Virus record (IMG/VR): IMGVR_UViG_3300046804_004993 | Span: 1-28,927 of that record | Length of the DNA: 28,927 bases | Strand: one strand, 5' to 3' | Origin: a virus | Part shown: positions 1 to 28,927 of the stretch, piece by piece | Layout: the number at the start of each line of letters is the position of its first letter | Numbering within the stretch: position 1 is the first letter of the stretch | Made by a program: the position numbers and the translations under genes | The notes under the pieces: generated by a model | Databases searched by the model: none | Seen by the model: only the letters and a program-made list of their open reading frames with translations | Told to the model about the DNA's origin: nothing

Positions 1-241
1 CCATTGCATTTTTGATAATATCTTTCAAAAGATTTTGTGCCATACCAACTTCGTGATCTTGTCCAGTTGGTTGATTATCTTCCTCATATCCACATTCATT
101 ACACATATCTCCTTCCATCATTGCTCCGCATTCGTTGCAAGTTGGATACTCTTGAGGTCTACCAACTGTGTATTTTTTCATACCAATTGCGTATTCATCT
201 TGAGGAGCTATTTCATTAAGTAGTTTTTTTAGCTTTATCAT
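1..241 (-). CDS. Zinc-ribbon protein, N-terminal part (runs off left edge)
   Basis: The first 80 residues are visible; the gene continues beyond the left edge. It opens with MIKLKKLLNE, the leader type shared by several genes of this block, which may be a capsid-targeting or processing leader. Two CxxC pairs follow (CNEC at 35-38 and CNEC at 47-50), spaced as in a small zinc ribbon, then a helical stretch from about residue 66. I do not recognise a specific function. It starts 1 nt after the stop of the preceding gene (243-503), so it is co-transcribed with it. The start is clear because the ATG has the family leader and no in-frame alternative lies closer to the upstream gene. Confidence 0.75.
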   Translation of the reverse strand, partial: MIKLKKLLNEIAPQDEYAIGMKKYTVGRPQEYPTCNECGAMMEGDMCNECGYEEDNQPTGQDHEVGMAQNLLKDIIKNAM

Positions 242-242
242 T

Positions 243-503
243 TTACCTTTTATATATTTTGACTTGTAAATTTCCTGTTCCTTTTATAACTCTATGCCAA
301 GCATACTTTGGTATAAATATCGATTTATCTAATGATATCGGTAAATTATTATCCAATTGAACTTTCCAATTTGTCGGAAAAAGAGATTCAACTATTCTGT
401 CTTCTTGATCTCTATGCCACATCAATTCTATTGGATCTATATTCTCATCGAACTCTCTAATCACAAAATCGCTATCATTATGTATGTCAATGTATGGTTT
501 CAT
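243..503 (-). CDS. Small cupin-like protein
   Basis: 86 residues. The pattern WHRDQEDR around 29-36, followed by a TNWKVQLD strand near 44-51 and PKYAWHRV near 66-72, looks like a compact single-domain cupin. H30, E34 and H70 could form the metal site, in the usual cupin order H-x3-E ... H. If so it could be a small metal-dependent enzyme or sugar/nucleotide-binding protein, but no substrate can be read from the sequence. It begins directly after the stop of the 504-1124 gene with no gap. The coding call is firm because of the packed operon context; the cupin assignment is moderate and rests on motif spacing only. Confidence 0.7.
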   Translation of the reverse strand: MKPYIDIHNDSDFVIREFDENIDPIELMWHRDQEDRIVESLFPTNWKVQLDNNLPISLDKSIFIPKYAWHRVIKGTGNLQVKIYKR

Positions 504-1124
504 CTACGCCGCTGTTATTCCAAATTTTGGAAGAACTAATTTAACTATACCAGCAATCTCAACAGCTTTTACCGATCCTAACACTGCTTCTAGACTCGCC
601 ATTACTACTGAATGAGGGTTTAATATACCTTTAACTGCAGATACTAGAGCTACACCCAATACTATAGCATATATTACTTTAGCTATTAAGTGCAATTTTT
701 CTTTATCAGTTTTACCATCTTTTGTTTGCCATTGATCTTGTAAAAATCCGGTTAGTTTTATTGCTTGTTCTATGATACCTACGTATAATCCCTCCCATTT
801 TTTTCCGAATTTTTCAATTCCTTTTCCTGCTTCTGATTCGCTCTTACCAGTAAATTTTTTAGCTATGAACGAAACAGCTTTTCCTAACCACTCTATCAAT
901 TTAGGTGCGGCTAATAATCCACTTGCAACAAGACTTCCTACTGATTCATCTAATTGATCTTCTTTTTTAGGTTGAGGCGCTTTATAACCTTTTAAACCAG
1001 ATAATCCTGATTTTAAACCAGATAATCCCGCGGATAATCCTTGATCTGCTGATTGTTGCTGTTGTTCTTCTTCTCGTAAATGATTTTCTAAAATGGTTTT
1101 TAACAATATCTTATTTGTCAACAT
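504..1124 (-). CDS. Repeat-containing protein with one hydrophobic segment
   Basis: 206 residues, function not recognised. The N-terminus (MLTNKILLKTILENHLREEE) is amphipathic and contains possible hydrophobic-x-Glu cleavage motifs (ILE, LRE). Residues about 29-46 are a low-complexity glycine/leucine/serine repeat with a 7-residue period (SGLSGLK units), mirrored by a 17-nt direct repeat in the DNA. A Pro/Lys/Asp-rich linker follows, then amphipathic helices. A strongly hydrophobic stretch at about 146-170 could be a transmembrane helix or a buried helix, and a second hydrophobic stretch lies near 185-200. This could be an injected internal virion protein or a membrane-acting protein; both are inference. 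It is 17 nt downstream of the 1142-1438 gene. Confidence 0.7.
   Translation of the reverse strand: MLTNKILLKTILENHLREEEQQQQSADQGLSAGLSGLKSGLSGLKGYKAPQPKKEDQLDESVGSLVASGLLAAPKLIEWLGKAVSFIAKKFTGKSESEAGKGIEKFGKKWEGLYVGIIEQAIKLTGFLQDQWQTKDGKTDKEKLHLIAKVIYAIVLGVALVSAVKGILNPHSVVMASLEAVLGSVKAVEIAGIVKLVLPKFGITAA
991..1028 (-). repeat. Direct repeat coding the SGLSGLK units
   Basis: TTTAAACCAGATAATCC occurs at 991-1007 and again at 1012-1028 (plus-strand reading). The 21-nt period equals 7 codons, and a further partial copy (GATAATCC) follows around 1030-1037. It encodes the Gly/Leu/Ser repeat near the N-terminus of the 504-1124 protein. Copy number could vary by slippage or recombination. Confidence 0.8.
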
Positions 1125-1141
1125 TGGTGATAGTTTTTATT

Positions 1142-1438
1142 TTAGTGATAATTTTTTATGTATTCTGGATGTTTTAGTTCTAGTGTTTTAAGTATTATAG
1201 ATTTTATAGATTTTAACGCTTTTGCGGAAGTTAGTATTTCCGAATCTTTTATCGAGTGTTTTTTTATCGTATCATCTAATCCTTTTATTAGATCGTTTAG
1301 ACTATGCAATATTTCAGAAAAATCAGGATAGTACTCCACATCCCATTCTATTCTTCCTGTATTAGGATCAACTTTAGTTTGAGTTGTTTTAAACCCAGTA
1401 CCAGAAACTTCTAATAGATCTTTTAATTTTGGATTCAT
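1142..1438 (-). CDS. Small helical protein of unknown function
   Basis: 98 residues, not recognised. It begins MNPKLKDLLE, again a short amphipathic leader ending in hydrophobic-x-Glu. Residues about 17-40 have a beta-like pattern (TKVDPNTGRIEWDVEYY). The rest is predicted helical (two or three helices rich in Leu, Ile and Lys), with no Cys and no obvious catalytic motif. It lies 9 nt after the GNAT-like gene in the same operon. Small size and context make it a likely virion-associated or accessory protein, but nothing in the sequence fixes a role. Confidence 0.6.
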   Translation of the reverse strand: MNPKLKDLLEVSGTGFKTTQTKVDPNTGRIEWDVEYYPDFSEILHSLNDLIKGLDDTIKKHSIKDSEILTSAKALKSIKSIILKTLELKHPEYIKNYH

Positions 1439-1447
1439 ATTTTTTTA

Positions 1448-2485
1448 TTATAATGGTGTTACTGTTAATCCATTTGGCAATTCTTTTACTACAAGTATTG
1501 CGTCTTCAAATGCAAATAATAAAGTTTTGTATTTAGTTTTTTTAGAACCTATCGTATCACGTATATAAAATCTAAGAGCCGAGTTTAATAAACCTTTTAA
1601 ATTATTAAAGTTATTTACATAGTCTATGAATCTGTAATATTCACTTTTAGGTTCTTTTTTTCCATAATACATACTTCTAGATAAAGGAGTAAGTTCTAGT
1701 CTATCATTTACTTTGCCTTCCATCTTAACAATTCCATATTCTCCATTTATAAAAGATAGACCTTTTACGTTATACATGATCTTTCTAACCATTGGTGGTG
1801 GTGCTTCCATAGCGACAAAACCATCTATTCCATAAGTTTCAAAGATTGGTTTATTCTTTTTATTCAATTCTTCTGGCTGTATAGGAAGCATTATATCATT
1901 GATTATTATTCCAAAATATTTTGCAATGCTTGGCATGTAATGCATCCACATTCCTGCTGATCCTTCAAACAACATGCTATCGCTACCAAATGCTCGACCT
2001 TTGCTCTTAATGTTTTCGTATACCATAGTGTACATGAGTTTACCAACTCCGGTTCCTCTAGTTTCTAAAGCAACATTCGACCAATGCACTGTTTCTACTT
2101 CAACTCCAAATCCTTTTTTTAAATTATAAAATTCTCCTGTATTTAACTCTGTTTTGATTATACCTATGAAGTATTCTCCGATTATTTTAGCGTTAGGATT
2201 TGTTAAATAATAATTAATCTCTTTATATCTATTTTCTTTAGTTGATACTAATCTGTAACCATTAGATTCTCCTATAAAAGTAAATTTTTTCTCTATTTCT
2301 TTTTGAAATACTGGATCTGTTACAGGAATTTGTAACTCATCATAATCATCATCTCGATTCTTACCGAGAGCATGTTCAATACCATTCGTATAAATAGCAT
2401 CAGATGATATGTCTTCAGCATTATTTGAAGATGCGTGGCCTCTTCCGAATGTAATTTCTTTTACTAAGTCTGTTAATTTTATCAT
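1448..2485 (-). CDS. GNAT-like acetyltransferase domain protein
   Basis: 345 residues. It starts with the leader MIKLTDLVKE. A GNAT-like core is suggested by the strand pattern around 78-135 followed by RGTGVG at 143-148, which fits the acetyl-CoA pyrophosphate loop (R/Q-x-x-G-x-G/A), and by the helix after it (KLMYTMVYENIKSKG). The region after about 200 has no recognisable fold and makes the protein roughly twice the size of a lone GNAT domain. The likely role is N-acetylation of a protein or small molecule; substrate unknown. The gene lies 4 nt after the 2490-3077 gene. If the leader really targets the capsid, this would be an enzyme delivered with the DNA, which is inference. Other acyl-CoA-binding folds cannot be excluded. 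Confidence 0.55.
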   Translation of the reverse strand: MIKLTDLVKEITFGRGHASSNNAEDISSDAIYTNGIEHALGKNRDDDYDELQIPVTDPVFQKEIEKKFTFIGESNGYRLVSTKENRYKEINYYLTNPNAKIIGEYFIGIIKTELNTGEFYNLKKGFGVEVETVHWSNVALETRGTGVGKLMYTMVYENIKSKGRAFGSDSMLFEGSAGMWMHYMPSIAKYFGIIINDIMLPIQPEELNKKNKPIFETYGIDGFVAMEAPPPMVRKIMYNVKGLSFINGEYGIVKMEGKVNDRLELTPLSRSMYYGKKEPKSEYYRFIDYVNNFNNLKGLLNSALRFYIRDTIGSKKTKYKTLLFAFEDAILVVKELPNGLTVTPL

Positions 2486-2489
2486 GGTA

Positions 2490-3077
2490 CTACCAGTATC
2501 CTGTGAAATTTGATTTGAGTCCTAATAATTTTGCGTATCTAGGCAATCTACAACTCCAATATTTTGGAGTAGTTTTGTCTTTTGCTTGAGCACATTTGTG
2601 TCTTGCTGCGAAAGATTTCCTTGCTGCTGGATTATTTATTTTGGCTGATAATCCCGTTGTATCTCCAAATGAAACTTTTTTAATTCCTCCTCCAGGTTTT
2701 CTAACATATACATAGAACTTTTTAGAACCTCCTCTTTTTGGTTTATTCAGCTCTGGTTGTTTCTTCTTTTTTGCTTTTACCTCTAAAAGAAATTCATGCG
2801 TAATTGGATAATCCAAAGGCACTCGTACGCCTTTATATATTCCCCACTTGCCAAGATCAGTATTATCAAAATACCACTTGTCTTCTTCTATTAATTCTAT
2901 TTTACCCGCTTCGTATAGTCTCCTAGACTCTTCAAATAATTCTAGGTATTTTACCGATTGAGGTCTATATATATTTTCGTTTAAAGGAATATCATTACTG
3001 ATGTGGTAAATTAAACCCTCAGAAAGTAAGAGTCTATTTACAGTTTCATCCAATTTTATTCTTGAACAACACTCCAT
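2490..3077 (-). CDS. Conserved-looking phage protein with basic C-terminal domain
   Basis: 195 residues. The N-terminal half is acidic and helical and contains a leader-like NRLLLSE at 14-20. A Lys-rich hinge at about 101-118 leads to a basic C-terminal domain with a strand pair (KKFYVYVRKPGGGIKKVSFGD), an Ala/Arg/Lys helix (NPAARKSFAARHKC) and a YWSCRLPRYAKLLGL motif. The two Cys of the C-terminal domain could bind metal together with the His before the first Cys. From memory this C-terminal block recurs in proteins of uncultured marine myoviruses, but I cannot name a function. It overlaps the Dps-like gene by 1 nt, so the two are translationally coupled. Confidence 0.6.
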   Translation of the reverse strand: MECCSRIKLDETVNRLLLSEGLIYHISNDIPLNENIYRPQSVKYLELFEESRRLYEAGKIELIEEDKWYFDNTDLGKWGIYKGVRVPLDYPITHEFLLEVKAKKKKQPELNKPKRGGSKKFYVYVRKPGGGIKKVSFGDTTGLSAKINNPAARKSFAARHKCAQAKDKTTPKYWSCRLPRYAKLLGLKSNFTGYW

Positions 3078-3448
3078 TACTTTAGATTAATTAATTTATA
3101 TTTTGTGTGTTCTATCAATTGGACGATCTCATCTATTTGGTTTTGAATATATGAGTCTTGAGTAATCTGTTGTCTACTAGTTTCTACAAATTTGCAAAGA
3201 CCTTCAAAATACATAACGTGGTTTCCATCTTCTCTTAATGAGCTGGACATTTTATAACCTCTAACTATGCCGTAACGACCTTGAAAAGATTCTACTAGTG
3301 TATCAACAAGACCTACAATATCGTCGTAATATGTACCCAATGCTCTATGAGCTGCATCAGATCCAACGCCTTGAGCTTGCCAATGATAAATTTGAGATTG
3401 CGTTCTTGATTGTAGGAGAGTTCCTATTAATATTGCGAATTGTTCCAT
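3077..3448 (-). CDS. Dps/ferritin-like four-helix protein
   Basis: 123 residues, all-helical. The segment YHWQAQGVGSDAAHRALGTY (21-40) and what follows match the Dps family pattern. H22, H34, D49 and E53 are spaced 12, 27 and 31 residues from the first His, the same spacing as the inter-subunit ferroxidase ligands of E. coli Dps (H51, H63, D78, E82). This suggests an iron-binding, possibly iron-oxidising, Dps-like subunit that could protect DNA or the virion from peroxide damage. It is shorter than typical Dps (about 150-170 residues) and lacks the Lys-rich DNA-binding tail, so it may be a phage-specific ferritin-like protein with another role. It overlaps both neighbours by 1 nt. Confidence 0.65.
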   Translation of the reverse strand: MEQFAILIGTLLQSRTQSQIYHWQAQGVGSDAAHRALGTYYDDIVGLVDTLVESFQGRYGIVRGYKMSSSLREDGNHVMYFEGLCKFVETSRQQITQDSYIQNQIDEIVQLIEHTKYKLINLK

Positions 3449-4068
3449 TATTTTTTATCTTTTTTTTCTGTTTCTATTGGTTTTTTAGACTTTTCTATCT
3501 TCTCTAGCTTAGTCATTAAGTCGTCTACTTTATGAGTAATTTGTGCGATGTGTTCTTTATGCTTAGATGCATTTTTCGGATCTTCTTTTGCTAAATCCAT
3601 GTGCTCTTTTCTTTTCTTTTCTAGTGCATCTATAGCTTTTTTAAGTTTATCTGTAACGTCTCCTTTCTTTTCTTCTAAAGCCATTTCTTTCTGAGAATGA
3701 GCTTCGAATAAATCTTCTGCTACATCGTTTGCCATATCTTCATCTGCAAATACTGCGTGAATTTGATCTGGAACAAGTTGATGGCCGGCTCCAATACCCA
3801 TCAATGGATCGATTGGCTTAACTAAAGATGTTAATTCACAACCTGTGTATGGTTTTTGAACAGCGTAAAGTTGGTTAATTGCCCCAGGTATTACTTCTTT
3901 TTGTTCTTTTATCATTTTCTTTGATGATTTATAATTCTCTGCGTGGATTTGAAGCGCTGATATATAGCTATTTAGATCGCCTTTTGTGCATCCGACTTTT
4001 TCTCCTCTTGATCCATCGGATTTTTTCTTATAAACGCATTTATTCTTACGGTCTATTGAATATGGCAT
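3448..4068 (-). CDS. Coiled-coil protein of unknown function
   Basis: 206 residues. The N-terminal ~45 residues contain two Cys (C11, C27) in a basic segment (KNKCVYKKKSDGSRGEKVGC) that could form a small knuckle. The middle (about 60-125) is a non-repetitive domain rich in Pro and Gly, then an Asp/Glu-rich helix. From about 137 to the end the sequence is highly charged heptad-like Lys/Glu/Leu, a likely coiled coil, ending in a Lys-rich tail. No enzyme motif is visible. An ATATTTATT element stands 12 nt before the start codon, so this gene probably begins a sub-operon with the Dps-like gene. A scaffold or internal-head role is possible but unproven. Confidence 0.6.
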   Translation of the reverse strand: MPYSIDRKNKCVYKKKSDGSRGEKVGCTKGDLNSYISALQIHAENYKSSKKMIKEQKEVIPGAINQLYAVQKPYTGCELTSLVKPIDPLMGIGAGHQLVPDQIHAVFADEDMANDVAEDLFEAHSQKEMALEEKKGDVTDKLKKAIDALEKKRKEHMDLAKEDPKNASKHKEHIAQITHKVDDLMTKLEKIEKSKKPIETEKKDKK

Positions 4069-4080
4069 ATTAAAGTTTTT

Positions 4081-4089
4081 AATAAATAT
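4081..4089 (-). promoter_or_regulatory. ATATTTAT-type motif before the coiled-coil gene
   Basis: On the minus strand this reads ATATTTATT, one base different from the ATATTTATA found before five other genes. It lies in the short gap between two genes and ends 12 nt before the ATG at 4068. It is a candidate late promoter core; evidence is recurrence and position only. Confidence 0.35.
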
Positions 4090-4090
4090 T

Positions 4091-4651
4091 TTATATTTTT
4101 ATGTTTTTAAATTTTTCTATATTACTTTTTATTTCTTCATAAACTTTTGACTTATCTATCTTACTCCAAGATTCAACATCTCCATTTTCTGTAACGAAAG
4201 AATTATTTTCATTCACCCATGATTCAAGAGCTCTTTCAAAATCCTCAAGACTTGCATTTTTATTATTATTCATAATATTAGACGTATATTCTTGCCACTT
4301 TCCTTCTTGTTTTATTTTGGCTTCCATATCTACTACACAATCTAAACACATATTGTGAATTGCATACATTTTTTTATTAGCCTCATGAACTTTAAAAGGC
4401 TTTTTACAGTTTGGGCAAGCTATAGGAAGACTTCCCATGCTTTTAAATTTATCGAATTTTGTTATGGATTGCTTTATTCCATTTTTTATAGTCCATTTTT
4501 TCCCGTCTTGTTCCCAAATATCTCCTTCTTTGTGCTCTTCTTTATGGATTTCATATCCTGATTGGATTTGGGTGCGATCTCCTGCTTTACCAGTGATGAT
4601 ATTTCGCATTCTTTGAACTGTACTTTTTGAAAACTCTTTTTGTAAACTCAT
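4091..4651 (-). CDS. Zinc-finger protein of unknown function
   Basis: 186 residues. A small domain around 40-66 (GDIWEQDGKKWTIKNGIKQ) is followed by two Cys pairs, CPNC at 79-82 and CLDC at 102-105, which should bind one zinc ion. The C-terminal ~70 residues are helical and acidic. The layout resembles conserved hypothetical proteins of marine T4-like phages, from memory; no function is established there. It overlaps the upstream peptidase/HAD gene by 4 nt (ATGA), which indicates coupled translation. It could be a nucleic-acid or protein adaptor; nothing catalytic is visible. Confidence 0.65.
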   Translation of the reverse strand: MSLQKEFSKSTVQRMRNIITGKAGDRTQIQSGYEIHKEEHKEGDIWEQDGKKWTIKNGIKQSITKFDKFKSMGSLPIACPNCKKPFKVHEANKKMYAIHNMCLDCVVDMEAKIKQEGKWQEYTSNIMNNNKNASLEDFERALESWVNENNSFVTENGDVESWSKIDKSKVYEEIKSNIEKFKNIKI

Positions 4652-5532
4652 AAACCAAATTTTTGTAGTATTGTTATTGTTTTGTCTGCGCTTTTATGTG
4701 TGATACCTATGCCTCCAGAATCTTGCCATGGAGCTGTATTTCTATAAAAATCATCTATTAATATAGATCTCTTAGGATCGAAATCTGAAAGTACTTCGTG
4801 TTTTAATCCAGTTTGTGCGAACATTATATCTTGTGGTTTTGGATCTAAATTTTTCGATATCCACTGTAATTTTCCCGCTCTTGCATGAATAAATGAGCTA
4901 GGACTAGTTAATATTATAGGAGAATAATCAGATATATAATCCCAAAGTTGTTTTGCTCCTGGAAACCACGGCATTTCTGACCAGTATTTTATACCAATAT
5001 CGTCTACGGCTTTTTTCATTAGTTGCGAACCTTTTTGATTAGCGTATTCTCTTGGTAATATTCCATAATAATGTTCAAATTGAGCATCAAAATCACAAAG
5101 AACACCGTCCATATCACAAAATATTGTAAATCTTGGAGATTTTGACATCTCTAAAATATTTACCAATTTTGATTCATATATTAGTTTATTTTTTTTGCCA
5201 TATTTTCTCATAATCATGCCTGAAAAAGCGTTTGCTTCATTTTCTATCTCAGATCCATCTGCACCTGCACCAGGAAATAGTCTTCCTTCGATATTTTGTT
5301 TGTGATGAACTAATTCATGAGACGTTGTTCTAAGTATATCAGCTAAATTTCTTTTCCCTATGTATACAAATAGTGTATTTATAGCTGGTCTGTATTCACC
5401 AAAGCTTCTTCTAGAGACTACCCAATTGTGATCAGTTATTAGTTTTATACGCGGAAGCTCATCTATATTTAGAAACTCTTTACAATAAAGTAAAAAATCT
5501 TTTATGACATATGCTTTTTCTTGTATTGTCAT
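4648..5532 (-). CDS. Fusion: HExxH zinc peptidase-like domain plus HAD 5'-nucleotidase-like domain
   Basis: 294 residues with two recognisable halves. Residues 1-115 carry HELVH at 72-76 (the HExxH zinc motif) followed by ENEAN at 97-101, where E97 or E99 could be the third ligand, as in gluzincin-type peptidases. Residues 135-294 are a HAD hydrolase: motif I DMDGVLCD at 140-147 (nucleophile D140, acid/base D142), motif II LTSPS at 208-212, and motif IV IDD at 259-261. The HAD part resembles deoxyribonucleotidases (5'(3')-nucleotidase type), which would dephosphorylate nucleoside monophosphates. The joint contains NILE (125-128), a hydrophobic-x-Glu motif like that at the N-termini of neighbouring proteins, so the halves might be separated by a phage protease (inference). 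It overlaps both neighbours by 4 nt. Confidence 0.75.
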   Translation of the reverse strand: MTIQEKAYVIKDFLLYCKEFLNIDELPRIKLITDHNWVVSRRSFGEYRPAINTLFVYIGKRNLADILRTTSHELVHHKQNIEGRLFPGAGADGSEIENEANAFSGMIMRKYGKKNKLIYESKLVNILEMSKSPRFTIFCDMDGVLCDFDAQFEHYYGILPREYANQKGSQLMKKAVDDIGIKYWSEMPWFPGAKQLWDYISDYSPIILTSPSSFIHARAGKLQWISKNLDPKPQDIMFAQTGLKHEVLSDFDPKRSILIDDFYRNTAPWQDSGGIGITHKSADKTITILQKFGL

Positions 5533-6119
5533 TTTATTATCTTAGTTAATAGTCCAAAAACGTCTTTAGTTACACCTTGATTGTATGCAGAATCTGGTAA
5601 AAATGTGGCGAAATTTTCAAAGTCTCCACTTTTTAAAGCAGCTCGCATTTGCGTAGCACTTATTCTACCAAATTGATCTGGAATTATAATTTGTTTAACT
5701 TTGTCAGGAAATTTCTCTTGTAATTTTTTAAAATAGCCCAATTCTACCGCTTCTTCTTTCGCAGATCCTACATAAACTGTTTTTACTTCGGGATTTTGCA
5801 TGATATACCTAAAAATGTCTTTTATAGGTGTGCCTTCTGTGGATTCTTTCACATCAATTTTTGCGTTAGGCTCAGCTTTTAAGTATTCCTCCCATATTTT
5901 TAAACTATCTTTGGATGTGATACCATATTTTTCAACATTACTAATTATCACATACACTTTATTTACATTAGGTTGTTGAGATAGAAATTTAGCGGCTTCA
6001 AAATGGCCTTTGTGAGGTGGTTTGAATTTACCAGGATAGAAACATGGACCAGTTAATTCACTTACCTCTTTCAGAATTTCTTTAATTATCTCAAATCCTA
6101 TTTGTGAATAATCACGCAT
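5529..6119 (-). CDS. HxGH-type nucleotidyltransferase (NMNAT/cytidylyltransferase-like)
   Basis: About 196 residues from the ATG at 6119; an in-frame TTG lies two codons upstream but is less likely. Domain start GPCFYPGKFKPPHKGH holds the HxGH nucleotide-binding motif (residues 36-39), and ISATQMR at 153-159 matches the second family motif (ISxTxxR). Both define the adenylyl/cytidylyltransferase superfamily (NMNAT, phosphopantetheine adenylyltransferase, glycerol-3-phosphate cytidylyltransferase). The probable reaction is transfer of a nucleotide from ATP or CTP to a phosphorylated acceptor. An NAD-salvage (NMNAT) role is a fair guess for a phage but the acceptor cannot be read. A leader-like EILKE precedes the domain. 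It overlaps the kinase gene by 8 nt. Confidence 0.8.
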   Translation of the reverse strand: MRDYSQIGFEIIKEILKEVSELTGPCFYPGKFKPPHKGHFEAAKFLSQQPNVNKVYVIISNVEKYGITSKDSLKIWEEYLKAEPNAKIDVKESTEGTPIKDIFRYIMQNPEVKTVYVGSAKEEAVELGYFKKLQEKFPDKVKQIIIPDQFGRISATQMRAALKSGDFENFATFLPDSAYNQGVTKDVFGLLTKIIK

Positions 6120-6915
6120 TTGCAAATTTATTTAATTTCAATTTTATTTGTTCAGGAGTATCAAAATTTATATCTTTGATCATTTCCATTTGAGATTTAA
6201 TAGTCTGATTCATAGTCTTTATTTTCTCAATAGAAGCTTGTTTTTCTTCTGGAGATTTTTCTTTACCCTTAACTTTAAATGGATCGAAAAATGTCTTCTT
6301 TATATTAGGATGAGACGGATCAAAATCAGGAAATTTGATATCGCTTTTTTCGTATGCTTTGTAGATTATCAAATCTTGTCCAAAAAGAGATTTATACTTC
6401 TCAATATTAGCAACTAGTGACGACCAACTTCTTAATATTATTGATGGCATTAATGTCCGACCCCCTTCTTCACCTCTTTTGATATTTCTGTGAAGAGATA
6501 TGTCAGGGGTTACGAAAACTAACACCATCATTGTCTTATATCCAATTGATTCTAATTCTTTTTTCTTTTTAGCGACCTCATTGTATGAAGCTCCTGTTCC
6601 ATCTACTATAATATCTTCTAATTCTCCTTTGGATTTAGTATATTTGTCTCTCTGTATTTTTTGAGCAGTAGCCATAGCTTTTGCAGCTGTAGAAAGTTGT
6701 TCAGGAGATGTATATTTTCTAAAATCTAAAGGTAAACCCGCTTTTTGGAGTAATGGTTCGTATTCATCGTCAATGTTTAGAATAGAAAAATCTCCTAATT
6801 TATCAATATACTGTCGTCTAAACGTAGATTTACCTGCTCCGGCTGATCCGGCCATAAAAATCGCCATCGGTTGAGCAAAACTCTCTCTTAAAAGTAAAGA
6901 TTTTAGTGATATCAT
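6112..6915 (-). CDS. P-loop kinase, zeta-toxin-like
   Basis: 267 residues. Leader MISLKSLLLRE, then a strand and Walker A loop GSAGAGKS at 23-30. IDDEYEP near 48-54 supplies the acidic residues usual in zeta-toxin/polynucleotide-kinase-type folds, VDGTGA near 104-109 is a Walker B-like strand, and RGEEGGRTLMPS contributes lid arginines. The C-terminal ~60 residues are a charged helical extension. The family phosphorylates small molecules or nucleotides (zeta toxins phosphorylate UDP-N-acetylglucosamine; relatives act on RNA or nucleosides). The substrate here is unknown. A later ATG at residue 17 (MAIFMAGSAG) would also give a complete kinase domain, but the leader similarity with other genes favours the first ATG. 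An ATATTTATA motif stands 3 nt before it. Confidence 0.75.
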   Translation of the reverse strand: MISLKSLLLRESFAQPMAIFMAGSAGAGKSTFRRQYIDKLGDFSILNIDDEYEPLLQKAGLPLDFRKYTSPEQLSTAAKAMATAQKIQRDKYTKSKGELEDIIVDGTGASYNEVAKKKKELESIGYKTMMVLVFVTPDISLHRNIKRGEEGGRTLMPSIILRSWSSLVANIEKYKSLFGQDLIIYKAYEKSDIKFPDFDPSHPNIKKTFFDPFKVKGKEKSPEEKQASIEKIKTMNQTIKSQMEMIKDINFDTPEQIKLKLNKFANA

Positions 6916-6918
6916 ACA

Positions 6919-6927
6919 TATAAATAT
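6919..6927 (-). promoter_or_regulatory. ATATTTATA motif before the kinase gene
   Basis: Reads ATATTTATA on the minus strand, in the short gap between nuclease and kinase genes, and ends 3 nt before the ATG at 6915. If it is a promoter core the transcript would be nearly leaderless from this ATG, or translation would use the ATG 16 codons further in. Part of the six-member motif set. Confidence 0.35.
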
Positions 6928-6932
6928 TCAAC

Positions 6933-7721
6933 TTATAACTTAATGCTGTTTGGCAACGTCAACATTTCAATTTCTTGATCAGGATGCATTATTTTATAGG
7001 TTTCATAGGTGTGGAGGAACATATTAAAGTAATCATCTATAGATTTATCGCCTTCTTTTAATTCCCATCCATTTCCTTGAATTCTTTTTCCTGTTTTATC
7101 AGCAGATCTTTTTGATGATTTTAACCATAAAACCCCAGTTCTGTCTACTTTTTGTCCATAGGTCTCTTCATATGCTTTCGTGTATGCTGACATTTGCAAA
7201 AAGTAGCTTGTGTGAATCGCTGTTGATGTTTTTATATCAATAATCCAATTTTCTCCATTGAGTTTTACGAAAAGATCGAGAGTTCCTGAGTATTTGTATG
7301 TGTCTGAGTACATAAATTGCTCAGAAAGGATTAATTCTGGCTTATGGGTTGTCCAGAAATCATAGAAAGATAGTATCATTTTCCACACATGTGTATTATA
7401 ATTTACGTATCCATCTGATTCTATCCATCTCACTTCTTCTCCTTTCAATATTTTTTCAGCGGCGTTATGGACTTGATTTCCTTCATCTCCAGCTCTTCTC
7501 ATTACGATATCGGCATTATGGCCAGTGTCTTTTAGCCAAGTTTCAAAAAAAGCTCCTTTTGGAAAGTATCCAAGAATCGTTGTTACGCTTGGATAAAATA
7601 CTCCAGGAGATCTCTGGTAGTATCTTGCGTCAGGTAAAGTTATTTGTCTAAGATCAGGATCGGTTTCTACGATCATTTTTAAGCGTCTATCTTTGAAGAT
7701 ATTACTTGATTTTTGAATCAT
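6933..7721 (-). CDS. PD-(D/E)XK nuclease, RecB/Cas4-like
   Basis: 262 residues. The RecB-type nuclease pattern is present in order: GNQVHNAAE with H85, SGTLDLF with D149, IDIKTS with D162-x-K164, and QMSAYTKAYEE with Q176 and Y180. These residues would coordinate Mg2+ and position DNA for phosphodiester cleavage. The family includes exonucleases used in replication-linked recombination. Position directly after primase with a 4-nt ATGA overlap supports a role in phage DNA replication or recombination. An iron-sulfur cluster as in Cas4 is unlikely because the protein shows no Cys cluster. Fold assignment is good; exo- versus endonuclease cannot be told. Confidence 0.8.
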   Translation of the reverse strand: MIQKSSNIFKDRRLKMIVETDPDLRQITLPDARYYQRSPGVFYPSVTTILGYFPKGAFFETWLKDTGHNADIVMRRAGDEGNQVHNAAEKILKGEEVRWIESDGYVNYNTHVWKMILSFYDFWTTHKPELILSEQFMYSDTYKYSGTLDLFVKLNGENWIIDIKTSTAIHTSYFLQMSAYTKAYEETYGQKVDRTGVLWLKSSKRSADKTGKRIQGNGWELKEGDKSIDDYFNMFLHTYETYKIMHPDQEIEMLTLPNSIKL

Positions 7722-8668
7722 ACTAATTGTATTTTTTTGATAAATAAATCTGAGAATGTTAACTGCTTGGCATCATGTAATAATTTTACCATTTCATTGA
7801 ATCCCAGATCAGAAGGGTCTTTTCCTCCCAATTCTATTAAATAGACTTCTTTTCCCATGTTTATTAAATTTTCTGCATAGGTTAAAGCCTCTTTGAGTGC
7901 GTCGTTATCTAATGCTATGTATACGGTTTTGACTTCAGATTGAGCCAATCTTAACATTAGAGCTTTTGGTATTGTTTTTCCAAATAGAGGTATTGCGTTT
8001 CTTTTAATCGCTATTGCGTCAAATGATCCTTCGCAAAGAATAACTGGTATTTTCCAATTTATATAGTATTCAAAGCCTATTATTTCTGTTTTTGAGCAGC
8101 TTGGAGCATCATATTTTAGTCTTGCCTCTTTTTCAAATGATCTCGCTATGAAATAGTTTAGCGTGCCAGATTTATCGTATGACGGTATTACAATACGATT
8201 CCTATATCTTCCAGTCGAACAATATCCTATATTATATTTTTTTATATCATCTAAAGAAATAGATCTATTTTTAAGATATGCCATTGCATGTCTATAATCA
8301 ATGGATGCATTTTTTTGTGTTTTACTTAGTGGTATATTACTTAGCGGTATAAACTCTTTCGGCAACTCTACTCTTTCGAATTCTGGTTTCTCTACCAACG
8401 TCTTATCATTGGAGAAATAGCTCTTCATCTCTTTCTGTTTGTCTAGTCCAATACCTAATTTTTTAAATAATGATACTGGAGACTTGCCTTTGGTTGGAGG
8501 ATGGCATGTCCAACAATTATATTGACCAGTTTTTATATTCACAACCAATTTAGGTTTCTTGTGTTTACACACCGGGCAATTAAACATGTGATCGCTACCA
8601 TTTTTATCAGGCTTAGATTTTCCAAGAACAGATTCCAATAATCCTAAAACATATTTACTATTATCCAT
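7718..8668 (-). CDS. DNA primase (DnaG-type, zinc finger plus TOPRIM)
   Basis: 316 residues. The N-terminal zinc finger has CPVC at 31-34 and CWTC at 52-55, used by primases to read the template start site. The catalytic core includes YLKNRSISLDDIKKYNIGY (about 131-149) and the TOPRIM motifs CEGSFDA (E213), ALDND (D254, D256) and KDPSD (283-287), which bind the metal ions for RNA primer synthesis. There is no room for a C-terminal helicase domain, so a separate helicase must exist elsewhere in the genome; length is close to that of T4 gp61 (about 340). It is the first gene of the minus-strand operon and is preceded by a TATATTTG element. Confidence 0.88.
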   Translation of the reverse strand: MDNSKYVLGLLESVLGKSKPDKNGSDHMFNCPVCKHKKPKLVVNIKTGQYNCWTCHPPTKGKSPVSLFKKLGIGLDKQKEMKSYFSNDKTLVEKPEFERVELPKEFIPLSNIPLSKTQKNASIDYRHAMAYLKNRSISLDDIKKYNIGYCSTGRYRNRIVIPSYDKSGTLNYFIARSFEKEARLKYDAPSCSKTEIIGFEYYINWKIPVILCEGSFDAIAIKRNAIPLFGKTIPKALMLRLAQSEVKTVYIALDNDALKEALTYAENLINMGKEVYLIELGGKDPSDLGFNEMVKLLHDAKQLTFSDLFIKKIQLV

Positions 8669-8672
8669 AATA

Positions 8673-8680
8673 CAAATATA
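8673..8680 (-). promoter_or_regulatory. Bacteroidetes-like -7 element upstream of primase
   Basis: On the minus strand TATATTTG lies 4 nt before the primase ATG. It matches the Bacteroidetes -7 consensus TAnnTTTG exactly. I see no convincing TTG at the -33 distance, and the position would give a leaderless or very short-leader mRNA, so the call is weak. Confidence 0.3.
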
Positions 8681-8787
8681 ACTATTATTATCGAATAAGA
8701 TAAAATTTTTTCTATGTACCGTAAAAAATATTTTTTGTTATAAAAAAATAATGATAATATTTAGATGTTAAAGTGCAAAATTATGAT

Positions 8788-8942
8788 CTGCGCCGTAGCT
8801 TGGTGAGATTCCATGAGCGAGAAGTAGAATAATTGGTATAGCACTACCAGGCGTAAGACAGATATATGCGTCAGGTATAAAAATAAATGAGACATCATAA
8901 TCAATATCGAATATCACATACGTGACGGGGTAATTTCCGCAG
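8788..8942. ncRNA. Candidate structured RNA (unidentified)
   Basis: This patch is visibly richer in G and C than its surroundings and has a series of short stems readable on either strand: 8798-8803 with 8811-8818 (TGG/CCA and GCT/AGC with a 2-nt bulge), 8834-8838 with 8845-8849 (TGGTA/TACCA, 6-nt loop), 8851-8855 with 8865-8869 (GCGTA/TATGC), and 8926-8929 with 8936-8939. CTGCG (8788-8792) could also close on CGCAG (8938-8942). It does not fit a tRNA, tmRNA or RNase P RNA. Individual stems are short enough to arise by chance. Confidence 0.3.
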
Positions 8943-9034
8943 GGCGATATAAATAAAATGTTGAGTTAAAATGGAGTCACCGAAAAAAAAGATAATACCC
9001 TGTTAAAAATAGTGGTGTAATATACTTATCAAAT

Positions 9035-9259
9035 ATGGAACAACAAGAAAATATCAACATCTTCAACGATGAACTTCTAAAAAAAATAGATGAAATAGAA
9101 CTTAATCAAGAAGAATTAGATGCATTATATGCATATTTAAGTATGTTTGAAGAGACAATGACAGATGAAGAAAAAGCATTTTGGTCAATTATATTAGAAA
9201 AAAAAGATCCCGAATATTATGAAACATACGATGAGGAAGATGAAGATAGCGATTCTTGA
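9035..9259 (+). CDS. Small acidic protein
   Basis: 74 residues, very rich in Glu and Asp with an acidic tail (ETYDEEDEDSDS). The middle has alternating Leu/Ile and acidic residues compatible with a helical hairpin. There is no metal or catalytic motif. It is the first plus-strand gene and its last 20 nt overlap the thioredoxin-like gene, so the two are co-transcribed. Phages often use such acidic proteins as DNA mimics or inhibitors of host nucleoid or nuclease proteins, but nothing here shows that directly. Confidence 0.6.
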   Translation: MEQQENINIFNDELLKKIDEIELNQEELDALYAYLSMFEETMTDEEKAFWSIILEKKDPEYYETYDEEDEDSDS

Positions 9260-9551
9260 TGGTTGTAATAAATGTGAAAATTATCTAAATAAATTAGAAG
9301 AAGCAAATATAGTCTATGAAGAAATAGATTGTAATGATGATACTAATTGCAAAAAATGCGATGAATTAGAATCTATATCTTCTTGCGATATGTACCCTAT
9401 GACAATTATTGATAACAATACTATATTTTGTTTATCAAATGATTTTGAAAAATTGGGAAAATTACATAATGTAAACAACAAATATAACGTAGTATATTGT
9501 CACTCGATAGATAATATGTTATCGATTGTAAAAAAATTCTTAAATTTATAA
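9240..9551 (+). CDS. Thioredoxin/glutaredoxin-like protein
   Basis: 103 residues from the ATG at 9240; in-frame ATGs at 9219 and 9231 would add seven or three residues that do not belong to the fold. The first strand IAILDG is followed by CNKC (residues 9-12), the position of the active-site CxxC, then helix and strand IVYEEIDC, and MYPMTIID with the Pro expected before the third strand of a thioredoxin fold (normally cis). A second Cys group (NCKKCDE) lies between. It probably supplies disulfide reduction, for example to ribonucleotide reductase as T4 NrdC does, though no such enzyme lies in this window. Confidence 0.65.
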   Translation: MKIAILDGCNKCENYLNKLEEANIVYEEIDCNDDTNCKKCDELESISSCDMYPMTIIDNNTIFCLSNDFEKLGKLHNVNNKYNVVYCHSIDNMLSIVKKFLNL

Positions 9552-9559
9552 AAAAAGTT

Positions 9560-10198
9560 ATGAAAAAATTAAAAGCAGAAGAAATACAAGAAAAGCTTGA
9601 TACTTTTTATGGTCTTATAAAAAAGTATATAGCAGAAGATAGATCAAGCAAATTAATATCATTCTATAAATCTATAGAAGAAACTTTAGCTACTTCTCCT
9701 GCAAGTACAAAAGCTTCGCATCACAATTGTTTTCCTGGAGGATACTTAGATCATGTATTACGCGTTACAGAATGCGCTTTGGTGTTGAATAGAGTGTGGG
9801 ATAAATTTGGACAAATTCAGAATTTTACAACTGAAGAACTCGTATTTTCATGCATTAATCACGACTTGGGAAAACTTGGCACAAACAAAGAACCATTCTA
9901 TATTCCTAACGATTCAGATTGGCATATAAAAAATCAAGGAGCTTATTACAAAATTAATAATAAAATGACTCACATGAGAATAGCAGATAGAAGTCTATTT
10001 TATTTACAAGAAGCTGGTATCCCAATCTCAGAAAATGAGTTTTTATCAATAAAATTGCATGATGGTCTATATGAAGATGGAAATAAACCTTATTACATTA
10101 CATTTTCTGAAGACACGGCAATTAGATCTAATTTACCATATATAATACATCAAGCTGATTTAGCTGCATCAAGAATAGAAACCCAAATAAATAAATAA
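9560..10198 (+). CDS. HD-domain phosphohydrolase
   Basis: 212 residues. Metal-binding residues appear in HD order: H65 in GGYLDHVLRV, the doublet H101-D102 in INHDLGKLG, and D200 in HQADLAAS near the C-terminus, with extra His at 138, 167 and 197 that could form part of the pocket. HD enzymes hydrolyse phosphoester bonds in nucleotides, cyclic nucleotides or ppGpp. Nucleotide-pool control or degradation of a host alarm nucleotide would suit a phage, but the substrate is not readable. It sits 8 nt after the thioredoxin-like gene and 1 nt before the next, in the operon that leads to the late sigma factor. Confidence 0.75.
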   Translation: MKKLKAEEIQEKLDTFYGLIKKYIAEDRSSKLISFYKSIEETLATSPASTKASHHNCFPGGYLDHVLRVTECALVLNRVWDKFGQIQNFTTEELVFSCINHDLGKLGTNKEPFYIPNDSDWHIKNQGAYYKINNKMTHMRIADRSLFYLQEAGIPISENEFLSIKLHDGLYEDGNKPYYITFSEDTAIRSNLPYIIHQADLAASRIETQINK

Positions 10199-10199
10199 T

Positions 10200-10472
10200 A
10201 TGTTTACAATTTTCATGATCGTCTTATGGCCAGTTACAATCTTAACATGGATAATATATAATCTATACAATAAAAATATAAAACTAGAAAAAGCCGTTAT
10301 TAATCAACAAAAATTCATATCTGAAATACTTTCCACATTCAGAGACTTAACAAAAGCCGTCGAACAGATAGATTCAAAAATTTGGGTTCAATCAGATCCG
10401 GAATTGGTTTCGTTATTTGATTCCGTGAAAGAAATACAATCAAAAATAAAAGACTTCATAGAAAATGAATAA
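10200..10472 (+). CDS. Small single-pass membrane protein
   Basis: 90 residues. Residues 1-22 are a hydrophobic helix (FTIFMIVLWPVTILTWIIY), enough to span the membrane, followed by a long amphipathic helical tail with Leu/Ile/Lys/Glu heptad character to the end. Orientation by the positive-inside rule would place the tail in the cytoplasm. The function is unknown. Its last 8 nt overlap the sigma-factor gene. A Rz/i-spanin or holin role is possible for small one-pass proteins but there is no supporting partner gene next to it. Confidence 0.6.
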   Translation: MFTIFMIVLWPVTILTWIIYNLYNKNIKLEKAVINQQKFISEILSTFRDLTKAVEQIDSKIWVQSDPELVSLFDSVKEIQSKIKDFIENE

Positions 10473-11208
10473 CGAACCAGAAGAGTTTATAGGTTTAACA
10501 AAAGTTGGAAAACCAAGAAAAAGAAAACCTAAAACAAAAAATGTATACTTTACTCAGGAAACTGAAGATGCAATTCTTGAATATAGAAACGCTCCAACGT
10601 ACGACGAGAAGAATCGTTTGTATAATGAAAAAATACACTACGCTTTTTATAAATTAGCAGAAAACATTATACACACTTTTAAATTTTACTACACAGACGT
10701 AGATAATATAGAAGATCTTAAGTACGAAATAATTTCTTTTTTATTGCAGAAAATAGATCTATACGATCAATCTAAAGGAAAAGCATACTCGTATTTTGGC
10801 ACAATAGTAAAGCGTTATTTGATATTATATAATCAAAAAAATTATAAAAATATAACTGCTAAAACTGATTTTCAAGAGATACATAACGAAGAAAATACTA
10901 TAGACAATCTAATTGAAATGCCTGTATCTTCAGATATTGATAGATTGGATATTATGGATGTATTCATAGGAAAGGTAGAAAATAGTCTATTCGATATCTT
11001 TCAAAAACCAGAAGAAATAAAAGCGGCTGATGCAATATTAGAAATATTTAGAAAAAGAGAAAAAATAGATATATTCAACAAAAAAGCTATATTCATATAT
11101 GTAAAAGAAATAGCTGACGTCAATTCACTTACTATAACAAAAGTTATAAAACAACTAAAAGATATATATAAATCTGTGCTAAATCAGTATATCGAAAATG
11201 TTGACTAG
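10465..11208 (+). CDS. gp55: gp55-like RNA polymerase sigma factor for late transcription
   Basis: 247 residues. The block from about 58 to 130 (KLAENIIHTFKFYYTDVDNI, then EDLKYEIISFLLQKIDLYDQ, then KGKAYSYFGTIVKRYLILYN) matches the region-2 signature of T4 gp55-type late sigma factors, including the KGKAYSYFGT turn that resembles -10 recognition elements. The N-terminus is Lys/Pro-rich and the C-terminal third is helical. T4 gp55 has 185 residues, so this version is longer. Such a protein directs host RNA polymerase to short late promoters made of a -10 element only. It lies directly upstream of the virion genes, and an ATATTTATA motif follows its stop by 3 nt, which makes it the likely reader of that motif. 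Confidence 0.8.
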   Translation: MNNEPEEFIGLTKVGKPRKRKPKTKNVYFTQETEDAILEYRNAPTYDEKNRLYNEKIHYAFYKLAENIIHTFKFYYTDVDNIEDLKYEIISFLLQKIDLYDQSKGKAYSYFGTIVKRYLILYNQKNYKNITAKTDFQEIHNEENTIDNLIEMPVSSDIDRLDIMDVFIGKVENSLFDIFQKPEEIKAADAILEIFRKREKIDIFNKKAIFIYVKEIADVNSLTITKVIKQLKDIYKSVLNQYIENVD

Positions 11209-11211
11209 GTG

Positions 11212-11220
11212 ATATTTATA
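11212..11220 (+). promoter_or_regulatory. ATATTTATA motif before the first virion-block gene
   Basis: ATATTTATA followed by TAAAAAG, 9 nt before the ATG at 11230 and just after the stop of the sigma-factor gene. The location at the regulatory/structural boundary is where a late promoter is expected. Confidence 0.45.
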
Positions 11221-11229
11221 TAAAAAGTC

Positions 11230-11586
11230 ATGGATTTAGATAAAGAAATATTTGATGGTAAAAAGCTATCTGATCTAGTCAAAGAAGTTTACGAAAAACA
11301 TAAATCTCAAGATGAGTCTATTTCACGAGAAATAATGAGATTATCAGAATTAGTCGCATCTCCTGGTGATGCTATAATCATTGTGCCCTTATTAAAGGGA
11401 TTTTTTGATTCTAGTTTGAAGAATGATGAAGTCTTAATGAAGATACTATCTCTTTTTCAAAAAGCAGCAGAAAAAACTAACACTACTAGTGCCGACTCAT
11501 CGATATTATCAGAGAATGATATCGCACAACTATTCAAAGAAGTTACATCTATACCAGTTTCTAATACTAAAAAAATAGAAAACTAA
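11230..11586 (+). CDS. Conserved-type small helical protein, unknown function
   Basis: 118 residues, fully helical by pattern. FDGKKLSDLVKEVYEKH near the start and GDAIIIVPLLKGFFD near 52-66 resemble a hypothetical protein that sits next to baseplate genes in uncultured marine T4-like phages (from memory, not searched). There are no catalytic residues or Cys. It lies between the late sigma factor and the spike gene, directly abutting the latter, so it is probably a virion or assembly protein such as a baseplate chaperone. Confidence 0.6.
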   Translation: MDLDKEIFDGKKLSDLVKEVYEKHKSQDESISREIMRLSELVASPGDAIIIVPLLKGFFDSSLKNDEVLMKILSLFQKAAEKTNTTSADSSILSENDIAQLFKEVTSIPVSNTKKIEN

Positions 11587-12498
11587 ATGTTTGATCCGTT
11601 TCAATCCATATCAGGTACGGCAAAACAACTTTTAGTTGCTAGAGTAAAAAAAGTTGTGTTAGGGGCAAAAATCACTGATTCTCAACCAGATCCAGATTAT
11701 AAATCAGAAAAGGATTTGGGAGCAATAACTTATGAACTTTTATATTCAGGAAAAGATAATATTTCAGGTGGAACTAAAAGTATGAAATTAGCCTATCCAA
11801 TTTATGGATTTTTACGACAATATCCATTAGTTGGAGAAATAGTTTTATTAGTGAGTGGTCCTTCAGCTGACTTAAATGATTCTTCTCAAAACCAAGATTT
11901 ATACTATTTTCCACCTTTCTCACTGTTTAATTCAATTCATGCTAATGCATTTCCTAACATGAAAGAATATTCTGATTATGTAAGGAGACAATTAGTGGGT
12001 TCTAAAAATACGGTTTACGATTTTTCTTCATTTTCTTTACCAATGGGTGCAACATTTGTTGAACAATCAGATGTAAAAAGCTTAAGACCATTTGAAGGAG
12101 ATACTATACTTCAAGGTAGATGGGGACAATCAATTAGATTTGGATCAACTGTACCAGGATTAAAATCAATTAGCCCATGGTCTGTTGGGAAAACAGGAGA
12201 TAATTCACAATCAGGAAATCCTATTACAATTATAAGTAATTCTCAAAAGAAGTATATTACTCAAACTGAAAAACAATCGCCAACAACGGTTGAAGATATT
12301 AATAGAGACGGATCATCTATATATCTAACTTCTACCCAAAATATAATGATAGACGATATTAATACGTTCGAAGTAAGATCATGGAATCTAAATATATCCG
12401 TTGATCCTCAAATTCATACGGTAGTAGTACCAGAACAAATTCCTATATCAAATGATTCTATATCTGCAAGAGAACAAGATTCAAAATCATTAAAATAA
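11587..12498 (+). CDS. Baseplate spike/hub protein with OB-fold (gp5-like)
   Basis: 303 residues. A beta-barrel-like stretch around 74-100 (YGFLRQYPLVGEIVLLVSGP) and the conserved block FEGDTILQGRWGQSIRFGST (169-188) are typical of the OB-fold domain of gp5/VgrG-type central spike proteins, which cap the tail tube and make the transition to the spike needle. After it comes a region ending in SSIYLTSTQNIMIDD (about 245). There is no lysozyme domain, unlike T4 gp5. The needle-like repeats are in the next gene. It should sit at the tip of the tail tube as a trimer. Coding is certain; the gp5-like role is good inference from motifs and the neighbouring gp25 and gp6 genes. Confidence 0.7.
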   Translation: MFDPFQSISGTAKQLLVARVKKVVLGAKITDSQPDPDYKSEKDLGAITYELLYSGKDNISGGTKSMKLAYPIYGFLRQYPLVGEIVLLVSGPSADLNDSSQNQDLYYFPPFSLFNSIHANAFPNMKEYSDYVRRQLVGSKNTVYDFSSFSLPMGATFVEQSDVKSLRPFEGDTILQGRWGQSIRFGSTVPGLKSISPWSVGKTGDNSQSGNPITIISNSQKKYITQTEKQSPTTVEDINRDGSSIYLTSTQNIMIDDINTFEVRSWNLNISVDPQIHTVVVPEQIPISNDSISAREQDSKSLK

Positions 12499-12501
12499 TA
12501 T

Positions 12502-12945
12502 ATGCTTACACCAGAATTTCCATATAAAAAAAATCAAATAATTCTATCTTCTGATAGGATAATTCTGCATTCTAAACTAGATGCCGTTTTTGTATTTGGA
12601 AAACAAATGGTAGCTTTGGCATCAAATGGAACAGTTAATATAGACGCTAAAGAAAAAATATTATTAGATTCTGATAAGGTTGAATTAGGTCACGACGCAG
12701 AACTTCGAGGAGAACCTGTAGTATTAGGAAATAAATTAGCAAGTATGTTATTAGAAATTACCTCTACTTTAAATTGGGTAGGCAACCAATTATCTGCAGT
12801 TTCAAAAACTGGTGATGCTCAATCTTGGATAATATTACAAGAGTGCGGATTGGATTTAAAAATGTTAGGAGAAAAAATAGTTGGTCAATTATTAGACACT
12901 CAAGGTCCAAATCATATACTATCTAAAAATACTTTTTCTAGATAA
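12502..12945 (+). CDS. Beta-helical spike-tip protein (gp5 C-terminal-like)
   Basis: 147 residues. Residues about 12-75 show short repeating beta strands spaced 8-10 residues apart (IILSSDRIILHSK, then VNIDAKEKILLDSDKVELG), the pattern of the triple-stranded beta-helix needle of gp5/VgrG spikes. The C-terminal half is helical. In T4 this needle is part of gp5 itself; here it is a separate gene 3 nt after the OB-fold gene, so the central spike seems to be made of two polypeptides. It should form the membrane-piercing part of the baseplate centre or a connector to a tip protein. Confidence 0.6.
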   Translation: MLTPEFPYKKNQIILSSDRIILHSKLDAVFVFGKQMVALASNGTVNIDAKEKILLDSDKVELGHDAELRGEPVVLGNKLASMLLEITSTLNWVGNQLSAVSKTGDAQSWIILQECGLDLKMLGEKIVGQLLDTQGPNHILSKNTFSR

Positions 12946-15113
12946 TGCCAAATACTATAAAAAATATTGCTCAAACGCCTAAAGGTATAACAAAACAACA
13001 ACAAGCAGCAAATCAAGCCGCTGTTAATGTGTTATTTGGACCGTTCGCATCAGATAAACAAAAAAAATTAATCGCTAGAAAACTAAGCGAACAACAAGCT
13101 GGTACTACTGCTGTAGGATTAAATAGATTTACGACTGCATTTATTAAACAAGTTAAGTTTATAGATAAAAAGACTGACGAAATAGTAAATGGAAAACCTA
13201 CTGATCCAAATTCAAAACATATAAACCCTCTTAATTACGGATTAATTCCTCTTGTAGAGCTGATAGCATCCATCGATCTTTGTAATATATTAAATTATTT
13301 AATAGATCAAATACCAGGAGGTAAAAAATTTAATCCGAATGAAACTACTCAAAGATCTACTGCTTTAGGTAGAATAAAATACGATTTGCAATACGCAGCG
13401 TATAGAGTACAAGGTTATATAGATGGGTATTACAATTCATCAGACAATGTATTAAATCCAAAAAATCCAGAAAATGTATCAAAATTACAACAATTACTAA
13501 TAAACATTGTAACTGATTTCAAAAAACTCTCTGATGCAGCAGATAGTGCGTTTAATAACCCAGACTTAAATAATGCGTTTCCACAGTTAGCGAATTCAAC
13601 AAACTACATTACTATAGCAACTCAATTTTTTGATAAGTATACAGATGTTAGAAATATCCCTAGCACTGACTATCAAAAAATATTGAGATATATTGATAGA
13701 ACAAAAACTGTTTGTATACTAATACAGGGTTTAGATAAACCAAGAGACTTATTAAATTTCGCAGATTATTTTTTAGGTGGTAAAGTAGCAAAAGAAATAC
13801 AAAAACTATCTAAAATAATAGATCCAAAAAAAATAGAGAGCGTTATTAAAGATATACAATCTGGGGTTGATAAAGCAAATAGAGTTGTGAAAGCCATACT
13901 ATCTTTTGTGAATATAACTCGAACTATAGTTAGTATAGCTAATGTTTTAATTAAAATTTTTAATATAGTTGTTGCTTTTTTAGAAGGTTTACCAATACCG
14001 TCAATGTTCGGAAATATAGGTATTCACGTAAAAATAACTAATGTATCTCAAAAATTAAAAACAATTATAAAACAATTTTCAGATAGGCTTAGTGAAATAA
14101 ATAGAATACTTGGAGCAATATATTATTTTTGTTCAAAGAGATCTTTACAGTTTGGACAATTGCTAAATTCTTTACAAATTATAATAATAAATTTACAAAA
14201 TTGTAACCTTCCAGAAACTCAAAAAGATCCTGAAAATAATATCATATCTAATCTAAATCAAGCAATAAATCAAACCGAAATAATTAAAGCTAATTTAGAT
14301 ACTTACGTTAGTACATACGATAATAATAGCAAAAAAAGAAAGAAAAGAATTGGAGAATATACTATTGAAATTTTAAATGAAGAAATAACAGATGAAGGAA
14401 TAAGTATTAGAAGAAGATATGGCGTTGCTTTAGATACGAATAAAGTAGTTGTTGCAAAATCAACTCCAACTTTTGCTACAAACGATGCTGTAATAATAGA
14501 AGAAGTTAAATTGCTTTTACCAAAAAAAGTAGGATCAAATGTTAATATGAGTAATATAGTAAGCTTAATTCCTCAAGAAGATCTCGATATACTAGACGAA
14601 GCTAACAATTATTTAGAAACAGACGAACCAGAAGACTCTTCTTTTGATATTGAAGATCAACCAGATACAGAAGATACAGACTCAGAAGATGATGATCCAC
14701 CAGACGGACTCGGTTTGCAAAGTTTTATAAATAAATTAAAAGGCGGTAAAAGATTACGTAGAAGAATGCGTAGAGAAATGGCGAAATCTAAGAGAAAACT
14801 TGCTGATGACATGCAAAGAGCTAATCCAAATGCTCCAAAATCAAAAAAAGCTGAATTAAATGCATTAAAAGCCGAATTAGATGTAATAATTGATAATATA
14901 AAAGCTAAGAAAAATCAATTGAAAGCATCAGTTATTGCGTTAGCCGCTTCATTTGGAACTAATGCAGTATTAATCGCAGCTATAGTTTTATTAAAAAAGA
15001 AAATTAAAGAATTGGAAAAAGAGAGATCTGATAAAATTACGCAAATAAAAAAATTAGATCCTACTTTTACACCACCAAATTCAATAGAAAAACCTAGACC
15101 AAAAACTCCATAA
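12945..15113 (+). CDS. Large virion protein, probably baseplate or tail hub component
   Basis: 722 residues, not recognised by family. The first ~300 residues are helical with conserved-looking NPLNYGLIPLVELIASIDLC. A hydrophobic segment at about 310-352 and another at about 660-685 could be membrane-interacting or buried helices. Between them lies a strongly acidic stretch (about 545-587), then a strongly basic one (RLRRRMRREMAKSKRK, about 602-617), then a coiled coil to the Pro-rich end. It overlaps the spike-tip gene by 1 nt and precedes the gp25 group, which suggests a baseplate hub or tail-tip protein. The length and membrane-like helices would also suit a protein released into the host envelope during DNA entry. 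Confidence 0.6.
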   Translation: MPNTIKNIAQTPKGITKQQQAANQAAVNVLFGPFASDKQKKLIARKLSEQQAGTTAVGLNRFTTAFIKQVKFIDKKTDEIVNGKPTDPNSKHINPLNYGLIPLVELIASIDLCNILNYLIDQIPGGKKFNPNETTQRSTALGRIKYDLQYAAYRVQGYIDGYYNSSDNVLNPKNPENVSKLQQLLINIVTDFKKLSDAADSAFNNPDLNNAFPQLANSTNYITIATQFFDKYTDVRNIPSTDYQKILRYIDRTKTVCILIQGLDKPRDLLNFADYFLGGKVAKEIQKLSKIIDPKKIESVIKDIQSGVDKANRVVKAILSFVNITRTIVSIANVLIKIFNIVVAFLEGLPIPSMFGNIGIHVKITNVSQKLKTIIKQFSDRLSEINRILGAIYYFCSKRSLQFGQLLNSLQIIIINLQNCNLPETQKDPENNIISNLNQAINQTEIIKANLDTYVSTYDNNSKKRKKRIGEYTIEILNEEITDEGISIRRRYGVALDTNKVVVAKSTPTFATNDAVIIEEVKLLLPKKVGSNVNMSNIVSLIPQEDLDILDEANNYLETDEPEDSSFDIEDQPDTEDTDSEDDDPPDGLGLQSFINKLKGGKRLRRRMRREMAKSKRKLADDMQRANPNAPKSKKAELNALKAELDVIIDNIKAKKNQLKASVIALAASFGTNAVLIAAIVLLKKKIKELEKERSDKITQIKKLDPTFTPPNSIEKPRPKTP

Positions 15114-15132
15114 AATAAATTAATCTACATAA

Positions 15133-15141
15133 ATATTTATA
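15133..15141 (+). promoter_or_regulatory. ATATTTATA motif before the 15146 gene
   Basis: ATATTTATA, embedded in the larger palindrome ATAAATATTTAT, 4 nt before the ATG at 15146 in a 32-nt gap between two genes. Candidate late promoter core for the gp25-gp6 part of the operon. Confidence 0.35.
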
Positions 15142-15145
15142 AAAT

Positions 15146-15604
15146 ATGGCAAAAATAGACTTATTAAGACAGATAATACGTGAAGAAGTCACAAAAGCTC
15201 TTAGACAGGAATTACCTAAAATATTGTCTGAAGGAGTGAAAAAAGAAACCGGCGTTAAAAATGTTATTCGTGAAATGAAAAAATCAGAATTTCCTATTAC
15301 GCTCAATACTGTTGACACATATACAAAAACACCTAGTCAACAATATACTAATTCACCATTCATGAATTCTCTATTAGCAGAAACTGCGAAAACAATGATG
15401 AATGATGATTACGATAATTTTAATATGACCACAGAAAACGTAAACCCTGTGTCTTTCTTTCAGCCAAAAGAAGCAGCAGTCGGAGATATTGGAGGAATGT
15501 TGACATCAGCAAGACCGAGTTCAGAAATTTCTATGGTTCAAATAAATGAAGTCCCAGATTATTCACATCTAATGAAAAAAATGCTTGACAAAGGCGTAAT
15601 GTAA
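15146..15604 (+). CDS. Small virion-block protein with leader-like N-terminus
   Basis: 152 residues. The N-terminus MAKIDLLRQIIREE is amphipathic and leads into a helix (VTKALRQELPKILSEG). It resembles the leaders in the minus-strand block (hydrophobic-x-Glu at IIRE and ILSE). The rest is low in predicted structure, with NSPFMNSLLAETAKTMM and a Met/Asp-rich C-terminal part. There is no enzyme motif. It lies 1 nt before gp25. It could be a small baseplate or assembly protein, or an internal protein; the sequence does not decide. Confidence 0.55.
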   Translation: MAKIDLLRQIIREEVTKALRQELPKILSEGVKKETGVKNVIREMKKSEFPITLNTVDTYTKTPSQQYTNSPFMNSLLAETAKTMMNDDYDNFNMTTENVNPVSFFQPKEAAVGDIGGMLTSARPSSEISMVQINEVPDYSHLMKKMLDKGVM

Positions 15605-15605
15605 T

Positions 15606-16016
15606 ATGGCATATTCATTAACAAAAATAGCAATAGTTGATACTAGACCTTCTACTGGAGTAGGAGTAAAAATTCCTTTTTCTAATAAAAGTGTTTTTAC
15701 GACTGTATATTCCACAAAAGAGCAAACTAAGTATAACATAATTAATTATTTATTGACTGATCCTAAAGAGAGAGTGTTTAATCCTACTTTTGGAGCCGGA
15801 ATTAGATCAAATCTATTTGAACATATTACATATAAAAGTCTTGAAGAGATTAAAGTGTCAATATCTAATAAATTAGAAAAAAATTTTCCAAACGTAAGAG
15901 TTGAAAATGCAAACGTGATGTCGGATCCAGACACTAATACAATTAATATATCTTTTTCGTACATGATTTTAAACACACGAGAAACAGATGAAGTTAATAT
16001 TACAGTACAACAATAA
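15606..16016 (+). CDS. gp25: Baseplate wedge protein gp25-like
   Basis: 136 residues, very close to T4 gp25 (132). The core runs from YNIINYLLTDPKERVFNPTF (about 39-58) through GAGIRSNLFEH to a C-terminal strand pair (NTINISFSYM), the GPW/gp25 family pattern. The protein is a conserved part of the contractile-tail baseplate wedge next to gp6 and nucleates sheath assembly; related subunits occur in type VI secretion (TssE). It is followed 14 nt later by the gp6-like gene, the usual gene order in contractile injection systems. Confidence 0.85.
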   Translation: MAYSLTKIAIVDTRPSTGVGVKIPFSNKSVFTTVYSTKEQTKYNIINYLLTDPKERVFNPTFGAGIRSNLFEHITYKSLEEIKVSISNKLEKNFPNVRVENANVMSDPDTNTINISFSYMILNTRETDEVNITVQQ

Positions 16017-16030
16017 AAGTAATAAAAAAA

Positions 16031-17890
16031 ATGATTGAGAATAAAGACATAAAATACTTAAATAAAGACTTTTCTACGTTTAAATCTGATTTAATAGAAT
16101 ACGCTAAATCATATTTTCCGACATCTTATAATGATTTTAATAATGCTTCTCCTGGTACCATGTTCATAGAAATGGCTGCGTATGTTGGAGATATCTTATC
16201 ATTTTATTTAGATAATCAAATACAAGAAAGTTTTTTACAATATGCTAAACAACCAAATAATTTATATACTTTAGCATACATGTTAGGTTATAGACCGAAA
16301 GTAACATCTGCCGCTATTGTAGATCTAGATGTCTATCAAACCGTACTAGCTAAACAAGTAGGATCAGAGTGGATTCCCGATTTCGATTATGCTTTAACAA
16401 TCGCCCCAGGTTTACAAGTATCTTCAAATAATAACGCGGGAGTTTCTTTTTACGCGCCGGATAAAATAGATTTCACCATGTCTTCTTCATTAGATCCAAC
16501 AGAAGTATCGGTATACTCTCTAACTTCAGGTAGACCAGATACTTTTCTATTGAAAAAAACAACTAAAGCTATATCTGGAGAAGTAAAAACTGCAACCTTC
16601 GATTTTGGAAATTCAGATAGATTTCCTTCCGTCACTTTGCAAGATTCAGATATTATTAATATTATAAGTGTAACAGATAGTGATGGAAATAAATGGTATG
16701 AAGTTCCATATTTAGCTCAAGATTACATATTAAATGCAGCAGAAAATACAGCGGCTAATTATCCTGATCTCTATCAATTTAATAATGAAGTTCCATATAT
16801 GATAGAAAAGCTTTCTGTACCAAGAAGATTCACCTCTAGGTTTTTATCCAATGGTACGTTAATGCTAGAATTTGGATCAGGTATAGACTCAAGTAAATCT
16901 GATAATCAAATATTGCCTGTTCCAATGAGCGCTAGTTTAGGATTAACTAATGGACTTACTTGGTTAAATACGGCATTTGATCCTACTAATTTTGTCGTAA
17001 CACAAACTTATGGTTTAGTTCCAAAAAATACAACTCTAACTGTTAATTATTTAGTGGGTGGAGGATCATCAGCGAATGTATTATCTAATCAATTAAATAG
17101 AGTATCAAAAATATCAGCAACTTCTCTAGGATCTCCTTCAAGAATCAATACAGTTATAGTAGATAATCCAAATCCAGCTTCTGGTGGCGGAGATGGGGAA
17201 ACAAACGAAGAATTAAGATATAATATATTATCTCAGTATCCTAGCCAAATGAGAGCTGTTACACAACAAGATTATATGGCAACTGTTTTAGCAATTCCCG
17301 CTAAATTTGGAAAAATATCAAAAGTTTTTGTAACTAAAGATGATTCTACTTTTAAAAATTATGTCAATACAGATAATTTTGAAAAAGATCAAATGTTAAT
17401 AAGTTTGTATGTACTAAGTTATAATTCACTTGGAAATCTAAGTACTCCATCAAATGCTCTATTAACTAACTTAAAAACATATCTTAACGAATATAAGTTA
17501 TTAACAGATTCTATAAACATAAAAAATGCATATATTATAAACATAGGATGTAATTTTGAAGTTGTAATTAGACCAAGCTATTCAGGCCAAGATGTAATCG
17601 CCCGATGCATAAACTCTGTTAAAAGCTATTTCACAATTTCAAATTGGCAAATTAATCAACCAATAATTCTTTCAAATATATATTCAATATTAGATCAGGT
17701 AGAAGGCGTACAAACCGTTTCTAAAGTTGATATTATAAATAAAGTTGGAGAAAGTAATGGGTATTCTAAGTATGCGTACGATATAGCTGGAGCTACATTA
17801 AAAGGAGTTATATATCCATCGTTAGATCCATCGATATTTGAAGTAAAATATCCCAATACAGATATACAAGGCAGAGTTGTTGCTTATTAA
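16031..17890 (+). CDS. gp6: Baseplate wedge protein gp6-like (baseplate J family)
   Basis: 619 residues; T4 gp6 has 660. The N-terminal part (FNNASPGTMFIEMAAYVGDI, about 37-56, then SFYLDNQIQESFLQYAKQP) is the conserved start of gp6/baseplate J proteins. The middle is beta-rich, GETNEELRYNILSQ near 392-405 is typical of the J-domain entry helix, and the C-terminal ~170 residues contain the strand-helix repeats of the wedge dimerisation domain. Two copies per wedge form the iris-like ring of the baseplate. The N-terminal position after gp25 and length make this call robust. Confidence 0.87.
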   Translation: MIENKDIKYLNKDFSTFKSDLIEYAKSYFPTSYNDFNNASPGTMFIEMAAYVGDILSFYLDNQIQESFLQYAKQPNNLYTLAYMLGYRPKVTSAAIVDLDVYQTVLAKQVGSEWIPDFDYALTIAPGLQVSSNNNAGVSFYAPDKIDFTMSSSLDPTEVSVYSLTSGRPDTFLLKKTTKAISGEVKTATFDFGNSDRFPSVTLQDSDIINIISVTDSDGNKWYEVPYLAQDYILNAAENTAANYPDLYQFNNEVPYMIEKLSVPRRFTSRFLSNGTLMLEFGSGIDSSKSDNQILPVPMSASLGLTNGLTWLNTAFDPTNFVVTQTYGLVPKNTTLTVNYLVGGGSSANVLSNQLNRVSKISATSLGSPSRINTVIVDNPNPASGGGDGETNEELRYNILSQYPSQMRAVTQQDYMATVLAIPAKFGKISKVFVTKDDSTFKNYVNTDNFEKDQMLISLYVLSYNSLGNLSTPSNALLTNLKTYLNEYKLLTDSINIKNAYIINIGCNFEVVIRPSYSGQDVIARCINSVKSYFTISNWQINQPIILSNIYSILDQVEGVQTVSKVDIINKVGESNGYSKYAYDIAGATLKGVIYPSLDPSIFEVKYPNTDIQGRVVAY

Positions 17891-17913
17891 AATAATTATT
17901 ATAAAATCAAAAG

Positions 17914-18969
17914 ATGGCCATATATAAAATATTCCCTGCGGCAGATGCATCTATATACTCTAAATATCCATCAAAAAATACTGGATTAGATGAGATATTA
18001 GAAGTTTCTACATTTAATAATGGAACGACTGACGATATTAGAAGATCTCTTGTAATTTTTTCAGATTCAGACATTACTAAAATAAAAAACCTAAAATCAG
18101 GATCTTGGGATGCTAACCTAAAATTATATCTGTCTTACGCAGAGAATTTATCAATTCCATATAAAATAGAAGTTGGTCAAGTAAGTGATTTTTGGACAAT
18201 GGGTACAGGTAAATTTAATGATACTTATGAAACTAGAAACGGTGTATGTTGGTATAGCACTGCTTCTTATTTAATTCCTTCAAATAGTTGGACAAATCCG
18301 TCTTTTTACATTACATCTGGAGGAGGTTCATGGACAACTCTATGTTCTCAATCTTTCGGATATAAAGATCAAAAAGATATAAATGCCACAATCACGCCAA
18401 TAGTTAATAATTGGTTTAATGGATCAAATAATTATGGAGTTATTTTAAAATTATCCACACCAATAGAAAATAGTCCTACTAGTTCAATTAAATTAAACTA
18501 TTATAGTGTAGATACACCAACAATATATCCTCCATGTTTAGAAATAAAATGGGACGATAGTTCTTATATAACAGGATCTTTATTAGAAGTATCAACTAAC
18601 CAATCTATAATTCACGTATCGAATAATCCAAGTAATTTCAAATCAACCGTAGATAAATTTACATTTAGAGTCTCAGTTAGAGATCAATATCCTACTAGAG
18701 TGTTCACAACAGCATCTCTTTATACTACAAACAAAAGACTGTCTAGTGGATCTTATTGGGCAATAAAAGATGTAAAAACTGAAGATATATTAATAGATTT
18801 TGATGATAACTACACAAAAATAAGTTGTGATAATTCTGGAAATTATTTCAATGTATATATGTCCGGATTAGAACCTGAAAGATATTATAAAATTATGATA
18901 AAAACAATATTAAGTTCTGGAGAAACTATTGTTATCGATAATAATGATATTTTTAAAATTACTAGATAA
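17914..18969 (+). CDS. Tail-associated beta-rich protein with DNRLRE-like domain
   Basis: 351 residues. The first ~210 residues begin with an alternating strand pattern (PAADASIYSKYPSKNTGLDE) that resembles the DNRLRE/CBM-like beta-sandwich of surface and fibre proteins (ADxxxxxxxPxxNxGxxxxLxV), then YGVILKLSTPIENSPTSSIK and a terminal strand with LEIKWDD. The rest is a second beta-sandwich. Such modules bind carbohydrate or build fibres. The place after gp6 is that of T4 gp7/gp8 and fibre-connector proteins. It overlaps the next gene by 1 nt. There are no catalytic motifs, so a structural or receptor-binding role is likely. Confidence 0.65.
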   Translation: MAIYKIFPAADASIYSKYPSKNTGLDEILEVSTFNNGTTDDIRRSLVIFSDSDITKIKNLKSGSWDANLKLYLSYAENLSIPYKIEVGQVSDFWTMGTGKFNDTYETRNGVCWYSTASYLIPSNSWTNPSFYITSGGGSWTTLCSQSFGYKDQKDINATITPIVNNWFNGSNNYGVILKLSTPIENSPTSSIKLNYYSVDTPTIYPPCLEIKWDDSSYITGSLLEVSTNQSIIHVSNNPSNFKSTVDKFTFRVSVRDQYPTRVFTTASLYTTNKRLSSGSYWAIKDVKTEDILIDFDDNYTKISCDNSGNYFNVYMSGLEPERYYKIMIKTILSSGETIVIDNNDIFKITR

Positions 18970-19307
18970 TGGAAAAAATAAATTTATTAAAAGAAGCTAG
19001 AGGAATAAATACATATAAAAACGTTATAGACGTTGATTTTTCTGAATTTATAACTCAAACAAAACCTACTCCTGTTGCTGAACTCGATATATTTGATTTT
19101 TTTAGATTATATAATCAATTATTTTATACCATACCGTTAACAGGAGATAATTCTCATACTACACTAATTGAAAATAGTAGTCAATATGTGGGAAGCAATG
19201 CAATTGATATAGAAAAACAAGCATTGATAGAAGAAATAAATACATTAAAGCAACAAATAGTGGATTTAACAGAAACATATTTAACAGTAGGTTCTTTAAC
19301 AAGATAA
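18969..19307 (+). CDS. Small protein with C-terminal coiled coil
   Basis: 112 residues. There is a short basic N-terminus, then DVDFSEFITQTKPTPVAELD and IFDFFRLYNQLFYTIP (about 45-60), and from about 82 a Leu/Ile heptad helix (EKQALIEEINTLKQQIVDLT) that should trimerise or dimerise as a coiled coil. The N-terminal MEKINLLKEA is similar to the leaders seen elsewhere in the window. Placed between two tail proteins and overlapping the first by 1 nt, it is probably a connector or small baseplate protein; the family is not recognised. Confidence 0.55.
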   Translation: MEKINLLKEARGINTYKNVIDVDFSEFITQTKPTPVAELDIFDFFRLYNQLFYTIPLTGDNSHTTLIENSSQYVGSNAIDIEKQALIEEINTLKQQIVDLTETYLTVGSLTR

Positions 19308-19323
19308 ACACATAAGTCGTTAA

Positions 19324-22300
19324 ATGGAAATAGTAAACATAAATTATACTGGTGCAGGTAAAAAAGTATCCAACTACTCTCAAAAAGATTCCTATCTAAT
19401 AAATCTAGATTATGTAAATTCAGCTTTTGGAGATGCTAATGATTATATTGAGACTTTTGTGTATGATCAAAATGGACTATTGCTAGATTCTAATTATAAA
19501 TTTACTGATTATAAATTAGGAGATGTAGCTTCAATTGGTACAAATAAATATTCATCAATAATATTAGATCCTTCAAAAGATGTAAAATATCTTGGTTTTG
19601 ATCGAGGTAAAGTTAATATCCAGTACAATTTTTTAAAAAATCTATTTAATTCTAAACAAGGCGTTTTTTATTGGATAAAAGAAATTTCTCCAAGTCGTAG
19701 AGAGTTAAAGCTATCTTCACAGGATATATCTGGAGACTCTATGAATCAAGGATTGCAATCTTTTCAATCTTATATACTAAGCAAAAATTATTATTCTGAT
19801 TTTTATCTTAATTTTGGTACTAATAATTTAGTATTAGCTGTAAATGCAGCATATATAGAAGACGATAATGATAATCCACATATATTAATAAAATTATATG
19901 AGCCTTTACCATTTGATTATGATATTAAATCTACTCTTTGGATAGTTGATAAAGTAGCTGAATCCGTTAGTTACGATGTTGACATACAAATAGAAACTGA
20001 AGTTGTTGATATACAAAATACATTACGCGGTCCAAATTATAATGTACAAATTATAGAAAAAATAGGGCAAACTACACCTTACTATACATACAATAGTTTA
20101 TTTTCTGCTGATACTTCTTCATCAATTCAACAATTAATATCATATTATGATGATAAAGGGATATCAATAAATGTAGATTTTGCAAATTTTGATAATTTTG
20201 TTCATTTTTCTAGCGCAACTGAAAGACTTAAAAATTTCCAATATAAAGTTGGATTGATTGAATCATACAATAATCAAATAAATGATCAAAGACAGATAAC
20301 TGGAAATAGCCAAGTTGTTTCTGCGTCTGTACAAGTTTTACAAAATAATATAGATAAGATAATAGAAAAATTTGACATATACGATTATTATCTATATTAT
20401 GAATCTGAATCTTTTGCTTGGCCAAAATCAACATCGACAAAACCATATTCGCTGTACTCAATAACATCTTCTCAAGCAGTTAATTGGTTAGGAAATGAAG
20501 ATCTCATCCCATCTGGAATTACTACTGCATCATTATTATATTCGGCTTCTGCGTATGATGGAAATAATATAAATAATTTAGTAAATGTTGTTCCAAACTA
20601 TTTAATAGATGATCCCAATAATGCTCCCTATATCACATTCATCAATATGATAGGTCAGCATTTTGACAATATTTGGGTTTATTATAAAGATTTATCTAAT
20701 AGATATAATGCTACGAATAATCCAAAAACTGGCATATCATTAGATTTGGTTGGGGAAGCTATAAAAGGATTCGGAATTGAATTATATACAAACACAAATC
20801 TATCAGATGACGTATATTACACGTTATTTGGTGTAGGACAATCTGGTACATTATTGCCTCCAACTGGATCTGAAGTTATAGAAACTTATGTGACTTCTAG
20901 TTATAATACTCTACCATACAATCAGGTACAGAAAGAAATTTATAAAAGGATATATCATAATCTTCCCTACTTGTTGAAAACAAGAGGCACAGAGAGAGGC
21001 GTAAAAGCACTAATAGCATGTTATGGAATACCAGATAATATATTGTCGGTTAATCAATTTGGAGGATATGATAGATTGGATAAAATTGGTTTGGTTGACT
21101 TAAATAACGATAAAATAAGAATAATAAGTCAAAGTAATGAACTTTCCGAATCAGTACTATCTCCGTATTCCACATTGCAACATTACGATAATGATAATAG
21201 ATTAAATAGTAATGTTATAGAAATAGGTTTCTCTCCTGCAGATGAATTAAATCGACAAATATCTTCATCTTTAGGATTTTTTAGTATTGATAATCTCATA
21301 GGAAATCCATCGGATCAATATTCTTCAACATATTCTGCATTAGACAGTCAAAGAAATACTTATTTTTCATCTTATACAGGAAAACATAACATTTGGGAAT
21401 ATATAAGATTAATCAAGTATTATAATAATTCACTATTTAAGATAGTTAAAGATTTTGTTCCCGCAAGATCAACAGTATCATCAGGAATAATAATTAAACC
21501 TCACATATTAGAAAGATCTAAATACGCTAGACACGAACCTTCCGCTTCTATGATGGAACTAACTCAGTCTATCGATATGGTTGAAATATCTGGAGATCAT
21601 GCGAATTCATATACTATTTCAAGTACTGTTCAAAAAAATATACCTTCTAAAATAGGATACGCCCAATATACCAGTTCTGTAGGATACGAAAAATATACAG
21701 GAGAATTTCAAGGCACAGATTTCTCAGGAAGAGATTCATACACATTTAATCAAAAAGACTCATCTAATAATGCTTCAATTCTCAACTCAATCACAATAAC
21801 TGGTGTTACTCAAAGTTACTATTTTGGAGATACTGTTTATTTTTCACAAAATCCAGAACACAGAAATAGTCCAATATCTATACAAAGATCAGCCACATTT
21901 AATAATGTAAGTACACCAGTAAGATCAAAAAGATTTTTAGATGTAGATTATTCTACTGATATGAGAGTGCCGGTGAATATGGACATAATTACTAAAACGA
22001 TATCAAGATCTTTAGTTGATAATTATGATACATATACAGACATAAATACACCGTATGCGTACATACAAGATTATAACTATTATATACAAAGAAGTACTAT
22101 TCCTAGATACTATGGATCAAAATTAGAAGGCTTAAAAATAAATTATTATAGTACAGCATCTGATTCTTGGCAAGGCGATACCTCTTATGGAAGTTATCCC
22201 GTATTAGAAAGAAGATCAGGTAAAATAGCGTTATTTACTCAAATCCAAACAAGTTCTTTTTTTCCTGGATTAGTAAACGCTACCCTTGGATATTTAGTTG

Positions 22301-22941
22301 ATGCTGCTGCAGGATTGCATGAATTAAATTTAGAAAATAATAATTGGTTTGAAGTACAAAACATTTTCAAATCAGGAAAGAATTTAACAATAAAACAATT
22401 CGATAATAAAAAATACAGCAATCAAAAAACAACAGATGGCCAAAAATTTATTTTTGAAAGTGGATATACTTACAATGCTATGTTGTATTTTAACGAAGAG
22501 GTTGATACAAAAGTATATTTTACTTATTTAGGTGAAGCTGATGCATATCTAGAAGCTCATAACGATTATGATCCAAATAATATGGTTACTGGATCTACAA
22601 CCTTAGATTATCCAATAATTTCTACAAACATCGCAAGATCAGCATCTGTTTATAATATATTCGATAATGTTACTAGCGATGCTGGAAATAATTTTACTAT
22701 AGGTAGCTCTGATGCTAAAACATTCCCAACTTATTCAATTGCATATGCAGGTAATTATCAAATCAATGCTAATTTTTTACTTAATATAACAGCATCAGCA
22801 ATCACAGATTCAGGATCTTTTACATTAAACATAATTAAAAATGGAGAAGTTGTTGCATCACAAAATAAATTATTTGGAGGAAATAGTATTATAGACAATA
22901 ATTGGTACGTATCATTTGGAGGAATAATTGGTGGCGCATAA
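19324..22941 (+). CDS. Large tail protein, N-terminal portion of an apparently split gene
   Basis: 1205 residues, beta-rich with many Asn/Ser/Tyr/Thr. About residues 534-575 hold the block KRIYHNLPYLLKTRGTERGV then KALIACYGIP, which I recall from large structural proteins of marine T4-like phages and which resembles phage tail protein I. The last ~70 residues (GNYQINANFLLNITASA, then SFTLNIIKNGEVVASQN) look like the first strands of a C1q/TNF-like jelly-roll but the fold stops short: the ORF ends with a Gly-rich tail, FGGIIGGA, and a double stop (TAA TAA). The missing strands appear at the start of the ORF at 23743. The likely role is a wedge-to-fibre junction protein or receptor-binding baseplate protein. 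The following Hint ORF starts 15 nt later in the same frame. Confidence 0.7.
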   Translation: MEIVNINYTGAGKKVSNYSQKDSYLINLDYVNSAFGDANDYIETFVYDQNGLLLDSNYKFTDYKLGDVASIGTNKYSSIILDPSKDVKYLGFDRGKVNIQYNFLKNLFNSKQGVFYWIKEISPSRRELKLSSQDISGDSMNQGLQSFQSYILSKNYYSDFYLNFGTNNLVLAVNAAYIEDDNDNPHILIKLYEPLPFDYDIKSTLWIVDKVAESVSYDVDIQIETEVVDIQNTLRGPNYNVQIIEKIGQTTPYYTYNSLFSADTSSSIQQLISYYDDKGISINVDFANFDNFVHFSSATERLKNFQYKVGLIESYNNQINDQRQITGNSQVVSASVQVLQNNIDKIIEKFDIYDYYLYYESESFAWPKSTSTKPYSLYSITSSQAVNWLGNEDLIPSGITTASLLYSASAYDGNNINNLVNVVPNYLIDDPNNAPYITFINMIGQHFDNIWVYYKDLSNRYNATNNPKTGISLDLVGEAIKGFGIELYTNTNLSDDVYYTLFGVGQSGTLLPPTGSEVIETYVTSSYNTLPYNQVQKEIYKRIYHNLPYLLKTRGTERGVKALIACYGIPDNILSVNQFGGYDRLDKIGLVDLNNDKIRIISQSNELSESVLSPYSTLQHYDNDNRLNSNVIEIGFSPADELNRQISSSLGFFSIDNLIGNPSDQYSSTYSALDSQRNTYFSSYTGKHNIWEYIRLIKYYNNSLFKIVKDFVPARSTVSSGIIIKPHILERSKYARHEPSASMMELTQSIDMVEISGDHANSYTISSTVQKNIPSKIGYAQYTSSVGYEKYTGEFQGTDFSGRDSYTFNQKDSSNNASILNSITITGVTQSYYFGDTVYFSQNPEHRNSPISIQRSATFNNVSTPVRSKRFLDVDYSTDMRVPVNMDIITKTISRSLVDNYDTYTDINTPYAYIQDYNYYIQRSTIPRYYGSKLEGLKINYYSTASDSWQGDTSYGSYPVLERRSGKIALFTQIQTSSFFPGLVNATLGYLVDAAAGLHELNLENNNWFEVQNIFKSGKNLTIKQFDNKKYSNQKTTDGQKFIFESGYTYNAMLYFNEEVDTKVYFTYLGEADAYLEAHNDYDPNNMVTGSTTLDYPIISTNIARSASVYNIFDNVTSDAGNNFTIGSSDAKTFPTYSIAYAGNYQINANFLLNITASAITDSGSFTLNIIKNGEVVASQNKLFGGNSIIDNNWYVSFGGIIGGA

Positions 22942-22956
22942 TAAAACAATAAGAAT

Positions 22957-23028
22957 ATGAATTACGAAGTAGTAAATATATCGACAGACGTAAAAACGTA
23001 TATAGCAAATGGAGTTTTAACGCATAAT
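22957..23028 (+). other. Hint domain C-terminal block (blocks F-G)
   Basis: Encodes residues 1-24 of the permuted Hint protein, ending ANGVLTHN. The terminal His-Asn is the asparagine-cyclisation pair of inteins and bacterial intein-like domains. The next residue is Lys, so C-terminal cleavage rather than ligation would be expected. Confidence 0.7.
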
Positions 23029-23733
23029 AAATTCACTAGTTGTGCGAGTTCGGTAACAAAGGATCTTCAATGGGGAATAACAATATCTTTTGGTGATGAT
23101 TATGTACCCGCATATCCATTAACCCTAGAAGTAGGTACATCGTACACTACGTTCGATGATATATTGGGATGTAAAAGATTCGAACACGCTGATGGAACAG
23201 CATATAAATCATTTACAATAACGAATACAGGTCAAACGTATCCATATACGTATAATGTTAATTTTAAAAGATACGGAGGAAGTGTTAACGGAGCCATAGC
23301 GTATTCTGCCTCAGTTTCAGGTCAAGATGCTAATGGCAAACCAGCTTCTGGATCTTCAAATACGAATATATCGTATAAAAGTGAAAGATGGCCACCATCT
23401 GGAATCGAATGTTTAACACCTAATACTCAATTAGAAAAATACGATGGATCAATCGTATTATTGAAAGACGTAGAAGTAGGAACTGAATTAATGAGTATTG
23501 ATTTAAAATCGATGCAAAAAATTAAAGCTGTAGTAACTGGTAAGACTATTCACTCAGTTGAAAATATTTATTCTATAAACAAAGGTTTATTGTCGTGTTC
23601 TGAGAGTCATTTACATATTGTTAAAAGAAATGATAAGTGGAGAAAAATCAGATCAAACAAATTAAAAATTGGAGATTTGTTACTCGATAGAAATTTTAAT
23701 GAAATTCAAATAAATTCAATAGATTATATTTAA
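22957..23733 (+). CDS. Circularly permuted Hint (intein-like) protein: C-block, beta-rich segment, N-block
   Basis: 258 residues. Residues 1-24 (EVVNISTDVKTYIANGVLTHN) are the C-terminal end of a Hint/intein domain: strand, block F-like region and block G ending H23-N24, followed by K25. Residues 25-151 are an uncharacterised beta-rich segment with two Cys pairs in possible contact. Residues 152-258 are the N-terminal part of a Hint domain: C152-LTPNTQLEKYDGS (block A), VEVGTELMSID, then SESHLHIVKR (block B with His), KLKIGDLLL and a last strand EIQINSIDYI. Joined as 152-258 plus 1-24, the pieces would make a complete Hint domain of about 130 residues. The order C-block, cargo, N-block is the inverse of a normal intein. 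The catalytic Cys152, block-B His and Asn24 are all present. K25 is not a splicing nucleophile and the usual block-F His seems replaced by Lys. Cleavage, or less likely cyclisation, of the central segment is plausible. Confidence 0.65.
   Translation: MNYEVVNISTDVKTYIANGVLTHNKFTSCASSVTKDLQWGITISFGDDYVPAYPLTLEVGTSYTTFDDILGCKRFEHADGTAYKSFTITNTGQTYPYTYNVNFKRYGGSVNGAIAYSASVSGQDANGKPASGSSNTNISYKSERWPPSGIECLTPNTQLEKYDGSIVLLKDVEVGTELMSIDLKSMQKIKAVVTGKTIHSVENIYSINKGLLSCSESHLHIVKRNDKWRKIRSNKLKIGDLLLDRNFNEIQINSIDYI
23410..23730 (+). other. Hint domain N-terminal block (blocks A-B)
   Basis: Encodes residues 152-258 of the permuted Hint protein. It starts with CLTPNTQ, the Cys that would make the N-S acyl shift, contains the block-B His in SESHLHIV, and stops after the strand EIQINSIDYI, exactly where the C-terminal block would continue in an ordinary Hint domain. 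Confidence 0.7.
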
Positions 23734-23742
23734 TATTCCATA

Positions 23743-24504
23743 ATGCCATCAATATCAGGATCACTATCGTTTAATGTATCAAGCTACTTACCGTCTCTTG
23801 TATCTGGAGATGTGTTGAGTTTTCAACTAGTTAGCGAATATCAACCATATAGTAATGATTGGACTGGATCTGTTAGCTATGGACAATTAACGATAGATTT
23901 AGAACCTCAAGTAATCGGTGGATATCCTTACGCAACTTCTAGCATAAATTATGGAGATTTTATATCAGGAACAATATCACCAAATGTTCTCGTATTTAAT
24001 TCGAATATATCTAGTTTTTATCAAAATTATACTCAAATTCCCGTATTCACTTCTGGATCTGGAGAAAATGAAGTAACTATACAGAATAGTTTATATAATC
24101 AATACGGCAATATTAGTGAACCATTTTACTTGTCTTTTGGAGATAAAATATACATGAGATCCTCTGATGGAAGAGTTCAGATTCTAACGATTCTTAATTC
24201 AGAACTTATAAATAATCAGTTGCATGTATACGTAGAACCAGCATTAATAAACACTTTCCTTCTAACACCAGAAAATATATCAGTTTTTCTAATCGCGAAA
24301 AAAGTAAAAGACGAACAGAATATAATTTTACAGTTTAAAAAAGCAGTGGGACAAACTTCATACGGATTCGTTATTTCTGATGATGTCGATCCAAAATTGA
24401 TAGCAAATATATCAACTATACAAACAAATGTTCAAACTCAATTATTATCAACGCAAAATGATAATTCTAGACCATCAAACACTTTAGATTTAGGAAATTT
24501 CTAA
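23743..24504 (+). CDS. Tail protein, probable C-terminal portion of the split 19324 gene
   Basis: 253 residues. It begins in mid-fold: SGSLSFNVSSYLPSLVSGDV then LSFQLVSEYQ, followed by SVSYGQLTIDLE, is what follows the strands at the end of the 1205-residue ORF in a C1q/TNF-like jelly-roll (the GDxLxFxL strand and the closing GxLxI strand). The C-terminal region (IILQFKKAVGQTSYGFVISD and ISTIQTNVQTQLLS) resembles the end of large marine-phage structural proteins that also carry the LPYLLKTRGT block, which supports one ancestral protein of about 1450 residues. It starts 9 nt after the Hint ORF, in the same frame. The upstream half, Hint and this ORF may work as a complex. Confidence 0.6.
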   Translation: MPSISGSLSFNVSSYLPSLVSGDVLSFQLVSEYQPYSNDWTGSVSYGQLTIDLEPQVIGGYPYATSSINYGDFISGTISPNVLVFNSNISSFYQNYTQIPVFTSGSGENEVTIQNSLYNQYGNISEPFYLSFGDKIYMRSSDGRVQILTILNSELINNQLHVYVEPALINTFLLTPENISVFLIAKKVKDEQNIILQFKKAVGQTSYGFVISDDVDPKLIANISTIQTNVQTQLLSTQNDNSRPSNTLDLGNF

Positions 24505-24519
24505 ATTTCTAAAATTAAA

Positions 24520-24528
24520 ATATTTATA
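24520..24528 (+). promoter_or_regulatory. ATATTTATA motif before the 24546 gene
   Basis: ATATTTATA followed by AAAAAAC, 17 nt before the ATG at 24546, in a 41-nt gap. Best spaced of the set for a -10 element with a short leader. Confidence 0.45.
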
Positions 24529-24545
24529 AAAAACAAACATAGAAT

Positions 24546-25205
24546 ATGTCTTATTTAAGTAGTACATCGGTAGTAGTAGATGCCATTCTAACAAAAAAAG
24601 GTAGAGAACTCTTATCAAGAAATGACGGATCTTTTAGAATAACTCAATTTTCATTAGCAGACGATGAGATTGATTACGCATTGTACAATCCAAACCATCC
24701 TTCTGGATCTGCTTTTTATGGAGAAGCAATTGAAAATATGCCTGTACTCCAAGCGTATCCAAATGATCAAGAGATTATGAAATATAAATTGATAACATTG
24801 CCAAGAGGTACTGCAAAAATGCCTTTTTTAAATGTTGGATTTTCAAATATTTCATTACAACAAGGATCTTCTATAGCAATTACTCCTCAAACTCTCAATT
24901 ATTTAGGAGCAAATTCAACATATGAACAATCAGGATATGTAGCTACTATAGGAGACGTTAGAACGATGTCTACTTTTACTGGAGTTGGTATTAATACACC
25001 TGAAGCGACTCAGTTAAATACAACTTCTACGGTAGGAACTAATGTAAGTAAAACAGTAATTGGAACAACAATAAATTTAACCGCAACAACTGTTAATACT
25101 CTATTTGGAAACAATACAACCTTAACTACAACATTAACAATCACAGGTAGAGATTCAGGAGCAAGAATATCTATCCCAGTAACCATATCATATTTAAACA
25201 GATAA
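24546..25205 (+). CDS. Virion structural protein with N-terminal 'LTKKGRELL' domain
   Basis: 219 residues. The N-terminus SSTSVVVDAILTKKGRELLS followed by SFRITQFSLADDEIDYALYN is a conserved opening of a structural protein in T4-like marine and cyanophages (from memory). The region after about 95 is beta-rich, and from about 155 the protein is a Thr/Val-rich beta domain (TTVNTLFGNNTTLTTTLTIT) probably forming a sandwich. There are no catalytic residues. It starts a new transcription unit by motif position and is followed 4 nt later by the next structural gene. Role: baseplate-peripheral or fibre-attachment protein. Confidence 0.65.
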   Translation: MSYLSSTSVVVDAILTKKGRELLSRNDGSFRITQFSLADDEIDYALYNPNHPSGSAFYGEAIENMPVLQAYPNDQEIMKYKLITLPRGTAKMPFLNVGFSNISLQQGSSIAITPQTLNYLGANSTYEQSGYVATIGDVRTMSTFTGVGINTPEATQLNTTSTVGTNVSKTVIGTTINLTATTVNTLFGNNTTLTTTLTITGRDSGARISIPVTISYLNR

Positions 25206-25209
25206 TATA

Positions 25210-26247
25210 ATGTCATTTACAAGATTCGATCAAACAGATATCGTAATTTCTTCAGATACAGTAACAGCTCCCGCATGGAGTTCAAATAGACCAGAGTTAA
25301 CCGCTTTATATAAAGTTGCCACTCCAGACGACGTTAGTAAATTTTATGTAGACGCGTATAATGATACTGTTGGTTCCACCAACTCTGCTATACAATTTAG
25401 TATTGCATATGGTCATGTAAATGGCACGGGATCAGCTCCAATAAACACTCTTGTTAAATCTAATACCTATTCAAGAATAAACTACGGTCAATATAGAAAT
25501 ATTGTGTACGGTGATAATGAAACTCGTTTTAATTTCGACCAAGGTAATACATCGTCTTTAGATGTATTCGCTATTCAAATAGATAGAAATAGATATAAAG
25601 AATCTCTAATGCCGGGTACGTTTAATATAAAATTAACGTCTGGATCACAAACACTCTATCTAACCGATGATTCATTAGATAACACGACAGCAACATATCT
25701 TGATTGTGGAAGAGCTTATAATATAATTTCTGGCTCTAATGGAACCGCAGGAGGAGTATCTCAATTAACAGGAGCAGCAAGACAAGGTTTTACCGCATCA
25801 GGATCTTATGGATTATTTTTACCAGATGTTGGTCTAATAGTAATAAATCCTATGGCTTTACGTCAAACAGTTGCTAACGGAGGATTAAATGCAGGTTTTT
25901 ATTCTGGAATTGGAGATTCAGCGGTCAATAATGCTAATAATTTGCAAATGTATGATATTATCAATACTGGTGCAAGCTTTAAATTAAACTCGCAAGAAAC
26001 AATATCATCAGACTACGTATTTGTTAGAATAAAAAACAGTGATTATAATTATAGTACGAATCCATCTTTTATTACAGGATCTGGAGATTTGCTATATCAA
26101 ACATTTATAAACAACTCACAAACATATGTAACGACTGTGGGAATGTATAATGATAATAATGAATTATTAGCCGTGGCAAAATTATCTAAACCACTTGTAA
26201 AAGATTTTACTAAGGAAGCTCTAATTAGAGTTAAATTAGATTGGTAA
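25210..26247 (+). CDS. Tail structural protein with C-terminal module duplicated in next gene
   Basis: 345 residues, beta-rich. The N-terminal ~240 residues (FTRFDQTDIVISSDTVTAPA, then a Gly-rich stretch around 180-240) form one domain. The C-terminal ~80 residues (VFVRIKNSDYNYSTNPSFIT, then QTYVTTVGMYNDNNELLAVA, KLSKP) form a module seen again in the 26285-26587 protein. The N-terminal start and the C-terminal module resemble proteins of marine T4-like phages that lie near the baseplate wedge genes. The likely role is a baseplate or tail-surface structural subunit. No enzymatic signature. Confidence 0.65.
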   Translation: MSFTRFDQTDIVISSDTVTAPAWSSNRPELTALYKVATPDDVSKFYVDAYNDTVGSTNSAIQFSIAYGHVNGTGSAPINTLVKSNTYSRINYGQYRNIVYGDNETRFNFDQGNTSSLDVFAIQIDRNRYKESLMPGTFNIKLTSGSQTLYLTDDSLDNTTATYLDCGRAYNIISGSNGTAGGVSQLTGAARQGFTASGSYGLFLPDVGLIVINPMALRQTVANGGLNAGFYSGIGDSAVNNANNLQMYDIINTGASFKLNSQETISSDYVFVRIKNSDYNYSTNPSFITGSGDLLYQTFINNSQTYVTTVGMYNDNNELLAVAKLSKPLVKDFTKEALIRVKLDW

Positions 26248-26284
26248 TGAATCCTAAATGTATATTTTTAACGTCAATCAATAA

Positions 26285-26587
26285 ATGCCACTTGTATTTG
26301 AACCATATTCCATGAGTTTCTGTGCGGAAACAACAATTTATCAAAATGAATACAGATGTCATGTCAACGAAAATGATTTTAACTATACTCTAAATCCAAG
26401 CGCAATAAAATCAAATACGAGTGGATCGTATATAGATGCTTGCACAGGATCTGATTTTAGACCGTACGCAACAACAATTGGATTATATAATGACGCTGAT
26501 CAATTATTAGTTGTTGCAAAACTTTCTCAACCATATCCCATACCTCCTAACACGGATATAACATTTGTGGTCAGATGGGATTCATAA
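26285..26587 (+). CDS. Single-module tail protein, paralogue of the preceding C-terminus
   Basis: 100 residues. RCHVNENDFNYTLNPSAIKS then YATTIGLYNDADQLLVVAKL, followed by SQPYPI, aligns with the last ~80 residues of the 25210-26247 protein (same order of DFNY/DYNY-T/S-NPS, TTxGxYND, LLxVAKLSxP). It therefore seems to be a stand-alone copy of that module, with a short N-terminal addition carrying MSFCAETT. It lies 37 nt downstream; the gap holds a degenerate TATATTTTTA. Probably a small subunit that packs with its larger paralogue in the baseplate. Confidence 0.65.
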   Translation: MPLVFEPYSMSFCAETTIYQNEYRCHVNENDFNYTLNPSAIKSNTSGSYIDACTGSDFRPYATTIGLYNDADQLLVVAKLSQPYPIPPNTDITFVVRWDS

Positions 26588-26599
26588 TTAAACTTGATT

Positions 26600-27538
26600 A
26601 TGAATAATTGCAAAAAGACCATAAAATTATCAGACATATCAATTACTCCGATAAAATTAAAATACTCCGCGAGCTACGGTAGTAGTAATTTTAATGATTA
26701 TAACATATTAGCACAGAAAGGAACAAAAGTAAATATGTCTATAACTGGATCGTTAAAAAGGTCTGATCTTAATTTTAAAAGCATAGAAAATTTATACTAT
26801 AAAAACTACTTAACAGGATCACTATTAAATAGTGCTAGTTTGTGGGACTGGAATCAGCAATCCACTGTTTGTTCAGGATCTTCAAATTATGAAAATAGAT
26901 TTTTTCCTACTCAAAGTAATTCGGTTATTGGTATAATAGCAATACCTCCTCAAACTTTTGGAGACCAAATTTCAACAAATACATTCATGTTGTCTCCTGA
27001 GTACAGTTCTAACTATCGTATTGTGGACGATGGCAATGGTAATCTCATTGATAAAGTTAATAACAATGTTCACGTTGGAAATGTAATATATTCCCATGGA
27101 AATATTATTATAACCAATCCAAATTACTCTCAAATATTTTCACAAACTCAATTAGCTATTTTTATAGTTAACAGAGGTAGTTCTATTAGAGTAAATTCCA
27201 TAGGTTTAAATAGTGGAGGTATATCATACACAGGTGGTACATTTCCAATAAATTCATCTAACTCTACGATAATTTATCCGAATACATATAACATAACTGA
27301 TATACAAGCGACCTTTTATGTTAGTAGTAATGGATCAAATTGTGTAAGATCTAAACATTTAAAAAGAGACCAATTTGGAAATGTGTTATATACTTATACA
27401 GATACTTCGACTATAACAATACCTGGCATATACGGTGGAAGCGCACCAGTTACGTTTGCCACAGAAGTAAATTATTTAGGAGAAATAGATCAATATAGTT
27501 ATTTAGAACTTTCAATCACACCTGGAACTTGTACATAA
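26600..27538 (+). CDS. Tail/receptor-binding protein, paralogue A
   Basis: 312 residues from the ATG at 26600 (an upstream in-frame TTG is less likely). N-terminal LSDISITPIKLKYSASYGSS, a region YLTGSLLNSASLWDWNQQST around 70-89, then IVDDGNGNLIDKVNNNVHVG with NVIYSHGNIIITNPN (about 140-174). These three blocks recur in the next protein at the same spacing. The DDGNGNL...VGNxxYSxG motif is found in structural proteins of Bacteroidetes and marine phages (from memory). The C-terminal ~130 residues are beta-rich and unlike the paralogue's short end. This fits a conserved N-terminal virion-attachment part with a variable C-terminal part for receptor binding. Confidence 0.65.
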   Translation: MNNCKKTIKLSDISITPIKLKYSASYGSSNFNDYNILAQKGTKVNMSITGSLKRSDLNFKSIENLYYKNYLTGSLLNSASLWDWNQQSTVCSGSSNYENRFFPTQSNSVIGIIAIPPQTFGDQISTNTFMLSPEYSSNYRIVDDGNGNLIDKVNNNVHVGNVIYSHGNIIITNPNYSQIFSQTQLAIFIVNRGSSIRVNSIGLNSGGISYTGGTFPINSSNSTIIYPNTYNITDIQATFYVSSNGSNCVRSKHLKRDQFGNVLYTYTDTSTITIPGIYGGSAPVTFATEVNYLGEIDQYSYLELSITPGTCT

Positions 27539-27541
27539 TTA

Positions 27542-28222
27542 ATGAGTCTATCTAAAAATTCCATATCATCAAGAAATATATCGATATCTCCAGTAAAAGT
27601 GAAATATCAGTCTACTTATACGAGTAGTTGGGCAGGATATGTTCAAGGAATAACTTTTCCATCGACAAGCATTAATGTAAATTGGGCTAGAAAAGATAAT
27701 ACGTCTAGAAACGATATCACCGGTTCTCAAAGTAGATTATATGCACTAATCAAGCATTTATACTATGAGCAATATCTTTCTGGATCTTTGCTTAATATGA
27801 CAGGCTCTTGGAATTGTAATCAACAATCCACCGCAGCCTCAGGTTCTCACGAGTACGAATATCGATATATACCAACTTCATCAAATGAGCCAATCGTAGT
27901 TATGTATATTCCTCCAACGATATACGGAGAACAAATATCAAAAACCACATTTGTTATTAAACCTGTAGTAGGAAACGAATATAATATTATAGACGATGGA
28001 AATGGTAATTTAATTGACACTCAAAATTCAAATGTTCATGTAGGAAACATTATATATTCTCAAGGGGTGGTAATTATTACAAATACGTATTACGCAGTCG
28101 GACTTATAGTTCCACTTTCTCCTCCAGCTCCATATTACACTCCAACAGCTGAAACTGTACCATACACAGATAGTTATACGCAGACTAGTCCTACATCTGT
28201 TTATGTAGAATTCACATTGTAA
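27542..28222 (+). CDS. Tail/receptor-binding protein, paralogue B
   Basis: 226 residues. It shares with the preceding protein the order ISISPVKVKYQSTYTSS, then LSGSLLNMTGSWNCNQQSTA, then IIDDGNGNLIDTQNSNVHVG and NIIYSQGVVIITN. After that it has only a Pro/Thr/Ser-rich tail (PLSPPAPYYTPTAETVPY) and a short strand, so it lacks the beta-rich C-terminal domain of paralogue A. The pair begins 3 nt apart, which points to tandem duplication and later divergence or truncation. It may be a spare attachment module, or a structural subunit that does not contact the receptor. Confidence 0.62.
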   Translation: MSLSKNSISSRNISISPVKVKYQSTYTSSWAGYVQGITFPSTSINVNWARKDNTSRNDITGSQSRLYALIKHLYYEQYLSGSLLNMTGSWNCNQQSTAASGSHEYEYRYIPTSSNEPIVVMYIPPTIYGEQISKTTFVIKPVVGNEYNIIDDGNGNLIDTQNSNVHVGNIIYSQGVVIITNTYYAVGLIVPLSPPAPYYTPTAETVPYTDSYTQTSPTSVYVEFTL

Positions 28223-28234
28223 CATGAAAAAAGT

Positions 28235-28254
28235 ATCGAACTATCGTAGTTGAT
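28235..28254. terminator. Hairpin after the tail-gene block, possible terminator
   Basis: ATC(G)AACTA-TCG-TAGTTGAT forms an 8-bp stem with one bulged G and a 3-nt loop. On the plus strand only an A/T mix follows (no T-run); on the minus strand ACTTTTTTC follows it. It sits between the last tail gene and the ATATTTATA motif of the next gene, where a transcription boundary would make sense. Weak call. Confidence 0.35.
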
Positions 28255-28261
28255 ATTTATA
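28253..28261 (+). promoter_or_regulatory. ATATTTATA motif before the GIY-YIG gene
   Basis: ATATTTATA followed by ATAAAAC, 10 nt before the ATG at 28272, nearly the same spacing and flanks as the copy at 11212-11220 (GATATTTATA in both). Confidence 0.45.
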
Positions 28262-28271
28262 ATAAAACGTT

Positions 28272-28745
28272 ATGACAAATTGGTTACACGGATCAAATGA
28301 ATTAGTCACTCTTGATCAATTTCCCGAAGGTTGCATAGGATTCGTTTACAAAATAACGAACCTAGAAAACGATAAGATTTACGTAGGTAAAAAAATACTA
28401 CACAACACTCTCACTAAGAAACTAACAATCAAAGAGCGAGAAGCTTGGAACAAACCAGGCAAAATTCCAACAAAAAGAAAAGAAGTAAAAGAAAGCGATT
28501 GGGCAAAATACTACGGTAGCTGCAAACCGCTCTTAGCAGATCTAAAGTATTTTGGACCTCCAAGTTTTACTCGCGAGATACTCGAATTTTGCTACACAAA
28601 AAAACAATTGTCTTATTATGAAGTCAAGTGGCAAATGCTGCTAAACGTACTCGAAAATGATTCTTACAATGAGAATATTCAAGGCAAGTGGTTCAAAAGG
28701 GACACCAAGCAACTAATTGAAAGTCAATACGTTATAACTGATTGA
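28272..28745 (+). CDS. GIY-YIG endonuclease-like protein
   Basis: 157 residues. GFVYKITNLENDKIYVGKK (23-41) supplies the GIY-YIG signature as FVY...YVG, FTREILEFC gives R101, YYEVKWQ gives the catalytic-type E117, and SYNENIQ gives N134. All the family's key positions are present. The insert between Y37 and R101 (about residues 42-98) is rich in Lys and Trp and could bind DNA. GIY-YIG proteins cut DNA and in T4-like phages are often free-standing homing endonucleases (Seg type), or act in host DNA breakdown. It is a separate unit with its own motif upstream and appears somewhat richer in G and C than the tail genes, consistent with lateral transfer. Confidence 0.75.
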   Translation: MTNWLHGSNELVTLDQFPEGCIGFVYKITNLENDKIYVGKKILHNTLTKKLTIKEREAWNKPGKIPTKRKEVKESDWAKYYGSCKPLLADLKYFGPPSFTREILEFCYTKKQLSYYEVKWQMLLNVLENDSYNENIQGKWFKRDTKQLIESQYVITD

Positions 28746-28831
28746 TAATCAAAGAATTGCCGGACGTATTTAGGACTGTTGGGAGACTTATGGGATATAG
28801 AAAAAAGCTATTTATATATTCTATTAGGCAT

Positions 28832-28858
28832 AAAAAAAGGGAGCTACCATGAGCTCCC
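28832..28858 (-). terminator. Rho-independent terminator for the minus-strand gene entering from the right
   Basis: On the minus strand GGGAGCT-CATGGT-AGCTCCC forms a perfect 7-bp GC-rich stem with a 6-nt loop, followed by seven T. It lies 17 nt after the stop codon at 28876-28878 on the same strand. On the plus strand no T-run follows the stem, so it mainly serves the minus strand, though the stem itself could slow convergent transcripts. Confidence 0.85.
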
Positions 28859-28875
28859 AATATTAAATGGTGAAA

Positions 28876-28926
28876 TTATATCTGCTTAATTATAACTTTC
28901 TGCGTAATCCCGCTACTTGTTGTAGC
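28876..28926 (-). CDS. C-terminal end of a gene entering from the right edge
   Basis: The minus-strand frame from the right edge gives ATTSSGITQKVIIKQI and a TAA stop at 28876-28878, immediately followed by a strong minus-strand terminator. Only 16 residues are visible, so no function can be named. It converges on the GIY-YIG gene. Confidence 0.5.
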   Translation of the reverse strand, partial: ATTSSGITQKVIIKQI

Positions 28927-28927
28927 C

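Follow-up and report, generated by a model that had tools for sequence, protein, structure and literature searches.

An enzyme operon with candidate T4-type capsid-targeting leaders in a T4-like phage related to immuto

A leader-bearing operon next to head genes

The window analysed here is the complete 28.9 kb IMG/VR fragment IMGVR_UViG_3300046804_004993 (28,927 nucleotides) of a T4-like phage; the T4-like group to which it belongs is abundant and poorly studied. The nearest named relative is Flavobacterium phage vB_FspM_immuto (MW353177), which has 67-68% nucleotide identity over 8% of the window's first 8 kb, while the primase, exonuclease, baseplate and tail genes of the two phages share 30-71% protein identity. 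Judging from immuto, the hosts of the window phage are probably Bacteroidetes bacteria. For comparison, we used immuto together with the relatives G002 (107.8 kb), G010 (179 kb) and G011 (181 kb), in which gene starts were set by a simple caller at the earliest ATG, immuto excepted.

The window contains a minus-strand operon (positions 1-6915) that points away from the exonuclease gene. In all four relatives, the same operon is flanked by the primase/exonuclease genes on one side and the terminase-portal-S77 protease-scaffold-capsid genes on the other, and it leads directly into the genes for terminase, portal, prohead protease, scaffold and major capsid protein. The operon of immuto is homologous to that of the window, is located between exonuclease and terminase genes, and has leaders on its nucleotidase, zinc-ribbon and other proteins; however, its metallopeptidase is fused to the nucleotidyltransferase, whereas in the window it is fused to the nucleotidase. 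A kinase orthologue was not found in immuto by blastp, and no comparable leader block was found in the head block of cyanophage ACG-2014f.

An initial annotation of the window had claimed that several otherwise unrelated proteins of this operon start with short amphipathic leaders ending in hydrophobic-x-Glu. In a check of the window ORF translations, every quoted leader peptide was present at its claimed place. The features are as follows.

212-241, minus strand: leader MIKLKKLLNE of a small zinc-ribbon protein (ORF 2-241, which runs off the contig end); strict match
1086-1124, minus strand: leader-like start MLTNKILLKTILE of ORF 504-1124 (MLTNKILLKTILEN...)
1409-1438, minus strand: leader MNPKLKDLLE of ORF 1142-1438
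2456-2485, minus strand: leader MIKLTDLVKE of a GNAT-like acetyltransferase (weak assignment; ORF 1448-2485)
3018-3032, minus strand: LLLSE segment, residues 16-20 of ORF 2490-3077; a weaker candidate
4648-5532, minus strand: fusion of an HExxH peptidase (SHELVHH) and a HAD 5'-3' deoxyribonucleotidase (phrog_2643, E=1.2e-23)
5149-5169, minus strand: KLVNILE at the peptidase/HAD-nucleotidase joint; NILE is residues 125-128 of 4648-5532
6066-6119, minus strand: N-terminal extension MRDYSQIGFEIIKEILKE preceding the HIGH-type nucleotidyltransferase 5529-6119; core IKEILKE, with EILKE as residues 14-18
6883-6915, minus strand: leader MISLKSLLLRE of a P-loop kinase of Zeta_toxin/AAA_33 type (6112-6915); 37 distinct orthologue starts
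15146-15184, plus strand: first residues (MAKIDLLRQIIRE) encoded by a gene in the tail cluster; excluded from the leader count

The leaders recur in orthologues. The zinc-ribbon orthologue of G002 starts MSIKLSSLLKE, and orthologues of ORF 1142-1438 start MKLKDLLE and MHSLKQLLE, while its remoter homologues have MKKSDLKKLVED-type leaders on an unchanged mature domain. ORF 504-1124 had been absent from the initial list; its homologues begin MKLMSILLEAD, MKLMHLLLEAE and MKKSELVKLIKEE, i.e. differing leaders on a single mature domain, and we counted it among the leader proteins because homologues start MKLMxLLLEAE. Among seven orthologues of the GNAT-like protein, the first ten residues are invariant only at L4 and E10; eight orthologues of the nucleotidyltransferase retain LKE or LSE in the extension, and the Leu-Ser-Glu of ORF 2490-3077 is also found in immuto_171. 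Further leader peptides are MRLLELLREAKE and MIKLTDLVKEITF. Many operon proteins are without a leader, e.g. 3077-3448, 3448-4068 and 4091-4651.

The kinase belongs to the Zeta_toxin family (PF06414, E=2.6e-14; PezT structure, E=6e-4), and the nucleotidyltransferase matches Pfam Citrate_ly_lig/CTP_transf_like. The 1448-2485 protein has no Pfam match. AlphaFold models built with 3 and 7 sequences were of low confidence with a disordered leader region, and nearly all best fold matches of a low-confidence model (pLDDT 54.6) were GNATs with E values of 0.01-0.5, which weakly suggests a GNAT-like acetyltransferase. Kinase, nucleotidyltransferase and nucleotidase also co-occur in pelagiphage HTVC008M, and the related Melnitz kinase begins MKTFAELQEG, nearer to T4's own wording.

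Enrichment and register of the leaders

A loose leader pattern matched 5/12 operon proteins of the window (shuffle mean 1.13, p=0.003) and 2/25 proteins in the rest of the window, which is not enriched; a strict pattern in the T4 register matched 3/12 (p=0.004) and 0/25, respectively. Thus, the sharing of leaders within the operon exceeds chance. When the window, immuto, G002, G010 and G011 were pooled, with immuto's short pre-primase stretch included in the operon set, the strict pattern was present in 19/82 operon proteins vs 7/773 others (Fisher OR 33, p=2e-15), counts that mix orthologues, are non-independent across genomes and come from a regex composed after the window had been seen. In the portal-to-capsid stretch it matched 4/29 proteins, each time the capsid protein itself. 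Moreover, the core h-x-x-h-h-x-E occurred within the first 26 residues of 27/70 operon proteins of the four relatives vs 41/748 others; among internal stretches of these operon proteins, no more than about 3% contained it.

An equal frequency of the motif in replication proteins would argue against a link to the capsid; among the replication and nucleotide genes of immuto, the strict pattern matched 0/26. The primase (MDNSKYVLGLLESVLG), which the initial annotation did not list, fits the loose pattern but not the strict one and is probably a false positive.

Since the patterns had been composed with the window already seen, we added an unbiased search of four-position N-terminal patterns among 840 proteins of the four relatives, with the window excluded. 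This search returned h2-L4-h8-E10 as the strongest pattern (11 observed vs 0.37 expected, log10 p -12.5, compared with shuffles of at most -7.8 in strength).

In T4, the ten-residue capsid-targeting sequence (CTS) of IPIII suffices for packaging; its residues 4 and 7 serve targeting and residues 8 and 10 processing, and with Asp at position 10 the CTS is targeted yet unprocessed, so that the two functions are separable (PMC9026906). The leaders described here are likewise about ten residues long with hydrophobic residues at 4, 7 and 8 and Glu at 10. We gathered 37 distinct kinase starts, 32 of which have Glu at position 10. In these 32 leaders, positions 1, 4 (Leu) and 10 (Glu) are invariant, position 7 is L/I and position 8 is L/F/I, while positions 3, 5, 6, 9 and 11-14 have entropies of 1.8-2.8 bits; the per-column entropy thus agrees with the mapped T4 residues 4, 7, 8 and 10. 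Synonymous codon use for the conserved Leu residues varies freely, with up to five codons for L4, and selection therefore acts on the peptide. The leaders end in (L/I)-x-E: at the P3 residue before the Glu, 175 starts of the main type (class a) have L in 159, V in 8, I in 5 and F in 3, with V both in the window's GNAT-like leader and at the putative major capsid protein site of the clade. As a positive control, the register pattern recovered ipII, ipIII, Alt and gp24 of T4 with 17 matches vs 6.1 expected, although precision is limited, most of the 17 not being known internal proteins.

Exchange of leaders and links to head proteins

After clustering into families on residues 23 onward, a leader was present in 67/894 mature-part families (24 expected; maximum 35 in 200 shuffles), and in 20 families vs 3.2 expected it was present in two or more members. 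One leader is therefore found on unrelated mature parts. Conversely, MIKL-type and MKKSxL-type leaders occur on one mature part in the families of ORFs 1142-1438 and 504-1124 as well as in a 15-member family. In G007_44, for example, MIKLIALLLE precedes AERTKSGV, while the L121 orthologue has the LAGL-type leader MKQLINEILRFQKLAGL and then LISMLIE before the same AERTKSGV. The breakpoint of such swaps between orthologues is the Leu-x-Glu boundary; Ser and Ala rank high among the residues found directly after the leader Glu.

The position of NILE exactly at the joint of the peptidase/HAD fusion, to which the initial annotation had drawn attention, is real, and the unfused nucleotidase of relatives carries a corresponding leader: it starts MIKLLDILKEAEEQQYKIYCDMDGVL in G011 and MKKVMGNLADLLLEESDFMPKYQIYCDMDGVL/MKKVMGNLADLLLEESDF in immuto. 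The nucleotidase of G010 starts without a leader, and those of most other phages begin right at the fold, also without one. To judge by the unfused proteins, KLVNILE in the window fusion is a relic of their N-terminal leader.

Leader-like segments also occur in the head proteins. The capsid proteins of >30 relatives start M[AS]NLVQSLL(x)ES and have a conserved QLVxE, the next residue being Ser, Ala, Thr or Gln; in the alignment, this site falls on the maturation site of T4 gp23 (LTE followed by A). Similarly, a second leader type (class c), MKKxLxEVRQLQKIAGILKE, repeats RWQKLAGI(K), the motif at the C-terminal end of the scaffold protein. Across 80 head loci, RWQKLAGI(K) was found 60 times at protein C-termini, 55 times at N-termini and 0 times in between, and the leaders of scaffold-tail type also terminate in the h-x-x-h-h-x-E core (IAGILKE, LAGIITE).

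A gp21-type protease had been expected elsewhere in the genome. It is encoded in immuto, G002, G010 and G011, and only in these relatives sharing the operon: the prohead protease is a Peptidase_S77 (Pfam E=9e-35) in the same late cluster, with the T4 triad aligned as GELxHP, SSRG and an Asp ahead of the C-terminal block. The expectation thus holds for the relatives; in the 28.9 kb window record, which ends before the head genes, a protease or capsid gene was not found.

Function of the leaders

Leaders, register, modularity, the location in the head operon and the protease in relatives are directly established. We consider it likely from these, and from the 0/26 in replication genes, that the leaders are T4-type capsid-targeting sequences on a packaged enzyme set and that a gp21-type protease removes them, as the initial annotation had suggested. 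One of its examples, the plus-strand gene at 15146, is unconvincing as a leader carrier. The gene lies in the baseplate/tail cluster, and its start is kept at an equal tail position in immuto_156, G002_111, G010_126 and G011_10 with shifted starts, the motif falling inside a long amphipathic helix. We dropped it as a leader; MAKIDLLRQIIRE is probably an ordinary amphipathic helix.

The leaders resemble the T4 CTS of IPI-III and Alt and the gp24 propeptide in having ten residues, hydrophobic positions 4/7/8 and Glu 10 on unrelated carrier proteins, and in the S77 prohead protease, which in T4 cuts after (L/I)-x-E (PMC9026906, PMC5694885) and which is present here in relatives. They differ in wording (MKTYQEFIAE in T4 vs MIKLxxLLKE here), in variants that include the scaffold-tail type, and in having far more carriers, mostly enzymes and in one operon adjoining head genes, for which packaging is predicted. 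In SPN3US and phiKZ, a gp21-related protease likewise trims virion head/ejection proteins after x-x-Glu (PMC5694885), as it would here; those propeptides, however, are mostly >100 residues long with A-x-E or S/A/G-x-E ends, unlike the present leaders of ~8-11 residues ending in [LIV]-x-E.

That the leaders are permanent assembly tags, which dock to the scaffold core or the capsid shell and remain uncut, is unlikely. The Asp-10 leader of T4 indeed targets without processing (PMC9026906), and the copying of the scaffold C-tail RWQKLAGI by class-c leaders points to docking; however, a pure docking tag would need no Glu, and this residue is as invariant as M1 and L4, is commonly followed by Ser or Ala and is the point at which leader swaps break. 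We regard as very unlikely that the leaders target something other than the capsid, such as a membrane, a compartment for replication or a partner protein. Although the sequences are amphipathic and a late role in infection is conceivable for these enzymes, the matches cluster by the terminase, portal, protease and capsid genes, the capsid protein starts similarly, and the register is that of the T4 CTS, T4 gp24 included. Finally, AT-rich phage genes, frequent M-K/M-I starts and the small count in the window would fit with chance or a nucleotide-level effect, in which AT-rich MIKL starts aid translation initiation, or with a helix intrinsic to each fold. This is contradicted by the shuffles and is hardly credible; the translation-initiation artefact and the fold-part reading were rejected because synonymous codons vary freely, leaders are swapped and homologues with the same fold can lack a leader.

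If the leaders are indeed T4-type targeting sequences, the window operon 1-6915 would hold the cargo genes of a T4-like phage related to immuto, and the ~10 N-terminal residues, usually M-I-K-L-x-x-[LI]-L-x-E around the h-x-x-h-h-x-E core, would be the targeting leader. During head assembly, the amphipathic leader would dock the enzyme onto the scaffold core, and the S77 protease would then cut after the Glu, setting the enzyme free inside the maturing head. The packaged enzymes would stay with the DNA, be injected together with it and be the first to act in the newly infected cell. The proposed cargo comprises the P-loop kinase, the nucleotidyltransferase, the HAD deoxyribonucleotidase with or without the metallopeptidase, the GNAT-like acetyltransferase and the zinc-ribbon proteins. 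Our literature search found no virion proteomics for phages of this clade, and no open paper describing such leaders beyond T-even and giant phages.

Phage proteins that enter the cell by injection are difficult to identify. IPI-III of T4 block restriction systems and, to our knowledge, IPI, IPII, IPIII and Alt are the only T4 internal proteins with known roles. With a leader that can be recognised in the sequence, many candidate injected enzymes can be named in this T4-like group, and each candidate predicts a precise new N-terminus directly after one Glu. Leaders on many enzyme proteins beside head genes would be a variant of the known T4 targeting principle, and their agreement with the residues mapped in T4 suggests that distant T4-like phages share a single loading rule. 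For a further reading we see an even chance, namely that the leaders form a modular cargo-loading code in which the docking ends of head proteins, i.e. the capsid protein N-terminus and the RWQKLAGI tail at the scaffold C-terminus, have been copied and exchanged and dozens of enzyme families are packaged and injected. If such a code is true, injected proteins, and with them the first-wave arsenal of these phages, would be readable by sequence alone.

A terminal motif in scaffold proteins and their small neighbours

Among 80 head loci (L034-L113), RWQKLAGI forms the C-terminal end of the scaffold protein and also the N-terminal start of many other proteins; it was found at protein ends only, with no occurrence in between. 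RWQKLAGI is likely a core-docking signal.

RWQKLAGI carriers
C-terminal end of the scaffold and N-terminal ends of small neighbouring proteins, L034-L113

Within the cargo operon, the window protein at 4091-4651 has a conserved start, KKEFSxxxVQRMRNIIT, which may be another docking element. This start distantly resembles the MKKQILSEQFRRMQKLAGIITE leader. The DUF5856 protein at 3077-3448, which matches phrog_858 (starvation-inducible regulator), lies inside the operon and lacks a leader. Leader-bearing genes also occur in pairs outside the head region, in Flavobacterium phage immuto (24977-25865) and in the relative contig G011 (38330-39129).

Fused and extended proteins

The fusion partner of the peptidase is a nucleotidase in the window, whereas by eye it comprises nucleotidyltransferase domains in immuto_182.

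Peptidase fusion of immuto
L004:7087-9810, immuto_182, 907-residue fusion

By eye, immuto_182 joins a HIGH-type nucleotidyltransferase to a second domain that is nucleotidyltransferase-like, and it also has HExxH metallopeptidase stretches.

In six loci (L169-L173, L175), the P-loop kinase domain is N-terminal within open reading frames of 1134-1272 residues and is preceded by MSLKKLVEEITKPILQEG, which has two candidate cleavage sites. Possibly, these long open reading frames encode packaged polyproteins.

In the tail region, the window protein at 22957-23733 starts with VVNISTDVKTYIANGVLTHNK and further on contains CLTPNTQLEKYDGS, which by eye resemble an intein/Hint-like motif pair.

DNA modification genes

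Immuto, G011 and a further relative contig, G010, carry the 7-deazaguanine DNA modification genes QueC, QueD, FolE and DpdA, so any injected anti-restriction proteins would work alongside a modified genome.

What the first reader, a model, noticed from the sequence alone, without database searches (positions are those of the whole stretch)
22957..23733. Natural circularly permuted Hint/intein protein (C-block, cargo, N-block)
Seen: one 258-residue ORF starts with an intein-type C-terminal block ending H23-N24 and ends with an intein-type N-terminal block starting C152, with a ~127-residue beta-rich segment between. The last strand of the N-block (EIQINSIDYI) and the first strand of the C-block (NYEVVNI) would join seamlessly into a normal Hint domain. 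Known: in inteins the N-block precedes the C-block, and placing a cargo between a leading C-block and a trailing N-block is the topology used artificially to make cyclic peptides and proteins. Inference: this phage protein may release or even cyclise its central segment. Lys at +1 and Lys in place of the block-F His argue against full splicing and for cleavage after Asn24 and before Cys152, as in bacterial intein-like (BIL) domains. I know of no described phage tail cassette with this order.
Basis: partly seen in the sequence, partly recalled or inferred. Interest (0 to 1): 0.88.

Follow-up and report, generated by a model that had tools for sequence, protein, structure and literature searches.

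The report
Inside-out self-cutting phage tail protein
A phage gene in the tail region encodes a protein whose two ends together make one complete intein-like self-processing domain wrapped around an unknown middle segment, an order known from laboratory-built protein-cyclising constructs and not found in any natural single-gene example I could find; whether it really cuts or closes itself is untested.

Summary
ORF 22957-23733 (258 aa) begins with an intein C-block (1-24, ending H23-N24-K25), carries a 127-residue middle (25-151), and ends with an intein N-block (C152-I258). A Hint profile I built from phage Hint domains scores the rejoined ends at 68.9 bits over its full length; 2000 shuffles reach at most 10.8. 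In native order the halves cover profile positions 1-125 and 130-152, so the two breaks complement each other. AlphaFold2 folds both ends with high confidence (pLDDT 94-98); the middle is unresolved. The nearest solved folds are bacterial intein-like (BIL) domains. Catalytic Cys1, a Ser-x-x-His block B and His-Asn are present; +1 is Lys, which is typical of this phage Hint group.

The gene sits where related phages encode one long tail protein, here broken into three ORFs. Neither neighbour carries a partner half, so ordinary trans-splicing is unlikely. No second example turned up among about 240 full-length Hint matches. The same order does occur in middle pieces of split-intein-fractured enzymes, with different +1 chemistry.

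Most likely it is a natural circularly permuted BIL-type domain that releases its middle segment, possibly cyclised. Activity is untested and the case rests on one metagenomic contig.

The parts
22957..23733 (+). ORF2: 258-aa circularly permuted Hint (BIL-like) protein: C-block, 127-aa middle, N-block
   Evidence: translation; Hint profile; AF2
22957..23028 (+). C-block (IntC), residues 1-24, MNYEVVNISTDVKTYIANGVLTHN; His23-Asn24 is the predicted C-junction
   Evidence: profile positions 130-152, 12.8 bits native, 18.6 bits alone; pLDDT 94-95 for residues 1-20
23029..23409 (+). Middle segment (cargo), residues 25-151, K25...E151, beta-rich, no homologue found; GC 37.5% against 25-29% for the flanking halves
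23410..23730 (+). N-block (IntN), residues 152-258, Cys152 nucleophile, block B S215-E-S-H218
   Evidence: profile positions 1-125, 43.8 bits native; profile-profile 98.3%; pLDDT 94-98
19324..22941 (+). ORF1: 1205-aa long tail protein, collinear with the N-terminal part of single 1350-1900-aa proteins of relatives; one Cys only (566), no IntN
23743..24504 (+). [quoted passage not shown] no IntC at its start
24546..25205 (+). Conserved downstream tail-region gene used to find 80 syntenic loci
16031..17890 (+). Baseplate wedge (T4 gp6-like) protein that fixes the tail context; 48.5% identical to Flavobacterium phage immuto

Best explanation
ORF2 is a natural circularly permuted Hint domain of the bacterial intein-like (BIL) type that encloses the segment it processes. 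Shown by sequence and model: the two ends are complementary halves of one Hint domain, with all the usual catalytic positions present. Inferred: after folding, Cys152 converts the E151-C152 peptide bond to a thioester and Asn24 cyclises, cutting N24-K25. The 127-residue middle is thereby freed from the Hint halves, mainly as a linear protein. In a minority or under the right conditions, the amine of Lys25 (alpha-amine after cleavage, or its side chain) attacks the thioester and closes the middle into a ring. The product probably takes its place in the tail next to ORF1 and ORF3, which together with it replace the single long tail protein of related phages.
For: Joined halves fit the full Hint profile; breaks at positions 125/130 lose about 4 loop positions, and random breaks would fit this well only about 7% of the time. 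AF2 with alignment: 127 residues at pLDDT >=90, matching the two ends 1-24 and 152-258; best solved matches are BIL2 of Tetrahymena (E 3e-4) and Clostridium BIL 2lwy (TM 0.70 by target, rmsd 1.9 A). Both halves resemble the same Hint subgroup: the 16 THN-ending Hints have N-blocks far closer to this one than the other 78 do, so the halves look cognate. C152, S-x-x-H and HN are intact. +1 Lys is usual in this phage group (6 of 10 in a set found without a filter on +1). Codon use matches the neighbours. The ORF has its own start and stop, with tandem TAA ending ORF1.
Against: No activity data. One contig only, no second permuted example and no homologue of the middle segment, so purifying selection cannot be measured. 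The AF2 model depends on the alignment: the single-sequence run was uninformative (pLDDT 32), and several rows were tandem Hints already in C-block/N-block order. Block B has Ser for Thr and block F lacks His. BIL domains mostly cleave (PMC7664689), so cyclisation is the less likely outcome. The middle segment was not modelled.
Confidence: 0.55

Rival explanations
1. Middle piece of a fractured tail protein: ORF2 takes part in trans-splicing with other split-intein halves, restoring an ORF1-middle-ORF3 protein like the single protein of relatives.
For: Relatives encode one protein collinear with ORF1, about 95-127 residues, then ORF3. Real phage genes show this order when fractured by several split inteins: L185 ribonucleotide reductase in four ORFs with two C-block/extein/N-block pieces, and a similar L156 PolIII piece.
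Against: ORF1 has one Cys (residue 566) and no N-block; ORF3 has no HN or C-block at its start. No other Hint piece lies in the window. +1 is Lys, whereas splicing pieces have Cys, Ser or Thr. The middle has no detectable homology to the relatives' segment (hhalign probability 0.2%). The split site (125/130) differs from that of the enzyme inteins (near 111-118).
Confidence: 0.12
2. Inert remnant: recombination cut a piece out of a tandem-Hint tail protein, leaving the C-block of one Hint and the N-block of the next; the ORF has no processing function.
For: Tandem Hints separated by 0-37 residues are common in phage tail proteins, so one excision gives this order. No homologues; the gene breaks up a protein that is whole in relatives.
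Against: Breaks complement each other, catalytic residues are kept, codon use is normal, and a long ORF persists where other frames are open for at most 43 codons. Among about 240 full-length Hint matches no comparable remnant was seen.
Confidence: 0.2
3. Intermolecular use: the C-block of one copy pairs with the N-block of another (or the thioester is taken by a Lys of a neighbouring tail protein), giving head-to-tail chains or covalent attachment to the tail.
For: Tetrahymena BIL2, the best fold match, transfers its N-extein to Lys side chains of different substrates (PMC8616854). Lys at +1 is common in this phage group. Tail proteins are multimeric.
Against: Both halves on one chain favour intramolecular closure; no direct evidence.
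Confidence: 0.1
4. Assembly artefact: a chimeric or mis-joined contig created the permuted order.
For: A single metagenomic contig with no independent copy. The middle has a higher GC (37.5%) than the two Hint halves.
Against: An uninterrupted reading frame across both junctions and full collinearity with relatives on both sides. A mis-join would have to hit frame and both complementary ends.
Confidence: 0.05

Closest known systems
A-type bacterial intein-like (BIL) domains, e.g. Clostridium thermocellum BIL (2lwy)
   Same: Hint fold (TM 0.70 by target length), Cys1, His-Asn end, non-nucleophilic +1, found in variable non-enzyme proteins
   Different: BILs run N-block then C-block and cut what lies outside; here the order is reversed and the processed segment lies between the halves
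Tetrahymena BUBL1 BIL2 domain (6tmm, 6y75)
   Same: Best fold match (E 3e-4); a BIL with Lys as acceptor of the thioester (PMC8616854)
   Different: Contiguous domain between ubiquitin-like proteins; eukaryotic
Engineered circularly permuted or split inteins for protein cyclisation (SICLOPPS; permuted Ssp DnaB, Williams 2002)
   Same: Same order: C-block, cargo, N-block on one chain
   Different: Man-made from splicing inteins with Cys/Ser at +1; here natural, with Lys at +1
Split inteins of fractured phage genes (e.g. L185 NrdA, L156 PolIII seen here)
   Same: Natural ORFs of order C-block, extein, N-block
   Different: Two halves belong to two different split inteins with partners in adjacent ORFs; +1 is Cys/Ser/Thr; conserved enzymes, not tail proteins
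Canonical Hint domains at the ends of phage tail fibre proteins (L260, L124/L142, L122, Phage NCTB gp132/gp136)
   Same: Closest sequences to both halves (38% identity to L260 N-block); mostly HN-K/R; tail proteins
   Different: Contiguous, normal order, extein at the N-terminal side

Membership tests
Hint superfamily | Sequence match to the Hint profile over its whole length | tested here: met
   68.9 bits over 1-152 when rejoined; below Pfam's cut-off
Hint superfamily | Hint fold | tested here: met
   AF2 pLDDT 94-98 at both ends; Foldseek hits are BILs, inteins and Hedgehog; model depends on the alignment
A-type BIL domain | Cys at position 1, block B T/S-x-x-H, C-terminal His-Asn | tested here: met
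   C152, S215-E-S-H218, H23-N24
A-type BIL domain | No Cys/Ser/Thr at +1 | tested here: met
   K25
A-type BIL domain | Contiguous domain, N-block before C-block | tested here: not met
   Order reversed, 127 residues between
A-type BIL domain | Self-cleavage at one or both ends | not testable with these tools
   Needs protein
Class 1 intein | Cys/Ser/Thr at +1 and insertion in a conserved host protein | tested here: not met
   K25; tail protein region, middle segment without homologues
Split intein | Halves on two separate polypeptides | tested here: not met
   Both halves on one ORF; neighbours lack halves; rest of the genome not available
Engineered-type cis cyclising intein (works like) | C-block, cargo, N-block on one chain with cognate halves | tested here: met
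   Order and complementarity; same Hint subgroup for both halves
Engineered-type cis cyclising intein (works like) | Cyclic product | not testable with these tools
   Needs mass spectrometry

The most novel reading that the evidence does not exclude
A natural genetically encoded protein cyclase in cis: a phage uses a circularly permuted BIL domain to make a covalently closed (backbone or Lys25-isopeptide) 127-residue tail protein, the natural counterpart of the laboratory split-intein cyclisation method.
Probability: 0.17. Interest if true: 0.93.

Novelty: new variant of a known kind. Interest (0 to 1): 0.64.

Why it matters
If it works as inferred, it would be the first natural case I know of in which an intein-like domain is turned inside out so that it releases, and perhaps cyclises, the segment it encloses. 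It would put in nature an arrangement so far known from engineering, give a new self-contained tool with a 24-residue C-half, and make the unexplained role of the many HN-Lys Hint domains in phage tails directly testable on one small protein.

Tried and rejected
Curated family searches alone: too weak to decide. Close relatives of the whole protein or of its middle in viral contigs and known phages: none. Pattern scans of viral contigs for a C-block close behind a start codon and of genome contigs, checked with the profile: no second single-chain permuted Hint, only canonical Hints, frameshifted ones and split-intein pieces. Middle segment as a homologue of the relatives' segment at the same place: no support. 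Single-sequence AF2: uninformative. First alignment for AF2 misaligned the C-blocks and was replaced. Phage known-record context: NCTB tail Hints are canonical.

Full report
What is there. The window is a 28,927-base IMG/VR virus record from a contractile-tailed phage: the baseplate wedge protein at 16031-17890 matches T4 gp6-type families and is 48.5% identical to that of Flavobacterium phage immuto. ORF1 ends with TAATAA, the second TAA being in frame with ORF2, so ATG 22957 is the only possible start.

Is it a Hint. Pfam and NCBIfam give only weak matches. The rejoined ends align end to end, at low significance, with known phage inteins and with tail Hints of Phage NCTB. I collected canonical phage Hint domains by a C-block pattern, built a profile and scored ORF2: rejoined 68.9 bits over 1-152; native order N-block 1-125 (43.8 bits) and C-block 130-152 (12.8 bits); best shuffle of 2000, 10.8 bits. 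The break therefore falls in one loop and costs about four positions. If both breaks were placed at random, a fit this close would arise about 7% of the time (a crude model). Cys1, S-x-x-H and HN are kept. Both halves resemble the same Hint subgroup: THN-ending Hints have N-blocks much closer to this one (16 against 78, p 8e-8, not corrected for relatedness).

Structure. Tandem Hints in other phage tail proteins read C-block-1, short linker, N-block-2, so unmodified stretches of them align to ORF2 in its native order. With such rows and N-blocks AlphaFold2 gave pLDDT 94-95 for residues 1-20 and 94-98 for 152-258; most of 27-146 is below 50. Foldseek against the PDB ranks Tetrahymena BIL2 first and Clostridium BIL 2lwy fifth, then inteins and Hedgehog. 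Without an alignment the prediction failed, so the model supports but does not independently prove closure.

Context. In related phages found through the gene at 24546, the place of ORF1+ORF2+ORF3 is usually one protein of about 1350-1900 aa. In L034, L016, L077, L024 and L020, ORF1 and ORF3 are collinear with it and about 95-127 residues lie between. No Hint is found at that place, and eight large records of relatives have none at all. The ORF2 middle is not detectably homologous to the intervening residues and has no homologue anywhere searched. Its GC, 37.5%, exceeds that of the Hint halves (29.2% and 25.5%), which may mean that the middle was exchanged.

Neighbouring halves. ORF1 has one Cys, residue 566, so no N-block at its end; the first 80 residues of ORF3 lack HN. 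No other Hint piece is in the window. A trans-splicing chain with the neighbours is therefore not supported, though the rest of the genome is not held.

How unusual. Scans of viral contigs with several patterns and of genome contigs gave about 240 full-length canonical Hint matches, duplicates included, and no other single-chain permuted Hint. In L185 a ribonucleotide reductase lies in four ORFs, two of them C-block, extein, N-block; L156 shows a similar PolIII piece. There the +1 residues are Cys/Ser/Thr, and the two halves on one chain belong to different inteins. In the papers searched, permuted inteins appear only as engineered tools; most subscription journals are not held.

Chemistry. 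The +1 Lys fits the BIL group: in the ten relatives fetched through the N-block, without regard to +1, it is K 6, V 2, I 1, R 1, while a general pattern brings mostly splicing inteins with C/S/T. BILs mainly cleave (PMC7664689). Two results keep ligation open: BIL ligation without nucleophilic side chains (title of Aranko 2013, in the reference lists of PMC4031507 and PMC7664689), and the Lys isopeptide made by Tetrahymena BIL2 (PMC8616854). Functional splits with C-halves of 15-36 residues are established for DnaE inteins (PMC2664965), so a 24-residue C-half is reasonable.

Verdict. Identity of the ends, order and complementarity: shown. Autoprocessing: inferred. Linear release is the likeliest product, cyclisation possible. 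It fails one defining feature of BIL domains (contiguous order), so I describe it as a circularly permuted variant that should work like a BIL, not as an ordinary member.

Noticed in passing
L185 4354-8918 (minus strand): Phage ribonucleotide reductase gene fractured into four ORFs by three split inteins, with two C-block/extein/N-block middle pieces and an unrelated ORF between them.
   Followed up: partly
L115 1140-7196: One 2018-aa ORF with four tandem Hint domains joined by single residues, the last one truncated.
   Followed up: partly
L087, L092, L094, L097, L098, L141, L315 and others: Phage tail proteins end exactly at HN-Lys after one to three Hint domains; why a single Lys is kept after the junction is unexplained.
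   Followed up: no
window 25210-26247 and 26285-26587: The C-terminal part of the first and the whole of the second look like copies of one domain (NDFNY/SDYNY...NPS, YND..ELL/QLL VVAKLS).
   Followed up: no
window 28272-28745: ORF begins with a GIY-YIG-like stretch (VYKITNLENDKIYVGKK), possibly a free-standing endonuclease beside the tail genes.
   Followed up: no
L081 4960-12219 (Phage NCTB): Two tail proteins with canonical C-terminal Hints and one free-standing degenerate Hint ORF lie close together.
   Followed up: partly
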